Source of the DNA: Haemophilus influenzae
GTDB lineage: Bacteria > Pseudomonadota > Gammaproteobacteria > Enterobacterales > Pasteurellaceae
Direction: 5' to 3'
Length of the DNA stretch: 64,000 nt
Assembly (NCBI RefSeq): GCF_001457655.1
Contig: NZ_LN831035.1
Location: 1,178,001-1,242,000 of the forward strand
Below, piece after piece: positions 1 through 64,000 of the stretch. The position numbers and the translations under genes were made by a program. Position 1 is the first letter of the stretch. Every line of letters starts with the position of its first letter. Below the pieces are notes generated by a model. That model saw only the letters and a program-made list of their open reading frames with translations. It made no database searches and was not told where the DNA came from.

Positions 1-7
1 CTCAATA

Positions 8-81
8 CTACCCCGTTGGGGTAGTGTGAGATTCCTCAAAGAGGAGCTACTATAACTAACCGTGGGTATACTTACCTGCGG
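8..81. repeat. Structured repeat unit, copy 1
   Basis: This is the first of two copies of a roughly 74-bp unit that starts again 139 bp later. It contains three consecutive hairpins: CTACCCC-gtt-GGGGTAG at 8-24, CCTC-aaa-GAGG at 34-44, and a less perfect CCGTGGGTA...TACCTGCGG at 60-81. The two copies are nearly identical through the first two hairpins. No coding frame explains it. It may extend beyond the window start, and I do not recognise the family. Confidence 0.7.
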
Positions 82-111
82 TTAAATAAATAATCTAGGG
101 GAAGACAAATT

Positions 112-135
112 GCCTAGGGTAGGTATATCCTAGGC
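112..135. other. Spacer hairpin between the two structured repeats
   Basis: GCCTAGG (112-118) and CCTAGGC (129-135) form a perfect 7-bp stem around a 10-nt loop. It lies between the two repeat copies and is not itself duplicated. Together with the flanking units it makes the stretch 8-220 a string of seven stem-loops. The function is unknown. Confidence 0.6.
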
Positions 136-146
136 TAATTTTAAGG

Positions 147-220
147 CTACCCCGTTGGGGTAGTGTGAGATTCCTCAAAGAGGAACGACTATAACTAGCC
201 GTGGGTATACTTACCCACGG
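147..220. repeat. Structured repeat unit, copy 2
   Basis: This is the second copy of the 74-bp unit, with better-paired stems than copy 1. They are CTACCCC-gtt-GGGGTAG at 147-163, TTCCTC-aaa-GAGGAA around 171-185, and a perfect 9-bp CCGTGGGTA-tact-TACCCACGG at 199-220. Base changes in copy 2 (GAGGAA, CCCACGG) improve pairing, which suggests that structure is the conserved property. It ends 27 bp before the manA remnant. Confidence 0.7.
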
Positions 221-247
221 TTACGCTAGTTAAAATAGAAATAAATA

Positions 248-1268
248 ATGATTTATAAACTTACAGGCTCACTCCAAAATTACGTATGGGGAGGGCATCA
301 ATATATTCCAGAATTACTGAATATTCCTGCTGATGAATTACCGTATTTATTAAAAATTCTTGATGTCGCCCAACCTCTTTCCATTCAACTTCATCCAACA
401 AAAACGCAAGCTGAAATAGGTTTTGCGGAAGAAAATGCGAAAGGCATTGATTTAAAAGCATCAACACGTACTTATAAAGATAACAATCATAAACCTGAAA
501 TGATGATTGCTTTATCTGATTTCTGGTTGTTGCATGGTTTTAAAAATAAATCGGATATTATAGAAGCTTGCAAAAAAATTGCAGGAACAAGATTTACCTG
601 ATTTTTATGCTGATATTATGTAGGCAGATCAAACGCTATTGTACCAATGGTTTTCCCCAATTCTGTTAGAGAATCAAGCAGCTTATGAGGCTAACAATCT
701 TGATTTAATTAATCCAGATTATTGGGTGCTTTACACTATTGATGCGATGAATATTTCTTTAGATAAATTAGATGCAGGTTTAATTTGTTTCTATTTGTTT
801 AATATTGTACATCTCAAAAAAGGCGAGGGAATTTCCCAAGATGCTGGCATTCCACACGCTTATTTGCGTGGGCAAAATATTGAACTGATGGCTTGTTCAG
901 ATAATGTAATTCGAGGTGGTTTAACGCCTAAATATGTCGATATTCCAGAATTGCTTAAAATTGTCGATTGCCGTGAAGTGGAGCCTAAAATTATTCCAAC
1001 AGCCCCTCAAGACGCACGCATATTTACTTACGCCACGCCAGCAAAAGATTTCGATTTGCAAAATATTCAATATGAATGTGGCGAAACACATCATTTAAAA
1101 GCACAAAGTGCGAGTATTTTATTAGTAATGAAAGGGCAGTTAAATTTACGCTCAGAAACGACCGCACTTTCTTTGAAACAAGGTGAGGTTGCTTTTATTA
1201 CTGCAAATGCTTCTTATGAAGTGGACGGCTTAATTGAAGGCTATGCAGTGGTCGCAAAATTGCCTTGA
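248..1268 (+). pseudogene. manA: manA, mannose-6-phosphate isomerase, decayed
   Basis: This is a remnant of a type I phosphomannose isomerase, a zinc enzyme that converts mannose 6-phosphate to fructose 6-phosphate. Family landmarks remain: QNYVWGG at the N-terminus, QPLSIQLHP (zinc ligands Q and H), NHKPEM (ligand E), IPHAYLRG (ligand H) and the cupin-like C-terminus. Three lesions are visible. Relative to the family, about 45 residues are missing where 'PADE' joins 'LPYLLK' near base 330, between two likely 'DE' codon pairs. An A7 run at 572-578 shifts the frame, and reading it as A6 joins the two halves. An in-frame TAG at 621-623 probably replaces a CAG glutamine codon. The readable pieces are 248-601 and 639-1268. 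The gene is very unlikely to make active enzyme, although the A-tract lesion alone could be a sequencing error. Confidence 0.9.
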
Positions 1269-1296
1269 TAAAGTCTTACCAAAAAAGTATAGTCCT

Positions 1297-1313
1297 CTTA
1301 ATCTTTTATTAAG
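1297..1313. promoter_or_regulatory. Candidate QseB/FirR operator
   Basis: CTTAAT-CTTTT-ATTAAG is a perfect 6-bp dyad with a 5-nt spacer, 70 bp upstream of ygiW. QseB-type regulators autoregulate ygiW-qseBC operons through TTAA-rich repeats, so this is the obvious candidate site. The assignment is by position and pattern only. Confidence 0.45.
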
Positions 1314-1382
1314 ATTTATTTGTTTTAATACACACATCCAAGCAATGGTGCTTGAAATTAACTAACTTAAAAAGGAAACGTT

Positions 1383-1748
1383 ATGAAAAAATTTGCATTA
1401 GCAACAATCTTCGCATTAGCAACCACTTCAGCATTTGCTGGTTTTAATGGCAATAATAGTCAAGGTGGTTTTCAACAAACAGCCCCTGCTGCAATTAGCG
1501 TAAAACAAGCTTTATCTGCGGCTGATAATTCAATGATTACTTTGGTGGGTAATATTACACAACAAATTGATGACGATGAATTTTGGTTTACTGATGGGAC
1601 AGGGCAAATCAAGATTGAAATCAAAAAACGCGTTTGGAATGGTTTAAACGTAGATTCAAAGGATAAAGTGAAAATTTATGGAAAATTGGATAACGAAGCC
1701 TTTGAGAAAGCAGAACTTGATGTATTGCGCGTTGAAAAAGCAGAATAA
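1383..1748 (+). CDS. ygiW: YgiW-family periplasmic OB-fold protein
   Basis: The product is a 121-residue secreted protein of the BOF (bacterial OB-fold) YgiW family. Residues 1-19 are a typical signal peptide ending AFA, so the mature protein starts near GFNGNN. The remainder holds the family core (VKQAL...LVGNITQQIDDDEFWFTDGTGQI...KVKIYGKLD). The start has a good ribosome site, AAAGGAA, 6 bases upstream. It is the first gene of a ygiW-qseB-qseC operon, the arrangement known in Pasteurellaceae, where the two-component system controls ygiW expression. YgiW proteins are linked to stress tolerance and do not bind nucleic acid in the periplasm. The precise biochemical role is not known. Confidence 0.88.
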   Translation: MKKFALATIFALATTSAFAGFNGNNSQGGFQQTAPAAISVKQALSAADNSMITLVGNITQQIDDDEFWFTDGTGQIKIEIKKRVWNGLNVDSKDKVKIYGKLDNEAFEKAELDVLRVEKAE

Positions 1749-1811
1749 TTATCTTTGAAGATAGCGGGCGTTAGCTCGCTATTTTTGTCTATAAAGTGCG
1801 GTCAATTTTTT

Positions 1812-2477
1812 ATGAGAATTTTATTGATAGAAGACGATAATCTAATCGGCAATGGGTTGCAGATTGGTTTAACTAAACTTGGTTTTGCGGTGGATTGGTT
1901 TACCGATGGAAAAACAGGAATGGCTGCTTTAACCTCTGCATCTTATGATGCGGTGGTATTGGATTTAACCTTGCCTAAACTTGATGGATTAGATGTATTG
2001 CAACAATGGCGATCTAATCATCAAGATGTTCCCGTATTAATTTTGACTGCTCGTGATACTTTAGATGAACGAGTTAAAGGTTTACAAAGTGGTGCAGATG
2101 ATTATCTTTGCAAGCCTTTTGCTTTGGCTGAAGTCGCCGCACGTTTACAAGCCCTTATTCGTCGTCGTTATGGATATCATCATTCTGTGATAGAACAGGC
2201 TGGTGTTAAGCTAGATCAGAATCAACGTTCTGTTTGGCTGAATAATCAACCCATTTCTTTAACAAGCCGTGAATATAAATTGCTTGAATTATTTATGCTG
2301 AATAAAGATCGCGTATTGTCTCGCTCATCCATTGAAGAAAAATTATCCAGTTGGGATGAGGAAATTAGCAGTGGCGCATTGGATGTGCATATTTATAATT
2401 TACGCCAAAAATTGGGGAAACAATTTATTCGCACGGTACACGGTGTTGGATATGCTTTGGGACAAGTTGAAAAATGA
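1812..2477 (+). CDS. qseB: Response regulator QseB (FirR), OmpR family
   Basis: The product is a 221-residue two-component response regulator. The receiver domain (about residues 1-115) has the acidic pair D8/D9, phosphoacceptor D51 in VVLDLTLP, T in LTARD and K in CKPF. The C-terminal OmpR-type winged helix (about 125-218) has the usual [12 protein letters not shown] and [11 protein letters not shown] segments. I start at ATG 1812 because MRILLIEDD is the conserved beginning; the open frame extends upstream to 1755 through non-conserved sequence carrying an uptake signal. The stop overlaps the qseC start by 4 bases (ATGA), implying coupled translation. In H. influenzae the pair has also been named FirRS for its response to ferrous iron. 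Confidence 0.93.
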
Positions 2478-3829
2478 AAAATAGAAGCCTTACGTTGCGT
2501 CTTATTTCTGTGCTTTGTTTAACCGCACTTTTTGTTTGGCTGGGTTCTACGCTTGTGGCTTGGTGGCAAGTTCGCCACGATGTGAATAAAGTTTTTGATG
2601 CACAACAAGTTCTCTTTGCTGAACGGCTCGCAAATTCAGATTTAAGTACTATTTTGTTGGAATCTAGCACAACGCTAAATAAAAATTCACAGTCGGTATT
2701 AAAAAAAAGTTATGACGATGATGCCTTAGCCTTTGCTATTTTTTCTAAAACTGGGAAACTTTTATTCAGTGATGGACGAAATGGAAAAGATTTTATTTTT
2801 AATTATAAAACGGGGTTTTATAATGCGAATATTTATGATGATGACGATAAATGGCGAATTTTTTGGCGTATGGCAGCTAATGGAGAATTAGTTATCGCAG
2901 TAGGGCAAGAATTAGATTACCGTGAAGATTTAATTGAAGAAATGATTTTGGGGCAAATGTGGATTTGGTTTGCCAGTTTGCCTATTTTGATCATTGTTTT
3001 AGGATGGTTGATTCATAAAGAACTTCGACCGATTAAACGTTTAAGCCAAGAAGTACAAACGAGAAAATCTGGCGATGTGTCATTGCTGAATACGGAGGGG
3101 CTACCCGTTGAGATTTTACCCTTAGTAAAAAATTTAAATCAATTTTTTGACCGCACTTCAGCTATGTTGCAACGCGAACGCCGTTTTACTTCTGATGCAG
3201 CTCACGAATTGCGTAGTCCATTGGCGGCATTGCGTATTCAAACTGAAGTTGCGCAACTAGCTGGCGATGATGTAGCGTTACGAGAACAAGCACTTTTACA
3301 TTTAACGCAAGGCATTGATCGGGCTTCGCAATTGATTGAACAATTATTAACGCTTTCCCGCTTGGATAATTTGCAAGCCTTAGAAACACTACAGCTGCTT
3401 GATTGGGAAGCTATTGTTCAATCATTAATTTCTGAGCGTTATTTTGTGGCAGAAAAACGTAAAATTACCTTGGTTTTTGAGAAAGAATCTGAACCAAAGC
3501 AAAAACAAGGGCAATCAATTTTAGTTTCATTGATGCTTAGAAATTTACTCGACAATGCTATTAAATATTGTCCTGAAGATACAATCGTTTCAGTAAAAAT
3601 TTCATCCTCACAGATTATTATTGAGGACAATGGTGGTGGCGTTGAACCTGAAGATTTGAAAAAACTTGGACAGCGTTTTTATCGTCCAGCTGGGCAAAAT
3701 GAAAAGGGAAGTGGCTTGGGACTTTCTATTGTTATGCGAATTGCGGAATTACACGGATTTAAAGTGCGGTTAGAAAATGTTGTAAAAGAGGGGAGAAGAA
3801 TTGGCTTAAAAGCAATAATATCCTTGTAG
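2474..3829 (+). CDS. qseC: Sensor histidine kinase QseC (FirS)
   Basis: The product is a 451-residue inner-membrane histidine kinase. It has a transmembrane segment near residues 9-30, a periplasmic sensor of about 130 residues, and a second segment near 160-180. A HAMP-like linker beginning [14 protein letters not shown] follows. The dimerisation/phosphoacceptor helix has H in [13 protein letters not shown], and the ATPase domain shows N ([12 protein letters not shown]), G1 (IEDNGGGV) and G2 (GSGLGLSIV) boxes. It phosphorylates QseB, encoded immediately upstream with overlapping ends. The periplasmic region contains an acidic patch (YDDDDK, also DxxE stretches), compatible with metal or iron sensing reported for the H. 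influenzae system, although sequence alone does not define the ligand. A USS-type hairpin terminator follows. Confidence 0.93.
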
Positions 3830-3856
3830 AAATGGCTTTAAAATAAATGATATTTG

Positions 3857-3893
3857 TGCGGTAAATTATTTTGTAAATTTTACCGCATTTTTT
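3857..3893 (+). terminator. Terminator after qseC
   Basis: TGCGGTAAA (3857-3865) pairs with TTTACCGCA (3879-3887) and is followed by T6. The arms resemble degenerate inverted uptake signals. It closes the ygiW-qseBC operon. Confidence 0.8.
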
Positions 3894-4105
3894 AGTTTAG
3901 CTTTCACTAATTTGAAATAATGACTGTATTTTGTTAGTATACACAAGTTTTTGGAAACAATCCTTCAATTCCTACTGAACGTTTCCTTCAAAATCGCACT
4001 TCTATGTGCTGTCCTTTGTAGTGGTTCCATTACACATTTTTGCCTCTAGGCAATGTTTATTAAATCTATTTTTAATCTATTCATTTAATCGTTAAGGGGA
4101 AAAGT
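3894..4105 (+). other. Intergenic leader of betT
   Basis: This is 212 bp of AT-rich non-coding sequence between the qseC terminator and betT. I see no open frame of note and no clear operator. It ends in the strong ribosome site AAGGGG at 4094-4099. A betT promoter must lie here, but no convincing -35/-10 pair stands out by eye. Confidence 0.5.
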
Positions 4106-6133
4106 TTGTCTTTATCTCAATTTATGACAAAGCGAACGTCATTTAATCCTTTGGTAATTGGCGTTACGTTATTTTTTATATTGTTACTGATGGCAATGAT
4201 TTTTATTGCGCCAGAGCAAACTCAAGCATTATTGAATCAAGCTAAAAGTGGTATTTTTGCTAATTTTAGTTGGTTTTATGTACTCACTTTTTCAGTGTTT
4301 TTAGGATTTTTATTAATTTTATCAGTAAGTAGTCTTGGCAATATAAAACTAGGGCAAGATGAAGAAGAACCTGAATTTAGTTTCTTATCTTGGCTTGCGA
4401 TGTTATTTGCCGCTGGAATGGGGGTTGGGCTGATGTTTTTTGGCGTAGCAGAACCATTAACCCATTATCTTTCTGACATTACAGTAGGTTCTGCAGAACA
4501 TAAACAACAAGAGGCTTTACTTCATACTTTGTTCCACTGGGGAATTCACGCGTGGGCAGTATATGGCACCATTGCTTTAGCATTAGCTTATTTTGGGTTT
4601 CGTTATAAATTACCTTTAGCGTTGCGCTCTTGTTTTTATCCTTTATTAAAAGATCGTATTAATGGCAAAATTGGCGATGCGATTGATGTTATGGCATTAC
4701 TTGCCACATTATTTGGGATTATTACTACATTAGGTTTTGGTTCATCACAGCTTGGTGCAGGGCTTGAACAAATAGGTTGGATAAGTCAGAACAGCTTTGC
4801 CTTACAAGTTGGCGTTATTGTTGTGGTGATGTGTTTAGCGGTGTTTTCTGCTATTTCTGGTATTGGAAAAGGCGTGAAAATATTAAGTGAAATTAACTTA
4901 ACTTTAGCATTTTGTTTACTTCTTTTTGTTTTAATTTCAGGCCCTACGTTATACCTTTTATCTGCATTTAGCGACAATATTGGTAATTATTTCAGCAATT
5001 TAGTGCAACTCAGTTTTAAAACCTATGCTTATGAACAAGAACATACTAGCTGGTTTAGCGGATGGACTGTGCTTTATTGGGCTTGGTGGTGTTCTTGGGC
5101 TCCGTTTGTGGGTTTATTTATTGCGCGTATTTCTAAAGGGCGAACTATCCGTGAATTTATTTTTGGCGTATTAGTTATTCCAAGTTTATTTGGTATTTTA
5201 TGGTTTACTGTTTTTGGTAATACAGCAGTATGGCTAAATGATGGCATTGCTGCGGGCGGGCTTGGCGAATTTATTTCTTCCCCAGAAATTTTATTATTTA
5301 AATTTTTAAATTATCTGCCTTTACCAACAATAACAGGCTTTGTGAGCTTATTAGTGATTTCATTGTTTTTTATCACTTCAGCGGATTCAGGTATTTATGT
5401 GTTAAATAACATTGCATCTCGAGATAAAAGTTTAGCTTCTCCTGCGTGGCAAGCCATAATGTGGGGCACTTTGATGTCAGTTGTTGCAATTGTGCTAATG
5501 CAATCTGGTGGACTTGCTAATTTGCAAACAATGACATTAATTGTTGCCTTGCCTTTTGCTTTATTGATGTTGGTAATGTGTTTTAGTTTATGGAAAGGCT
5601 TAATTGCGGATAAAAAATATTTTTCTACTAAAGTCAATCCAACTAGTATTTTCTGGAGCGGCGATAAATGGAAATCACATTTAGAGCAAATGATGAACCA
5701 AACGCAAGAGAAAGATATTTTACGTTTCCTTAAAAATACGGCGTTACCCGCTATGCGAGAATTACGTCAAGAATTAACAGGAAAATATAATTTAAGTGTA
5801 GAAATCAACACATTATTTGAACAAGAAGAGCCAGCTTTGGAATTGGTAATTCATAAAGAATCAATGCGAGATTTTATGTATGGTATTAAATCTGTTGGGC
5901 GAGAAGTGTCAGAGCAATTAATTAACGATGAAAATTTACCGCACATTCAGCATAGTGTTACTTACGAGCCTTACACTTATTTTTTTGATGGACGAGTCGG
6001 TTACGATGTTCAATATATGGATCAAGATGAATTGATTGCCGATATGTTGAAACAATATGAACGTTATCTAAGTTTGCTTGATGATGTGGGTCAGGAACTG
6101 ATGGCACACGAGCAAACCGAACTAGCAGAGTAA
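4106..6133 (+). CDS. betT: BCCT-family choline/betaine transporter BetT
   Basis: The product is a 675-residue secondary transporter of the betaine-choline-carnitine family, with twelve predicted membrane helices over about residues 15-510. Family motifs are the glycine-rich GMGVGLMFFGVAEP in TM3 and the tryptophan-rich WAWWCSWAPFVGLFIARISKGRTIREF. A soluble C-terminal tail of about 165 residues resembles E. coli BetT, where the tail takes part in osmosensing. The start is TTG at 4106, chosen because AAGGGG sits 6 bases upstream; an ATG 6 codons later is the alternative. H. influenzae decorates its lipooligosaccharide with phosphocholine. There are no betA/betB glycine-betaine synthesis genes beside it, so choline import for other uses or osmoprotectant import are both possible. 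Confidence 0.87.
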   Translation: MSLSQFMTKRTSFNPLVIGVTLFFILLLMAMIFIAPEQTQALLNQAKSGIFANFSWFYVLTFSVFLGFLLILSVSSLGNIKLGQDEEEPEFSFLSWLAMLFAAGMGVGLMFFGVAEPLTHYLSDITVGSAEHKQQEALLHTLFHWGIHAWAVYGTIALALAYFGFRYKLPLALRSCFYPLLKDRINGKIGDAIDVMALLATLFGIITTLGFGSSQLGAGLEQIGWISQNSFALQVGVIVVVMCLAVFSAISGIGKGVKILSEINLTLAFCLLLFVLISGPTLYLLSAFSDNIGNYFSNLVQLSFKTYAYEQEHTSWFSGWTVLYWAWWCSWAPFVGLFIARISKGRTIREFIFGVLVIPSLFGILWFTVFGNTAVWLNDGIAAGGLGEFISSPEILLFKFLNYLPLPTITGFVSLLVISLFFITSADSGIYVLNNIASRDKSLASPAWQAIMWGTLMSVVAIVLMQSGGLANLQTMTLIVALPFALLMLVMCFSLWKGLIADKKYFSTKVNPTSIFWSGDKWKSHLEQMMNQTQEKDILRFLKNTALPAMRELRQELTGKYNLSVEINTLFEQEEPALELVIHKESMRDFMYGIKSVGREVSEQLINDENLPHIQHSVTYEPYTYFFDGRVGYDVQYMDQDELIADMLKQYERYLSLLDDVGQELMAHEQTELAE

Positions 6134-6168
6134 TCGATTTAAAGGTGCAACGTGTGCCAGTTTTGTGG

Positions 6169-7644
6169 TTATTTAACTTGATTAATCAAAAATTGGGTTA
6201 ATAGCGAAACAGGGCGACCTGTTGCACCTTTATTTGCGCCTTGTAACCAAGCAGTGCCTGCGATGTCTAAATGTGCCCAGCGATATTTTTTCGTGAAGTT
6301 AGACAAAAATGCACCCGCTGTAATTGCGCCACCCCAGCGACCACCAATGTTGGCAAGGTCGGCGAAAGGCGATTTAAGTTGCTCTTGATATTCTTCGCTT
6401 AATGGTAAACGCCACGCTTTGTCAGTGGTTTCTGTTGCGGCTTGGAGTAGTGCATTGGCAAGATTGTTATCTGTAGAAACTAAGCCGCTATTGTGTTGCC
6501 CTAGTGCAACCACACAAGCACCAGTCAAGGTTGCAACATCAATAACAAGCTCAGGTTCAAAACGCTCAACATAAGTAAGTGCATCACAAAGCACTAATCG
6601 ACCTTCTGCATCAGTATTAAGAACTTCTACAGTTAAACCATTCATAGTGGTAAGAATATCGCCTGGGCGATAAGCATTGCCATCTGGCAGATTTTCACAA
6701 CCTGCTAAAACACCAATAACGTTTAATGGTAAGTTCAACTGTGCAATGGCTTTCATTGTGCCGAAGACAGAGGCTGCACCGCACATATCATATTTCATTT
6801 CATCCATATCTGCGGCGGGTTTAAGTGAAATACCGCCAGCATCAAAGGTTAATCCTTTGCCTACAAGTACAATGGGTTTGGCGTTTTTATCTGGCGCATT
6901 ATTGAATGTTAAAACAGACATATAAGCACGGTTTTCAGAGCCTTTTGAGACGGCAAGATAAGCGTTCATTCCAAGTTTAGCCATTTCTTCTTCATCCACA
7001 ACTTTCAATGAAAGTGCGGTAGAATTTTCTGCTAAATTTTTTGCTTGCTCAGCAAGATAAGCTGGATTACAAATATTTGGTGGCATATTTGCGATGTCAC
7101 GTGCTGCTTTTATGCCTGAGCTAATGGCATTGGCGTGAGAAATAGCTTGTTGTGCTTGATTACAATCCGTATTAAAGATGAAAGATTCTAAAACAGAGGT
7201 TTCTGCTTTTTGAGATTTGAAATGATCAAATTGATAATTGGTGTGTTCAATCGTTTCAATGGCAAAGCGGATATTCCAATAAAGATCGCGATCTTTTAAT
7301 TCAATTTCAGTTAAATAAGAAATGACTTCACGCGTGTTGGTTTCTTTTAGTGTCTTTAATACAGCTTGGATGATTTGTTTATATTGACGCTCTGTGAGTT
7401 CTCCTTTTTTGCCACAGCCAACGATTAATAGGCGTTTAGCAGATAAACCTTGAAGATCACGAAGTAAAATGGTTTGGGCTAATTTGCCAGTGAGCTCACC
7501 TGATTTCACTAAATCGTTTAAATAACCTTGGGTTAATTGATCGATTTCATTAAAACTTTTTGAAAATTTATTATTTTCATAGATGCCTAAAACAATGCAA
7601 TCAGTGGCTTGAGAAAGTGCGGTATTTTTTGCTTGATATTTCAT
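6169..7644 (-). CDS. pepA: Leucyl aminopeptidase PepA
   Basis: The product is a 491-residue cytoplasmic M17 aminopeptidase, a hexameric di-metal enzyme that removes N-terminal residues, especially leucine. The C-terminal catalytic domain has [15 protein letters not shown] (Lys and Asp metal ligands), the diagnostic [10 protein letters not shown] signature near residue 345, and [18 protein letters not shown]. The N-terminal domain (about 1-165) is the family's more variable regulatory domain. A good ribosome site (AGGACA) precedes the ATG. It is convergent with betT (35 bp apart) and divergent from lptFG across 107 bp, the same pepA/lptF arrangement found in enterobacteria. E. coli PepA also binds DNA; whether this one does is not visible. 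Confidence 0.95.
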
Positions 7645-7751
7645 TTGTTGTCCTTAAATTTCTGTTTAATTCAGCGAAAATAAGTTATCATATGCGACCG
7701 ATTTTATCCAGTTTTCCTCCGTTTTAGATTTAGAAAAACAAACGAAATAAG

Positions 7752-8855
7752 ATGATTTTAATTCGATATTTAATAAAAGAAGTTTTCAAAAGCCAAATCG
7801 CAATTTTACTAATTTTGCTATTGATTTTTTTTAGTCAGCAGTTTGTGCGTGTATTAGGTGCGGCGGCAAATGGGAATGTGCCAGCTGATTTGGTTTTCTC
7901 TTTATTAGGCTTAGGAATGCCGACAATGGCGCAGTTGATGTTGCCACTATGTTTATTTATTGCGATTTTACTGACTTTTGGTCGCCTTTACGCTGAAAGT
8001 GAAATCACAGTGATGCGCGCGTGCGGTGTGGGGCAACGGATTTTGGTTAAAGTGGCACTGATTATGTCTTTATTAACGGCAGGTATTGCCGCTTATAACG
8101 CATTATGGCTTTCGCCTTGGGCAATTCAAAAACAAGTGAATATGGTGGAAGATGCAAAGGCTAATCCAACCGTTGGCGTGCTGTCTTCAGGTCAGTTTAT
8201 TTCTACCAACAATAATAACGTTGTGTTATTTATTGATAAGATTAAAGATAATCAAATCCGCAATGTTTATTTATTTCAAATGACACCTCAAAAACAAACA
8301 AAACCTTCAGTGATAACAGCTGAAAAAGGGGAATTAATTGCGTTGCCAAATGGTGATCAAGTCTTAAATTTGAAAAATACAAAACGGGTTGAAGGAACCT
8401 CCGCTTTGCCAGATTTTCGCATTACGCATTTTGATGAATATCACGCCTATTTAGGTTATCAATCCGCAGAAAATACCAATGATGAAGTAGCAGAATTAAC
8501 ATTGTCTCAACTTATCGATTTAGATTCTTCTTCTGCGAAAGCTGAATTGCATTGGCGTATTACCTTAATTTTGGCAGTGCCATTAATGGCATTGATTGCT
8601 GTACCATTAAGTCGCGTAAATCCTCGACAAGGTAGATTTGCCAAAATTTTACCCGCACTTTTACTCTATTTAATTTATTTCTTGTTACAAAGCTCTTTTA
8701 AATCTGCAGGTTCAGCGGGAAAATTAGAGGCTGAACTTTTAATGCCGCTTGTTAATATCGGATTTTTCTTACTTGCTGTGGTGTTGAATAGCTGGGACAG
8801 TGAAATAATGTATAAATTTCGCTATTTATTCAGTAAGAAAGGATCGGCAAAATGA
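7752..8855 (+). CDS. lptF: LPS export permease LptF
   Basis: The product is a 367-residue inner-membrane subunit of the LptB2FG ABC exporter, which extracts lipopolysaccharide from the inner membrane and feeds it to the LptC-A-D bridge. It belongs to the YjgP/YjgQ family, with three N-terminal membrane helices (about 10-30, 50-80, 95-120), a periplasmic beta-jellyroll of about 140 residues, and three C-terminal helices from about residue 270. [17 protein letters not shown] is the conserved cytoplasmic coupling loop that contacts LptB. The stop overlaps the lptG start (ATGA). lptB, lptA and lptC are not in this window. Confidence 0.94.
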
Positions 8856-9928
8856 TAAATACCCTTGATCGTTATATTGGAAAAAGTATTCTTGGCACGA
8901 TTTTTGCTACTTTAATGACTTTAGTGGGATTGTCGGCGATTATTAAATTTGTCGAACAATTTCGTAGTGTAGGTAAAGGCACTTATGATATTTGGCAAGC
9001 GGTAATTTTTACTGGTTTAACTATACCGAAAGATATTGAAACTTTCTTTCCTATGGCAGCATTGCTTGGGGCATTAATTGCACTAGGTAATCTTGCTAGC
9101 AGAAGCGAACTTGTTATTATGCAATCAGCTGGATTTTCTCGCTTTAAAATAGGTATAGCGGTAATGAAAACTGCATTACCATTAGTAGTATTTACAATGA
9201 TTATTGGGGAGTGGGGAATTCCACAAACAGAACAATTTGCACGAGATATGCGCGCTAAGGCTCTTTCTGGTGGTTCAATACTTTCAATTAAAAATGGTGT
9301 GTGGGCGAAAGATGGTCATCATTTTGTATTTGTTAGGCGTGTGACGGATGATACAAAATTAGACGATATTTATATTTATACCTTTGATCAACAGCATAAT
9401 TTAATAAAATTAAAACATGCAAACCAGGCGAGTTATTCTGAAGATGAAGCTAAATGGACATTGCGTCAAGTTAATCATTCAACGATTATGAAAGATGAAA
9501 TCATCACAACGAATCATTTATCAGAAACTTGGGAAACTAGTTTGACGCCAGATAAATTAGGTGCGGTTTCTTTGCGTCCGACATCATTATCTATCTCAGG
9601 TTTATATCATTACATTTCATTTCTGCGTGAAACAGGGCAAGATGTGAGTCGTTTTGAACTCACGTTTTGGCGTAAAATTTTCCAGCCTGTATCCGTTGGC
9701 GTAATGATGTTATTAGCCTTATCTTTTATTTTTGGCTCGCTACGCAGTGTGACTGCAGGTGCAAGGATAGTTACTGGGATTTGTGTAGGATTCTTATTTT
9801 ATGTTGTTAATGAAATTTTAGGACAAACGAGTGTAGTTTACGGTATTCCTGCTATTTTTGGTGCATTGATCCCGAGCTTGCTTTTCATTGTAATGATTTG
9901 GTGGTTATTAAGTCGTAAGCGAGATTAA
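8852..9928 (+). CDS. lptG: LPS export permease LptG
   Basis: The product is a 358-residue partner of LptF with the same topology: helices near residues 12-35, 60-80 and 100-122, a periplasmic domain to about 265, then three helices. [21 protein letters not shown] is the cytoplasmic coupling-helix region. It is translated from an ATG overlapping the lptF stop by 4 bases, so the two subunits are likely made in equal amounts. The C-terminus is short and basic (SRKRD). There is no strong terminator after it; the next 190 bp belong to the metE control region. Confidence 0.94.
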
Positions 9929-9978
9929 TTTTAAGGAAATAAGTTAGCTGAATTGATTCATCGTTATTTGATAGATAA

Positions 9979-10058
9979 AAGAATGCTTGATTATGAATTT
10001 ATTTAATGTAAATCCTGAAAATAATAAGTTTGCATAATAAATGAAGATCAAGCATTCT
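9979..10058. repeat. 12-bp inverted repeat upstream of metE
   Basis: AGAATGCTTGAT at 9979-9990 and its exact complement ATCAAGCATTCT at 10047-10058 flank a 56-nt AT-rich spacer. The element ends 10 bp before the met boxes. Possible MetR-like half sites lie nearby, such as TGAATTTATTTAA at 9993 (one mismatch to TGAAN5TTCA). It could be a long stem, paired activator sites or a small mobile repeat; I cannot tell which. Confidence 0.55.
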
Positions 10059-10068
10059 ATATTGGTAT

Positions 10069-10084
10069 AGACGTTTAGCCGTCT
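10069..10084. promoter_or_regulatory. Tandem met boxes (MetJ operator)
   Basis: Two adjacent 8-mers, AGACGTTT (10069-10076) and AGCCGTCT (10077-10084), each match the MetJ consensus AGACGTCT at 7 of 8 positions. They lie about 40 bp upstream of metE, as expected for repression by MetJ-S-adenosylmethionine. Confidence 0.75.
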
Positions 10085-10121
10085 AAATGATTAAAAAAAT
10101 TACTTTAAATTGGGAGTTATT

Positions 10122-12392
10122 ATGACAACATCACATATTTTAGGCTTTCCTCGTGTAGGGGCAAAACGTGAATTAAAATTTGCACAAGAACGTTATTGGC
10201 GTAAAGAATTAGCAGAGCAAGATTTATTAGATTTAGCGAAAGCATTGCGTGAAAAAAACTGGAAACATCAAGCGGCTGCCAATGCGGATTTCGTTGCAGT
10301 GGGCGATTTCACGTTCTACGATCATATTTTAGATTTACAAGTGGCAACAGGGGCAATTCCTGCTCGTTTTGGTTTTGATAGCCAAAATTTAACCCTTGAT
10401 CAATATTTCCAACTTGCACGTGGTAACAAAGATCAATTCGCAATTGAAATGACCAAATGGTTTGATACGAACTATCACTATCTTGTGCCTGAGTTCCAAA
10501 AATCGACCGCTTTCAAAGCTAATCCAGCACATTATGTAAACCAAATCCGTGAAGCAAAAGCCTTAGGCTTAAACTTCAAACCTGTGATTGTTGGCCCATT
10601 AACATTCTTATGGTTAGGTAAAGAAAAAGGCGAAGCATTTAACCGTTTCGATTTATTAAATCAATTAGTGCCTGTTTATGTTGAAATTTTAAATGCATTA
10701 GTGGCTGAAGGGGCAGAATGGATTCAAATTGATGAACCTGCATTAGCATTAGATTTACCAGCAGAATGGGTTGAAGCCTATAAATCTGTTTACGCTGAAT
10801 TAAGCAAAGTGAACGCAAAATTATTATTAGCCACTTATTTTGGTTCAGTTGCAGAACACGCTGAATTATTAAAAGCCTTACCTGTTGCAGGCTTGCATTT
10901 AGATTTAGTTCGTGCACCAGAACAACTTGCGGCATTTGAAGATTACAGCAAAGTGTTATCAGCTGGTGTGATTGAAGGTCGTAATATCTGGCGTGCAAAC
11001 TTAAACAAAGTGTTAGATGTATTAGAGCCATTAAAAGCAAAATTAGGTGAGCGTTTATGGATTGCACCAAGCTGTTCATTATTGCATACCCCATTTGATT
11101 TAGAAGTGGAAGTACAATTAAAAGAAAAAAATACCGCACTTTACAGCTGGTTATCTTTCACGCTACAAAAAGTAGAAGAATTAAACGTATTAAAACAAGC
11201 GTTAAATAATGGCAGAGCGTCTGTACAAGCAGCATTAGATGCAAGCCAAGCGGCAGCAGATGCACGTGCAACCTCAAAAGAAATTCATCGCCCTGAAGTG
11301 GCAGAACGTTTAGCAAACTTGCCAAAAGGTGCGGATCAACGTAAATCGCCATTTGCAGAACGTATCGTTAAGCAAAATGCGTGGTTAAATTTACCGCTTC
11401 TGCCAACTACAAACATTGGTTCATTCCCACAAACTACTGAAATTCGTCACGCACGTGCAAGTTTCAAAAAAGGCGAGTTATCTCTTGCAGATTACGAAGC
11501 GGCAATGAAAAAAGAGATCGAATATGTAGTACGTCGCCAAGAAGAATTAGATTTAGATGTGTTAGTTCACGGTGAAGCAGAACGTAACGACATGGTGGAA
11601 TACTTTGGGGAATTATTAGATGGTTTCGCATTCACTAAATTTGGTTGGGTACAAAGCTATGGTTCACGTTGTGTAAAACCACCAGTGATTTACGGTGATG
11701 TAACTCGCCCAGAGCCAATGACAGTACGCTGGTCTCAATATGCACAAAGCCTCACAAACCGTGTAATGAAAGGAATGCTCACAGGCCCTGTGACTATTTT
11801 ACAATGGTCATTCGTGCGTAACGATATTCCACGTTCAACCGTATGTAAACAAATCGGCGTAGCATTATCTGATGAAGTGTTAGATTTAGAAGCAGCAGGC
11901 ATTAAAGTCATTCAAATTGACGAACCAGCCATTCGTGAAGGTTTACCGCTTAAACGTGCAGATTGGGACGCATACTTACAATGGGCAGGCGAAGCATTCC
12001 GTTTAAGCTCAATGGGCGTGCAAGATGATACGCAAATTCACACTCACATGTGTTATTCCGAGTTTAACGACATCTTACCTGCCATTGCGGCATTAGATGC
12101 AGACGTGATTACCATCGAAACTTCACGTTCAGATATGGAATTATTAACGGCATTTGCAGATTTCAAATATCCAAATGATATTGGCCCAGGTGTTTACGAT
12201 ATTCACAGCCCTCGTGTACCAACGGCGGCGGAAGTGGAACATTTATTACGTAAAGCATTAAATGTAATTCCAAAAGAACGCTTATGGGTAAACCCAGACT
12301 GCGGTTTAAAAACGCGTGGCTGGACAGAAACCATCGACCAATTAAAAGTGATGGTGGATGTAACCAAAAAATTACGTGCGGAATTAGCGTAA
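10122..12392 (+). CDS. metE: Cobalamin-independent methionine synthase MetE
   Basis: The product is a 756-residue cytoplasmic enzyme that transfers a methyl group from 5-methyltetrahydropteroyltri-L-glutamate to homocysteine, the last step of methionine synthesis. It has two related TIM-barrel halves: an N-terminal domain ([17 protein letters not shown]) and a catalytic C-terminal domain starting near [14 protein letters not shown]. The zinc ligands are visible as H and C in [10 protein letters not shown] and the last C in [12 protein letters not shown] use ATG 10122, with GGGAG 5 bases upstream, giving the usual [13 protein letters not shown] beginning; an in-frame start 4 codons earlier is less likely. 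Two met boxes lie upstream and a hairpin terminator follows. Codon use is highly biased, as in an abundant protein. Confidence 0.96.
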
Positions 12393-12437
12393 GTCATAAT
12401 ACATAAAGAATAATTTTCAAACACAACATAATTAAAG

Positions 12438-12463
12438 CCGAATCTCTATGGGATTCGGTTTTT
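12438..12463 (+). terminator. Terminator of metE
   Basis: CCGAATC (12438-12444) pairs with GATTCGG (12452-12458) around TCTATGG and is followed by T5. Confidence 0.85.
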
Positions 12464-12507
12464 CTTATAGATAAAATGTTGAAATATAATAAAAAAGCCT
12501 TGAATTG

Positions 12508-12609
12508 ATCTGCACCCCAAAAGTTGGACTAAACAACTAACTAAGGTGCAGATTTTTTTATGAGCAAATATAATTTTCTTTTCAAACAACAAGTCATCGA
12601 GTTTTATAA
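12508..12609 (+). mobile_element. Left-end scrap of an IS3-family insertion sequence
   Basis: TGCACCCCAAAAGTTGGACT at 12511 looks like an IS150/IS3-type terminal repeat. It is followed at ATG 12560 by codons for MSKYNFLFKQQVIEFY, the start of a helix-turn-helix orfA transposase. Similarity ends around 12609, where the ElyC-like gene begins, so more than 90% of the element is gone. The remnant also forms a hairpin, ATCTGCACC (12508-12516) with GGTGCAGAT (12545-12553) followed by T6, and could act as a terminator. Confidence 0.65.
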
Positions 12610-12614
12610 GCAAA

Positions 12615-13358
12615 TTATTCTACATAATGGGCTTTCCAATAACCAATCCACTCTTTTAATAAAACCATATTGCTATTTAACGCACCTAAGTCAGGAATAA
12701 AAGATTTTGCAGATAGATTTCCTTTGCTGCCATAGCTTGCCGCTGCAGCAGGAAGAACATCAAATCCTTGTTTTTCAAAAAGATATTTGGCTCGTTTCAT
12801 ATGCCATTGATTTGTTACTAAAATAATTTTTTGAATATGATCTTTCACTAAAATATTTTTAGTGAAACTGGCATTTTCTTCCGTATTACGGGCTTTATTT
12901 TCGATCCATTGTGTTGGCACATTAAAGAATTGGTTAAGTTCTTTTGCCATTAAATCGCCTTCAGAAATGCCTATCAAAGAATAGCCCGTGGTTAAAATAG
13001 GCAAGCCCGTTTCCTTTTGTAAAAATGCCGCATAACGTAAACGTTCTAGTTGTGGTGCACCAGAAGCCGTTTCTGCATACAGCTCTTTGGTTTGGTAAGA
13101 TCCACCGCCTAATATGACGATGGCTTGAGCTTGTTTATACTCATCTAGCGTAAGGGCTGGAGAATCATCATTATTTGTTAGCAATAAACCAGTAAAAGGC
13201 ACACTCATGATATAAAGCCAAGTGAAACTTATAATCGCAAGAAATTTGGCTAATTTTTTGAAATGAACACAATAAATAATCGCTGCAATAATCAGTAATA
13301 CAAAGGTATTAAGAGGTGGTGCGATAAGTGTGGTAAGAAGTTTTCCGAGTTCTAACAT
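12615..13358 (-). CDS. DUF218 envelope protein, ElyC/YdcF-like
   Basis: The product is a 247-residue protein with two N-terminal membrane helices (about 10-30 and 35-58) and a DUF218 domain. That domain is marked by AIVILGGGSYQ, the TGYSLIGISEGDLMAKEL loop, ENKARNTEENA and ILVTNQWHMKRAKYLFEKQG. The two-helix topology fits E. coli ElyC (YcbC), needed for peptidoglycan assembly at low temperature through the undecaprenyl-phosphate carrier, better than SanA. The catalytic activity of the DUF218 fold is not established. Its 3' end abuts the IS scrap, yet the C-terminus looks complete. It is convergent with metE and divergent from the lsg genes. Confidence 0.75.
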   Translation of the reverse strand: MLELGKLLTTLIAPPLNTFVLLIIAAIIYCVHFKKLAKFLAIISFTWLYIMSVPFTGLLLTNNDDSPALTLDEYKQAQAIVILGGGSYQTKELYAETASGAPQLERLRYAAFLQKETGLPILTTGYSLIGISEGDLMAKELNQFFNVPTQWIENKARNTEENASFTKNILVKDHIQKIILVTNQWHMKRAKYLFEKQGFDVLPAAAASYGSKGNLSAKSFIPDLGALNSNMVLLKEWIGYWKAHYVE

Positions 13359-13492
13359 AGATAAGATCCTTGATGTAGAGCAGTTTCATTATAATGATTA
13401 GTCATAGCTTGTCTATGTTGATTTTGTTAAAATAAGCCCCCTTATTTTTTGATAAACGAACGCTCGAATTCATCAAAAGTGCGGTGATATTT

Positions 13493-14698
13493 ATGAAAGT
13501 TTTTAAAGATAGTGCTATTTACCTTGTTGGGGAATTATCGTCAAAGTTAGTTCCTTTTTTACTTTTGCCTTATTTATCCCGTAAATTGGGCGTAGAAGGG
13601 TATGGCTCACTTTCTTATTATCAAACTTTTTTAAGTTTATTTTTAATTGTGGTTTCTTTAACTCAAGAAGGCGCAATTTCCCGTTATTTTTATTTTTACG
13701 GAAAACGTTCATTAAATTTAGTGGTGAATACCGGCTATGCTTATACCACGATAATCGGCAGTATTATTTTAATGGGTTGTTGGATTGCTCAGTCTGAAAT
13801 ATTATTTTACGCTGCACTTTCCTCAATTTTCCAATCTTTCTTAAATGTTCAGCTAAGTGTAAGACAATGCCAGAAAAAGGCTTGGTCTTATGCTTTTATT
13901 CAATTTTCACTTACTGTTACGGGAGCTGTATTTACCGTCGCATTGCTTGAGTATTATCAAAATGATCTTGTTGAAAAAAGAATTTTGGCAATTTTATTGA
14001 GCAATTTAGTCGTCTGGTTTTTTTCTTATTTTCTTTACAGAAAGAGTACGACATCTAAAAAATATCAATTTAAACATTATCAATCTGCATTATTTTATAT
14101 TTTAGGATTTGGATTACCGCTTATTTTACATTATGCAAGTTTTTTCTTAAAAGGGCAGTTAGACCGTATTTTTATTTATCACAAATTCAGTGAAACAGAT
14201 TTAGGGCTTTATGCTATGGGGGCTCAACTTGCTTTAATTGTTTCTATTGCTATTCAAGCACTTAATAAAGCGATTATCCCCTATTTTTATGAAGCCTTAA
14301 AACAAAAAAAATTAGTTATTCAACAGTTACATAAATGGGCGTTATTTTCCTTTTTGCTAATACCTATTCCTGCCTTAATAATGTGGATTATTCCTGAGGA
14401 TGTGTTAGTTTGGATTTTAGGTAGTCAATTTGTGGGAACGAAATATTATTTTATTTTATTTTTAATTTCGACCACATTAAGTATTCCTTATTTGATTTTA
14501 GTTAATTATCTTTTCTATTATGGGAAAAATAAACTTATTTCCCAATGTTCCGTTTTATCTACAATCATTTATGTAGCGAGCCTTGTAGTTTTAACTTTTA
14601 CAGAAATTAAATATATCCCTTATGCTGGAATTATTGGTTCGCTTTCCATTATTCCTATTCTTTATTTTATGACATCTAAAGTGAGTAAAACCCTATGA
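13493..14698 (+). CDS. lsgA: LsgA, Wzx-like polysaccharide flippase
   Basis: The product is a 401-residue polytopic membrane protein with about twelve helices, of the polysaccharide-transporter (PST/Wzx) family. The N-terminal [33 protein letters not shown] pattern (residues 6 onward) is characteristic. It is the first gene of the lsg lipooligosaccharide cluster and probably flips a lipid-linked glycan made by the following transferases. ATG 13493 is chosen over a GTG three codons earlier because it gives [13 protein letters not shown] and 401 residues. An uptake signal overlaps the region just before the start. The stop overlaps lsgB by 4 bases (ATGA). Confidence 0.88.
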
Positions 14699-15609
14699 AT
14701 CTCATTCTTTGTTGTACACCATTGCAAGTATTAATTGCGAGAAAAATAATTGAATTACATCCTAACGAGCAATTCTTTGGCGTAATGTTTGGTGGTGTAT
14801 GGGATAAAAAAAGAACCTTGTATGCGAGTAAATTAGCGGAGGTTTGTAGTGATTCGATGAATATTGATACGGGAAAAGATCTAAAAGGTTTCGATTTTCT
14901 CAAGTTAATGCGCCAGCTTAAGAATAAAATTACGCACAAAGGTTTTGATAAGGTTTTTCTCGCCAATCTTAATTCATTATGGCTACAAACTTATCTTAGT
15001 CATGTTTCATTTAAAGAGCTTTATACCTTTGATGATGGTTCAGATAATATTTTCCCACATCCTAATTTATTGAGAGAGCCTGACACATTTAAATATAAAC
15101 TGATTAAAGCCTTTATTGGCGATAAATATAGTGTAAATAAATTATTTAAAAAAATAAAAAAACATTATACGGTTTATCCTAATTACAAAAATATTGTTTC
15201 TAATATTGAACCAGTTTCTTTATGGGATAATAAAATAGATGGTGATATAGATGGCGAGGTCTCATTTTTTATTGGGCAACCATTGTTAAATACAAAAGAG
15301 GAAAACCTCTCATTAATAAAAAAATTAAAAGATCAGCTTCCTTTTGGCTATTATTTCCCTCATCCAGCAGAAGATTATCGAGTTGATGGGGTAAATTATG
15401 TTGAATCAGAACTCATTTTTGAAGATTACGTATTTAAACATTTATCAAATAAAAAAGTAATTATTTATACGTTCTTCAGTTCTGTTGCATTTAATTTGTT
15501 AAGTCATCCTAATGTAGAAATTCGTTTTATTAGAACGAGTATTCCAAGATGGCAATTCTGTTACGATTCATTTTCAGACCTTGGATTAACGATATATAAG
15601 GAAATTTAA
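14695..15609 (+). CDS. lsgB: LsgB, GT52-type sialyltransferase
   Basis: The product is a 304-residue glycosyltransferase of family GT52, the group that includes the Neisseria Lst and H. influenzae lipooligosaccharide sialyltransferases. Features are [21 protein letters not shown] at the N-terminus, the acidic [12 protein letters not shown] near residue 110-120, and the [11 protein letters not shown] motif near 220, matching the family's KPHP-type CMP-binding histidine. It probably adds N-acetylneuraminic acid from CMP-Neu5Ac to a terminal galactose or GalNAc of the LOS. It lies between lsgA and lsgC with a 4-base overlap and 1-base gap, so it is co-transcribed. Acceptor specificity cannot be read from sequence. 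Confidence 0.84.
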
Positions 15610-15610
15610 A

Positions 15611-16672
15611 ATGAAAAAAATTGGTTTCTTTATAATGAATATCGAAAGTGCGGGGGGAACGGAGCGCGTTTCTATTAATGTTGCTAATGCTCTTGCTAAA
15701 CAGGGATATGATGTTTCTTTTATTAGCATTGGCGGTAACAAGCCTTTTTTCCAAGTTGATGAAAAAATTAATATTTACGCAATGAATAAATTGCCCTATT
15801 CATTGAAAAAAGATTATTTTTCTATCACTAAAAAATTAAGAGAATTAGTTAAAGAATTACAGCTGGATACCTTAATTGTGGTTGATGGTGCAATTATGCT
15901 TTTTTCTGCTTTGGCGTTGGTTAATTTAAATATAAAACATATTTTATGGGAGCATTATTCTTTTAATTTTACGGGCAATCGTCTCGTTCGCACGCTCGGT
16001 AAATATTTAGCTGTAACAACTTGCGATAAAATAGTTACATTGACAGAAGCAGAAAAAACGCTGTGGCAAGAAAAATTTAAAACGAACAATATAATCACTA
16101 TTGCTAATCCAAATACGCTTTTGCCAAAGAACAAATTAGCAAAATGGGAAAATAAAACTATTTTATCTGTAGGGCATTTATTTTCTTATAAAGGTTTTGA
16201 TTATTTATTAAAAGTTTGGCAAGTTTTGGCAAAAAAATATCCAGATTGGAATTTAAAAATAGTGGGTTCTGGCGAGGAAGAAGAGAATTTAAAAAATCTT
16301 GCTAAAGCATTGGATATTGAAGATTCAGTTAATTTTACTCCTCGTACTAATGATGTCTCTTTTTATTATGAAAGCAGTTCAATTTATTGTTTACCTTCAC
16401 AAACAGAAGGCTTGCCTTTAGTCGTTATTGAAGCGATGGCATTTGGCTTACCTATTGTTGCCTTTAATTGTTCTCCTGGCGTAAAGCAATTAGTGGAACA
16501 TAAAGAAAATGGTTTTCTTTGTGAAAAAAATAATATTGAAGAAATGGTTAAAGGTTTAGATTTATTAATCAATAATCCTGAACTTTATCAACAAATGTCA
16601 GACAAATCTCGTTTAATGAGTGAAGATTATGGCATTGAGAAAATTATTGAAGAATGGAAAGGGATTTTATAA
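15611..16672 (+). CDS. lsgC: LsgC, GT4 glycosyltransferase
   Basis: The product is a 353-residue GT-B retaining transferase of family GT4. The N-terminal Rossmann half has [21 protein letters not shown] (residues 16-36 region). The C-terminal nucleotide-sugar half has [20 protein letters not shown], then [25 protein letters not shown], where the two glutamates (E-x7-E) bind the donor. It acts on the cytoplasmic face of the inner membrane in LOS oligosaccharide synthesis. The donor sugar is not predictable here; lsg genes have been tied to GalNAc/Gal additions. It is followed by lsgD after 11 bp. Confidence 0.85.
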
Positions 16673-16683
16673 GGAATAATTTT

Positions 16684-17457
16684 ATGTTAAAAAAATATTT
16701 GATCTCTTTAGATAAAGATATTCAACGTCGGAAATTATTCTTTTCTCAAAAAAATACCGAGGATTTCCAAATTTTTTCTGCCATTAATACCATGCAAAAA
16801 GATTGGGATGAATTAGCCTCTATTTTTAATATTGAACAATTTAAAGCACATTATTTTCGTAATGTCACTAAGGGCGAGATCGGTTGTACTTTAAGCCACC
16901 TTTCTGTGTACCAAAAAATTATTGAAGACAACGATATTGCTGAAGATAGCTATGCACTAGTCTGTGAAGACGATGCTTTATTCCACTCAGATTTTCAGCA
17001 AAATTTAACCGCACTTTTATCAGAAAAACTTGAGGCTGAAATTATATTGCTTGGACAGTCAAAAATTAATAGTTTCAATGATACTGATTTAGAAATTAAT
17101 TATCCCACAACTTTTTCTTTTCTATGCAAAAAAACAGGCAATGTAAATTACGCTTTCCCTTATAAAAGTTATTTTGCCGGCACAGTGGGCTATCTTATAA
17201 AAAAATCAGCGGCAAGAAGATTTATCCAGCAAATTTCTCAAAATAAACCATTTTGGTTAGCGGATGATTTTTTACTCTTTGAACAGGATTTTAATATAAG
17301 AAATAAAGTGGTTCGCCCTCTCATGGTCATTGAAAATCCTGTATTGATCAGTAATTTAGAAAGTGTTCGTGGATCTTTATCCAATAATTTACTTAAAAAA
17401 TTAATGAAATATCCATTGAAAAAAATCTTTGCGATTAAGAAAAATTTGGCTAATTAA
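16684..17457 (+). CDS. lsgD: LsgD, GT25 glycosyltransferase
   Basis: The product is a 257-residue transferase of family GT25 (LOB1/LpsA/LgtB type), which commonly adds beta-linked galactose or glucose in Haemophilus and Neisseria LOS. The N-terminus [16 protein letters not shown], the [15 protein letters not shown] segment and the metal-binding CEDDALF near residue 103 are the family hallmarks, as is [17 protein letters not shown] start at ATG 16684 because [10 protein letters not shown] matches the family; an upstream in-frame start at 16654 would overlap lsgC. The C-terminus is basic, typical of peripheral membrane transferases. Confidence 0.86.
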
Positions 17458-17468
17458 AGGAAGGAATT

Positions 17469-18353
17469 ATGTTAAGCATTATTGTGCCTTCTTATAATCG
17501 AAAAGCAGAAGTGCCAGCTTTATTAGAAAGTTTAACTCAACAAACATCGAGTAATTTTGAAGTAATTATTGTGGATGATTACTCCAAAGAGAGGGTAGTC
17601 GTTGAGCAACGCTATTCTTTTCCAGTTACAGTGATTCGTAACGAAACCAATCAAGGTGCAGCAGAAAGTCGCAATATTGGTGCGCGTGCATCAAAGGGAG
17701 ATTGGTTGCTTTTTCTCGATGATGATGATCGTTTTATGCCAGAAAAATCTGAAAAAATACTACAAGTGATTGAGCAAAACCCAGACATTAATTTTATTTA
17801 TCATCCAGCTAAATGTGAAATGGTCAATGAAGGGTTTAGTTATGTGACTCAACCGATTGAACCCCAAGAAATTTCGACAGAACGTATTTTGTTAGCCAAT
17901 AAGATTGGTGGCATGCCAATGGTTGCAATTAAAAAAGAGATGTTTTTAAAAATAGGTGGATTATCCACCGCACTTCGTTCTTTGGAAGACTATGATTTCT
18001 TGTTAAAACTGTTACAAGAGCCAAGTTTTACCCCTTATAAAATTAATGAACCACTAACTTATTGTACTTTCCATACTAAACGCTCAAGTGTGTCTACGGA
18101 TACCACTAATACGCAAAAAGCCATTGATTATATTCGCGAGCATTATGTGAAAACGGTAGAGCAAGCTCGTAATTTTGATATTAACGCAAGCTATATTTTG
18201 GCTTATCCCCATATCATGAATTTATCGCGTAAAGCGGCAAAATATTATTTTGATATTTTTAAGAAAACAAAAAGCATTAAGCAATTTATTATTACTTTGG
18301 TTATTTTAATTTCGCCAAAATTAGCCATTAATTTAAAACGGTTGGGAAAATAA
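17469..18353 (+). CDS. lsgE: LsgE, GT2 glycosyltransferase
   Basis: The product is a 294-residue family GT2 transferase. The GT-A fold is clear in LSIIVPSYNRKAEVPALLESL at the N-terminus, VIIVDDYS, the NQGAAESRNIGARASKGDWL stretch and the DXD-type LFLDDDDRF near residue 80. The LEDYDFLLKLL region is the usual acceptor-side motif. It belongs to the lsg operon (11 bp after lsgD, 1 bp before lsgF). Its last 40 residues are basic and partly hydrophobic, probably for membrane association. The sugar it adds is not evident. Confidence 0.85.
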   Translation: MLSIIVPSYNRKAEVPALLESLTQQTSSNFEVIIVDDYSKERVVVEQRYSFPVTVIRNETNQGAAESRNIGARASKGDWLLFLDDDDRFMPEKSEKILQVIEQNPDINFIYHPAKCEMVNEGFSYVTQPIEPQEISTERILLANKIGGMPMVAIKKEMFLKIGGLSTALRSLEDYDFLLKLLQEPSFTPYKINEPLTYCTFHTKRSSVSTDTTNTQKAIDYIREHYVKTVEQARNFDINASYILAYPHIMNLSRKAAKYYFDIFKKTKSIKQFIITLVILISPKLAINLKRLGK

Positions 18354-18354
18354 A

Positions 18355-19158
18355 ATGAAATTTTCAGTCCTAATGTCCTTATATATTAAGGAAAATCCTC
18401 AATTCTTGCGGGAGTGTTTTGAAAGTCTTGTTGCACAAACTCGTCAAGCAGATGAAATTGTCTTGGTATTTGATGGAGCTGTAACGCCAGAATTAGAATC
18501 TGTTGTGACAGAATTTGAAACAAAATTGCCATTAAAATTAGTTAAATTGCCGCAAAATCGAGGATTAGGCAAAGCCTTAAACGAGGGTTTATTGCATTGT
18601 ACTTATGACTGGGTTTTCCGTATGGATACCGATGATATTTGCGTGCCTGATCGTTTTGAAAAGCAAGTAGCGTTTATTGAACAGCACCCTGAAAGCATCA
18701 TTTTTGGCGGACAAATTGCTGAATTTGGTAAAAATGTAAATGATATTGTGGCATATCGTAATGTGCCAACTTCTGCTCAAGAAATTATTAAATTCACGCA
18801 AAAACGTTGTCCGTTTAATCATATGACGGTGGCATATCAAAAAAGTGCGGTCATTAATTGTGGTGGATATGAAGATCTTCAAGAAGATTATTATTTGTGG
18901 ATCAAACTTGTCGCACAAGGTTTATATATGGCGAATTTGCCAGATATTTTAGTTTATGCTCGAGTAGGAAATGGCATGGTAAGCCGCCGTCGTGGCGTCA
19001 ATCAAGCTAAAGCAGAATGGCGTTTGTTCAAATTGAAATACCGTTTGGGAATTCAGGGTTTGTTATCTGGATTATTTACTTTTGCATTGCGTTTTGGTTC
19101 TCGTTTATTGCCAACCTCGTTATTGAAAAAACTTTATCAAACTTTTTTACGTAAATAG
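18355..19158 (+). CDS. lsgF: LsgF, GT2 glycosyltransferase
   Basis: The product is a 267-residue GT2 transferase related to LgtA/AmsE-type enzymes. It shows FSVLMSLYIKENPQFLRECFESL at the N-terminus, EIVLVFDGAVTPEL, the NRGLGKALNEGL donor loop, MDTDDICVPDRF carrying the DXD metal site near residue 88, and EDYYLWIKLVAQG. It is the last complete gene of the lsg operon. The substrate is unassigned from sequence. An uptake signal lies inside the coding region at 18842-18850, so the lsg genes have been resident long enough to acquire uptake signals. Confidence 0.85.
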   Translation: MKFSVLMSLYIKENPQFLRECFESLVAQTRQADEIVLVFDGAVTPELESVVTEFETKLPLKLVKLPQNRGLGKALNEGLLHCTYDWVFRMDTDDICVPDRFEKQVAFIEQHPESIIFGGQIAEFGKNVNDIVAYRNVPTSAQEIIKFTQKRCPFNHMTVAYQKSAVINCGGYEDLQEDYYLWIKLVAQGLYMANLPDILVYARVGNGMVSRRRGVNQAKAEWRLFKLKYRLGIQGLLSGLFTFALRFGSRLLPTSLLKKLYQTFLRK

Positions 19159-19166
19159 GAAATACG

Positions 19167-19232
19167 ATGAAATTAAATATTTTATTTAAAATTTTGTTTG
19201 ATTTGAGGTTATTTTCGTTCAGAAAACAATAA
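19167..19232 (+). pseudogene. 21-codon open frame after lsgF, probable gene scrap
   Basis: A ribosome-site-like TAGGAAAT precedes an ATG that reads MKLNILFKILFDLRLFSFRKQ and then stops. The start and spacing (8 bp after lsgF) look like the beginning of a further operon gene that was lost. It could equally be chance, as no family can be named from 21 residues. Confidence 0.3.
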
Positions 19233-19267
19233 ATATAAGTATTGAATTTACGTATTATATCTCTGAA

Positions 19268-20035
19268 TTATCCCAGCGTCGCTAATATAATTTGCTCTTG
19301 ATCAATGTGAATCCAAACCTGTTGCCCGATTTGCCATTGATTTGGCTGGTGGACTGTGGCACAAAATTCAATGTTGCTTTCAGCAAATTGAAGGATGGCT
19401 TCCTCTTCATTGAGTGATTTGATATTTACAGAGAACTGATTCGGTTGATTTACTAATGGTTGTTCACTGATTTTTACCCAAGGTGCCTTGAACATCAGCA
19501 TCACTTCTTTTTCCGTAATCAGTTTCAAACGAGCCGAGCTTTTTGTGGTAATAGAAACTTGCAACGGCGTTGGTAATCCTTGCACATTCACATCCACAAC
19601 ACAACGAGAGTCAATGATTCGTTGTTGTGCCACTCGCCCAAAAAATTGATTGCGTGCGCTACTTTGTAAAGAAAAACGTGCGGTTGCCGTGAGTAAACTA
19701 TCTAACGGCACGGATTCATCTTGTAGGATATGAAAAGCGTGTTCTTGCGTACGTTCTAATAAATCATAAAGCTGGAGCAAACGCTCGGCATAAGTGGTAA
19801 GCACCGTGCCTCCGCCATTTTTTCCACCTGTATTTCGTTCCAGCAATGGGCGAGGGCTGATTTTATTCATGGCTTCTAAATGATCCCACGCACTTTTATA
19901 GCTCACTTTTGCATTTTTCGCTGCTTGATTAATCGAACCGCATTGTTGAATTTCTTTGAGTAAACGAACTCGTTTTGGATCGATAAAAAGTGCTTGTTGA
20001 AGTTTAATCGTGAGTAAAATTTCGGTGTTTTTCAT
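19268..20035 (-). CDS. modE: Molybdate-responsive regulator ModE
   Basis: The product is a 255-residue transcription factor. The N-terminal LysR-type winged helix (about residues 1-110) has RVRLLKEIQQCGSINQAAKNAKVSYKSAWDHLEAMN and the ModE-specific NTGGKNGGGTVLTTYAERLL. The C-terminal half holds two Mop (TOBE-like) molybdate-binding domains, beginning ARNQFFGRVAQQRI. As a molybdate-bound dimer it represses modABC and, in relatives, activates moa and molybdoenzyme genes. It is divergent from modA, and candidate operators lie in the shared 137-bp gap. Confidence 0.93.
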   Translation of the reverse strand: MKNTEILLTIKLQQALFIDPKRVRLLKEIQQCGSINQAAKNAKVSYKSAWDHLEAMNKISPRPLLERNTGGKNGGGTVLTTYAERLLQLYDLLERTQEHAFHILQDESVPLDSLLTATARFSLQSSARNQFFGRVAQQRIIDSRCVVDVNVQGLPTPLQVSITTKSSARLKLITEKEVMLMFKAPWVKISEQPLVNQPNQFSVNIKSLNEEEAILQFAESNIEFCATVHQPNQWQIGQQVWIHIDQEQIILATLG

Positions 20036-20073
20036 TTTGCTGTCCCTAAGTAATCCTAAGTGGTAAGCCTAAG

Positions 20074-20151
20074 CGTTATATATTTTACTAAATAATTTTT
20101 CTTTTGCTATATGATTGTTATTTATTTCAATATATAATCAAGTAAATAACG
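20074..20151. promoter_or_regulatory. modE-modA divergent control region with ModE-like half sites
   Basis: CGTTATATAT at 20074-20083 and, in opposite orientation, TATATAATCAAGTAAATAACG at 20131-20151 resemble the CGTTATAT-type half sites bound by ModE. They lie between modE and modA, where autoregulation and modA repression would be exerted. Exact operator boundaries cannot be fixed by eye. Confidence 0.5.
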
Positions 20152-20172
20152 TTTAATCATAGGAGATTATTC

Positions 20173-20937
20173 ATGAAAAAATTAACTAAAATTTCAACCG
20201 CACTTTTAATCGCGGGATTAGGCTTTTCTTTTGCGGCATCCGCTAAAGTGACTGTATTTGCAGCCGCTTCAATGACAGATGCTTTACAACAAGTTGCAAA
20301 AGATTACGCAAAACAAAATCCGAAAAATGAAGTAGTGTTTTCTTTCGCTTCTTCTTCAACTTTAGCAAAACAAGTTGAAGAAGGCGCGCCAGCGGATATT
20401 TTTGTATCTGCAAGCAATAAATGGATGAAATATCTTTCTGAAAAAGATTTAACCGTAAAAGAAACAGAAAAAGTTTTAGTGGGCAATGATTTAGTCTTAA
20501 TCGCACCAGCAAAAAGTGCGGTAAATTCTGTGGATATTGCAAAAGGTGAATGGATCAATGCATTAAAAGATAGCTATTTATCTGTTGGCGATCCTGCACA
20601 CGTACCTGCTGGTCAATACGCAGCAGAAGCATTAACCAAATTAAATTTATGGGATAAAGTGCAAGATCGTTTAGCGCGTGCTAAAGATGTGCGTGGCGCA
20701 TTAGCTTTAGTTGAACGTGCAGAAGCACCTTACGGTATTGTGTACAGCACTGATGCAAAAGTTAGCCAACAAGTTAAAACGGTTGCAGTGTTCCCTGCAG
20801 ATAGCCATAAACCAGTTGTTTATCCCGTTTCTATTGTAAAAGGTCATGATAATGCGGATTCTCGCGATTTCTTGAAATATTTAGAATCAGATGCTGCGAA
20901 GAAAGTGCTTGTAGGGTATGGTTTCTCTGCAAAATAA
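20173..20937 (+). CDS. modA: Molybdate-binding periplasmic protein ModA
   Basis: The product is a 254-residue ABC-importer substrate-binding protein. A 24-residue signal peptide ends ASA before KVTVFAAASMTDAL, the typical mature start. The oxyanion-binding residues are in AAASMTDAL, FASSSTLAKQVEEGAPADIFVSAS, and DPAHVPAGQYA, ending with the GIVYSTDA segment. It captures molybdate or tungstate in the periplasm for ModBC. A hairpin terminator and a 50-nt structured stretch separate it from modB, so ModA may be made in excess over the membrane components. Confidence 0.94.
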   Translation: MKKLTKISTALLIAGLGFSFAASAKVTVFAAASMTDALQQVAKDYAKQNPKNEVVFSFASSSTLAKQVEEGAPADIFVSASNKWMKYLSEKDLTVKETEKVLVGNDLVLIAPAKSAVNSVDIAKGEWINALKDSYLSVGDPAHVPAGQYAAEALTKLNLWDKVQDRLARAKDVRGALALVERAEAPYGIVYSTDAKVSQQVKTVAVFPADSHKPVVYPVSIVKGHDNADSRDFLKYLESDAAKKVLVGYGFSAK

Positions 20938-20958
20938 GATAGAATCTTAATAGTCATG

Positions 20959-20984
20959 AAGGGCGGATATTTCTGCCCTTTTGT
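20959..20984 (+). terminator. Hairpin between modA and modB
   Basis: AAGGGC (20959-20964) pairs with GCCCTT (20975-20980), followed by TTGTTATT. It is a modest terminator that would attenuate modA transcripts before modBC. Confidence 0.6.
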
Positions 20985-21001
20985 TATTATAGAGCATCTT
21001 A

Positions 21002-21050
21002 CCTCTCATCAATGTGGGATATTCCCATAAACAAGGGATTTAAAGAGAGG
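21002..21050 (+). other. Structured leader upstream of modB
   Basis: CCTCTC at 21002-21007 can pair with GAGAGG at 21045-21050, enclosing a second stem TGGGA-tat-TCCCA (21015-21027). The pair sits 22 bp before the modB start. It may stabilise the modBC part of the transcript or regulate its translation; no known riboswitch class is recognised. Confidence 0.4.
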
Positions 21051-21071
21051 CTATTTAGATAAGGATTCATT

Positions 21072-21800
21072 TTGCTTACCCAATTTTTTTCATTTTTCAA
21101 TCTGACGCCAATGGAAATCTCAGCAATTAATTTAAGCCTGAGTGTTGCAGTCAGTTCTATGCTTTGGAGTTTGCCGTTAGCCATTTTTGTGGCGTGGCTC
21201 TTAGCGCGCAAAAACTTCTATGGCAAATCTCTGATTACTGGCGTAATTCATTTGCCTTTAGTGTTGCCACCAGTGGTTATCGGTTATCTATTACTTGTAG
21301 CAATGGGGCGCAATGGTTTCATTGGCAAGTATTTATATCAGTGGTTTGGCTTATCTTTTGGTTTTAGTTGGAAAGGTGCGGTGCTTTCCTCTGCCGTGGT
21401 GGCCTTTCCATTGGTTGTTCGCGCGATTCGACTTTCTTTAGAAAATATTGATATTAAATTGGAGCAAGCGGCGCAAACACTCGGTGCTTCCGCTTGGCGT
21501 GTATTTTTTACAATAACCTTGCCGCTTTCTTTACCTGGGGTTTTAGCTGGACTCGTGCTTGGTTTTGCACGATCATTAGGGGAATTTGGCGCGACCATTA
21601 CCTTTGTATCGAACATTGCAGGCGAAACTCAAACGATTCCCCTTGCGATGTATTCTTTTATTCAAACACCCGCAGCAGAAGAACAAACTGCTCGCTTATG
21701 TTTATTTGCTATCATTCTTTCATTGATTTCTTTGTTACTGTCTGAATGGTTGAGCAAGCGAATGCAGAAAAAATTAGGACAAGGAAATGTTGCAAATTAA
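21072..21800 (+). CDS. modB: Molybdate ABC permease ModB
   Basis: The product is an inner-membrane permease with about five or six helices. It carries the ABC permease EAA loop ([44 protein letters not shown]), in which the GASxxxxFxxxxLP pattern contacts ModC, and the conserved [16 protein letters not shown]. The start is TTG 21072 with AAGGA 6 bases upstream, giving 242 residues. An ATG at 21111 would give 229 residues, the length of E. coli ModB, but lacks a good ribosome site. It overlaps modC by 14 bases. Confidence 0.93.
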
Positions 21801-22842
21801 TGTGAAAAAACAGCTCGGGAAACTTGCCTTGCAAGCGAATATACAAGTGCCAGATCAAGGCGTAACCGCCATTTTCGGTTTGTCTGGCTCAGGCAAAACA
21901 TCGCTGATTAATCTAGTCAGTGGATTGATACAACCAGATGAAGGATTCATCCGTTTAAATGACCGCACTTTAGTGGATATGGAAAGCCAAGAATCATTGC
22001 CGACCCACTTGCGTAAAATTGGCTATGTATTCCAAGATGCGCGTTTATTTCCTCACTACACTGTGAAAGGTAATTTGCGCTATGGCATGAAACATGTCTC
22101 GCAAGATGATTTTAACTATATTGTCGATCTTCTCGGTATTACTCATTTATTAAAGCGTTATCCGCTTACGCTTTCTGGCGGAGAGAAACAACGTGTGGCA
22201 ATAGGGCGTGCGCTGCTGACTGATCCTGATATTTTACTGATGGACGAACCACTTTCTGCCCTTGATGTTCCCCGCAAACGCGAGCTAATGCAATATTTGG
22301 AACGTCTTTCTAAAGAAATTAATATCCCGATTTTATATGTTACACATAGCTTGGACGAACTGTTGCGTTTAGCTGATCGGGTCGTATTGATGGAAAACGG
22401 CATTGTGCAAGCCTATGACAGCGTAGAAAAAATTTGGAATAGCCCTATTTTTGCCCCTTGGAAAGGGGAAAACGAACAGAGCAGTGTACTTGCCTTGCCT
22501 GTTCATTTGCATAATCCACCTTATAAAATGACCGCACTTTCGCTAGGCGAACAAGCACTTTGGATTCATCAAGTACCCGCGAATGTAGGCGAGCGAGTGC
22601 TAGTTTGTATTTATAGTTCAGATGTTTCTATCATACTGCAAAAGCCAGAACAAACAAGCATTCGTAATATTTTACGTGGCAAGATTACACAAATTGAGAT
22701 ACAAGATTCTCGAGTGGATCTTGCCGTATTAGTGGAAGGGAATAAGATTTGGGCAAGTATCAGTAAATGGGCGCAAAATGAACTACGTTTTGCTGTTGGG
22801 CAAGATGTCTATGTTCAAATTAAAGCGGTGTCGGTGATGTAG
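21787..22842 (+). CDS. modC: Molybdate ABC ATPase ModC
   Basis: The product is a 351-residue ATP-binding subunit of the molybdate importer. It has Walker [10 protein letters not shown] (about residues 30-38), Q-loop [13 protein letters not shown], signature [16 protein letters not shown], Walker [13 protein letters not shown] and switch histidine YVTHS. The C-terminal Mop domain (about 285-350) starts [22 protein letters not shown] and gives molybdate-dependent trans-inhibition in relatives. Translation overlaps modB. It contains two uptake signals. It is convergent with the next gene, 23 bp away. Confidence 0.95.
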
Positions 22843-22865
22843 TCGCCTTACCGCATTTTTAATTT

Positions 22866-24239
22866 TTAGAACAGGTTGCTGATAAAGATAACTAAGATGA
22901 TCAAGGGTACAACAAATTTCACGTAGTTAAACCAAATTTTGATGAAAGTTGAATATTTTGTTGAAGAAAGTTCTTTTTTGGCTTCATCTTTTAACACGAA
23001 ACCAACGAAAATAGCACAGCCAAGAGCGGTCAGCATAAAGAGAATATTTCCACTGGCGTAATCGTAGAAATCAAAAATGCTTTTGCCGAAAATGGTTACG
23101 TTTTTCCATAGATTATCGCCTAAAATTGCAGGGATATTGCCTAATAGAAAAATGCCACTAAGGGTTAAGACAATGGCTTTGCCACGGCGCATTCTGAGCT
23201 TTTCTTGTAATGCTGTAATGATTACTTCATAAATTGTGATGGAAGTAGTCAGCGCAGCAATTAATAATAAGCCGAAGAAGATAATCGCAAAGAATTTACC
23301 TGCCCATAAGTGAGAAAATACGATAGGTAAACTTTGGAATACTAAAGTTGGCCCTGCGTTTGGTTCAATCCCAAAAGTGAAAAGTGAGGGGAAAATCATA
23401 AAGCCAGCAAGTACAGCAATAATTGTATTGGTGAAACCTGTAATAACTGCAGTATGGATTAAGTTTTCTTCTTTATTTAAGTAACTGGAAAGGGTAATTA
23501 ATACACCAAAACCAAGGCTTAATGCGAAGAAGACTTGCCCTAAAACGAAGATAAATAATTGTGGGGTAATTTTGCTGAAATCAGGTTTTAAATAGAATGT
23601 AATGCCTTCCATTGTGCCCGGTAATGTTACGTTGCGAATTACCATTCCAATTAAGAAGATAAATAGTAATGGCATTAAATATTTTACTGAACGTTCAATT
23701 CCACCAATGATACCTTTTGCCAAGATAATGTAATTCACGATAACAAATAAGAGGGTGTAGAATATAATTTCATAAGGGCTATTGCCGATATGAAGATCGT
23801 AGAAATTTTTGGCAATGTCTTTTGTGATGGGGGTTGAAATGTCTAATGTACCGCTGATTAGGCTAATGATATAAGAAATAACCCAACCACCAAGCACCAT
23901 ATAATACGCCATAATGCCAAATGCGCCGAGTAAGCCCATATAACCTAATATTTTCCAATATTTAGAAATGCCTTTTCCTTTGTCGAGAATTTTATCGCCG
24001 AACGCATCAATGGAATTTACACGTAAACGGCGACCTATCACGTTTTCAACTAAAATCATTGGGATACCGATTACAATCATTGCGATACAGAAAAGTAGAA
24101 CGTAAGCACCGCCACCATTTTCACCCACAAGATAAGGGAAACGCCAAGTTGCACCGAAACCGACCGTTGCGCCTGCGACCGTCATTACATAAGTGAGGCG
24201 GCTCGACCAAGTTTGTCGCTGTTTATTGTTTGTTGTCAT
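22866..24239 (-). CDS. Sodium-dependent transporter of the NSS/SNF family
   Basis: The product is a 457-residue inner-membrane symporter of the neurotransmitter:sodium symporter family, whose bacterial members import amino acids with Na+. The sodium- and substrate-binding TM1 signature is plain: VAGATVGFGATWRFPYLVGENGGGAYVLLF at about residues 17-46. About eleven to twelve helices follow, with LeuT-like unwound TM6 sequence FFALSLGFGVLITLSSYL. The substrate is not predictable; tryptophan, tyrosine or branched-chain amino acids are typical. It appears to be a single-gene unit lying after nth on the same strand, with a 58-bp gap containing an uptake signal. Confidence 0.87.
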   Translation of the reverse strand: MTTNNKQRQTWSSRLTYVMTVAGATVGFGATWRFPYLVGENGGGAYVLLFCIAMIVIGIPMILVENVIGRRLRVNSIDAFGDKILDKGKGISKYWKILGYMGLLGAFGIMAYYMVLGGWVISYIISLISGTLDISTPITKDIAKNFYDLHIGNSPYEIIFYTLLFVIVNYIILAKGIIGGIERSVKYLMPLLFIFLIGMVIRNVTLPGTMEGITFYLKPDFSKITPQLFIFVLGQVFFALSLGFGVLITLSSYLNKEENLIHTAVITGFTNTIIAVLAGFMIFPSLFTFGIEPNAGPTLVFQSLPIVFSHLWAGKFFAIIFFGLLLIAALTTSITIYEVIITALQEKLRMRRGKAIVLTLSGIFLLGNIPAILGDNLWKNVTIFGKSIFDFYDYASGNILFMLTALGCAIFVGFVLKDEAKKELSSTKYSTFIKIWFNYVKFVVPLIILVIFISNLF

Positions 24240-24297
24240 TTTTTATCCTATTTTTAATAAAAAGTGCGGTAAATAATTAGGCTGTTTTACCGCAAAA

Positions 24298-24933
24298 TTA
24301 AAATTCAACTTTTTCTTTATATTCACAAAGATCTTCGATAATGCAAGATCCGCAACGTGGTTTACGCGCGATACAAGTGTATCGACCGTGTAAAATTAAC
24401 CAATGATGAACATCCACTTTAAATTCATCAGGCACGACTTTAAGCAGCTTTTCTTCCACTTTTACCACATCTTTACCCGCTGCAAAATTAGTGCGATTGC
24501 ATACACGGAAAATATGGGTATCTACCGCAATAGTTGGATGACCAAATGCCGTATTTAGCACAACATTGGCTGTTTTTCTACCCACACCAGCTAATGCTTC
24601 TAAGGCTTCGCGATTTTCGGGCACTTCACCGTTGTGCTTTTCAATTAAATCACGGCAAGTTTTGATAATATTTTCTGCTTTGCTATTAAAAAGACCGATA
24701 GTTTTAATATAGCTTTTTAAACCATCTAATCCTAAATCTAAAATCGCTTGAGGCGTGTTTGCCACGGGGAATAGTTTTTCTGTTGCTTTATTCACGCCTT
24801 TATCGGTTGCTTGTGCCGATAGAATGACCGCAATTAATAATTCAAAGGGCGAATTATACTGTAATTCTGTGGTCGGGTGGGGGGTTTGCTCTCGTAATCT
24901 TGTGAGTATTTCGATTCTTTTTGTTTTGTTCAT
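24298..24933 (-). CDS. nth: Endonuclease III Nth
   Basis: The product is a 211-residue base-excision-repair DNA glycosylase/AP lyase that removes oxidised pyrimidines. The helix-hairpin-helix LAGVGRKTANVVLNTAF contains the catalytic lysine (RKTA). VDTHIFRVCNR carries the catalytic aspartate. The [4Fe-4S] cluster is bound by C-x6-C-x2-C-x5-C in CIARKPRCGSCIIEDLC near the C-terminus. The length matches E. coli Nth. It is the last gene of the rnf-nth unit, as in enterobacteria, but here 121 bp with a hairpin repeat separate it from rnfE. Confidence 0.95.
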   Translation of the reverse strand: MNKTKRIEILTRLREQTPHPTTELQYNSPFELLIAVILSAQATDKGVNKATEKLFPVANTPQAILDLGLDGLKSYIKTIGLFNSKAENIIKTCRDLIEKHNGEVPENREALEALAGVGRKTANVVLNTAFGHPTIAVDTHIFRVCNRTNFAAGKDVVKVEEKLLKVVPDEFKVDVHHWLILHGRYTCIARKPRCGSCIIEDLCEYKEKVEF

Positions 24934-24990
24934 ATTTTTGTAGAAATTAGCCTATTTAATTTATTGGAATTATCTGTTTAGAAGACTGTA

Positions 24991-25039
24991 AGCCCCCTTC
25001 CGTCGCTTCGTGACACCTTCCCCCGCAAGCAGGGGAAGG
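24991..25039. repeat. GC-rich hairpin repeat between rnfE and nth
   Basis: CCTTCCCC (25016-25023) and GGGGAAGG (25032-25039) form an 8-bp stem. It is preceded by CCCCCTTCCGTCGCTTCGTG, which is far more GC-rich than its surroundings. The composition and fold suggest an intergenic repeat of the small palindromic type that entered the rnfE-nth gap. I have no second copy in the window to prove it. Confidence 0.5.
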
Positions 25040-25054
25040 AAAGATTTGGTTGCT

Positions 25055-25762
25055 TTATTTTTTTACATTATCAATTCGATTTTTTATGGCGAGGAGCAAG
25101 CCTAAGCCTATAAATGCGCCTGGTGGCAGAATGAAAAGTAAAAAGCTACTGTCTGTATGGTAAATATGGTGCGTTAAAAATTTTGCTTGTTCGCCGAATA
25201 GATTTTCTATGCCCTCAAAAATAGTGCCTTGTCCAATAATTTCACGTAATGCGCCGAGTATGGTTAGACTAAGTGCCATTCCTAATCCCATTGAAAACCC
25301 ATCCCAGATGGAATGGAGTAAGCTGTTTTTTGAGGCGAATGCTTCTGCGCGACCGATAATAATACAGTTGGTCACAATTAATGGAATAAAAATCCCCAGT
25401 GATTGATAAAGCGTATAAGTGTAAGCATTCATTAAAAGTTGAACCGCTGTTACTGTGGTTGCAATGATCATCACGTAGATTGGAATACGGATTTCCTTAG
25501 GAATATATTGACGGAAAAGGGAAATGACCGTATTTGTGCAAGTGAGTACAAGCATTGTTGCTAAACTCAAACCAAGCGCGTTGGTGGCGGTGCTAGACAC
25601 CGCTAAAAGTGGACAAAGCCCGAGAAGTTGAACAACCGCAGGGTTATTTTTCCAAATTCCTTGAGCAAAAATTTCTTTCCAGATGGATTTTTGTTGATTT
25701 TCAACCGCACTTTCTATTTTTTCTTCTTCAAGTGCGGTATTTTTTTCAGTTAAATCTGTCAT
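25055..25762 (-). CDS. rnfE: Rnf electron transport complex subunit E
   Basis: The product is a 235-residue inner-membrane subunit of the Rnf/Rsx ion-translocating oxidoreductase, homologous to RnfA and NqrD, with six helices. Conserved stretches are [30 protein letters not shown] and [13 protein letters not shown], where the cysteines (GLCP, TNC) belong to the pair that holds a membrane [2Fe-2S] centre with RnfA. The C-terminus extends in a short charged tail. It is last of the rnf genes, 1 bp after rnfG. An N-terminal extension of about 25 charged residues contains two uptake signals, which encode SAV- and TAL-type triplets. Confidence 0.94.
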
Positions 25763-25763
25763 A

Positions 25764-26387
25764 TTATTTCACTTGTGTTGAAAGCTGTTGTAACAAGGCT
25801 TGATTATTTAGCATGATTAATGCTGAGCGTTTAGTTTGATTAACCACTGCGCGAGGTGTAATGGTTGCACCAGAAAATTGATCAAATTTTCCGCCATCTT
25901 TTTTTACCGACCATTCGCTTAAATTATGTTCATTAATTGATTGATTTGTGAAACCTAAAATCCAGTTAGAAATTCGGCGTTCAATTTTATCGCCTAAGCC
26001 TGGTGTTTCGTGATGTTCGATTACTCGTACGCCTAACACTTCGCCTTTCGGATCTAATCCCACAAGCAAGCGAATATCACCAGAGTAACCATCTGGTGCG
26101 GTGGTTTCATAGGCATAGGCAGAAATATTTCCATCTTTTTTCGCAAAATAAATTTTTTGGATACCCACAAAATTTTTATCTTGAGGAATAACCGCACTTT
26201 CTAGCAAATTATTGTTGAAATAATCTTGTGGGATAACTTGTAGAAGTAATTCTCGCTGTTGTGCTGCGATTACCGCATCAATTTTATCTTTGGTTAGGAA
26301 ATAAATTCCTGCAGAAATTATTGTGCAAAGTAGGGCAATAAAGCCTAACAATATGCCATAACGCGATGTGATTTTTACTGTACCCAT
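25764..26387 (-). CDS. rnfG: Rnf electron transport complex subunit G
   Basis: The product is a 207-residue flavoprotein subunit with one N-terminal membrane helix (about residues 11-32) and a periplasmic FMN-binding domain. FMN is covalently attached to threonine in the [10 protein letters not shown] motif near residue 176. I set the start at ATG 26387 ([11 protein letters not shown]); the open frame extends upstream but only by reading inside rnfD. Its ATG shares one base with the rnfD stop (TAATG). It transfers electrons within the complex between RnfC/RnfB and the membrane centres. Confidence 0.93.
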
Positions 26388-27463
26388 TATTTTCTTCCTT
26401 TTGTTGGATAACCAGATACGCGCGGACGTGTGTAATGATCGATAAGTGGGACGCAAATATTACTTAATAAAATGGCGAATGCCACGCCGTCTGGATAATT
26501 TCCGTGATAACGAATGAGATAAACAAATAACCCCACTAATGCGCCAAAAATAATTTTTCCGCGTGGTGTAATGGAGGCTGTGACAGGATCTGTTGCAATA
26601 AAAAATGCACCAAACATCATTGCGCCACTAACGAGTTGGCTAATCGCACTTAAATGCGTGAAACCAGTAAAAGCGGTCGCAGTGGCTAAACAGAAAAAGG
26701 TGACAAGCATCGCCACTGGAATTTGCCAGTGAATAATGCGTTTTAAAATAAGGAAAATTCCGCCCGCTAAGAAAGCCACGTTGATTTGCCACCAGCCTTG
26801 AGCAAAATCGGTTCCATTACCCATAAAAATCGGCAGTTTAATTAATTCATAAAAATCACTTAATTGATTGTGACTTTTATAGAAAATTTTTGCGCTATCC
26901 AAAGGCGTTGCTTGGGTGATTCCATCAATGTTATGTGTAAGTTGTGAAAGGGTAAATCCATCCGTGGTTAAGCCTGAAAATATTAATGAAAATGCATCTG
27001 AAAAAGTCGGTGGTTCCTGTAATAAATTAATTGGTGGCATCCAAGTTGTCATTTGTAACGGAAATGAAATTAGAAGAATTACATAGCCAATCATCGCGGG
27101 ATTGAATGGGTTTTGCCCTAAACCCCCATAAACCTGTTTACCTAATAAAACTGCACAGAGTGTTCCAATGATGATGACCCAATAAGGTGCATAAGGTGGA
27201 ATAGCCATTGCCAAAATTAACGCAGTCAGGGCTACGCTGAAATCTGAAAGATAATTGAGCGGTTTTTTACCTCGTAATTTTATTGCAATAAATTCCGCAA
27301 TGATTGCCGTACCAATGGCTAATGCGGATTGAAGCAGCACGCCAAATCCAAAATAATAAATTTGCGTGAAAAAAGCGGGCATCATTGCCAAAATGACCCA
27401 AAGCATAATACGCGCAGTGAGTTTTCCTGAATGAGTATGTGGGGAGCTAACCATTTTAAACAT
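26387..27463 (-). CDS. rnfD: Rnf electron transport complex subunit D
   Basis: The product is a 358-residue inner-membrane subunit with about nine to ten helices, homologous to NqrB. The FMN-attachment motif is [21 protein letters not shown], the threonine in DPVTAS being the expected covalent site. The conserved [23 protein letters not shown] is present. ATG 27463 gives [14 protein letters not shown]; a second ATG three codons in is an alternative. If the rnfC frameshift is corrected, the rnfC stop falls only 4 bp before this start. Confidence 0.93.
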
Positions 27464-27467
27464 TATT

Positions 27468-28055
27468 TTATTCCTGATTATTTTCTAATGTTGTTTGTGT
27501 TTTTGCCAGTTTCTTCGCTTTTGCCCGAGCAATGGCGGCGGCTACGGCTGCTTTTTTAGGGTCAAGTGCGGTTGAATTTTCTTGTGTTTTTTCTACCGCA
27601 CTTTTTGTTTTTTCTACTTCATTTTCTGCGGTTTGAGAGTTTGAAATAGCTTCGCTGGTGCTATTTGCTTGTGCAAGTTTTTTGCTTTTGCACGGGCAAT
27701 CGCTGCGGCTACGGCTGCTTTTTTAGGGTCAAGTGCGGTTGAATTTTCTTGTGTTTTTTCTACCGCACTTTTTGTTTTTTCTACTTCATTTTCTGCGGTT
27801 TGAGAGTTTGAAATAGCTTCGCTGGTGCTATTTGCTTGCGCAAGTTTTTTTGCTTTTGCACGGGCAATCGCTGCAGCTACGGCTGCTTTTTTAGGGTCAA
27901 GTGCGGTTGAATTTTCTTGTGTTTTTTCTACCGCACTTTTTGTTTTTTCTACTTCATTTTCTGCGGTTTGAGAGTTTGAAATAGCTTCGCTGGTGCTATT
28001 TGCTTGTGCAAGTTTTTTTGCTTTTGCACGAGCAATCGCTGCAGCAACAACCGCT
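27468..28055 (-). repeat. 168-bp tandem repeat encoding the RnfC C-terminus
   Basis: A 168-bp unit (56 codons) recurs about three and a quarter times at the 3' end of rnfC. The uptake-signal core CTACCGCA appears at 27593, 27760 and 27928, so spacings are 167 and 168. Each unit encodes an alanine/lysine-rich stretch ([16 protein letters not shown]) and an acidic/polar stretch ([17 protein letters not shown]). Each also carries one AAGTGCGGT and one ACCGCACTT in inverted orientation. The 167-bp spacing is due to a T6 instead of T7 tract near 27678. Confidence 0.9.
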
Positions 28056-29758
28056 TTTTTCGCATCGGTTGGTTGAGTTTGTTGTTCTTGGTTTTCGACT
28101 TGAGATGCTGCTTGTTGACGAGCTAAACGGCGTGCCTTACGTTGTGCCATTAAATCTGTGTTATCAGGTAAAACTTCTCCTTTTTCTGAGGTTAGTGTTT
28201 TAATCTGCGTTGATTCTGTTTCATTGGCTTTTTTCGCTTTCAAGCGTTCGAGTGCCGCCTTGACTGGATCTTCCCCTTTAGTTTGTGCTAATTCTTCACG
28301 GCGAGCCTGTGCTGCACGTTGTGAACGTGCTTTACGCTCTTGTTCTTCACGTTCCATCCGTGCTTGTTTTGCTTCAAAGCGAATTTTGGCTTCATCTGAT
28401 TTTTTCTGTTTTTCTTTTATTTGCCAGATTTTAGCTTTTTCTTGGCGGAAATATTGAATTAGAGGAATATGGCTTGGGCATACGTAGGCGCAAATTCCAC
28501 ATTCAATACAATCTTTGAGAGCGTATTCTTCCGATTTTTTGTGATCTTCACTGCGCGCAAACCAATAAAGTTGTTGTGGCATTAAATTTACTGGGCAGGC
28601 ATCAGAACAGCTAGAACAACGAATACAAGCCTGTTCTGCTTCAGGTTCGGCATATTCAAGATAATCTGGCGCAAGTAAACAATTGACAAGTTTTGTCACA
28701 GGCGCATTTAGGTTTGGAAGCTCTAGCCCCATCATTGGCCCACCTGCAAATATAGGAAAATGCTTGTCAAATTGATAGCCCGCATCGCTCAATATTTGGG
28801 AAATGGGTGTGCCAAGACGCACCCAATAATTGCCTTTTTCAGCGATTTTATTTCCAGTAAGGGTGACAACACGCTCAATTAAAGGCTCGTCATTTATAAC
28901 TGCTCTTTTTATTGCGAACATTGTTCCCACATTTTGCATTAATACGCCAATGCTGGATGAACGCTCACCGCTTGGCACTTCTATCCCTGTGAGCAAATAA
29001 ATCAGTTGTTTGGTAGCACCTGAAGGATATTTTGTTGGAATAACCCGAACGCTAATATCATTTGCTCCCTGTAGTGCATTGCGGATTGCCGATATGGCTT
29101 CTGGTTTGTTATCTTCAATGGCAATGACAACTTTTTCAGGGTGCAATATATAACGTAAAATACGAATGCCTTTTATGATTTCATCAGCGCGTTCACGCAT
29201 AAGACGATCATCACAAGTGATATAAGGCTCACATTCTGCACCATTGATAATTAAGAGTTTGACTTTTTGCTCTGCTGACTGAATTTTGGCAGCAGTTGGG
29301 AATACTGCACCGCCTAAACCTGCTATACCTGCTTGATAGATTTTGTGAATAAGTTGTTCTGACGATAGCGTTGAAAAATCATCAATAGGATTACGTTCGA
29401 TCCATTGATCTAAACCATCCGCCTGTAAATGAATTGTGGGTTCATCAAGACCTGAAGGATGCGTGGCAACATAAGGTTTAATCGATTTAATTGTGCCAGA
29501 AGTGGGCGCGTGAACTGGCAACATACGCAAGCCATCGCCTTTTGTTAAGGCTTGTCCTTTTAAGACGTAATCGCCCTCTTTTATTAAAAGATTGCCTGTT
29601 GTTCCTAGGTGCTGTTTGAGTGGAATGTAAAAATCCGTGCCGAGAGGCAGATAGCGTAATGGCTGTGAATTAGATTGAGATTTCATTTCTGGTGGATGAA
29701 TGCCACCTTTGAAATCCCATAATTTACCGGAATTGAAACGAGATAATACGTCCGCCAT
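27614..29758 (-). CDS. rnfC: Rnf electron transport complex subunit C, frameshifted near its end
   Basis: This is the peripheral NADH/ferredoxin-facing subunit of Rnf, readable for 714 residues. The N-terminus has the RnfC barrel (GGIHPPEMK). The FMN/NADH fold has [12 protein letters not shown], and [17 protein letters not shown] follows. Two [4Fe-4S] motifs, [12 protein letters not shown] and [12 protein letters not shown], lie near residues 375-425. A long lysine/alanine coiled-coil tail ends the protein. In the last 168-bp repeat, one base is missing from a homopolymer (A6 instead of A7 on the coding strand, near 27678). The frame therefore changes to [12 protein letters not shown]... and stops at 27614. 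Restoring the base continues the repeat to a stop at 27468, 4 bp from rnfD. All redox domains precede the lesion, so function is probably kept. Confidence 0.9.
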
Positions 29759-30340
29759 TTATTCCCCCACAACCAATTTTTTTTCAGAGCCATCGACATT
29801 CATTACTGGAATAACGAGTTTTGCATCAAATTTCCAATCCCAATTATCAATATTTTTTTTCACGGGAATCATTAAAATACAATCTGTCGGGCAGGGCGCA
29901 ACACAAAGCTCGCAACCTGTACAAAGATCGGGAATGATCGTGTGCATTGCTTTATTTGTACCAATAATGGCATCAACGGGACAGGCTTGGATACATTTTG
30001 TGCAGCCAATACACATATTTTCATCAATAAAAGCAACTTTCTCGATAGGTTCTTCTATACCCTCCATTGTTGGTACATCAACCCCTAAAATTTCGGCAAT
30101 TTTTACGATAGTTGTTTGACCACCTGGAATACATTTTGTGATTTCATCGCCATTGCAAATGGCTTCAGCATAAGGCTTACAACCAGGATAACCACATTGC
30201 CCACATTGGCTTTGCGGTAAAATAGCATCAATTTTCTCTACGACAGGATCAGCTTCCACTTTGAGCTTGATTGATGCAAAGCCCAAAATCGCACCGAAAA
30301 TTAAAGCGAGTAGCGTAATTACGATGAATAAAAAGGTCAT
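29759..30340 (-). CDS. rnfB: Rnf electron transport complex subunit B
   Basis: The product is a 193-residue iron-sulfur subunit. An N-terminal helix (about residues 3-25) anchors it. A [4Fe-4S] motif [16 protein letters not shown] lies near 49-64, followed by two bacterial ferredoxin motifs, [16 protein letters not shown] and [16 protein letters not shown], near 113-162. It relays electrons between RnfC and the membrane subunits. The ATG shares its A with the stop of a 27-codon open frame (TAATG). It ends directly before rnfC. Confidence 0.95.
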
Positions 30341-30423
30341 TATTTCTTTCTTTTTCCTGAAAAATACTGAGAGAACCCAATAAATAAAATTAACAGAGTT
30401 ATTATCATTAAAAGGTAAATCAT
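30340..30423 (-). CDS. Predicted 27-residue membrane microprotein within the rnf operon
   Basis: The frame from ATG 30421-30423 to TAA 30340-30342 fills the rnfA-rnfB gap exactly. It starts 4 bp after the rnfA stop, and its own stop overlaps the rnfB ATG as TAATG, the same junction used between rnfD and rnfG. The peptide begins [17 protein letters not shown], a single membrane helix, and ends SGKRKK, a basic tail that would face the cytoplasm (N-out, C-in). There is no strong ribosome site of its own (AGGA is about 17 bases away, inside rnfA), so translation by re-initiation is inferred. I recognise no family. It could be chance, but the phasing and membrane-peptide composition argue otherwise. 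Confidence 0.5.
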
Positions 30424-30427
30424 TTTA

Positions 30428-31045
<618 letters not shown>

Positions 31046-31110
31046 TTATGGAAGCAAGAACAATAGAAAATTTTGCTAAGGGGAAATGGTAAGTTGCGAT
31101 TTTGTTATTG

Positions 31111-31151
31111 AAATAAAAAACGCAGCTAATCATTTAAACGATTAGCTGCGT
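31111..31151 (-). terminator. Terminator downstream of sohB
   Basis: A perfect 12-bp stem, ACGCAGCTAATC (31120-31131) with GATTAGCTGCGT (31140-31151), has an 8-nt loop. Read on the minus strand it is followed by TTTTTTATTT. It lies 137 bp after the sohB stop and just upstream of the rnfA promoter region. The 136 bp between (31152-31287) hold no gene I can support. Confidence 0.85.
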
Positions 31152-31287
31152 AATATTTGGATTAACAATACTCAACTTGATTTATGAATTAAATATAATA
31201 AAACCCCTAAAGATCGGCGAGTATCTTAATGACAAAGATTTGTCTTGTAAACATAGAAATAAAAACTTCTTTTTTGTGGATAAATGT

Positions 31288-32349
31288 TTAGTACATAAAG
31301 TCTCTAGACTGTTTTGTACTATAACGATGAATGATATTAATTGCACTTTCTTCAGCTTGTCGTCCGAATTTTTTTATTAGGGATTTTTTTAAACGGTATT
31401 TAACATTAAGCACCTGTTTTTCTTTCATTTTTTCCAAAATTAAATCATCACTCGTTGAGATTTCATCTACAAGTTGTAATGCAATGGCTTGTTGTCCAAA
31501 CCAATGTTCGCCTGTTGCGATTTTATCAATATCTAGGCAAGGGCGATTTTGTGAGACAAATTGTTTGAATAATTTATGTGTTTCTTCCAATTCTTGTTGA
31601 AATTTTTGTTTGCCTTTTTCAGTGTTCTCACCCAATACGGTCACTGTACGTTTAAATTCGCCCGCAGTCATTACATCTACATCGACATCGTGTTTTTTCA
31701 ATAGTCGATGAACATTTGGAATTTGAGCGACAACGCCAATAGAACCAATAACAGCAAAAGGTGCGGATACAATTTTATCGGCAACGCAAGCCATCATATA
31801 ACCGCCACTTGCAGCCACTTTATCAACGGCAACAGTTAATTTTATGCCTTTTTGTTTTAAGCGAGACAATTGAGAGGCTGCAAATCCATAATTATGCACA
31901 ATGCCACCAGGGCTTTCTAAACGTAGTAATACTTCATCTTCAGATTTGGCAACATTTAAGATAGCTGAAATTTCTTCACGAAGTGCGGTTGTTTCTGAGG
32001 CTGAAATATCGCCGCAAAAATCTAATACATATACGCAAGCTTTCTTTTCATCTTCTAAAGTCTCGCTTTTTTTCAATTTTTCTTTGCGTTTTTTAGCATT
32101 TTGTTTTTCCGCTTTTTTTTCAGCTTTAGTGCGTTGTTTTTGTTCTTCTTCAGAAAGATTAAAATCACGTAATAAACGAACTTGTTCATTAAATTCTTCT
32201 GATAAATCTTTAATTTCTAATTCTCCCACTTTAGACTTGTTATGTTGGCGATAAGAAATAATCAAACCAACAATAGCAAGAATGAGTAATAAAATTGTTA
32301 AAATTTCCAGAATAAAAATTCCATAGCCTGTTAAAATATCGTTCAACAT
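31288..32349 (-). CDS. sohB: Inner-membrane serine peptidase SohB
   Basis: The product is a 353-residue member of peptidase family S49. One N-terminal membrane helix (about residues 8-32) is followed by a lysine/glutamate-rich linker (about 60-100) and the ClpP-like protease domain. The nucleophile serine is in KVAASGGYMMACVADKIVSAPFAVIGSIGVV; the ESPGGIVHNYGFAASQL segment precedes it. E. coli SohB is a suppressor of htrA when overproduced, and its substrates are poorly known. It is monocistronic with a strong terminator. Confidence 0.92.
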   Translation of the reverse strand: MLNDILTGYGIFILEILTILLLILAIVGLIISYRQHNKSKVGELEIKDLSEEFNEQVRLLRDFNLSEEEQKQRTKAEKKAEKQNAKKRKEKLKKSETLEDEKKACVYVLDFCGDISASETTALREEISAILNVAKSEDEVLLRLESPGGIVHNYGFAASQLSRLKQKGIKLTVAVDKVAASGGYMMACVADKIVSAPFAVIGSIGVVAQIPNVHRLLKKHDVDVDVMTAGEFKRTVTVLGENTEKGKQKFQQELEETHKLFKQFVSQNRPCLDIDKIATGEHWFGQQAIALQLVDEISTSDDLILEKMKEKQVLNVKYRLKKSLIKKFGRQAEESAINIIHRYSTKQSRDFMY

Positions 32350-32548
32350 TGTTACTCCCGTTGATATTTAATGGATTAAATTTTCACGACACTGGTTTAG
32401 TGTGTAGATCGCCAACATAATAAAACATTGTGATTGTTTGCGCTATTTATAACAAAAAATTTTAAATTAATTCTTACTTTTTATATTTTCATTTTGGCTA
32501 ATTTGGCATAGCATAAGCGAGTATTTCATTTATACCAAAGGAGCAATT

Positions 32549-33214
32549 ATGAAATTACGCGCTGTTGTATTAGGTCTTGCCACATTATGCACAAGTACGG
32601 CAACCTTTGCTGGAATGGTTTCTACGTCATCTAACCTTGAGTTTTTAGCGATTGATGGTCAAAAAGCCTCTAAATCTCTCGGAAAAGCTAAGACATTTAC
32701 TGTAGATGATACCCAAAACCATCAGGTTGTTGTGCGTCTAAATGAAATTGTTGGTTCAGGATCGAATCAATCTCTTTTTGAATCTAATCCTGTGATTGTG
32801 ACATTTCAAGGTAATGCTGAAGATTTGGTTATTTCCGCACCAGTTATTCGTAATCTTGATAGTGGCGATAAATTCAATCAAATGCCAAATATTACTGTGA
32901 AAACAAAATCAGGTAATGCTATTTCAGCGAAAGTGGATGTGTTAAAACAAGAAGGTTTATTCCCAAGTGGTAATGTGCTAAATGATCTTGCTGAATATAA
33001 TGCGTCTGGTGCAGCGGCATCAGTTTCTAAATTTGCTGCAACAACAGTTGCGAGTTCAGTGGCTGTTGCGCCAGCAGGTAATGCAAAAGCGAATAAAGGA
33101 AAAGTGGTTGTTCAGGGCGAAAATGTTGCAGAGCAACAGCTCCAATATTGGTTCCAACAAGCGGATAAAGAAACTCAAACACGTTTCTTAAACTGGGCAA
33201 AATCCCATAAATAA
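32549..33214 (+). CDS. YccT-family (DUF2057) secreted protein
   Basis: The product is a 221-residue protein with a clear signal peptide (MKLRAVVLGLATLCTSTATFA, cleaved near residue 22) followed by a DUF2057/UPF0319 domain. Typical features are an N-terminal NLEFLAIDGQKA, a QVVVRLNEIVGSG strand and the C-terminal LQYWFQQADKETQTRFLNWAK. It is probably periplasmic. E. coli YccT has been linked to curli regulation, but Haemophilus has no curli and the role here is unknown. Start supported by AAGGAG 7 bases upstream. A terminator separates it from yccS. Confidence 0.8.
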   Translation: MKLRAVVLGLATLCTSTATFAGMVSTSSNLEFLAIDGQKASKSLGKAKTFTVDDTQNHQVVVRLNEIVGSGSNQSLFESNPVIVTFQGNAEDLVISAPVIRNLDSGDKFNQMPNITVKTKSGNAISAKVDVLKQEGLFPSGNVLNDLAEYNASGAAASVSKFAATTVASSVAVAPAGNAKANKGKVVVQGENVAEQQLQYWFQQADKETQTRFLNWAKSHK

Positions 33215-33234
33215 TGACCGCACTTTATACAATA

Positions 33235-33264
33235 AAAAGTGAGCCTTGTTGCTCACTTTTCTAT
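33235..33264 (+). terminator. Terminator after the YccT-family gene
   Basis: AAAAGTGAGC (33235-33244) pairs with GCTCACTTTT (33251-33260) with a 6-nt loop, and a T-rich stretch follows. A single uptake signal lies just before it at 33218. Confidence 0.8.
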
Positions 33265-33281
33265 TTTGATAAGGATTTGAA

Positions 33282-35438
33282 ATGAATATTCGGTTAAATA
33301 CTAAAGTAATTTCTACAATTCCTGTTTTTATTGCCGTAAATATTGCGGCAGTGGGAATATGGTTTTTTGATATTTCTTCGCAATCAATGCCTTTGATTCT
33401 AGGGATCATTGCAGGTGGTTTGGTGGATTTGGATAACCGTTTAACTGGACGATTGAAAAACGTATTTTTCACGCTTATTGCCTTTTCTATTTCTTCCTTT
33501 ATTGTGCAGTTACATATTGGCAAGCCTATCCAATATATTGTGTTAATGACGGTGCTGACATTTATTTTCACTATGATTGGTGCCGTGGGGCAGCGTTATA
33601 GCACCATTGCTTTCGGTTCATTAGTGGTTGCGCTTTACACCACATTAACTTATATCCCAGAGGTAAATGTATGGTTTATTAACCCTGTAATGATTTTATG
33701 CGGTACCTTGTTGTATAGCGTGGTGACTCTGATTGTTTACCTGTTTTTCCCAAATCGCCCCGTGCAAGAAAGTGTCGCTAAAGCGTTTTGTGCGTTGGGG
33801 GAATATTTAGATACCAAATCCTGTTTTTTTGATCCTGACGAAGTGGCTGAGATTGAAAAAAAACATCTTAATTTCGCGATGAAAAATGCGAATGTTGTCA
33901 CGGCATTTAATATTGTGCGTACCGCACTTTTTTATCGTATTAGAGGGCAACATCGCCATCCTCGTACCCAGAGAATGTTACGTTACTATTTTGCCGCACA
34001 AGACATTCATGAGCGCACCAATTCTACGCATTTTGATTATCAACAAATAACGGAAAAACTAAAAAATACAGATTTGATTTTCCGTATTCAACGTTTGTTA
34101 GAACTACAAGCACAATCCTGTAAAGAAATCACGGCGAGTTTACGTGAAAATAAACCTTATCATTTTAATGAACGTGTGGAACGTGCGCTTTTAGGCACCT
34201 TGCATTCCTTTGAACTATATCGAGCACAACATCTTAATGATCAAGATGAACTGATTGATATCCAAACCTTGTTAGATAATTTACAAAGCATCAACTGGCA
34301 ACTTCGCCAATTAGCACAAGACACGACGGATACAGAACAATTAGCTCAAATTCATACGGAACAAATCACTGGGTTAAAAAATATCAGTGCGGTGATTTTT
34401 AGCCATTTTACTTTTGAGTCACCGTTGTTCCGTCATGCGGTACGCTTATCTATTGTGGTATTTTTATGTTGTGCAATTGTTGAGTTTTTCCAATTTAATC
34501 TTGGTTATTGGATTTTATTGACCACTGTATTTGTGTGTCAGCCAAATTATTCTGCAACTAAAGTACGTTTACGTCAGCGCATTATCGGCACGATATTAGG
34601 CGTAGTGGTGGGGTCTCTATTACCTTATTTAAATCCAACCTTAGAATTAAAACTGGGTCTTGTGGTGCTCACAAGTACTTTGTTCTTTTTCTTCCGTAGT
34701 AATAATTATAGTTTCTCGACCTTTTTCATCACACTACAAGTATTGCTCAGTTTTGATGTCATGGGATTTGATACGGCAGCTGCGTTGATGCCTCGTTTAC
34801 TTGATACTTTACTTGGTGCCGCGATTTCATGGTTTGCCGTATCTTACTTATGGCCAGATTGGAAATATTTGCAACTTGATAAAGTGAGCCATCAAGCATT
34901 GCGTAGTGATGCGGTGTATTTATTGCATATTATTAGTCAATTGCAATTTGGTAAAAGCGACGATCTTAAATATCGCATAGCACGTCGCAATGCACATCAA
35001 TATGCAGCCGCACTGAGTACAACACTTTCCAATATGAATAATGAACCAGTGAAATACAAGACATATTTACAAAAAGGTTTTGATTTACTCAAACTGAATT
35101 ATTCTCTATTAAGCTATATTTCAGCACTGGGAGCTTATCGAGACAGAATGAAAAATTTGCAACAGACCGCACAGTTTTTATCTGGTTTTTATCCCGTGGC
35201 AAAGAAAATTATCTATACCTTAGAACACATTGAAGAAATACCCGAAGCTATTTTTAACCAACAGCAAGAACGTATTGAAACACATTTAAAAGAATTAGAA
35301 AAACAAGAGATGACTGCTGAAGAACGCACCGTCTTTAGTTTGCCGTATCAACAATTGAATTTGATTACCCAACTATTGCCACAATTTTATGGGTATTTTA
35401 AGAAAGAGATAAACTGTCAGCGTGCGGGGGCGTTATAA
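33282..35438 (+). CDS. yccS: YccS/FUSC-family inner-membrane protein
   Basis: The product is a 718-residue protein with two membrane blocks, about residues 10-155 (six helices) and 380-525 (six helices). Each is followed by a soluble helical domain, the arrangement of the YccS/YhfK family in the fusaric-acid-resistance (FUSC) superfamily related to aromatic-acid efflux AaeB and plant ALMT channels. LRQRIIGTILGVVVGSLLPYL in the second block is the family signature. The substrate is unknown. It forms the left chromosomal border of the hmw island: the next gene in unoccupied strains would be kdsC. Confidence 0.85.
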   Translation: MNIRLNTKVISTIPVFIAVNIAAVGIWFFDISSQSMPLILGIIAGGLVDLDNRLTGRLKNVFFTLIAFSISSFIVQLHIGKPIQYIVLMTVLTFIFTMIGAVGQRYSTIAFGSLVVALYTTLTYIPEVNVWFINPVMILCGTLLYSVVTLIVYLFFPNRPVQESVAKAFCALGEYLDTKSCFFDPDEVAEIEKKHLNFAMKNANVVTAFNIVRTALFYRIRGQHRHPRTQRMLRYYFAAQDIHERTNSTHFDYQQITEKLKNTDLIFRIQRLLELQAQSCKEITASLRENKPYHFNERVERALLGTLHSFELYRAQHLNDQDELIDIQTLLDNLQSINWQLRQLAQDTTDTEQLAQIHTEQITGLKNISAVIFSHFTFESPLFRHAVRLSIVVFLCCAIVEFFQFNLGYWILLTTVFVCQPNYSATKVRLRQRIIGTILGVVVGSLLPYLNPTLELKLGLVVLTSTLFFFFRSNNYSFSTFFITLQVLLSFDVMGFDTAAALMPRLLDTLLGAAISWFAVSYLWPDWKYLQLDKVSHQALRSDAVYLLHIISQLQFGKSDDLKYRIARRNAHQYAAALSTTLSNMNNEPVKYKTYLQKGFDLLKLNYSLLSYISALGAYRDRMKNLQQTAQFLSGFYPVAKKIIYTLEHIEEIPEAIFNQQQERIETHLKELEKQEMTAEERTVFSLPYQQLNLITQLLPQFYGYFKKEINCQRAGAL

Positions 35439-35442
35439 AGAT

Positions 35443-35504
35443 AAAAGTGCGGTTGATTTTTGAGAGATTTTAAAACTCGTTGAAAATTAACCGCACTTTT
35501 ACTT
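35443..35504. terminator. Bidirectional terminator of paired uptake signals, yccS/hmwC
   Basis: AAAAGTGCGGTT (35443-35454) and AACCGCACTTTT (35489-35500) form a perfect 12-bp stem with a 34-nt loop between the convergent yccS and hmwC. T-runs follow on both strands. The USS closest to the hmw genes is here. Confidence 0.8.
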
Positions 35505-35514
35505 TAAGAAACCG

Positions 35515-37467
35515 TTATTTTTTACTCAAGTGCTTCCGCTTCCATTCATTTGTTTTCTTAAGCAGTATTTTGCCCAATGGACGAGGGTCGCCTGTAAAAA
35601 GCTTTTGTAAGCCGTTGTTTTCTATGATGTAACGACGGAGTTCAAGGCGTTCTTGATGGTTTTCTGCTAGACGCAAAGCACATTCAATATATGTTTCTCG
35701 TGTGTCGGCTATCAGCCATTCAGGTAGTCCTAAGCGTTTAAATAAACCCTCATCAATATGCTCATGAACCTCATCCCCCGTTTTACATACACCAATCAAA
35801 CCCAGTGTAACCATATCAATTATGCCGTTTGTATTACCGAAAGGAAACGGATTGAGTAGCATATCGCAATCACGCAATATTGCCAGATAATCGTGATAAG
35901 GTGCGTGGGGATGTGCGGTGGCATCGTCGCCTAAATAGCTTTCGATGAACCATTTGACATAAGGGTGTGTCAAGCCTGTTGATTGTCCAAGTGCGAAATG
36001 AAAATGTATTTTGACTTTAGCTTTATCCCTGATTTCTTGCAATGTTACCAAAAATTCAGGGTTTAATTTCATGGTGGTAGCAGCAATACCGATATTGACT
36101 ACTTCGGGATTTTCTCTTAGTACATAATCCACTTTTTGTGGGGCGAGCGCAGATGGTACATAAGGTAGGGCATCTTTGGGCAAGCGTAAAAGGGTTTCGC
36201 TGAAACAATCTTCACTGCCCACATAATCATCTTCTACGATGACATAATCAATAAATTCAGAGTGCGTAGTGGCAGGATGACCCAAGGCTACAGCTTGAAT
36301 AGGGGCAAGCCGAGTGTTGCTCACAAAAATCGTGGTAATATCCATGCCAATGCTTGGCATATAGAACACTGCGGGTTGGAAAGTTTCGCACTGTTTACGG
36401 ATAAAAAACAGTCTCTCCATTATATTATTGCTACTGATTTCAAAGAACTCGTCAAACACTTCTCGACCTATGTTATCAACGCCCTCATGGCCTAAGCCGA
36501 CTAAATAGAATTTTTCTCGAGCAGCAATCATTGAAGTTGAATGCGTGCGATAAATCGAATGTCCCGAATTAAAATGTTCAAGCAGTACCATCATCACAGG
36601 TTTGCCGTCCTTTTTACCTAAGGTGTAAAGGTAGCGGTCTTGCCATCCTTGCGTGAGGATATGCTTGCGGACAAGTTCGTTTAATGGACGCTTAACATCG
36701 TGCTTGTTTTTTGCTAAATCATAACTGCAGTGCATATATACATCATGAAGGATATTTGCAGGCAATTCATCTAAATTAGCAATTTCGGCGAGTTTTTTAG
36801 GAAACCACTGTAAAACCACCGCTCTTTTATGAAACGCAGATGCAGTACCAATAAAACGTGAAGATTGCAACGCAAAACACAATGAAGCACAAAGTTGTTG
36901 ATTCCCTGCCCATAACGCATCTAAACTCATATTGACATTGGATTCGGGTAAGTAAAAAATACAGAATTTAGCAATAGAAGAGTTGTCTGTTGCTAAATGA
37001 AAGCCACCTTCGGAATCTGGGTTGATATTATATTTATTGAGAATATGGTCTGCGTTAACGTAGGGGGAAGAGGCAAAAATCAGCGTCAACCAGCGTTGCA
37101 GACTAATCATCTTTAACGCCCCTTCTTCAGAAATTGCCAATTCGGGGTCGGAAAAGAGTGTTGTAATTGCATTGGCGAGACGAGTGGCAAAATAAATGAG
37201 TAATTTTTCGGGTAGATATGCCAGCTGTGCGGGTGCGTCAAATTCAATATCGTGAACGCCTCCAAAATTAGCATCCATTTTTTCCAGAATCACCATTAAT
37301 TCACGACAAGCAAACTCATAATCTTTTTTTGCGATATGTTGTTCCAAGCGCAATAGGCTAGGTTTGGGTGATTGTTGAAGCATTTGCGGGGAAGTTTGGT
37401 TGTTGTTTGATTCCACAAGTGAAACGGTCGTATTTTGTGGAGCGTTTTGCAAATTTTCTTTTGTCAT
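35515..37467 (-). CDS. hmwC: HMW1C-type cytoplasmic N-glycosyltransferase
   Basis: The product is a 650-residue GT41-family enzyme that attaches glucose or galactose from UDP-hexose to asparagines in N-x-S/T sequons of the HMW adhesin, and can extend to dihexose. This is the only well-known bacterial cytoplasmic N-glycosylation system that works without oligosaccharyltransferase. The N-terminal all-alpha domain spans about residues 30-240. The GT-B C-terminal part has GHEGVDNIGREVFDEFF, YMPSIGMDITTIFVSNTRLAPIQAVALGHPATT and the donor site NPFPFGNTNGIIDMVTLGLIGVCKTGDEVHEHIDEGLF. I start at ATG 37465-37467 (MTKENLQN); an upstream extension of 31 codons is basic and not conserved in character. 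It is the last gene of hmwABC. Confidence 0.93.
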   Translation of the reverse strand: MTKENLQNAPQNTTVSLVESNNNQTSPQMLQQSPKPSLLRLEQHIAKKDYEFACRELMVILEKMDANFGGVHDIEFDAPAQLAYLPEKLLIYFATRLANAITTLFSDPELAISEEGALKMISLQRWLTLIFASSPYVNADHILNKYNINPDSEGGFHLATDNSSIAKFCIFYLPESNVNMSLDALWAGNQQLCASLCFALQSSRFIGTASAFHKRAVVLQWFPKKLAEIANLDELPANILHDVYMHCSYDLAKNKHDVKRPLNELVRKHILTQGWQDRYLYTLGKKDGKPVMMVLLEHFNSGHSIYRTHSTSMIAAREKFYLVGLGHEGVDNIGREVFDEFFEISSNNIMERLFFIRKQCETFQPAVFYMPSIGMDITTIFVSNTRLAPIQAVALGHPATTHSEFIDYVIVEDDYVGSEDCFSETLLRLPKDALPYVPSALAPQKVDYVLRENPEVVNIGIAATTMKLNPEFLVTLQEIRDKAKVKIHFHFALGQSTGLTHPYVKWFIESYLGDDATAHPHAPYHDYLAILRDCDMLLNPFPFGNTNGIIDMVTLGLIGVCKTGDEVHEHIDEGLFKRLGLPEWLIADTRETYIECALRLAENHQERLELRRYIIENNGLQKLFTGDPRPLGKILLKKTNEWKRKHLSKK

Positions 37468-37682
37468 ATTATTAAATCCCTTGTATCGAAATCCCCTGTA
37501 TCGCCATGGCACATGGCATGGAGTATACTTTAGTTTATCATATAAATTGTTTTTTAGCATTGCTTGGTTTGCTTGATATACAGGGGTAAAAACAGGGTTG
37601 CGTATAGACTGTAAATTGGCTGGTAAAGCATATAGTTATAAACTGGTAGGCGGAACGCTTACCAGTTGATTAAATTTCAGGG

Positions 37683-39320
37683 TTAGAAACTGAATGTTAA
37701 TCTACCCCAGAAGGTTGTAGGTGAGCTTGTGCGTTTTTTGTTGCCATTCAAATTGTCACTATTGGCATTTGCAAAGCGACGAGCAACAAAAGCATCTAGG
37801 CTTAAGTTTTGTGTAGGAGAGGTTTTAATGCCTAAACCCGCAGAGGATACTGTGTGCATATCTTCACCGTAAATTTTAGCATTTTCGCTATTATAACGGA
37901 ACTGACCTGCATCATAAAACGCATAAGGGCTGATTTGAAAGCGGGTGTATTTTGGCATACTTAATTCATTACGCCATACAAGACCGCGCTCACCACTTGC
38001 ACCGCCGTATTTAAAGCCTCTGACGCCATAAGTACCTGTTACAGAGAATAAATCTATGCTACTTATATCTTGTAGAGTAAACTGACCCGATAATTGACTG
38101 CTAAAATGCCAACCTTGAGCAAACTCTTGACTCAACCCTAAACTGGCTGTGCTAATGTGATAGCTGCGATTAAATGTTTCGCCAATGCGCTCCATTCCAA
38201 AAGAGCCTGGTAATTTACTCGCGTAATAATGATGAGTTAAATCAATATTAAAGATTGTTTTAGGGGTGAATTGGATATGCCCATCAATGCCTGCACTTAC
38301 GCCTGATACTGCAAATTTTTTCTTCGTTGCACCCAGGGTGTTTAACTCGGATGTTTGATTAATATGGCGGTAGTTGTAGCCTAAATTAATTTTAAACTGG
38401 TCTTCCATACCAAGGTTAAATGTTGGGAGGTAATAACTCCATTTCAGATTTGCAGAGATAGATTGACCTTTTGATAATTTACGATTAATCGCACTTGGTA
38501 AGCCGTCGATATCATTAGAATCAGCATAACTCATGCTGGTATAAAGGCTTAAGGATTGATGTTTGTCATAAAACGGATAAGTATATCCCACGCCTACCGC
38601 ATAAGATTTTGATGGTGCTTTCACATTGGTTAATGCGTTTAGGTTTAATACATCATCATGTCCAGTTAAATTGGCATTAACAAAACCTAAACTCACACGT
38701 TGATAGTTAAACTCCCTTGCACCGAAATTATCATAAGAAATAAAGCTACGCGTTTTACCAAAAGGCGAGAAGCCCGCAATTATCAAATTAGAGGTTTTGT
38801 TTTTAGGGTTTAGTTCGTAATGTACACGGGTAACCTTAAGCGGATTTTCTTTTGCCATATTAAATTCACGCAAATCGAACCACTGACGACCATCTTCATA
38901 CACTTTTCCTTGTTTCAAAGATGGCAGGCTGCGAGCGATATTTTCTTCACTATAACCCTTGCTCGCCTTATAAAAAACTTGGCTTTCTGCGACTGATTTC
39001 GAGACCAGTTCAAATATAATATTGCCATCCGTAATGGTTTGTTGCGGCAATATCACATCAAATTTATTTGGCTCAATCTTATCTAGCACGGCTTGTAATT
39101 CAAGCTGTGCTGTTTTTAGGTTTGTTAAAGTTTGTGTACCCTGGTATTTGGATAAGGATTTTGCTACAGACAGTTGGGCGTCTTCACTTAAAGTTTCAAG
39201 TGCGCCAGATAACTGAAAGCCTTTTACTAAAAACGCTTCTTCTGCATACGTCGATGAAGAAGCCAAGCCAAGCAATATTGATATTGCACTGAGTTTTAAT
39301 CTGCTTTTTATGTTTTTCAT
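37683..39320 (-). CDS. hmwB: HMW secretion pore HmwB (TpsB)
   Basis: The product is a 545-residue outer-membrane translocator of the two-partner secretion (Omp85/TpsB) type. The signal peptide (cleaved after SSTYA near residue 26) is followed by two POTRA domains (about 45-210) that recognise the HmwA TPS domain. A 16-strand barrel ends in the aromatic-terminated TTFWGRLTFSF. The loop-6 VRGF motif is visible in VTGTYGVRGFKYGGASGERGLVWR. It exports unfolded, glycosylated HmwA to the surface. It lies between hmwA (153 bp) and hmwC (215 bp) on the same strand. Confidence 0.94.
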   Translation of the reverse strand: MKNIKSRLKLSAISILLGLASSSTYAEEAFLVKGFQLSGALETLSEDAQLSVAKSLSKYQGTQTLTNLKTAQLELQAVLDKIEPNKFDVILPQQTITDGNIIFELVSKSVAESQVFYKASKGYSEENIARSLPSLKQGKVYEDGRQWFDLREFNMAKENPLKVTRVHYELNPKNKTSNLIIAGFSPFGKTRSFISYDNFGAREFNYQRVSLGFVNANLTGHDDVLNLNALTNVKAPSKSYAVGVGYTYPFYDKHQSLSLYTSMSYADSNDIDGLPSAINRKLSKGQSISANLKWSYYLPTFNLGMEDQFKINLGYNYRHINQTSELNTLGATKKKFAVSGVSAGIDGHIQFTPKTIFNIDLTHHYYASKLPGSFGMERIGETFNRSYHISTASLGLSQEFAQGWHFSSQLSGQFTLQDISSIDLFSVTGTYGVRGFKYGGASGERGLVWRNELSMPKYTRFQISPYAFYDAGQFRYNSENAKIYGEDMHTVSSAGLGIKTSPTQNLSLDAFVARRFANANSDNLNGNKKRTSSPTTFWGRLTFSF

Positions 39321-39372
39321 AATAATAACCTGTTAAAAATACTTTATTGTATTTTTCGTAATTTTTTACAAG

Positions 39373-39405
39373 GTGGGTAAAAGCCCGTACTGAACTTTAA
39401 CCCAC
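39373..39405 (-). other. Hairpin in the hmwA-hmwB gap
   Basis: GTGGGTAAAAG (39373-39383) can pair with CTTTAACCCAC (39395-39405) with one A-A mismatch. It sits between the hmwA stop and hmwB start and could attenuate transcription or protect the hmwA message end, which would explain unequal adhesin and pore amounts. Confidence 0.45.
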
Positions 39406-39473
39406 ACAGTAAATAATACGAAAATAAAATGACTTCATTGCAGGATGAAATCTACCTTGTCAATTACTGACCA

Positions 39474-42400
39474 CTACCGCTCAATATCAGCAATATTGGT
39501 GCATATTGTTGCACCATTGCCGATTAAGAAACATACCTTACCTTCAGAAATTGTCACTTGACTTGATGGTCTGGTTGTAAACTCATTTTGTGTATTAATC
39601 GTAATGGCATTATTTGGCTCAGCAAAACGTACAGCGCTTACGCCAAGTTTAGCTAACGCTTCTCTTTCTTCATCAGATAAATCTTTTACCTTCTCAAGGA
39701 TGCGTTTCGCTTCAATTACTTCATCTACGCTTGCTATACCCGGTTGAATGTATTTCACATCAATTTTAACGCCTTTTAACAGTACGGTGTTTATACCGTT
39801 TTTTGAAATGATATTTAATCCATTTATTGTGATTAAATCCCCAGTGATGTTCACTCTGCTTGAGGTTGTCGCGATTACGCTGCCGGAGCCATTTGCGTTG
39901 GTTGCATTCACTACTGTATGGTTACCTGATGCCTCACCATTTAGCTCAGCGTCTTTTGCGTTAATAACCAAGGTGCCGCTGTTTGCGTTAATGCTTGAAC
40001 CCTTCACGGTAGTTAGAGCGCCTGTAGTATTCAGTGTTACATTAGCAGCATTGATATTTCCCCCAATGCTACCATCCTTAGCTGAAAGGTTTACCTGGTT
40101 ATTAGCTGAAGTAATGCTTGAACTAGCCTTAGTGGTTAATTTGCCCGATGTTGCAGTTAGGGTCGCGGCTCCTCCTGTCGCATCAATTTTTGCGGCATCT
40201 TCAACAGTTAAATCGCCAGTATTTGCTGTAACATTTACCGTATTACCGGAAATCGTACCGTCAATTGTACCTGTTGCACTTGTTACATTCACCTCGCCCG
40301 CCGTTGCTTTAATCTCTGAACCGGATTTAGTAATTAAATCTTTGGTTGCGCTAACTTCTACTTTGCCACCAGAAATCATGCCGCCGATATTACCTGATTG
40401 GCTTGAAGTGGTCACGCTCTCGGTTCCAGTAATCGTAGAGCCTGCTTGGGTGGTTAAACCTTCGGTCGCGGTAACTTCTACTGTGCCACCAGAAATTGTA
40501 CCGCCAATTATGCTTGTTTTGCTTGTTACATTAGCCTCGCCTTCAGTCGCTTCAATTTTTGAGTCTGCTTGGGTGGTTAAACTATTAGTTGCTTTAACGT
40601 TTACTGTCTTGCCGGAAATTTTACCGCCGATATTACCTGATTGGCTTGAAGTGGTCACGCTCTCGGTTCCAGTAATCGTAGAGCCTGTTTGGGTGGTCAA
40701 TTCGCCCGATGATGCGGTTAAGCTTGCGGTTTTACTGGTTATATTTGCAACACTTAAGTTACCAGTATTTGCTGTAACAGTTACCGCCCCACTTTCTGCG
40801 TTAATGTCACCGTTGATTTCGCCTGATTGACTTGAAGTGGTTATACTCTCGGTTCCTTTAATTGTAGAGCCTGCCAAAGTGGTTAATGCACCGCTATTTG
40901 CAGTAACAGTAACGGCGTTGCCTGAAATATTACCTACAGCAAGAGTATCGCCGCCTGCCACAATTGTCACAGAGCCAGGCTTGGACTCAATTCCGCCTTG
41001 GATACTGCCTGTATGAGCGGTTATCTCCACGTTACCGGCGGTTGCATTAATGGTTGTACCTGTTTTAGTGGTAATCCCTCCATTTGCCGCAGAGACGTTC
41101 ACTGTTTTGTGAGAAGTAATATTGTTGTTTACTTCTACATCTTTTGCAGTAATAGTTAAACCGGTATTGTTGTCACTGCCACCTTCAGTGTTGTTATCAT
41201 TATCACTAAGTGTTTTCACTTTGCTATTTAGTGTCACCTTGTGACCGTCAGCAGAGATTTTTGAATCTTTAACATTGTTAAAAGTTACTGTTTTAGCGCT
41301 AGTATTGCCGCTATCATCACTATTACCAATAGTTAAATTACTACTATCTTTAGCTACAATCTTTGCTTTGTTGAAGCCTGAAATATTTAGGTCTTGTGTT
41401 AATTTCAATTCTTTGGTTTTAATGGTTAGATTGGCTTGACTTTTCGTACTTGAATCAGAGTTCTCTCCGTTAACACCCTTCTTGATTGTTATCTGTTTGG
41501 TAATATTGATTTTATCGGAGGAAATCGTGAGATTACCTTCTTTTTGCGAGATGTTGCCGCCAATTTGGATTTCAGCGTTACCTTTATTATCAATGATATT
41601 CAAATCACCTGCTTTGTTGGTTATATTACCTTCTATAATGGTACGGTAAGTGGTGTCGGAGTTGGTGGTAATATTTAAGCTACTGGTGTTATTGATATCT
41701 TTAAATTTAGCCCCTCCTCTAGCAATGGAGATATTTGAATTGCCTTTGTTGTTAAACAAGCCGCCTACATTAAAAGTGAAATTTGTGATAGCTTTAAGAT
41801 TGGCGCCATTTTCAACGGTAAGATTTCCGCCTATATTGATAACATTGCCGCCAGCGGTAAGGTTGCCTCTATTGACGACATCTCCTTTTATATTTAAAGG
41901 TTTTTTATGATCGTTAAAATCCGAACCGATAAGAGTGGCGTTGGTGTTTTCATTGATAGTAACATTGCCTTTGATTTCTGTTATGGCTTTCTTGGAGCCA
42001 AAGGTGATATTGCCTCCAGTAAAGGTTATGTTTTTTTTAGCTACAACGCCTTCACCAATCATCCCGTCAATGCCTTCAACCTGCAAGAGCGATATATTGC
42101 CTCCAGTGGCGTTTAAAGTTAAATCATTATTTATTAAAAAACCGACTTTTGTTGAACCTGTAGTTTCAAATCTTAAGCTCGACCCTTTTGAAGCATTAAG
42201 GTGTTTAGAATTTATAATTACGCCAGGGGTTTGCTGGTTAGAGGATGAAGCGTTAAGCCTGAAGGTGACATTCCCCCCTCCTGAAACTGAAATGTTCCCA
42301 TTGAATAATGCGTAATTCAGGTTATTGTATTGATTTATAGTCCCTATTGGTGCTTTGATGTTAAAGTTGACTTTTGCATTTTTATTAACATTAAAGGTGG

Positions 42401-44525
42401 TATCTGTGGTGAATGATATGCCGTTTAAGGTATAACTGGATAAAAGAGGGGCTGAGCCATCCTCTGCCGAGGAGTCAATAGTAAGGTTAAAGTTGCTATC
42501 TTCGGAGGCATTTAAGTGGGTTATATTCCAATAGGTTCGCCCTTTGTATCTGCTGTACCAATTGCTTGTAGCATTAGGTGGAATCATTGAGATATTTACG
42601 CTTCCTGAAATATTTAAAGTCCCATTAAAATAGTTTGTGACGAGACTATTGTTTTTTTGTGGTCTACTGAGATTAAAAAGCAAGCCAGTCCCAGTGCCAT
42701 TTAGAGAGACATTTTCAAATCTAAAGCCTTTATTATTGCCTGCTGTAATAGTTCCTTGACCTGTAATGGTTAGGTTATTCCCTTTTTCAAAGGCGACATC
42801 TCCTTCTTTAGTTGTAATGTTTAAGCGTCCTGATTCAAGCGTAATATTTTTATGAATATCAACCCATCCGCTAGAGTAAATGGTTAAGTTTCCGTTAGCA
42901 GTAGAAGTGATATTGCCATTAATCAGAACGCCACTGTTTTTATTTTTGCTGCTCCAGAGGGTTAGGTGGGAGTTGCCTCCGATATTGATATCACTATTAA
43001 CTCTGATTTCATTGTTGGCAGTGATATTAACAAAAGAGCCTCTTGCTAATATCTTCTCAAGCGTTGAGTTTGTTAGTGTTGTCTTTGTGTTATTGTTTCG
43101 TTTTGGAGTATCAGCACTCTCTCCTGTTCCTGTGTATTCTTCGTTTTCTAAATTAGTGTCACTACGCCCTGCGTCTCCTGCATTAATATATACATTCTCC
43201 GGGTCTAACAACCACTCTTTAGCGTCAACAATTGCATTATCTTTGATGAATAAATCATGCCCTGATGTCTCCACGAAACCACCGGTTTTAGCGATATCAC
43301 CACTACCTTGAGCGTTAATATTGCCGTCAATTAACGCAATATCGCCCCATACAATAGCACGCCCGCCTTTTTCTTTGCCTGATACATTAATTGTTGAGCC
43401 TTTTTCTAAAGAGGTTTTCTTTGCTAATTGAATGCCGTTTTTACCTTCGCCGCGCTCGTCACCGCCAAGATAAGTTTCTCCTCCTTCTTTACCTGAAAGG
43501 TCGATAACTGCACCTGTTTTTAATGTGACTTTGTCGCCTGTAATCATCAACTTACCACCTTTGGCTTGTTGATTTTGAGCGGAAATCACACCGCCAATCT
43601 CCGCTTCACCTTCTTTGGCGGAAAGAACAATGTTACCGCTTTTATCTTTACTTACAGAATCAGCAGAAAGTTTACCTTTATTGCGAATATTGGCAGCACG
43701 GACATTGATATTACCGCCTTTAGCAAAGATATCACCTAAATTGATTGCTTCATTTTCAGGTGCAGCAATGCTGTAAGTAATGGTTGGGTTTATTATATCG
43801 CTGATGGTAATTTTTTGCCCTGCAAGTAAAGAAATGCTACCGCCATTTACGCTAATTACACCCTCATTTTTTACTTTGCCACCAATAAGGTTTACGCTAC
43901 CGTCTTTACCAACGGTAATTAAACCGTGATTCACAATTTCAGCGAGCGCTTTATCCTTGGTTTGCTCAAGGGTGAAATTACGCGCCTTGATGTTTTCGTT
44001 GGAAATGTCTAGCGTAGAAGCAGTAAAGCCATTGGTGTTAATAATTGCGTCTTTACCTATTGTGATACCATTTGGGTTGATTAAAAAGACCTGTCCGTTA
44101 GAATCTAAAATCCCTTTTAATTGGGAGATTTGGTCAGATGTAACACGGTTGAATACGGCAGAGTTGTTGCTTTCTTGTAAAAACTGCACCATTTCATTTT
44201 GGTCAATGTTAAATTGTTTCCAGTTAATAATTGCATTGACGCTATTACGGATGGTGGTTTTATTGCCGTCTACTTGCATAGTGGCTGTGCCGTGTACTAC
44301 ATCCATTCCTTGCAAGCCGCTTGCTAAAACAGATTGTGGAATAGATGTTACACCTAAAGATAGTAACATAGCGGAAAGTGGCTTTAACGCTAAGTGGCGT
44401 ACTTTCGTACGAACAGGTTTTTCACTGCCTTTTTCTGTGGAATGGTCACAACCCCGTGTCAATTCAGACACAGCAACCAAAGCATTCAGGCGTTTGCTGA
44501 ATTTGAGACGATATATCTTGTTCAT
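39474..44525 (-). CDS. hmwA: High-molecular-weight adhesin HmwA (TpsA)
   Basis: The product is a 1683-residue two-partner-secretion adhesin mediating attachment to epithelial cells. An extended signal region (residues 1-68, ending SVLA) starts MNKIYRLKFSKRLNALVAVSE. The TPS/pro-domain (about 69-441) has NSAVFNRV at 121-128 and NPNGI at 150-154, needed for recognition by HmwB. The middle and C-terminal regions are a beta-helix of short repeats rich in N-x-S/T sequons (targets of HmwC). The C-terminus has the conserved cysteine pair (residues 1665 and 1675) that forms the disulfide loop tethering the protein to the surface. Near 40.4-40.9 kb it has an in-frame 243-bp-spaced repeat (TGTESVTTSSQSGNIGG). 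Whether receptor specificity is HMW1-like or HMW2-like cannot be told from sequence by eye. Expression is set by the heptamer tract upstream. Confidence 0.95.
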   Translation of the reverse strand: MNKIYRLKFSKRLNALVAVSELTRGCDHSTEKGSEKPVRTKVRHLALKPLSAMLLSLGVTSIPQSVLASGLQGMDVVHGTATMQVDGNKTTIRNSVNAIINWKQFNIDQNEMVQFLQESNNSAVFNRVTSDQISQLKGILDSNGQVFLINPNGITIGKDAIINTNGFTASTLDISNENIKARNFTLEQTKDKALAEIVNHGLITVGKDGSVNLIGGKVKNEGVISVNGGSISLLAGQKITISDIINPTITYSIAAPENEAINLGDIFAKGGNINVRAANIRNKGKLSADSVSKDKSGNIVLSAKEGEAEIGGVISAQNQQAKGGKLMITGDKVTLKTGAVIDLSGKEGGETYLGGDERGEGKNGIQLAKKTSLEKGSTINVSGKEKGGRAIVWGDIALIDGNINAQGSGDIAKTGGFVETSGHDLFIKDNAIVDAKEWLLDPENVYINAGDAGRSDTNLENEEYTGTGESADTPKRNNNTKTTLTNSTLEKILARGSFVNITANNEIRVNSDINIGGNSHLTLWSSKNKNSGVLINGNITSTANGNLTIYSSGWVDIHKNITLESGRLNITTKEGDVAFEKGNNLTITGQGTITAGNNKGFRFENVSLNGTGTGLLFNLSRPQKNNSLVTNYFNGTLNISGSVNISMIPPNATSNWYSRYKGRTYWNITHLNASEDSNFNLTIDSSAEDGSAPLLSSYTLNGISFTTDTTFNVNKNAKVNFNIKAPIGTINQYNNLNYALFNGNISVSGGGNVTFRLNASSSNQQTPGVIINSKHLNASKGSSLRFETTGSTKVGFLINNDLTLNATGGNISLLQVEGIDGMIGEGVVAKKNITFTGGNITFGSKKAITEIKGNVTINENTNATLIGSDFNDHKKPLNIKGDVVNRGNLTAGGNVINIGGNLTVENGANLKAITNFTFNVGGLFNNKGNSNISIARGGAKFKDINNTSSLNITTNSDTTYRTIIEGNITNKAGDLNIIDNKGNAEIQIGGNISQKEGNLTISSDKINITKQITIKKGVNGENSDSSTKSQANLTIKTKELKLTQDLNISGFNKAKIVAKDSSNLTIGNSDDSGNTSAKTVTFNNVKDSKISADGHKVTLNSKVKTLSDNDNNTEGGSDNNTGLTITAKDVEVNNNITSHKTVNVSAANGGITTKTGTTINATAGNVEITAHTGSIQGGIESKPGSVTIVAGGDTLAVGNISGNAVTVTANSGALTTLAGSTIKGTESITTSSQSGEINGDINAESGAVTVTANTGNLSVANITSKTASLTASSGELTTQTGSTITGTESVTTSSQSGNIGGKISGKTVNVKATNSLTTQADSKIEATEGEANVTSKTSIIGGTISGGTVEVTATEGLTTQAGSTITGTESVTTSSQSGNIGGMISGGKVEVSATKDLITKSGSEIKATAGEVNVTSATGTIDGTISGNTVNVTANTGDLTVEDAAKIDATGGAATLTATSGKLTTKASSSITSANNQVNLSAKDGSIGGNINAANVTLNTTGALTTVKGSSINANSGTLVINAKDAELNGEASGNHTVVNATNANGSGSVIATTSSRVNITGDLITINGLNIISKNGINTVLLKGVKIDVKYIQPGIASVDEVIEAKRILEKVKDLSDEEREALAKLGVSAVRFAEPNNAITINTQNEFTTRPSSQVTISEGKVCFLIGNGATICTNIADIER

Positions 44526-44635
44526 ATTTTCTCCTAAGGTTAGTTGAACAATTAAATTACTTTATCATTTGCGTTCATTCAGCCCCCTCTTCATTCTTGC
44601 CCCTCCCTCCCTTCCCTCGGTTCATCATTTCATGT

Positions 44636-44754
44636 GAAAGATGAAAGATGAAAGATGAAAGATGAAAGATGAAAGATGAAAGATGAAAGATGAAAGATGA
44701 AAGATGAAAGATGAAAGATGAAAGATGAAAGATGAAAGATGAAAGATGAAAGAT
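44636..44754 (-). repeat. 17 x 7-bp repeat in the hmwA promoter (phase variation)
   Basis: Exactly 17 uninterrupted copies of GAAAGAT on the plus strand (ATCTTTC on the hmwA strand) occupy 119 bp, starting 111 bp upstream of the hmwA start codon. This is the known slipped-strand tract whose length correlates inversely with hmwA transcription. The hmwA promoters lie in or beside it. Seventeen copies would predict intermediate expression. Confidence 0.97.
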
Positions 44755-44906
44755 TATACCATTTTATATGGCGGATTTATACTATTTTTTTAAAATATTT
44801 GCATATAGATTGCAAAGAAGCTGTTGTAATTGTTGTTTGTCATCACAAAAATCTTGATTTATTTGTATTGTATATTCAACCAGTTTATTTGAGTGGGGGA
44901 AATATT

Positions 44907-44984
44907 ATGCTACAAGAAATTGAATTAAAATTGGCGATCTCGCCACAAATAGGTATTGAATTGCCACAATATCTTGAAAAATAA
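44907..44984 (+). pseudogene. 5' fragment of a YgiF-like CYTH-domain gene
   Basis: GTGGGGGA precedes an ATG encoding MLQEIELKLAISPQIGIELP, then QYLEK and a stop. The MxQEIELK beginning is the hallmark of CYTH-domain proteins such as E. coli YgiF (inorganic triphosphatase, about 430 residues). Only the first 25 codons remain. The break at about 44982 coincides with the start of the IS200/IS605 relic. It is divergent from hmwA and probably arrived with it. Confidence 0.65.
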
Positions 44985-45246
44985 GATGGTGACCAAAGCT
45001 GATTGCCCCAAAGTTTTTTTCGGATACTTGGATAATTTTTCTTTCTAATCATTCGACTTGATACACCTTTTAGGCTGTTTACTAGCGTAGAAACAGCCAC
45101 TTTCGGCGGATATTCAATGAGTAAATGAACGTGAGCGTCTTCGCCGTCAAACTTGATTGATTTTGCTTCAAAATCATTGCAGACGCTTTCGAAAATCAAA
45201 TTGAGATCATCTAAAATCGCTTTTGTAAAAACATCACGGCGGTATA
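44985..45246 (-). pseudogene. tnpA: tnpA relic of an IS200/IS605 element
   Basis: The minus-strand frame reads from YRRDVFTKAILDDLNLIFESV through DAHVHLLIEYPPKVAVSTLVNSLKGVSSRMIR to LWGNQLWSPSYF. These match Y1 (HUH) transposase TnpA: HVHLL is the metal-binding HUH motif and the catalytic tyrosine would lie C-terminal to it. Both ends are missing: the N-terminal 20-30 residues at 45246 and the C-terminal tail at 44985. Confidence 0.85.
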
Positions 45247-45646
45247 TCGGTTGGGTTCGCTATCGCAACAGTCGTGATGTCGTCAGCGAAATTAAAAACG
45301 TCACGGTTAGCCAAAAGTGCGGTCGTTTTTTTGTCAGTATTCAAACGGAATCTGAATATGAAATCCCAATGCATTAAGGCGGAGAAATTGGGATAGATAT
45401 GAGTATTGCCCGTTTTGCAACGCTTTCAAGCGGTAAATATTTTGAGCCGTTGAATGTCTTTAAAACCCACAAAGGCAAACTGGCAAAACTACAACGCCAA
45501 CTTAAAAACAAGATTAAATTTAGCCAAAACTGGCAGAAATTAAAGGCGAAAATCGCCAAACGCAGGCTGATTTTGAATGCGTAGAATGTTGCTATACAGA
45601 AAATGCGGATGTGGTTGGGGCGTTAAACATTTTGGAGTGTGGGTGA
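45237..45646 (+). pseudogene. tnpB: tnpB relic (RNA-guided nuclease family)
   Basis: The remains of a TnpB gene lie divergent from tnpA. Readable parts are RRYIGWVRYRNSRDVVSEIKNVTV to EIPMH, an in-frame TAA at 45375-45377, and EIGIDMSIARFATLSSGKYFEPLNVF (the RuvC-I region, normally GIDLGIARFAT). After KAKIAKR an internal deletion joins out of frame to QADFECVECCYTENADVVGALNILECG. That last piece holds the second half of the zinc finger and the RuvC-III aspartate (NADVVGA). The N-terminal half and RuvC-II region are lost, so it cannot be an active nuclease. Confidence 0.85.
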
Positions 45647-45812
45647 GAGCTAGCTTTGCCGTCCAAGCGTAAATATCAGGCTGGGACACAGCCGTAGAGC
45701 TTGTGAAGTGAACTTCATTGAGAGGTCAGCAATAAGAACCCACCGAGAGTAGCCCACGCAAAGCGTGGGAGCTGCTAGGAATCCCCGTCCTTTAGGGCGG
45801 GGAGGATGTCAA
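45647..45812 (+). mobile_element. Right end of the IS200/IS605 relic, fossil omega-RNA region
   Basis: The stretch after tnpB retains two hairpins, CCCACGC-aaa-GCGTGGG (45753-45769) and CCCCGTCCtttaGGGCGGGG (45783-45802), followed by AGGATGTCAA. This is the usual right end of such elements. In active relatives this DNA also encodes the scaffold of the TnpB guide RNA, with the guide taken from flanking DNA. The right boundary is therefore close to 45812. Confidence 0.75.
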
Positions 45813-45915
45813 AGAAGATAGAGATGAGTTGTTAATGGGGCAATAAGTGGGCGATAAATAGGCAATATTTGCGGTTACTTCGTTTTACTAAGCAATAACA
45901 CTGACGAATTAGTTA

Positions 45916-46458
45916 TCATTGCCCCATATTTTTCACTGATTTTAGGAAACCTTGGGCGGTATCAAACACAGAAGATTTTCCCTGTGCCTGTAAAATCATA
46001 TCGGACATTTCACGGAATGCGCCTTTTCCTCCATTAGTAGAAAGTACATGATCAACAGTATTCTTTACATAAATAGGGGCATCAGCCACAGTAAAAGAAG
46101 TTCCACACGCTGCAAAGGCGGGGAGATCTATACTATCATCGCCAATATAAGCGGTTTGCTCGGCAGTGACGCCTGCTTGTTTCATGAGTTCAAAACAAGC
46201 GGTTTCTTTTTCAAGTTTGCCAAGAAAGAATAATTTAATACCAAGATCGGCAATGCGACGACGTAAAATAGGAGAGTCTCGACCAGAAAGCACTGCCACT
46301 TGAATACCCGCATCCATCAGCATTTTTATGCCTAAACCATCGCGAACGTGAAAACTTTTGATGGCTTCGCCATTGGCGTCATAATGAAGTTGTCCATCAG
46401 TGAGTACGCCATCTACATCAGTAATAACAAATTTAATATTTTCTAATTTTTGTTGCAT
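45916..46458 (-). CDS. kdsC: KDO-8-phosphate phosphatase KdsC
   Basis: The product is a 180-residue HAD-superfamily enzyme that removes phosphate from 3-deoxy-D-manno-octulosonate 8-phosphate to give KDO, the sugar linking lipid A to core. The nucleophile motif is VITDVDGVLTDG at residues 11-22. Other HAD motifs are VLSGRDS and the metal-binding AYIGDDSIDLPAFAACG. The length is typical of the tetrameric C0-type family. It is 9 bp after kdsD on the same strand. The hmw island and IS relic lie immediately downstream. Confidence 0.95.
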   Translation of the reverse strand: MQQKLENIKFVITDVDGVLTDGQLHYDANGEAIKSFHVRDGLGIKMLMDAGIQVAVLSGRDSPILRRRIADLGIKLFFLGKLEKETACFELMKQAGVTAEQTAYIGDDSIDLPAFAACGTSFTVADAPIYVKNTVDHVLSTNGGKGAFREMSDMILQAQGKSSVFDTAQGFLKSVKNMGQ

Positions 46459-46467
46459 TGAAATTCC

Positions 46468-47403
46468 TTAGCTTGAAAATTCCACTAAACCCACCACGTG
46501 ATTTTCATCATTAACAACGACTAGCGAGTGAATTTTTTTCGCTTTCATAAAGTCTTCTGCTTTTGATAAAAATTCGTCTTGATGAATAGTTTTGGGGGAA
46601 CTTGTCATAAAATCTTTGGCTGTTTTATTCAGCGTTTCTGCACCATTGGCGGTGAGTGCGCGGCGAATATCGCCATCCGTGATAATGCCTTTAAGTTGCT
46701 CGTTTTCCATCACCAAGGCAACGCCCATTCGCCCTTCATTCATCACGGTCAGACAATCTGTAAAATTGGTATTGGGTAAAATGGTTGGCAGGCGAGTTTG
46801 CATTTGATCTTTCACTTTACATAATAAACGACGACCAAGACTGCCACCTGGATGGAATTTAGCAAAGTCAGCTGGTTGGAAATTGCGTGCCGTAATAAGC
46901 GATACGGCGAGTGCATCGCCAAGGGCAAGCGTGACAAGTGCGGAGGTTGTTGGCGCGAGATTATTTGGACAGACTTCACGCTCAACAGTAATATCTAAAA
47001 CATAATCTGCATGGCGTGCGAGCGTGGAATTTTTGTTACTCGTCACGGCAATAATTTTATTACCAAAATTTTTTAAACTTGGAATTAGTTTATTGACGTC
47101 ATCGGTTTCGCCGCTATAGGAAATTAACATCACAATATCAATTGGTTTTAACATACCTAAATCGCCGTGAAAGGCTTCTGTCGGATGTAAAAAGAAACTT
47201 GGTGTGCCAGTAGAGGCAAAGGTAGCTACCATTTTTTTTCCGATTAAACCCGATTTCCCTATTCCGCCGATGACTAATCGACCTTTGCAGGCAAGGATTA
47301 AATCCACGACTTGATTAAAATCCTCGCCTAAACGGTGGCTGAGTTTCAAAAGCGCGTTGCTTTCCACAAAAAGGGAATCCTGTGCAATTTTTAGATAGTT
47401 CAT
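46468..47403 (-). CDS. kdsD: Arabinose-5-phosphate isomerase KdsD
   Basis: The product is a 311-residue enzyme that converts ribulose 5-phosphate to arabinose 5-phosphate, the first step of KDO synthesis. The SIS domain (about residues 30-170) has GGIGKSGLIGKKMVATFASTGTPSFFLHPTEAFHGDLGM and SGETDDV. Two CBS domains (about 205-311) follow, beginning MQTRLPTILPNTNFTDCL. I start at ATG 47403 (MNYLKIAQDS) because AGGAAG lies 5 bases upstream. The open frame runs 45 codons further up, but that part is unlike the family and overlaps the promoter zone. It is paired with kdsC. Confidence 0.94.
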   Translation of the reverse strand: MNYLKIAQDSLFVESNALLKLSHRLGEDFNQVVDLILACKGRLVIGGIGKSGLIGKKMVATFASTGTPSFFLHPTEAFHGDLGMLKPIDIVMLISYSGETDDVNKLIPSLKNFGNKIIAVTSNKNSTLARHADYVLDITVEREVCPNNLAPTTSALVTLALGDALAVSLITARNFQPADFAKFHPGGSLGRRLLCKVKDQMQTRLPTILPNTNFTDCLTVMNEGRMGVALVMENEQLKGIITDGDIRRALTANGAETLNKTAKDFMTSSPKTIHQDEFLSKAEDFMKAKKIHSLVVVNDENHVVGLVEFSS

Positions 47404-47528
47404 TTTTCTTCCTAAAAGAGCGGTTGAAATTGGCGCTATTTTAGCGGAATCATAAAAAAATACGAATGAAAAATTAGGCATTATTGCTGATAAGATTGAC
47501 GAGTAATATTCAAAAATTGGGGATTTTA

Positions 47529-47557
47529 TTGACCGCACTAGTGATTGCCCCTATACT
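47529..47557 (+). promoter_or_regulatory. Sigma-70 promoter of rnpB
   Basis: TTGACC (47529-47534), a 17-bp spacer and TATACT (47552-47557) lie 7 bp before the expected 5' end of RNase P RNA. Both hexamers are one base from consensus. Confidence 0.85.
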
Positions 47558-47564
47558 ATGCGCC

Positions 47565-47935
47565 GAGTTGGTTAGACAATCGCTGGTTTATTGAAGCCCT
47601 TAACCGTATTTATACGACCTAGTGGGACAAGTAAACGAGAGGAAAGTCCGAGCTACACAGGGCAGAGTGCCGGATAACGTCCGGGCGGCGTGAGCCGACG
47701 ACCAGTGCAACAGAGAGCAGACCGCCGTGTAAACGGTAAGGGTGAAAGGGTGTGGTAAGAGCGCACCGTGCCTCCGGTAACGGTTGGCAGCAGGGTAAAC
47801 TCCACTCGTAGCAAGACCAAATAGGAATCCAATGAGTGGCCCGCTCAGGATTCGGGTAGGTTGCTTGAGCGGCAGAGTAATTTGTCGCCTAGAGGAATGA
47901 TTGTCCACGACAGAACTCGGCTTATCGACCAACTC
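47565..47935 (+). ncRNA. rnpB: RNase P catalytic RNA
   Basis: This is a type A RNase P RNA of about 371 nt. Universally conserved segments are obvious: GAGGAAAGTCC near 47638, the ACCAGTGCAACAGAGAG block near 47701, GGGTGAAAGGGTG..GGTAAGAGCGCACCG near 47740-47770, GTAAACTCCAC, AAATAGG, and CCACGACAGAACTCGGCTTATCG at the 3' side. The ends pair as GAGTTGGT...ACCAACTC (47565-47572 with 47928-47935), which defines both termini. It removes 5' leaders from tRNA precursors with protein RnpA. A near-consensus promoter precedes it and a paired-USS terminator follows. Confidence 0.98.
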
Positions 47936-47953
47936 AAAATTTTTATAGAAATG

Positions 47954-48005
47954 ACCGCACTTTAATTTGTTTTTTGGAATAGATTAAAGTGCGGTTATTT
48001 TTTGA
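47954..48005 (+). terminator. Terminator of rnpB made of paired uptake signals
   Basis: ACCGCACTTTAAT (47954-47966) and ATTAAAGTGCGGT (47983-47995) form a perfect 13-bp stem, with TATTTTTTG after it. It also lies at the 3' side of the convergent ytfE gene and may serve both. Confidence 0.88.
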
Positions 48006-48016
48006 TGAAAATTGAA

Positions 48017-48688
48017 TTATTTTTCGTTTAATACACGTGGAAATAAAATATTATTTTCCAAATGAATATGGTGCATTAAATCATCAATAAATTCATTAAT
48101 ACCGCTATATAAGGCTTTCCAACTGAAACAAGCATCTGCAGGTGGTGTGCAGTTATTAGTAAGCGATTTGATCACTTCCACATCTTGTCCTGCTTCATCG
48201 TGTTCCATTTTCATTACACGAATTGGCATTGAGGCCATAGCATAATTCCCCATTTTGATCATTGGGAACAAAATTTGTTCTTCTTTCATTAAATGCTGGC
48301 TAAGTTCAGCATAAATTTTTTCTAATTGTGCTGCTACGCCGATAGGGCAGTCATCACGATCACCATGTACATTTTCTACTTTCTCCGCCAATGTAATTAA
48401 TTCAGGGAGTTGTTCACGGTGGCGATTATGAAAACGAGTAATAATGTGATCGATCATTTCTGCATAAGATGCCGAAGTCCAATCTTTATCATTATTTTCT
48501 GCTTTACTTTGTTGTAAATCAGTTAAACGTTTTTCAATTTCAGCAAGGTTAAGATTCTTTTGTTGTGCTGCGACTTCTAATAATACAGAACCTCCGCAGC
48601 AAAAATCTAAATCATATTCACGAAAAATTTTAGTTGCACCTGGAATTGAAACAGCGAGTTCGCTAAGTTTTTGTTGGGCAAAAGACAT
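48017..48688 (-). CDS. ytfE: Iron-sulfur cluster repair di-iron protein YtfE/DnrN (RIC)
   Basis: The product is a 223-residue RIC protein that helps repair iron-sulfur clusters damaged by nitric oxide or oxidants. The N-terminal ScdA_N domain (about 1-60) has the IFREYDLDFCCGGSVLLEVAAQQK motif with the cysteine pair. The hemerythrin-like domain (about 75-220) supplies the di-iron ligands, including the histidines in IITRFHNRHREQLPEL, LMKEEQILFPMI, MKMEHDEAG and MHHIHLENNILFPR. A near-consensus FNR box lies about 106 bp upstream, which fits anaerobic/NO-responsive expression. It is divergent from moaA. Confidence 0.92.
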   Translation of the reverse strand: MSFAQQKLSELAVSIPGATKIFREYDLDFCCGGSVLLEVAAQQKNLNLAEIEKRLTDLQQSKAENNDKDWTSASYAEMIDHIITRFHNRHREQLPELITLAEKVENVHGDRDDCPIGVAAQLEKIYAELSQHLMKEEQILFPMIKMGNYAMASMPIRVMKMEHDEAGQDVEVIKSLTNNCTPPADACFSWKALYSGINEFIDDLMHHIHLENNILFPRVLNEK

Positions 48689-48787
48689 AAATCACTCCTA
48701 TATTGATTAGTAAAAATAAATCCGATAAAAATGGTAGGATATTTTTCTGATTATGAAAAGTAGAGAAATTTATTTATTGATTAAATT

Positions 48788-48801
48788 ATGATTTAAATCA
48801 A
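48788..48801. promoter_or_regulatory. FNR-type box upstream of ytfE
   Basis: ATGATTTAAATCAA matches TTGAT-N4-ATCAA at 9 of 10 positions. Its centre is about 106 bp upstream of the ytfE start in the 444-bp ytfE-moaA gap. That gap is very AT-rich and holds no gene I can see apart from the leader described separately. Confidence 0.6.
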
Positions 48802-48935
48802 TAAAAATACCTCATAATAATCAGCTAAAAATTTATGGTTATTAATATAAATAGGATTAATTATCACTAATGAGCCAGCTTTAAATTCATTATGTATTTT
48901 TTTATATAATTGATTTTTAAGAATTTAGGAAAATA

Positions 48936-48949
48936 CTGATTTTCATCAA
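48936..48949. promoter_or_regulatory. FNR-type box upstream of the moa leader
   Basis: CTGATTTTCATCAA matches TTGAT-N4-ATCAA at 9 of 10 positions, about 60-70 bp before the proposed Moco leader. Activation of moa by anaerobiosis is known in E. coli; here it is inferred. Confidence 0.55.
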
Positions 48950-49004
48950 TATTATTGATTGTGTTTATGAAGTGAAATCTTTTAGAATGACGACAAATCA
49001 AATT

Positions 49005-49115
49005 TAACGCATAACTCCGAGCTTGTTTAGCCTAAGTTTCAGAAGAAATACGGTGGCAAGCCAATAACGCCGTGTGTTATTCAGGGATACGCTGGAAACG
49101 GTTTATCCTCTCCAT
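49005..49115 (+). ncRNA. Moco-type RNA leader of the moa operon
   Basis: About 110 nt of conserved-looking leader immediately precede moaA. It contains ACTCCGAGC with GCCTAAG, an ACGG...CCGT stem (49050-49073) and GGATACGCTGGAAACGG closing with TTATCCTCTCC. The arrangement, ending in a GGAAAC-loop and CCTCTCC, resembles the Moco RNA motif (molybdenum-cofactor riboswitch) that precedes moaA in many gamma-proteobacteria. A covariance-model search is needed for proof. Confidence 0.7.
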
Positions 49116-49132
49116 ATTTAGAAAGGTGTAAA

Positions 49133-50146
49133 ATGCAATCCATTCCTATCAAGAACGTAGGAGAGTCTCGCTTAGTCGATCCTTTCCAACGTCAATATTA
49201 CTATCTACGACTGTCGATTACTGATCAGTGTAATTTTCGTTGTACCTATTGTTTACCTGATGGTTATCAACCCGAAGCTAACAAACCAAGTTTCTTAACC
49301 TTAAAAGAAATTATCCATCTTGCTCAAGCGTTTGCTGAAATGGGCACAGAGAAAATCCGTTTAACGGGTGGCGAACCGACTTTACGCAAAGATTTTATTT
49401 CTATTGCCGAAAGCATTGCTAACATTGATGGCATTCGTCAATTAGCCGTCACGACAAACGGCTATCGCATGGCAAAAGATGTGGCTGATTGGAAGCAAGC
49501 AGGGATTACGTCTATTAACGTTAGTGTTGATAGCCTTGATCCGAAAATGTTCCATCAAATTACAGGTATCAATAAATTTGATGACGTGATGCGTGGTATC
49601 GATCGTGCATTTGAAGTGGGTTACAACAAAGTCAAAGTTAATTCAGTTTTGATGAAAAATCTGAATGATAAAGAATTTGAACAATTTCTCGCTTGGGTGA
49701 AAGATCGCCCAATTCAAATGCGCTTTATTGAGTTGATGCAAACGGGCGAAATGGATAGTTTCTTTGATAAATTCCATCTTTCAGGACAAGTCTTAGCGGA
49801 TAAATTGCTGAAAAATGGTTGGACATTACAGCATAAATCTCACACTGATGGTCCTGCTAAAGTATTCACGCATCCTGATTATGCAGGCGAAATTGGCTTA
49901 ATTATGCCTTATGAGAAGAATTTCTGCGCAAGTTGCAATCGTTTAAGAGTGTCAGCAAAAGGTAAACTTCATCTTTGTTTATTTGGCGAAGAAGGCATTG
50001 AATTACGTGATTTATTGCAGTCGCACGAACAGCAAGGTATTTTACAGGCTCGTATTTTTGCCGCACTTCAAGGCAAACGTGAACATCATTATTTGCATAT
50101 CGGCGATACTGGTGTAAGAAATCATTTAGCTTCTATTGGTGGCTAA
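49133..50146 (+). CDS. moaA: GTP 3',8-cyclase MoaA
   Basis: The product is a 337-residue radical-SAM enzyme catalysing the first step of molybdenum-cofactor synthesis, GTP to 3',8-cyclo-GTP. The N-terminal [4Fe-4S] SAM motif is CNFRCTYC (CxxxCxxC). The C-terminal cluster cysteines are in [22 protein letters not shown], and the catalytic GG pair ends the protein (ASIGG). [12 protein letters not shown] is the SAM-binding glycine motif. It is the first gene of moaA-C-D-E behind the Moco-type leader; moaB is absent from this operon. Confidence 0.96.
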
Positions 50147-50237
50147 AAAGCAAAGTGAGATGAATGGTAATATTCATCTGCGTTCTTTTGTCGCTTATTT
50201 AAAACATTTAATATTTTAACCGCACTTTTATCATATT

Positions 50238-50720
50238 ATGACTACATTTACACATATCAATTCTCAAGGCGAAGCCAATATGGTGGATGTTTCTGCAAAG
50301 GCAGAGACAGTTCGTGAAGCCCATGCTGAAGCCATCGTTACCATGTCTAAAGAAACCCTTGCTATGATCGTGGAAGGTAAACATCACAAAGGCGATGTTT
50401 TTGCTACGGCTCGTATTGCGGGTATTCAAGCTGCAAAACGTACTTGGGAGCTTATCCCGCTTTGCCATCCGTTGTTACTTTCCAAAGTGGAAGTAAATTT
50501 AGAACCGTTACTTGAAACCAATCAAGTTCGTATTCAATCTCTTTGCAAATTAACTGGAAAAACTGGCGTAGAAATGGAAGCACTAACTGCCGCAAGCGTA
50601 GCAGCCTTAACCATTTACGATATGTGTAAAGCTGTGCAGAAAGACATTGTGATTGAGAAAGTTCGCCTGTTAGAAAAGTGCGGTGGAAAATCAGGCCATT
50701 TTATTGCGGAGGAAAAATAA
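50238..50720 (+). CDS. moaC: Cyclic pyranopterin monophosphate synthase MoaC
   Basis: The product is a 160-residue hexameric enzyme that converts 3',8-cyclo-GTP to cyclic pyranopterin monophosphate. Signature segments are [29 protein letters not shown] at the N-terminus, [11 protein letters not shown] (with the active-site His), [28 protein letters not shown] (active-site Lys and Asp region) and the final GGKSGHF. It follows moaA after 91 bp containing one uptake signal and is 1 bp before moaD. Confidence 0.96.
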
Positions 50721-50721
50721 G

Positions 50722-50967
50722 ATGTTAAATATTTTATTTTTTGCTCAAACTCGTGAATTAATTGGCGTTGATGCCATTCAATTAGAAGATGATTTTGCCA
50801 CTGCGGAAGCGGTGCGTGAACACCTTGCTCAAAAAGGCGATAAGTGGGCATTGGCACTGGAAAAAGGTAAACTTTTAGTGGCAATTAATCAAACCTTAAT
50901 GCCTTTAGAAAGTGCGGTAAAAAATGGCGATGAAATTGCCTTTTTCCCACCAGTAACAGGGGGCTAA
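50722..50967 (+). CDS. moaD: Molybdopterin synthase small subunit MoaD
   Basis: The product is an 81-residue ubiquitin-fold sulfur carrier ending in the invariant GG (PPVTGG) that becomes a thiocarboxylate and donates sulfur to molybdopterin. I use ATG 50722 (MLNILFFAQTRELIG), preceded by GGAGG at 50708-50712; a longer frame begins inside moaC. It abuts moaE without a gap. Confidence 0.95.
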   Translation: MLNILFFAQTRELIGVDAIQLEDDFATAEAVREHLAQKGDKWALALEKGKLLVAINQTLMPLESAVKNGDEIAFFPPVTGG

Positions 50968-51420
50968 ATGACGGATATTCAAATTTCGGTACAAGAACAG
51001 CCTTTTGATCAAAATGCCGTTTATCAATGGCTTTCTGAACAACATTCGGTTGGTGCAACGGTTATATTTGTTGGTAAAGTACGCGATCTTAATTTAGGCG
51101 ATGCAGTATCTAGTTTGTATTTAGAACATTATCCCGCAATGACTGAAAAAGCGTTGAATGAAATTGTTGCACAAGCGACAGCGCGTTGGGATATTCAACG
51201 TGTATCGGTAATTCATCGTGTTGGGCTTTTACAAACTGGCGATGAAATTGTTTTAGTGGGGGTAAGTTCCGCACATCGTGGAGATGCTTATCACGCCAAT
51301 GAATTCATTATGGATTTTTTAAAATCCAAAGCTCCGTTCTGGAAAAAAGAACAAACCAATCAAGGCGAGCGTTGGATTGAAGCAAGAGAGAGCGATAAAG
51401 AAGCATTAGAAAAATGGTAA
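50968..51420 (+). CDS. moaE: Molybdopterin synthase large subunit MoaE
   Basis: The product is a 150-residue catalytic subunit that, with MoaD, inserts two sulfurs into cyclic pyranopterin monophosphate to give molybdopterin. Family features are GATVIFVGKVRDLN, LYLEHYPAMTEKALNEI, VIHRVGLLQTGDEIVLVGVSSAHRGDAYHANEFIMDFLKSKAPFWKKE, including the active-site lysines. It is the last moa gene and converges with letB; a hairpin lies in the 54-bp gap. Confidence 0.95.
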   Translation: MTDIQISVQEQPFDQNAVYQWLSEQHSVGATVIFVGKVRDLNLGDAVSSLYLEHYPAMTEKALNEIVAQATARWDIQRVSVIHRVGLLQTGDEIVLVGVSSAHRGDAYHANEFIMDFLKSKAPFWKKEQTNQGERWIEARESDKEALEKW

Positions 51421-51428
51421 TCGCTTAC

Positions 51429-51454
51429 CTGCACCCTAATTCATTAAGGTGCAG
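51429..51454. terminator. Hairpin between moaE and letB
   Basis: CTGCACC (51429-51435) pairs with GGTGCAG (51448-51454), and the stem can extend inward through TAAT/ATTA with one mismatch. It sits between convergent genes and probably terminates both. The arm sequence recalls the IS3-family end at 12511, but nothing else of an IS is present. Confidence 0.6.
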
Positions 51455-51474
51455 ATTAAATATTTTCATTTATG

Positions 51475-54120
51475 TTATTTTGATAACGCACCACTTCCCC
51501 AAGTTTGCACTTCTTCAGGGCGGTTTATTTGAAGCAAGAAACGTTTGTTGGGCTGTGCTTGCGGTTGGATTTCTTTTTCTGCTGGTGTGGAGAAAGAAAT
51601 CCCACCTTTTAGCAACTGCTGAACACTACCCGTATTAAATACTGCACCTTTCCAGCCTAAGCTAAAGTCGTAGCCTGATGCGATCCAAAATTCTGTGTTT
51701 TGTCGAACAAGATGGCTATATTTCGGCATAATTGTAATATGCACTAATACACGATCACCAAGACTATTAAGTTCAAATTTTTTCACTGTGCCAACTTCTA
51801 CACCTCGATAAAGAATTGGCGAACCTTCACTTAAATTCATCGCATCACGCGTTTCTAAAATAAACGGTGTGCCATTGCTAAATTTATTACGCTGTGGTGC
51901 CGTTTGCGCTAAATTAAATTGTGTTTTTGTGTTGCCATTACCAATTTCAATATCAATATAAGATTGTAATAAACTATCAAGGTTATCTATTCCACCTGCT
52001 GAAATTTGTGGCGAGATTATCGTAAAGTGAGAACCTTCTTTTGCAATTATATTCATATAATTTGGATTTATTAGGGCTTTTGCAGTGATGCGTTTCGCTT
52101 TTGCATCAAGCTGAATGCTGTCAATTTGCCCCACATCTAAGCCTAAATAACGCAGATTCATTCCTTTGCTAAGATTAGTTGCATCATCTGTGATTAACGT
52201 GATGACAAACCCGATAGATTTTGCATAGCTTTCATTTGCATAAAGTGTTCGATTATTGCCTGAACCACCATTATCAAAGCTAATCGCCCCTTTTAAGGAA
52301 CGTGCAAGTGGTGTTGCTTGAATACTAATGCCTTTCGGTGTGACATCAATCTTCGCCGCACTTTCTACCCAAAAACGGCTTTTATTTGTCAATAAATGTT
52401 GATAGGCAGGATAAATATAAATTTCTACATCAAAGCTATTCGTTTTAGGTTTAATACTTAAAATTTTTCCTACTTCAAATTGACGATATAGGACGAGAGA
52501 GCCTTTATCAATACTTGGTAATGTTTGGGTATGTAAGGTTATTGTTGGCGTAAGAATATCGCCTGTGATACCGTGTTCTGCATTGCTAATATTTTGATAA
52601 AGTGGATAACTGGTTTTAGCTTTTCCCTGAGCTTGTTTTGTTAGTACTCGAACACCACCTTGTAACCATTTTTCTGGTGTCGCGGATTCAAAACGCAATC
52701 CATCTAATCCAATGCTTATATCGAAATTGGTTGCAGCCACAAATTGAGTATCTTCGTGAATTAAATTACGGTATTCAGAGGCAATTGCTGCTTTAAATTG
52801 CACGCCATTTACATCAATTGTTTGTGAAACAATTTGCCCAATTATCATATTGTTATAAAACACATTTTGCCCTTCGCTGACGCCGTAATTCTCTGGCGCA
52901 GTGAGGGTTAAAACTAACGTGTTAGGTGCATTGAGTAATAATTCATTTTCTTTAATCACGTTAAATTGATGTTTAGTTTCGCCGTCTCCCGCAATCACAT
53001 CAAAATATTCGTCACGAAAGAATTTTTTTGGTTCTGCTAAATTGCCTAGATCCATTTTTTTATTGCGTAGGACAATTTTACTATTTGCTTTAAACAAAGA
53101 GGCTTGGTTTGGATCGATCAATAAACTGCCTTCTAAAATTTCATCGTTATTTTCCACCGCACTTAGCTTGGCGAGAATCCCTATAGCATTATCTTGAGAA
53201 TAAACTTCCGTTTGCCCTGCAATAAGAGCGGTAGAGGCAGGAATAGTTATCTTAATTTCAATCCCACGTTTAGCCGCTTTTAAATTGGTATAGAGCGTGA
53301 AATGACTATTTTCATCTGCTTTTGGGCTGTCAGCTGGAGAGTCAAAAGAAACCGCCCCCTGTACAACGGCATTTAAACTTTCTACATTTAGATTTAAGCC
53401 TGACGGGCTAATATTAGCGTTAATGCCACTAATATTCCAAAAGCGTGAATCTTTTTTCACAAACTTGGCATAGGCTTTATCAATGACCACATCTATTTCT
53501 ACTTTATTGTTTTTATTAATACGGTAATCATAGATTTTTCCTACAGGTAATTTTTTAAAATACACGGACGCACCAATAGAAATCGAACCTAAATCATCAG
53601 AAATTAAGTGGATCAACAAGTCTCCTGCTGAAACTTGCGCAATAGGCCCTTGTTCTTCTGCTATAAATTCATCTTCACGATCGCCATCACCCGGTTGAAG
53701 AGTGATGTAATTACCTGACACGAGAGAATCTAATCCTGAAATGCCTGCAAGGGAAACATTTGGTTGTACAAGCCAAAATTTTGTGTCTTCACGTAAAATA
53801 TTTGAAGCCTCAGGATTGATATTTGCAATAACTTCTACTTTTTGTAGGTTATCAGTGAAATGAACTTCTTTTACTATGCCAATTTGTAATCCTTGATAAC
53901 GAATTTGAGTTTTATCTGCCACAATGCCAGAACCATTAGCAAAAGTAATTGTAATGCTAGTACCGCGTTCTTTCACAATTTGGAAGAATAAAATTGCCCC
54001 GATACATAATGCGATAAAAGGCAATAGCCAAAAAGGCGAAATGCGTTTTGTTTTACGTAAGTTGGCTGTTATTTCTTGATATTTTTCTTCTATTGAGGAG
54101 GAATTATTTTTCTCTGTCAT
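51475..54120 (-). CDS. letB: Lipophilic-envelope-spanning tunnel protein LetB (YebT-like)
   Basis: The product is an 881-residue protein with one N-terminal membrane helix (about residues 27-47) and seven consecutive MCE domains, each recognisable by a V-x-G-x-x-V-Y-x-G/Y-x-x-VGxI/V pattern (for example TQIRYQGLQIGIVKEV, MNLRYLGLDVGQIDSI, SPILYRGVEVGTVKKF). Seven MCE domains and this length match LetB, a stacked-ring periplasmic tunnel for lipid transport between membranes, rather than the three-domain PqiB, which is the name often given in older annotation. It overlaps letA by 17 bases, and the neighbourhood with proQ-prc matches E. coli letAB. Confidence 0.9.
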   Translation of the reverse strand: MTEKNNSSSIEEKYQEITANLRKTKRISPFWLLPFIALCIGAILFFQIVKERGTSITITFANGSGIVADKTQIRYQGLQIGIVKEVHFTDNLQKVEVIANINPEASNILREDTKFWLVQPNVSLAGISGLDSLVSGNYITLQPGDGDREDEFIAEEQGPIAQVSAGDLLIHLISDDLGSISIGASVYFKKLPVGKIYDYRINKNNKVEIDVVIDKAYAKFVKKDSRFWNISGINANISPSGLNLNVESLNAVVQGAVSFDSPADSPKADENSHFTLYTNLKAAKRGIEIKITIPASTALIAGQTEVYSQDNAIGILAKLSAVENNDEILEGSLLIDPNQASLFKANSKIVLRNKKMDLGNLAEPKKFFRDEYFDVIAGDGETKHQFNVIKENELLLNAPNTLVLTLTAPENYGVSEGQNVFYNNMIIGQIVSQTIDVNGVQFKAAIASEYRNLIHEDTQFVAATNFDISIGLDGLRFESATPEKWLQGGVRVLTKQAQGKAKTSYPLYQNISNAEHGITGDILTPTITLHTQTLPSIDKGSLVLYRQFEVGKILSIKPKTNSFDVEIYIYPAYQHLLTNKSRFWVESAAKIDVTPKGISIQATPLARSLKGAISFDNGGSGNNRTLYANESYAKSIGFVITLITDDATNLSKGMNLRYLGLDVGQIDSIQLDAKAKRITAKALINPNYMNIIAKEGSHFTIISPQISAGGIDNLDSLLQSYIDIEIGNGNTKTQFNLAQTAPQRNKFSNGTPFILETRDAMNLSEGSPILYRGVEVGTVKKFELNSLGDRVLVHITIMPKYSHLVRQNTEFWIASGYDFSLGWKGAVFNTGSVQQLLKGGISFSTPAEKEIQPQAQPNKRFLLQINRPEEVQTWGSGALSK

Positions 54121-55354
54121 AAATTTTCCAAATTAATTTGCTATCAAATTGTGAGGTGGAAAGCATAGTGCAAAATACGGCTGCGCCAAAATAAAATGCG
54201 CCTGGCCCTACGGTAAAATTAATGATTTCTCCGCGTGTGACAAGCGACATCATTAAGGCTAATACAAATAAATCGAGCATAGACCAGCGTCCAACAAAAT
54301 GTACTAGATGTAATAAACGCATTTGCCATTTAATAGAATGTTGCCATTTAAAATGCACGCAAGCAAGTAAATAAAGCATAATAAAAATTTTGCTGATAGG
54401 CACGAAAATACTGGCAAAAAACACAACAAAAGCAACAAAATAACTACCTGATTTAACAAATGAAATAACCCCAGAAATTAACGTATCTTCAGATAATGCA
54501 CCTGTTAAATAAATGCCAGATATAGGTAATAAATTTGCAGGAAAAAGCATAATAATCCCTGCAATTAAGGTTGCCCAAGTCGCTTGTAATTTTAGCTTAT
54601 CCGATGTATTAAGAGGCGATTGGCAGCGGGGACAACAAATTTTTTGTTGATGATAGTAATAGATAGATTTTTGCGTAAATGTGTAATGGCAAGCAGGACA
54701 TAATTCAACAGCTTGTTTTGTATAAACTGGAGTACATTCAGGATAAAATTCCTGCCATAAGGCGGAAAGATTAAGTTTGATAAAAAGCAGTGTGGTTAAA
54801 AGTGCGGTAAAAATAAAAGGAATTAAATAAATATTAATTTCTAATGTTGCATATTCGCGTACTTTAAATATGGTTACCCCAAGTGCCACTAAATAAACAT
54901 CAAACATTACCCAAGCTTTAATGTAACCAAGAAATAGTAAAACACTACGTGGTTTTATCTGAAAAATCTTAGCCAGCCAAAGCATAATAACTAAAAGTGC
55001 AAAAGTAATCGGCATTACTACTGCACAAATAAAGATCATAAACGCGGTGTATTCATAACCACCCACTGCCATTTTCCAAATGCCATCCCAAATAGAGGCG
55101 TCAATTTTAATGCCTAATAAATGTAAACTTAATAAGGGGTAGTTCAAGGAAAAGGGCATTAATATCAAAATAGATAATGCAATCATTGCACAACGATGTA
55201 ATGACCACCTCGTACCACTTTCTAATAGATGATGACAACGTGGGCATTCGGCTTGTTCATTTGATTGAAGAATAGAAGGCACGTTAATGCAAGCATCACA
55301 TTCTGTGCATTTTAAAATTTTAAATGGAGGCGAAGTTAGCTTTGTTTTAGGCAC
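54104..55354 (-). CDS. letA: LetA (YebS/PqiA family) inner-membrane protein
   Basis: The product is a 416-residue partner of LetB. It has two halves, each with a zinc-ribbon (CTECDACINVP...CPRCHHLL near residues 16-41; CPACHYTFTQ...CPRCQSPL near 220-250) followed by four membrane helices. It is thought to feed lipids into the LetB tunnel. It is translated upstream of letB with overlapping ends. It is divergent from proQ across 184 bp, which holds both promoters but nothing else I can assign. Confidence 0.9.
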   Translation of the reverse strand: MPKTKLTSPPFKILKCTECDACINVPSILQSNEQAECPRCHHLLESGTRWSLHRCAMIALSILILMPFSLNYPLLSLHLLGIKIDASIWDGIWKMAVGGYEYTAFMIFICAVVMPITFALLVIMLWLAKIFQIKPRSVLLFLGYIKAWVMFDVYLVALGVTIFKVREYATLEINIYLIPFIFTALLTTLLFIKLNLSALWQEFYPECTPVYTKQAVELCPACHYTFTQKSIYYYHQQKICCPRCQSPLNTSDKLKLQATWATLIAGIIMLFPANLLPISGIYLTGALSEDTLISGVISFVKSGSYFVAFVVFFASIFVPISKIFIMLYLLACVHFKWQHSIKWQMRLLHLVHFVGRWSMLDLFVLALMMSLVTRGEIINFTVGPGAFYFGAAVFCTMLSTSQFDSKLIWKIYDREK

Positions 55355-55538
55355 GCTTGTGGTCTTTCTTTATAAATCAAAAACGTGCCATTCTATCGTT
55401 GTTTTAACGTATTTGTGAAGTCTTGGCGTTATTTTTGTGTGAAATTTATTCAGCATAACGGGATCCGTTGTTAATTTTGTAAAAAGTGCGATAAACTAGG
55501 CAAATCTTTATTTTATTAATAGCCTCAAGGATATAACT

Positions 55539-56177
55539 ATGACTGACACACAATTATCATCTCAAGTTACAGATGTGCAAACGGAAGTGCAAAAATTAAC
55601 CAACGCAAAAGCTATCATTACTTATTTAGCAGAAAAATTTCCTCTTTGCTTTGTTTTAGAGGGCGAAGCAAAACCATTAAAAATAGGTTTATTTCAAGAT
55701 TTAGCTGAAGCATTACAAGATGATGAACGCGTAAGTAAAACCCAATTGCGTCAGGCTCTTCGCCAATACACATCAAATTGGCGTTATTTATATGGCTGTC
55801 GTGAAGGTGCAGTGCGTGTTGATTTACAGGGTAATCCTGCGGGTGTATTAGATGCAGAACACGTTGCTCACGCTGCACAGCAACTTGCTGAAGCGAAAGC
55901 GCGTTTTGCGGAAAAACGTAAAGCAGAAGCTGCAGCTAAAAAAGCACAACAAAAAAAGCATCCGCGTAAACCTGCGAATAAAAACCTTAAAAAAGAGAGT
56001 AAATTATCACTAAGTGCGGTTGATTTTTCACAAATTTCTGTTGGTTCTGTTGTGAAAGTTAAAGCTGGAGATAATGCTAAAAAAGCAACAGTGGTAGAAG
56101 TATTAAAAGATTCAGCACGTGTTGAACTTGAAAATGGTTTGATTATGAACGTTGCTGCAGATCGTTTATTTGCTTAA
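55539..56177 (+). CDS. proQ: RNA chaperone ProQ
   Basis: The product is a 212-residue RNA-binding protein of the FinO/ProQ family, a global matchmaker for small RNAs and mRNA 3' ends. The N-terminal FinO domain (about 20-130) has LAEKFPLCFVLEGEAKPLKIGLFQDL and LRQYTSNWRYLYGCREGAVRVDLQGNPAG. An alanine/lysine-rich linker (about 125-160) follows. The C-terminal Tudor-like domain starts ISVGSVVKVKAGDNAKKATVVEV. Ribosome site CAAGGA. It is followed by prc after 21 bp, as in enterobacteria. Confidence 0.94.
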   Translation: MTDTQLSSQVTDVQTEVQKLTNAKAIITYLAEKFPLCFVLEGEAKPLKIGLFQDLAEALQDDERVSKTQLRQALRQYTSNWRYLYGCREGAVRVDLQGNPAGVLDAEHVAHAAQQLAEAKARFAEKRKAEAAAKKAQQKKHPRKPANKNLKKESKLSLSAVDFSQISVGSVVKVKAGDNAKKATVVEVLKDSARVELENGLIMNVAADRLFA

Positions 56178-56198
56178 TAAATAAAAATTGACTCGGAA

Positions 56199-58286
56199 AT
56201 GGTTATGAAATTTAAAATGTCAAAAAATGTGATTTGTTATGCGTGGTTATCGGTGTGTTTGAGCAGTGCAATTCCTGCATTTGCTGTACAACCTACATTA
56301 AAACCAAGTGACATTAGTATTCCAGCGATAAGTGAAGAAAGCCAGTTGGCAACTAAGCGTGCAACGACAAGATTAACTCAATCCCATTATCGTAAGATTA
56401 AATTAGATGATGATTTTTCCGAGAAAATTTTTGATCGTTATATTAAAAATTTAGATTTTAGCCACAATACTTTTTTGCAGTCTGATATAGACGAACTTCG
56501 TCAAAAATATGGTACTAAGTTAGATGAACAGTTGAGTCAAGGCGATCTTTCTGCGGCGTTTGACATTTATGATGTAATGATGAAACGTCGCTATGAACGT
56601 TATACTTATGCGTTATCTTTATTAGATAAAGAGCCTGATTTAAATGGTCAAGATCAAATTGAAATTGATCGTGAAAAAGCGGCTGCGCCACAAACTGAAG
56701 CTGATGCGAATAAACTTTGGGATGCTCGTGTAAAAAATGACATTATTAATCTTAAATTAAAAGATAAAAAATGGTCAGAAATCAAAGCAAAGCTTACAAA
56801 ACGCTATAATTTAGCCATTCGTCGTTTAACGCAAACAAAAGCAGACGATATTGTTCAAATTTATTTGAATGCTTTTGCGCGTGAAATTGATCCTCACACC
56901 AGTTATCTTTCCCCAAGAACAGCAAAAAGTTTTAATGAAAGTATAAATCTTTCTTTGGAAGGCATTGGGACTACTTTACAATCAGAAGATGATGAAATTA
57001 GCATCAAATCTCTTGTACCTGGTGCGCCAGCGGAACGTAGTAAAAAGCTGCATCCTGGGGATAAAATCATTGGTGTTGGGCAAGCAACAGGCGATATTGA
57101 AGACGTTGTTGGTTGGCGTTTAGAAGATTTGGTAGAAAAAATTAAAGGGAAAAAAGGCACTAAAGTTCGCTTAGAAATTGAGCCTGCTAAAGGGGGAAAA
57201 TCACGTATTATTACTTTGGTTCGTGATAAAGTCCGTATTGAAGATCAAGCTGCTAAACTAACCTTTGAAAAAGTGTCAGGAAAAAACATTGCGGTAATAA
57301 AAATTCCAAGTTTTTATATTGGATTAACCGAAGATGTCAAAAAACTACTGGTTAAATTAGAAAATCAAAAAGCTGAGGCTCTTATTGTTGATTTACGTGA
57401 AAATGGCGGTGGTGCATTAACGGAAGCGGTGGCGTTAAGTGGTTTATTTATTGCCGATGGCCCTGTTGTGCAGGTTCGCGATGCTTATCAGCGTATTCGT
57501 GTTCATGAAGATGATGATGCTACGCAACAATATAAGGGGTTATTATTTGTGATGATTAATCGTTACAGTGCTTCCGCATCAGAAATTTTTGCTGCAGCAA
57601 TGCAAGATTATCGTCGAGGTATTATCATCGGGCAAAATACTTTTGGTAAAGGTACGGTGCAACAGAGTCGTTCGTTAAATTTTATCTATGATTTAGATCA
57701 GAGCCCGTTGGGTGTTTTGCAATATACTATTCAAAAATTTTATCGTATTAATGGTGGTTCAACCCAATTAAAAGGTGTTGCAGCCGATATTAATTTCCCC
57801 GAAATTATAGATTCGAAAGAATATGGGGAAGATAAAGAAGATAATGCGCTTGCTTGGGATAAAATCCCATCAGCGAGTTATATGGAAGTAGGAAATATCG
57901 ATTATATTGATAATGCAGTAAATATTCTAAATGAAAAACATCTTGCTCGTATTGCTAAAGATCCTGAATTTGTTGCATTGAATGAAGAATTGAAAGTGCG
58001 AAATGAACGCCGAGATCGAAAATTTCTATCATTGAATTATAAAATGCGTAAAGCAGAGAATGATAAAGATGATGCAAGACGTTTAAAAGATTTGAACGAA
58101 CGTTTTAAACGTGAGGGTAAGAAAGCATTGAAAGATATTGATGATTTGCCGAAAGATTACGAAGCACCAGATTTCTTCTTAAAAGAAGCTGAAAAAATAG
58201 CAGCTGATTTCGTTATTTTTAATTCAGATCAGAAAATTAATCAAGCAAACGGCCTATCCGAAGCAAAAACGGAAAGTAAAAAATAA
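56199..58286 (+). CDS. prc: Tail-specific protease Prc
   Basis: The product is a 695-residue periplasmic C-terminal-processing protease of family S41. The signal peptide ends PAFA near residue 28. An N-terminal helical domain is followed by a PDZ domain (about 235-325; LVPGAPAERSKKLHPGDKIIGVG). The catalytic core has the serine in NRYSASASEIFAAAMQDY and the lysine in NTFGKGTVQQ, the Ser-Lys dyad. In E. coli it trims FtsI and degrades MepS with adaptor NlpI. The start could be ATG 56199 or 56205 (MVMKFKMSKN or MKFKMSKN); both give a good signal peptide. Confidence 0.95.
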   Translation: MVMKFKMSKNVICYAWLSVCLSSAIPAFAVQPTLKPSDISIPAISEESQLATKRATTRLTQSHYRKIKLDDDFSEKIFDRYIKNLDFSHNTFLQSDIDELRQKYGTKLDEQLSQGDLSAAFDIYDVMMKRRYERYTYALSLLDKEPDLNGQDQIEIDREKAAAPQTEADANKLWDARVKNDIINLKLKDKKWSEIKAKLTKRYNLAIRRLTQTKADDIVQIYLNAFAREIDPHTSYLSPRTAKSFNESINLSLEGIGTTLQSEDDEISIKSLVPGAPAERSKKLHPGDKIIGVGQATGDIEDVVGWRLEDLVEKIKGKKGTKVRLEIEPAKGGKSRIITLVRDKVRIEDQAAKLTFEKVSGKNIAVIKIPSFYIGLTEDVKKLLVKLENQKAEALIVDLRENGGGALTEAVALSGLFIADGPVVQVRDAYQRIRVHEDDDATQQYKGLLFVMINRYSASASEIFAAAMQDYRRGIIIGQNTFGKGTVQQSRSLNFIYDLDQSPLGVLQYTIQKFYRINGGSTQLKGVAADINFPEIIDSKEYGEDKEDNALAWDKIPSASYMEVGNIDYIDNAVNILNEKHLARIAKDPEFVALNEELKVRNERRDRKFLSLNYKMRKAENDKDDARRLKDLNERFKREGKKALKDIDDLPKDYEAPDFFLKEAEKIAADFVIFNSDQKINQANGLSEAKTESKK

Positions 58287-58302
58287 ATACTAAATGGTTT
58301 TG

Positions 58303-58343
58303 ACCGCACTTTGTTTGAGAAAAGCAACAAGTGCGGTGATTTT
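58303..58343 (+). terminator. Paired-uptake-signal terminator after prc
   Basis: ACCGCACTT (58303-58311) and AAGTGCGGT (58329-58337) form a 9-bp stem followed by a short T-rich stretch. It separates prc from ldtD. Confidence 0.75.
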
Positions 58344-58359
58344 AATAAAGGTTTAGGAA

Positions 58360-59829
58360 ATGGTAGTGTTTAAAAGCACCTTAAAGTTATCATTATTCGC
58401 CTTATCATTATCTATGATGATGTCGGGTTGTGTTTTAGTAGGTTTGAGCAAAAATGACCAATCTAAATCATTGTACGGCATTAATCTTTCCCATTTGTCA
58501 TTCGCAGAAAGAAAAGAGCTTGAAGAAGCCATTTATGCGGATCAGCAACGTTTAACGGAAGAAAAACAAACATTGCTTAATATGACGCTAACACACGAAA
58601 TAGGCGATCATAAGTTACAATTTAAGCCTTTACTCGCGCGTTTATATGCTTCTCGTAAATATGCCCCGTTATGGACTGACAATGCGGCAGCTCGTCAATT
58701 GTTACGTGATTATGCGGCAATGGTGGCAAGCGGTATTTCAAAATCGTCGGCAACTTCACTAGAAACATTGGCATTGGTAGAACAACAAGGCGGATTGGTT
58801 TATGATGTGTTATTAAGTGATATTTTGTTAGATTACTTATATTACACACAAAATGTTCGTTCTCAAGCATCTAATTGGTTGTATTCATCTGCTCAGTATC
58901 AAGCACAACAGCCTGAAAATGATCATATTCAACGCTGGTTAAGTGCGGTGGAAAATAATCAACTTCTTGATTTCATACAAAGTTTAGCGGGAGAAAATCA
59001 TTTATATCGCCAAACAGTTCAATCATTGCCGATGTTTATTCCGACTTCTAAAGAATCAAATATTGCTCAAAAATTGGCAATGAATGCACAGCGTTTACGT
59101 GTGATTCCTGATTTTCATAATGGAATTTTTGTGAATATTCCAAGCTATAAATTACAGTATTATCGTGATGGCGATTTAATTTTAGAATCTCGGGTAATTG
59201 TTGGCACAGATTCGCGCAGGACACCTGTAATGTATAGCAAATTAAGTAATGTGGTTGTAAATCCACCTTGGAATGCGCCAATTCGCTTAATTAATGAAGA
59301 TTTATTGCCAAAAATGAAAGCCGATCCAAATTATATTACGGAGCATAATTATTCAATTTTAGATAATCAAGGCAATGTTGTTGATCCTGCTTCTATTGAT
59401 TGGGAATCTATTGGTAATAAATTTCCTTATCGAGTTCGACAAGCGGCTGGCGATAGTGCGTTAGGTAATTATAAATTTAATATGCCAAGTTCTGATGCAA
59501 TTTATTTACACGATACGCCAAATCGCGGATTGTTTAATCGTAAAAATCGAGCGTTAAGTTCTGGTTGTGTGCGTGTTGAAAAATCTGATCAATTGGCAAG
59601 TATTTTATTAAAAGAAGCAGGTTGGACAGAAACTCGAAAAAATACAGTATTAGCAAGTAAAAAAACCACTTCTGCGCCGATACGCTCGGATAATCCTGTT
59701 TTTTTATATTATGTTACAGCGTGGATTGAAAACGGAAATATTGTAAATTTACCTGATATTTATGGTTATGATCGTCAGATTAATCTTGCTGAGATTAATT
59801 GGGATCTCGTAAAAAAATATCTTCAATAA
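58360..59829 (+). CDS. ldtD: L,D-transpeptidase LdtD-like (YcbB)
   Basis: The product is a 489-residue peptidoglycan cross-linking enzyme of the YcbB group. An N-terminal scaffold (about 70-250) includes a PG_binding-like helical region. The YkuD catalytic domain (about 260-440) has NPPWNAPIRLINEDLLPKM and the active site YLHDTPNRGLFNRKNRALSSGCVRVE, with the His-x(n)-Ser-x-Gly-Cys arrangement. LdtD makes 3-3 cross-links. The signal sequence ends SMMMSGCVLVG, which fits a lipobox, so the protein may be a lipoprotein, unlike E. coli YcbB. It is followed by the mepK-like gene after 15 bp. Confidence 0.88.
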   Translation: MVVFKSTLKLSLFALSLSMMMSGCVLVGLSKNDQSKSLYGINLSHLSFAERKELEEAIYADQQRLTEEKQTLLNMTLTHEIGDHKLQFKPLLARLYASRKYAPLWTDNAAARQLLRDYAAMVASGISKSSATSLETLALVEQQGGLVYDVLLSDILLDYLYYTQNVRSQASNWLYSSAQYQAQQPENDHIQRWLSAVENNQLLDFIQSLAGENHLYRQTVQSLPMFIPTSKESNIAQKLAMNAQRLRVIPDFHNGIFVNIPSYKLQYYRDGDLILESRVIVGTDSRRTPVMYSKLSNVVVNPPWNAPIRLINEDLLPKMKADPNYITEHNYSILDNQGNVVDPASIDWESIGNKFPYRVRQAAGDSALGNYKFNMPSSDAIYLHDTPNRGLFNRKNRALSSGCVRVEKSDQLASILLKEAGWTETRKNTVLASKKTTSAPIRSDNPVFLYYVTAWIENGNIVNLPDIYGYDRQINLAEINWDLVKKYLQ

Positions 59830-59844
59830 AATAAGGGAGCTATA

Positions 59845-60405
59845 ATGAATTATGTGGATCAGAATAAACGAAAATGGTTATCGCTGGGCGGTATTGCGTT
59901 AGGAATATCTATTTTACCAAATTCTGTATTAGCAATGGTTTCAACACCTAAACCTCGTATTTTAACTTTCCGCAACATTAATACGGGCGAAAGATTAAGT
60001 GGCGAGTTTTCTTTAGCAAAAGGTTTTTCGCCTGCGATGTTAAAAAAATTGGATTATTTAATGCGTGATAAAAGGACAAATCAAGTGCATAAAATGGATC
60101 CAAATTTATTCCAGAAATTTTATAATATCCAAACTAATTTAGGCTTACGCAATGCTGAAATTGAAGTAATTTGTGGTTATCGTTCAGCCTCTACTAATGC
60201 AATGCGTCGTCGCCAAAGTCGTGGCGTAGCGAAAAATAGTTATCACATTAAAGGAAAAGCCATTGATTTTCGTATTGCAGGTGTGCCTTTGATTAAAGTG
60301 AAATCTTCTGCGGAAAGTCTGCGAAATGGTGGCGTGGGTTATTATCCAACCAGTAATTTCATTCACGTAGATACAGGCCCTGTGAGAACTTGGAAAGGCG
60401 TGTAA
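59845..60405 (+). CDS. mepK: MepK-like murein endopeptidase (YcbK, DUF882)
   Basis: The product is a 186-residue exported peptidase of the M15-like DUF882 family. E. coli MepK cleaves 3-3 peptidoglycan cross-links, the bonds LdtD makes, so its place right after ldtD is meaningful. Zinc-site residues are in NSYHIKGKAIDFRI (H and D) and NFIHVDTGPVRTW (H). VICGYRSASTNAMRR is the family core. The N-terminus (NKRKWLSLGGIALGISILPNSVLA) resembles the Tat signal of E. coli YcbK, but the twin arginine is KR. A hairpin terminator follows. Confidence 0.87.
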   Translation: MNYVDQNKRKWLSLGGIALGISILPNSVLAMVSTPKPRILTFRNINTGERLSGEFSLAKGFSPAMLKKLDYLMRDKRTNQVHKMDPNLFQKFYNIQTNLGLRNAEIEVICGYRSASTNAMRRRQSRGVAKNSYHIKGKAIDFRIAGVPLIKVKSSAESLRNGGVGYYPTSNFIHVDTGPVRTWKGV

Positions 60406-60420
60406 AACAAATGTAAAATT

Positions 60421-60443
60421 AACCGCACTTTTGTGCGGTTTTT
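60421..60443 (+). terminator. Terminator after mepK
   Basis: AACCGCAC (60421-60428) and GTGCGGTT (60433-60440) form an 8-bp stem with a TTTT loop and are followed by T-rich sequence. One arm is a perfect uptake signal. Confidence 0.8.
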
Positions 60444-60456
60444 CATTGGAAAAGAA

Positions 60457-61212
60457 ATGTTATTTGACAGCCATCTTCATTTAGACCAACTCTCTGACGA
60501 GAATATTCAGCAAATACTTGCTCATTCAAAGATTATAGGTATGCTTGCGGTGAGTACTAATCTCAACAGTGCTAAAAAACTGCTGAATTTAAAACAGACT
60601 TACCCAAAGAAACTTTATTTTGCAGCTGGTTTTCATCCTGAACAGCAATTACCTAGTTTAGAAGAACAAAAAAAATTATTTCAATGGATTGACGAACATC
60701 ATTCATCGATTTCTGGGATTGGCGAGGTGGGCTTGCCACATTATTCTAAACGAGAAAATCCGAATTTAGATTACGCGCCTTACATTGAATTACTGGAGCG
60801 ATTTATTCTGATAGCGAAAAAATGGGATTTACCGTTAAATTTGCATATTGTACATAACGATGTAGAAATTGCCCTTGAATTATTGCAGAAACACAAAATT
60901 CAACGGGCTCATTTTCACTGGTTTAAGACAGATGAAAAATCTTTTCAGAAATTTTTCTCTACGCCCTATTTTGCAAGCCTAACCCCTGATATTTTATGGA
61001 ACCCTAAAACCCAATATGTCGCTCAACATTTACCCTTAAATCGCTTGATGATTGAAACGGATAGCCCTTGGCAACACGAGGGATTTGAAAGTGCGGTAAT
61101 TTCTGAGCAATTATTTGCAGTAGCGAAGAAAGTAGCTGAATTAAAGTCTTTGCCATTACATTCTGTTCAAAAGCAAATCCTTTTGAATACTGAACAGTTT
61201 TATCGATTATAA
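60457..61212 (+). CDS. TatD-family metal-dependent hydrolase
   Basis: The product is a 251-residue amidohydrolase-fold protein. The N-terminal FDSHLHLDQL gives the HxH metal site; GIGEVGLPHYS has the bridging glutamate; LHIVHNDVEIALELL, AHFHWF and ETDSPWQHEG supply the remaining ligands. TatD relatives are 3'-exonucleases or D-aminoacyl-tRNA deacylases, but this subgroup (YjjV-like, shorter and divergent) is not characterised. ATG 60457 gives MLFDSHLHLDQL, the normal start; an upstream GTG lies inside the terminator stem. It is 9 bp before the next gene. Confidence 0.83.
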   Translation: MLFDSHLHLDQLSDENIQQILAHSKIIGMLAVSTNLNSAKKLLNLKQTYPKKLYFAAGFHPEQQLPSLEEQKKLFQWIDEHHSSISGIGEVGLPHYSKRENPNLDYAPYIELLERFILIAKKWDLPLNLHIVHNDVEIALELLQKHKIQRAHFHWFKTDEKSFQKFFSTPYFASLTPDILWNPKTQYVAQHLPLNRLMIETDSPWQHEGFESAVISEQLFAVAKKVAELKSLPLHSVQKQILLNTEQFYRL

Positions 61213-61221
61213 GGAGCAAAA

Positions 61222-61860
61222 ATGAATATCGAAATTATCCCCGTTACCGCATTCCAACAAAATTGTTCTTTGATTTGGGATGATGAAAAAAATGCCGCAA
61301 TTATTGACCCAGGTGGCGAAGCCGAACGCCTAATTCAACGTATTGAAGAACTGGATTTAAATCTCAAAGTGATTTTGATTACCCATGGCCATTTAGATCA
61401 CGTTGGTGCTGCAATGCAATTAAAACAACATTTTGGCGTTGAAATTTGGGGTTCTAATGAAAAAGATAAATTTTTATTTGAGAGTTTACCCGAACAAGCC
61501 CAACGTTTTGGCTTGCCAAATATTGACGCTTTTTTGCCTGATCGTTGGTTTAATCAAGAGGGCGAAATTTTAAAATTAGATGGCTTTAATTTCGAGATTT
61601 TACATTTACCAGGGCATACACCAGGACATATCGGTTTTATTGAACACGAGAAAAAAGTGGCGTTTACGGGCGATGTATTATTTCAAGGCGGAATTGGTCG
61701 TACCGATTTCCCTCGCGGGGATTATGAAACATTGATTTCTTCAATTCGAACAAAATTACTCCCATTAAATGACGATATTATTATTATCGCTGGACACGGA
61801 TCTTACACAACCATTGGGCAAGAAAAGCGGAGCAATCCATTTTTAAATCCTAAATCTTAA
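61222..61860 (+). CDS. YcbL-type metallo-beta-lactamase-fold hydrolase
   Basis: The product is a 212-residue single-domain MBL-fold protein with THGHLDHVGAA (HxHxDH), LHLPGHTPGHIGF, FTGDVLFQGGIGRTD and the final GHGSYTTIGQEK histidine. It resembles type II glyoxalase-like YcbL, which hydrolyses S-lactoylglutathione in Salmonella, but lacks the C-terminal HAGH domain of true GloB. Cytoplasmic. The ribosome site AAGGAG is strong. Its gene lies next to ldtD-mepK as ycbB-ycbK-ycbL do in E. coli, with a TatD-like gene inserted between. Confidence 0.87.
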   Translation: MNIEIIPVTAFQQNCSLIWDDEKNAAIIDPGGEAERLIQRIEELDLNLKVILITHGHLDHVGAAMQLKQHFGVEIWGSNEKDKFLFESLPEQAQRFGLPNIDAFLPDRWFNQEGEILKLDGFNFEILHLPGHTPGHIGFIEHEKKVAFTGDVLFQGGIGRTDFPRGDYETLISSIRTKLLPLNDDIIIIAGHGSYTTIGQEKRSNPFLNPKS

Positions 61861-61963
61861 ATCCTAAATTCTTGGAGGTTATTGATCAATCAAGTGCAAA
61901 ATAAATGATCAATTAGCCTAAAAGTGCGGTAAATTTTTTCCACGTTTTTTATTTAATTTCCAA

Positions 61964-61985
61964 AATGTGAAGTAGCTCACATTTT
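61964..61985. promoter_or_regulatory. Near-perfect CRP site
   Basis: AAATGTGA-AGTAGC-TCACATTT is an 8+8 bp perfect dyad containing TGTGA-N6-TCACA, the canonical cAMP-CRP site (CRP-N type rather than the competence-specific TGCGA type). It lies 62 bp upstream of a broken small secreted-protein gene. Its spacing suits activation. Confidence 0.85.
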
Positions 61986-62046
61986 TGAAATTATTTTCTG
62001 TTACAACCAACGCCCTTAATTATTTTCTTGACAAAGGAGCAAAACA

Positions 62047-62276
62047 ATGAAAATCATTAAGCAAGCAAAATAGTCTAATCCGCCTTTCTTTAATCAGTCT
62101 ACTTATTTCCACTTCTTTTTATTCTGTTCAATCTTTTGCTGCAACTCCTACGTGGAAGCCTGTCTATGGTAAAGTGAATGGTGATGCAGAGTGAAAAAGT
62201 TAGAAAAAGGCAAAACGCAGCTCTTTCATCAAGTGGCTATTCTGGCGGTGGAGCAAGCGTAGGATGTATGTGGTAA
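62047..62276 (+). pseudogene. Broken small secreted-protein gene
   Basis: AAAGGAG precedes an ATG reading MKIIKQAK then TAG. Adding one A to the A4 tract at about 62066 continues as NSLIRLSLISLLISTSFYSV, QSFA, then ATPTWKPVYGKVNGDAE, a signal peptide and mature start, to a TGA at 62193. Two more single-base insertions restore KKLEKGK, then NAALSSSGYSGGGASVGCMW and a TAA at 62274-62276. So an ancestral secreted protein of about 75 residues with a C-terminal cysteine has at least three one-base losses. I do not recognise the family. It retains a CRP site and terminator. Confidence 0.6.
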
Positions 62277-62308
62277 TACGTTGAAGTTTTAAAAACACAA
62301 GTAAAAAT

Positions 62309-62347
62309 AACCGCACTTTGTTTAAGAGATGAAGTGCGGTTTTTTAT
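62309..62347 (+). terminator. Paired-uptake-signal terminator before sucA
   Basis: AACCGCACTT (62309-62318) and AAGTGCGGTT (62332-62341) form a 10-bp stem followed by T-rich sequence. It would end the transcript of the broken small gene. The remaining 140 bp to sucA contain a TATAAT at 62431 without a clear -35. Confidence 0.8.
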
Positions 62348-62490
62348 TGTTTGAAATCTAAAGAGTTTGAACTAGATCACAAATTTGTAACAATTTCTGA
62401 TAAGAGGCTTATTTCCGTTGCAATCCTATGTATAATGCGTAAAAAATGGAGCGAAAATATTGCTTCAAATATCATAATAAAGAGGTAATT

Positions 62491-64000
62491 ATGCAGCAAA
62501 ACAAGGCGTTTGATGATTGGTTAGCCAGCACAGCATTAGGCGGTGCAAATCAATCTTATATAGAAGAACTTTATGAAAGCTATTTGAGTGATCCACAGTC
62601 GGTGGAGGAAAGCTGGCGAAAAACCTTTGATTCTTTGCCAAAAACCACCGCACTTGAACATCCCCATACTCCAGTGCGAGATTATTTTCGTCGTTTAGCG
62701 CGAGAAAATCATAATGAAGCGGTGACAGTGATAGATCCTGCTGCTGGTGCAAAATTAGTGAAAGTTCTACAATTTATCAATGCCTATCGTTTTCGTGGCC
62801 ATTTAGAGGCTAATCTTGATCCTCTCAATTATTATCGTTGGAAAGTATCTTCTGTCCCTGAATTAGATTATCGCCATCACGGTTTTACTGAACAAGATCT
62901 CAACGAAACTTTCAATATAAATCATTACGTTTATAAACGCGATACCATTAAACTTGGCGAATTAGCTCAAATGTTGAAAGAAACATATTGTGGCTCAATT
63001 GGCTTGGAGTTTATGCACGTGCAGGATATGGAGCAGAAAATGTGGCTCCAGAGCAAGATGGAAAGCCTGTTAGATAAACCGCTTTTTACATCTGAAGAAC
63101 GTGTCAATTTTCTTCGTGAACTGACAGCTGCAGACGGTTTAGAACGTTATCTTGGTGCGAAATTCCCTGGGGCGAAACGCTTTTCTTTAGAAGGAAGTGA
63201 TGCGTTTATTCCATTGATGAAAGAAATTATTCGCCATTCTAGTCGTCAAGGGGTAAATGATGTGGTAATGGGAATGGCACACCGTGGGCGTTTGAATATG
63301 CTCGTGAATGTATTAGGTAAAAAGCCTGAAAATTTATTCGATGAATTTGCAGGTAAACATTCCAGCGAACGTACGGGGGATGTGAAATATCATCAAGGTT
63401 TTTCTTCTGATTTTGCCGTAGATGATAAGAGAGTCCACTTAACGTTGGCATTTAATCCATCTCATTTGGAAATCGTAAGCCCTGTTGTGATTGGTTCTGT
63501 TCGATCTCGACAAACTCGTATGAATGATACAGAACATAGCAAAGTGCTTGCTATTACTGTTCACGGAGATTCAGCTGTGGCAGGACAGGGGGTTGTTCAA
63601 GAAACATTGAATATGTCAAATGCCCGTGGTTATAGTGTGGGCGGTACTATTCGCATCGTGATTAATAACCAAATTGGTTTTACGACATCTAATCCGAATG
63701 ACACGCGTTCCACAGAGTATTGCACCGATATTGCAAAAATGATTCAAGCGCCGATTATTCATGTTAATGGTGATGATCCTGAAGCGGTGGCATTTGCTGC
63801 GCGTATGGCGGTGGAATATCGTAATTTATTCAAACGAGATATTTTTATTGATTTGATTTCTTATCGTCGCCATGGTCATAACGAGGCAGATGAACCATTA
63901 GCCACTCAACCAATGATGTATAGCATCATCAAAAAACATCCTACACCTCGTAAAGTTTATGCGGATCGCTTAGTTTCAGAAGGCGTGATGACTGAAGAGC
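62491..64000 (+). CDS. sucA: 2-oxoglutarate dehydrogenase E1 component SucA, 5' part
   Basis: The first 503 codons of the thiamine-diphosphate E1 subunit of the 2-oxoglutarate dehydrogenase complex are present; the full protein is about 930 residues, so the gene is cut by the window end. It begins MQQNKAFDDWLASTALGGAN, with FINAYRFRGHLEANLDPL, LGAKFPGAKRFSLEGSDAFI, MGMAHRGRLNMLVNVLG and ITVHGDSAVAGQGVVQETLN. The GDSA..., NNQIGFTT and YRRHGHNEADEP segments form the ThDP/Mg site. Ribosome site AGAGG at 62480. An uptake signal lies within codons for TTALEH at 62649. sucB is expected beyond the window. Confidence 0.96.
   Translation, partial: MQQNKAFDDWLASTALGGANQSYIEELYESYLSDPQSVEESWRKTFDSLPKTTALEHPHTPVRDYFRRLARENHNEAVTVIDPAAGAKLVKVLQFINAYRFRGHLEANLDPLNYYRWKVSSVPELDYRHHGFTEQDLNETFNINHYVYKRDTIKLGELAQMLKETYCGSIGLEFMHVQDMEQKMWLQSKMESLLDKPLFTSEERVNFLRELTAADGLERYLGAKFPGAKRFSLEGSDAFIPLMKEIIRHSSRQGVNDVVMGMAHRGRLNMLVNVLGKKPENLFDEFAGKHSSERTGDVKYHQGFSSDFAVDDKRVHLTLAFNPSHLEIVSPVVIGSVRSRQTRMNDTEHSKVLAITVHGDSAVAGQGVVQETLNMSNARGYSVGGTIRIVINNQIGFTTSNPNDTRSTEYCTDIAKMIQAPIIHVNGDDPEAVAFAARMAVEYRNLFKRDIFIDLISYRRHGHNEADEPLATQPMMYSIIKKHPTPRKVYADRLVSEGVMTEE

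What the first reader, a model, noticed from the sequence alone, without database searches (positions are those of the whole stretch)
30340..30423. Unannotated 27-residue membrane peptide phased between rnfA and rnfB
The 87-bp gap between rnfA and rnfB on the minus strand is filled almost exactly by one reading frame. It starts 4 bp after the rnfA stop, and its own stop overlaps the rnfB ATG as TAATG. The same TAATG junction joins rnfD to rnfG in this operon. The peptide is one hydrophobic helix ([17 protein letters not shown]) and a basic tail (GKRKK), the classic make-up of regulatory or assembly microproteins of membrane complexes. In E. coli, rsxA and rsxB are adjacent without such a frame, as far as I recall. 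A small Rnf accessory subunit would be new.
Basis: partly seen in the sequence, partly recalled or inferred. Interest (0 to 1): 0.75.

Follow-up and report, generated by a model that had tools for sequence, protein, structure and literature searches.

The report
Tiny membrane gene inside rnf operon
A 27-residue membrane peptide that looks like a real, unlabelled gene sits between two genes of an electron-transport pump in Haemophilus-like bacteria, is kept by natural selection in one branch of the family, and is probably a small helper part of that pump.

Summary
The frame is where stated: 27 codons on the minus strand, 4 nt after the rnfA stop, its TAA overlapping the rnfB ATG. It behaves as a gene. 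All 37 genomes examined in four genus codes (g1, g38, g21, g39) hold a homologous frame of 20-30 codons in the rnfA-rnfB gap. In-frame dN/dS is 0.27 (25 genomes, p 4e-8; 0 of 100 neutral simulations reach it) and 0.18 (36 genomes, p 3e-14); the other two frames give values above 1. It is absent from 74 of 74 genomes examined in the other 39 genera, from 80 of 80 other, mostly gammaproteobacterial, rnf loci, and from E. coli K-12, where rsxA and rsxB overlap. An RnfA+RnfB tree of 67 rows fits one gain, with modest support.

The helix resembles the RnfB membrane anchor without gaps: better than controls in g1/g38, not in g21. In the same clade RnfB lacks the N-terminal Tyr of most other genera and is about five residues shorter there. 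The peptide may be a partial copy of that anchor. Translation, place in the complex and function are untested.

The parts
30340..30423 (-). 27-codon frame, [27 protein letters not shown] + TAA; hydrophobic stretch then basic tail
   Evidence: homologues in 37 of 37 clade genomes; omega 0.27 / 0.18 in frame; mean hydropathy 2.85 for residues 1-17, -2.02 for 18-27
30338..30342 (-). TAATG junction: peptide stop overlaps rnfB start by one base
   Evidence: stop and start overlap in 33 of 37 clade genomes, 2-22 nt apart in G073, G128, G129, G131
30424..30430 (-). rnfA stop (30430-30428) and 4-nt spacer before the peptide ATG; weak Shine-Dalgarno match upstream
30428..31006 (-). rnfA/rsxA (192 aa)
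   Evidence: NCBIfam NF003481 RsxA, E 3.7e-103
29759..30340 (-). rnfB/rsxB (193 aa), N-terminus [16 protein letters not shown], shorter than in genera without the peptide
   Evidence: NCBIfam NF003475 RsxB, E 4.7e-92
27614..29758 (-). rnfC-like ORF (714 aa), next in the operon
   Evidence: ORF; name from its place in the operon, not searched
26387..27463 (-). rnfD
   Evidence: Pfam PF03116, E 9.7e-105

Best explanation
A genuine small gene that encodes a single-pass inner-membrane microprotein, made by translational coupling from rnfA and passing ribosomes on to rnfB, and acting on the Rnf complex as a KdpF/CydX-like accessory helix for stability, assembly or tuning. Shown: the conserved, selected frame, its phasing and its restriction to one clade. 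Inferred: translation; N-out/C-in topology (positive-inside rule: in this peptide the charges are all in the C-terminal tail, as they follow the RnfB anchor); and docking near the RnfA/E/B/G helix bundle described for another Rnf complex.
For: Homologous frame in 37 of 37 genomes of g1, g38, g21, g39. dN/dS 0.268 (25 genomes, 25 codons, 2dlnL 30.05, p 4.2e-8) and 0.179 (36 genomes, 17 codons, 2dlnL 57.6, p 3.3e-14); frames +1 and +2 give 1.35-2.74. In 100 neutral simulations for the first set the highest 2dlnL was 7.87 and the lowest omega 0.54. Y3, L5, T9 and G16 are the same in the 14 aligned of 19 distinct variants. Always between rnfA and rnfB; the 37 rows fall on one side of one branch of a 67-row RnfA+RnfB tree, 89/72. 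Peptide start overlaps the rnfA stop in 14 of 37, peptide stop overlaps the rnfB ATG in 33 of 37. RnfB of the same clade has a Tyr before ALIFG in 1 of 37 against 63 of 73 others, and is about 5 residues shorter there, which links the peptide to RnfB. No RNA-structure alternative.
Against: No expression, proteomic or interaction evidence. The Shine-Dalgarno match before the peptide is weak (mean -0.9 kcal/mol over 37, random positions -1.0, 84 other ORF starts -3.8), so translation rests on coupling. Constraint is milder than on rnfB codons 2-26 (omega 0.09) and rnfA codons 161-188 (0.04). G131 (g39) has only 20 codons and no basic tail; G120 has W in place of the otherwise aligned G16. Other Rnf complexes work without it. 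In g1+g38 the synonymous rate scale is lower than in the neighbouring segments (0.95 against 1.83 and 3.49), so some constraint may be on the DNA or RNA itself. The 37 genomes are close kin and hold 19 distinct peptides.
Confidence: 0.62

Rival explanations
1. Cis-acting coupling device: translating the short frame matters only to deliver ribosomes to rnfB; the peptide itself has no role.
For: Stop-start overlap with rnfB in 33 of 37 genomes; weak Shine-Dalgarno at the peptide start; lower synonymous rate than neighbours in g1+g38.
Against: In 53 of 74 genomes without the peptide rnfB's ATG already overlaps the rnfA stop, as in E. coli K-12, so no spacer was needed; selection acts on the amino acids, in frame only.
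Confidence: 0.17
2. Membrane microprotein that happens to ride in the rnf operon but acts on another target, for example a different membrane protein or membrane stress.
For: No direct tie to Rnf was tested; small membrane proteins of varied targets are known (recalled).
Against: All 37 homologues lie at this locus and no strong copy was found elsewhere; RnfB changed in the same clade.
Confidence: 0.13
3. Remnant of a duplicated rnfB 5' end, or a chance frame, without function.
For: Resemblance to the RnfB anchor in g1/g38; shortened in G131.
Against: omega well below 1 in frame only; 0 of 100 neutral simulations reach it; frame kept in 37 of 37.
Confidence: 0.04
4. Leader-peptide attenuator or structured RNA element.
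For: Short frame upstream of a gene.
Against: Fold of 141 nt no better than shuffles (z +1.23), no Rfam match at E up to 1; codons are selected as amino acids.
Confidence: 0.04

Closest known systems
KdpF, CydX, CcoQ/CcoS, AcrZ: small one-helix accessory subunits of membrane complexes (KdpF, CydX, CcoQ, CcoS in passages of PMC10903887; AcrZ in a search listing)
   Same: Very short, one hydrophobic helix; KdpF and CydX are encoded with their complex (recalled); works like them by anatomy
   Different: No match to a Pfam or NCBIfam family at E up to 1; the neighbouring complex is Rnf; association not tested
RnfB N-terminal membrane anchor
   Same: Ungapped register with Y and G aligned (35 of 37 peptides; scored in 10 representatives), same expected orientation with basic residues after the helix
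   Different: No ferredoxin domain, no cysteine in 37 of 37; similarity not significant for the g21 forms
RnfH of Azotobacter vinelandii Rnf1 (passages of review PMC12174285)
   Same: A lineage-specific extra Rnf subunit without cofactor
   Different: RnfH is a cytoplasmic protein; this is a short membrane peptide encoded between rnfA and rnfB

Membership tests
Small one-helix accessory subunits of membrane complexes (functional class of KdpF/CydX) | Under 50 residues with one hydrophobic helix | tested here: met
   27 aa; mean Kyte-Doolittle hydropathy 2.85 for residues 1-17 and -2.02 for 18-27; no TM predictor was run
Small one-helix accessory subunits of membrane complexes (functional class of KdpF/CydX) | Conserved protein-coding frame beside the genes of the complex | tested here: met
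   37 of 37 clade genomes, omega 0.18-0.27
Small one-helix accessory subunits of membrane complexes (functional class of KdpF/CydX) | Physically part of the complex and affects its stability or activity | not testable with these tools
   needs biochemistry
KdpF or CydX sequence families | Match to a curated family profile | tested here: not met
   0 Pfam and 0 NCBIfam families at E up to 1; a weak test, since a passage of PMC4325964 says the H. influenzae CydX itself gives no Pfam hit
Paralogue of the RnfB anchor helix | More similar to RnfB N-termini than other membrane helices are | tested here: inconclusive
   Profile test, 10 representatives: six g1/g38 forms beaten by 0 of 71 N-terminal controls and 2-6 of 501 helices; G131 by 1 of 71 and 9 of 501; G121 by 5 of 71 and 23 of 501; two g21 forms by 14 of 71 and 82-84 of 501. 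BLOSUM62 test, 8 representatives: g1/g38 0-3 of 71 and 5-13 of 501; G131 1 and 11; g21 19-21 and 110-139
Full RnfB | Iron-sulphur cysteine motifs | tested here: not met
   no cysteine in 37 of 37 peptides
Leader peptide / structured RNA | Stable or known RNA structure | tested here: not met
   z +1.23; no Rfam match at E up to 1

The most novel reading that the evidence does not exclude
In the ancestor of this clade the 5' end of rnfB was duplicated in tandem; the first copy kept the start site at the rnfA stop and became a free-standing copy of the RnfB membrane anchor, while the second copy, the present RnfB, shed the tyrosine-bearing end of its own helix. The Rnf complex thus gained a 20-30 residue extra subunit that shares or replaces part of the RnfB docking site in the RnfA/E/G helix bundle: a subunit born by splitting an anchor helix off an existing subunit.
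Probability: 0.35. Interest if true: 0.72.

Novelty: new member of a known kind. Interest (0 to 1): 0.58.

Why it matters
The Rnf structure papers and review of which I saw passages describe six subunits, or one more, the cytoplasmic RnfH. A selected membrane microprotein in the operon of Haemophilus-like bacteria would be an uncatalogued component of a bioenergetic complex in a group of human commensals and pathogens, and its clade-limited origin beside its possible parent helix would make the birth of a subunit directly testable.

Tried and rejected
Chance frame: rejected by selection and conservation. RNA element: no Rfam match, fold no better than shuffles. Known small-protein family: none in Pfam or NCBIfam; no solved chain matches the profile at E up to 10. 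Wider distribution: none in 80 of 80 loci: 79 have a projected gap under 60 nt, too short for 20 codons, and the one of 82 nt (L218), read by eye, holds no such frame. In 295 genomes of the order the only strong matches (E 5e-18 to 4.6e-12) are in 6 clade genomes, the next best being E 0.0022. One search matched 52 of 140 family genomes at E up to 10: 35 are clade genomes at this locus (G079 and G131 were missed by that search and found by reading the gap); the other 17 (E 0.05-1.02) are weak and none lies at its genome's rnfA as placed. Duplication from RnfB: a BLOSUM62 test and a profile test agree for g1/g38 and fail for g21; kept as a possibility. The first codon-model run had its rate scale stuck at the starting value; superseded. 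The quick tree of 111 rows needed two changes because long-branched G131 stood apart; the careful tree of 67 of the 111 rows (18 genus codes, without G024) gave one. Two wrongly picked start codons (G116, G125) were corrected. Literature: no listed title or abstract start, and no passage read, reports such a peptide; three of these searches had more papers than I had listed, and most subscription journals are not held. Structure prediction was not run: a lone 27-residue helix would say nothing about docking.

Full report
OBSERVATION. The minus strand of the window carries rnfA (30428-31006), the frame in question (30340-30423) and rnfB (29759-30340). The peptide ATG is 4 nt after the rnfA stop, its TAA shares a base with the rnfB ATG, and rnfB has no in-frame start further upstream.

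ORGANISM. No tool named it. The genome is one contig of 1.89 Mb; 800 kb of it hold 643 copies of the 9-mer AAGTGCGGT and 26 of ACAAGCGGT, G+C 38.4%. From recall, that is the uptake-signal type and density of Haemophilus influenzae; genus names for the codes g1, g38 and g21 (perhaps Haemophilus, a parainfluenzae-like genus and Aggregatibacter) are inference. The loci, which name organisms, include Actinobacillus, Ursidibacter, Nicoletella and [Haemophilus] ducreyi; their gaps are too short for the frame.

DISTRIBUTION. rnfA was found in 140 of 140 family genomes. I read the rnfA-rnfB gap in 111 of them, covering all 43 genus codes; the 29 not read are all in genera represented by others, and none is in the four bearer codes. 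In g1 (10 of 10), g38 (15 of 15), g21 (11 of 11) and g39 (1 of 1) the gap projected from RnfB is 64-104 nt and holds a homologous frame: 26-30 codons in g1/g38, 23-24 in g21, 20 in g39; 19 distinct peptides in all. In the other 74 genomes the projected gap is 2-26 nt, and rnfB's ATG overlaps rnfA's stop in 53 of 74; the exception is G032 (about 350 nt), which has no match to the peptide. None of 80 other loci, mostly gammaproteobacterial, has it, nor E. coli K-12. A search of 295 genomes of the order finds strong matches only in six clade genomes. On a careful RnfA+RnfB tree of 67 of the 111 rows the 37 bearers are one side of a branch (support 89/72, not starred; 93% of 200 bootstrap trees), next to g5, whose RnfB is of the ordinary type. 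The quick tree of all 111 rows needed two changes because long-branched G131 stood apart. One gain without observed loss is the simplest reading, not proven.

IT IS CODING. On a tree of rnfA+rnfB nucleotides, a codon model gives omega 0.268 for 25 codons in 25 genomes (g1+g38; 2dlnL 30.05, p 4.2e-8) and 0.179 for 17 codons in 36 genomes (g39 left out; 2dlnL 57.6, p 3.3e-14). The same nucleotides read in frames +1 and +2 give 1.46 and 1.71 in the first set and 1.35 and 2.74 in the second; only the last differs from 1 at p 0.0004, upward. One hundred neutral simulations of the first set reach at most 2dlnL 7.87 and omega no lower than 0.54. Variable columns by codon position are 12, 6, 16 of 25 each, and 14, 4, 16 of 17 each. 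Y3, L5, T9 and G16 are the same in 14 aligned variants; one variant not aligned there (G120) has W in place of G16. Against: constraint is weaker than in rnfB codons 2-26 (0.088) and rnfA codons 161-188 (0.039), and in g1+g38 the synonymous rate scale is lower than theirs (0.95 against 1.83 and 3.49), so a nucleotide-level constraint may add to it.

HOW IT IS PROBABLY MADE. The Shine-Dalgarno match before the peptide averages -0.9 kcal/mol in 37 genomes, like random positions (-1.0), while 84 other ORF starts average -3.8; before rnfB it is -2.7 in the clade against -3.9 in 73 others. The peptide start overlaps the rnfA stop (14 of 37) or follows it by 4-15 nt, and its stop overlaps rnfB's start in 33 of 37. 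Coupled re-initiation is the natural reading, inferred. The ancestral adjoining rnfA/rnfB already allowed coupling, so coupling alone does not explain the insertion.

RELATION TO RNFB. Peptide residues 2-16 align without gaps to the 15 residues of RnfB that end in the conserved G of ALIFG, with Y on Y and G on G; 35 of 37 peptides have this Y-to-G spacing, the exceptions being G121 (insertion) and G120 (W for G). Against a profile of 39 genera without the peptide I scored 10 representatives. Six g1/g38 forms beat all 71 other N-terminal helices and all but 2-6 of 501 helices from 864 kb of this genome; G131 is beaten by 1 of 71 and 9 of 501; G121 by 5 of 71 and 23 of 501; the two g21 forms by 14 of 71 and 82-84 of 501, so they are not significant. 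Shuffling the core gives p 0.0056, 0.0044, 0.14 and 0.026 for G000, G118, G080, G131. A BLOSUM62 test gave the same picture. Meanwhile the clade's RnfB has a tyrosine before ALIFG in 1 of 37 genomes against 63 of 73 others, and that part averages 10.8 against 15.8 residues. This is consistent with a tandem partial duplication followed by division of the ancestral helix features, but convergence of hydrophobic helices is not excluded.

MECHANISM. In passages of PMC9588780 (C. tetanomorphum), the single helices of RnfB and RnfG form a four-helix bundle with one helix each of RnfA and RnfE; in passages of PMC11889175 (A. woodii) TM1 of RnfB contacts TM1 of RnfG. A peptide with an RnfB-like helix and basic C-terminal tail would, by the positive-inside rule, sit in the same orientation and could pack at this bundle, bracing the RnfB anchor or replacing contacts lost by its shortened helix. 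This step is inference. Passages of the review PMC12174285 describe one extra Rnf subunit, the cytoplasmic RnfH. In passages of PMC12591398 an rsxA guide is among fourteen depleted guides tested singly in H. influenzae, twelve of which gave growth defects; the passage does not say whether rsxA is one of the twelve. A passage of PMC3928620 says that H. influenzae type f strain KR494 carries two contiguous rnf operons, one partial; whether the peptide is in both was not seen.

VERDICT. That it is an Rnf accessory subunit is the best reading, not shown. It works like KdpF or CydX by anatomy; no test here places it in those sequence families.

Noticed in passing
window 27504-28060: Tandem array, period 168 bp, 3.3 copies, in the 3' end of the rnfC-like ORF; by the translation the last copy is read in another frame, so the C-terminus departs from the repeat; 150 nt without a listed rnf gene then separate it from rnfD.
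   Followed up: partly
L101 (G032), rnfA-rnfB gap: The only examined family genome outside the clade with a long gap (about 350 nt); it holds no match to the peptide.
   Followed up: partly
L077 (G131, g39), rnfA-rnfB gap: The peptide frame ends after 20 codons without the basic tail and 22 nt before rnfB; this genome is also long-branched in RnfA+RnfB.
   Followed up: partly
L044 (G121, g38): Peptide variant with a two-codon insertion in the helix and a different stop that overlaps the rnfB ATG by four bases.
   Followed up: no
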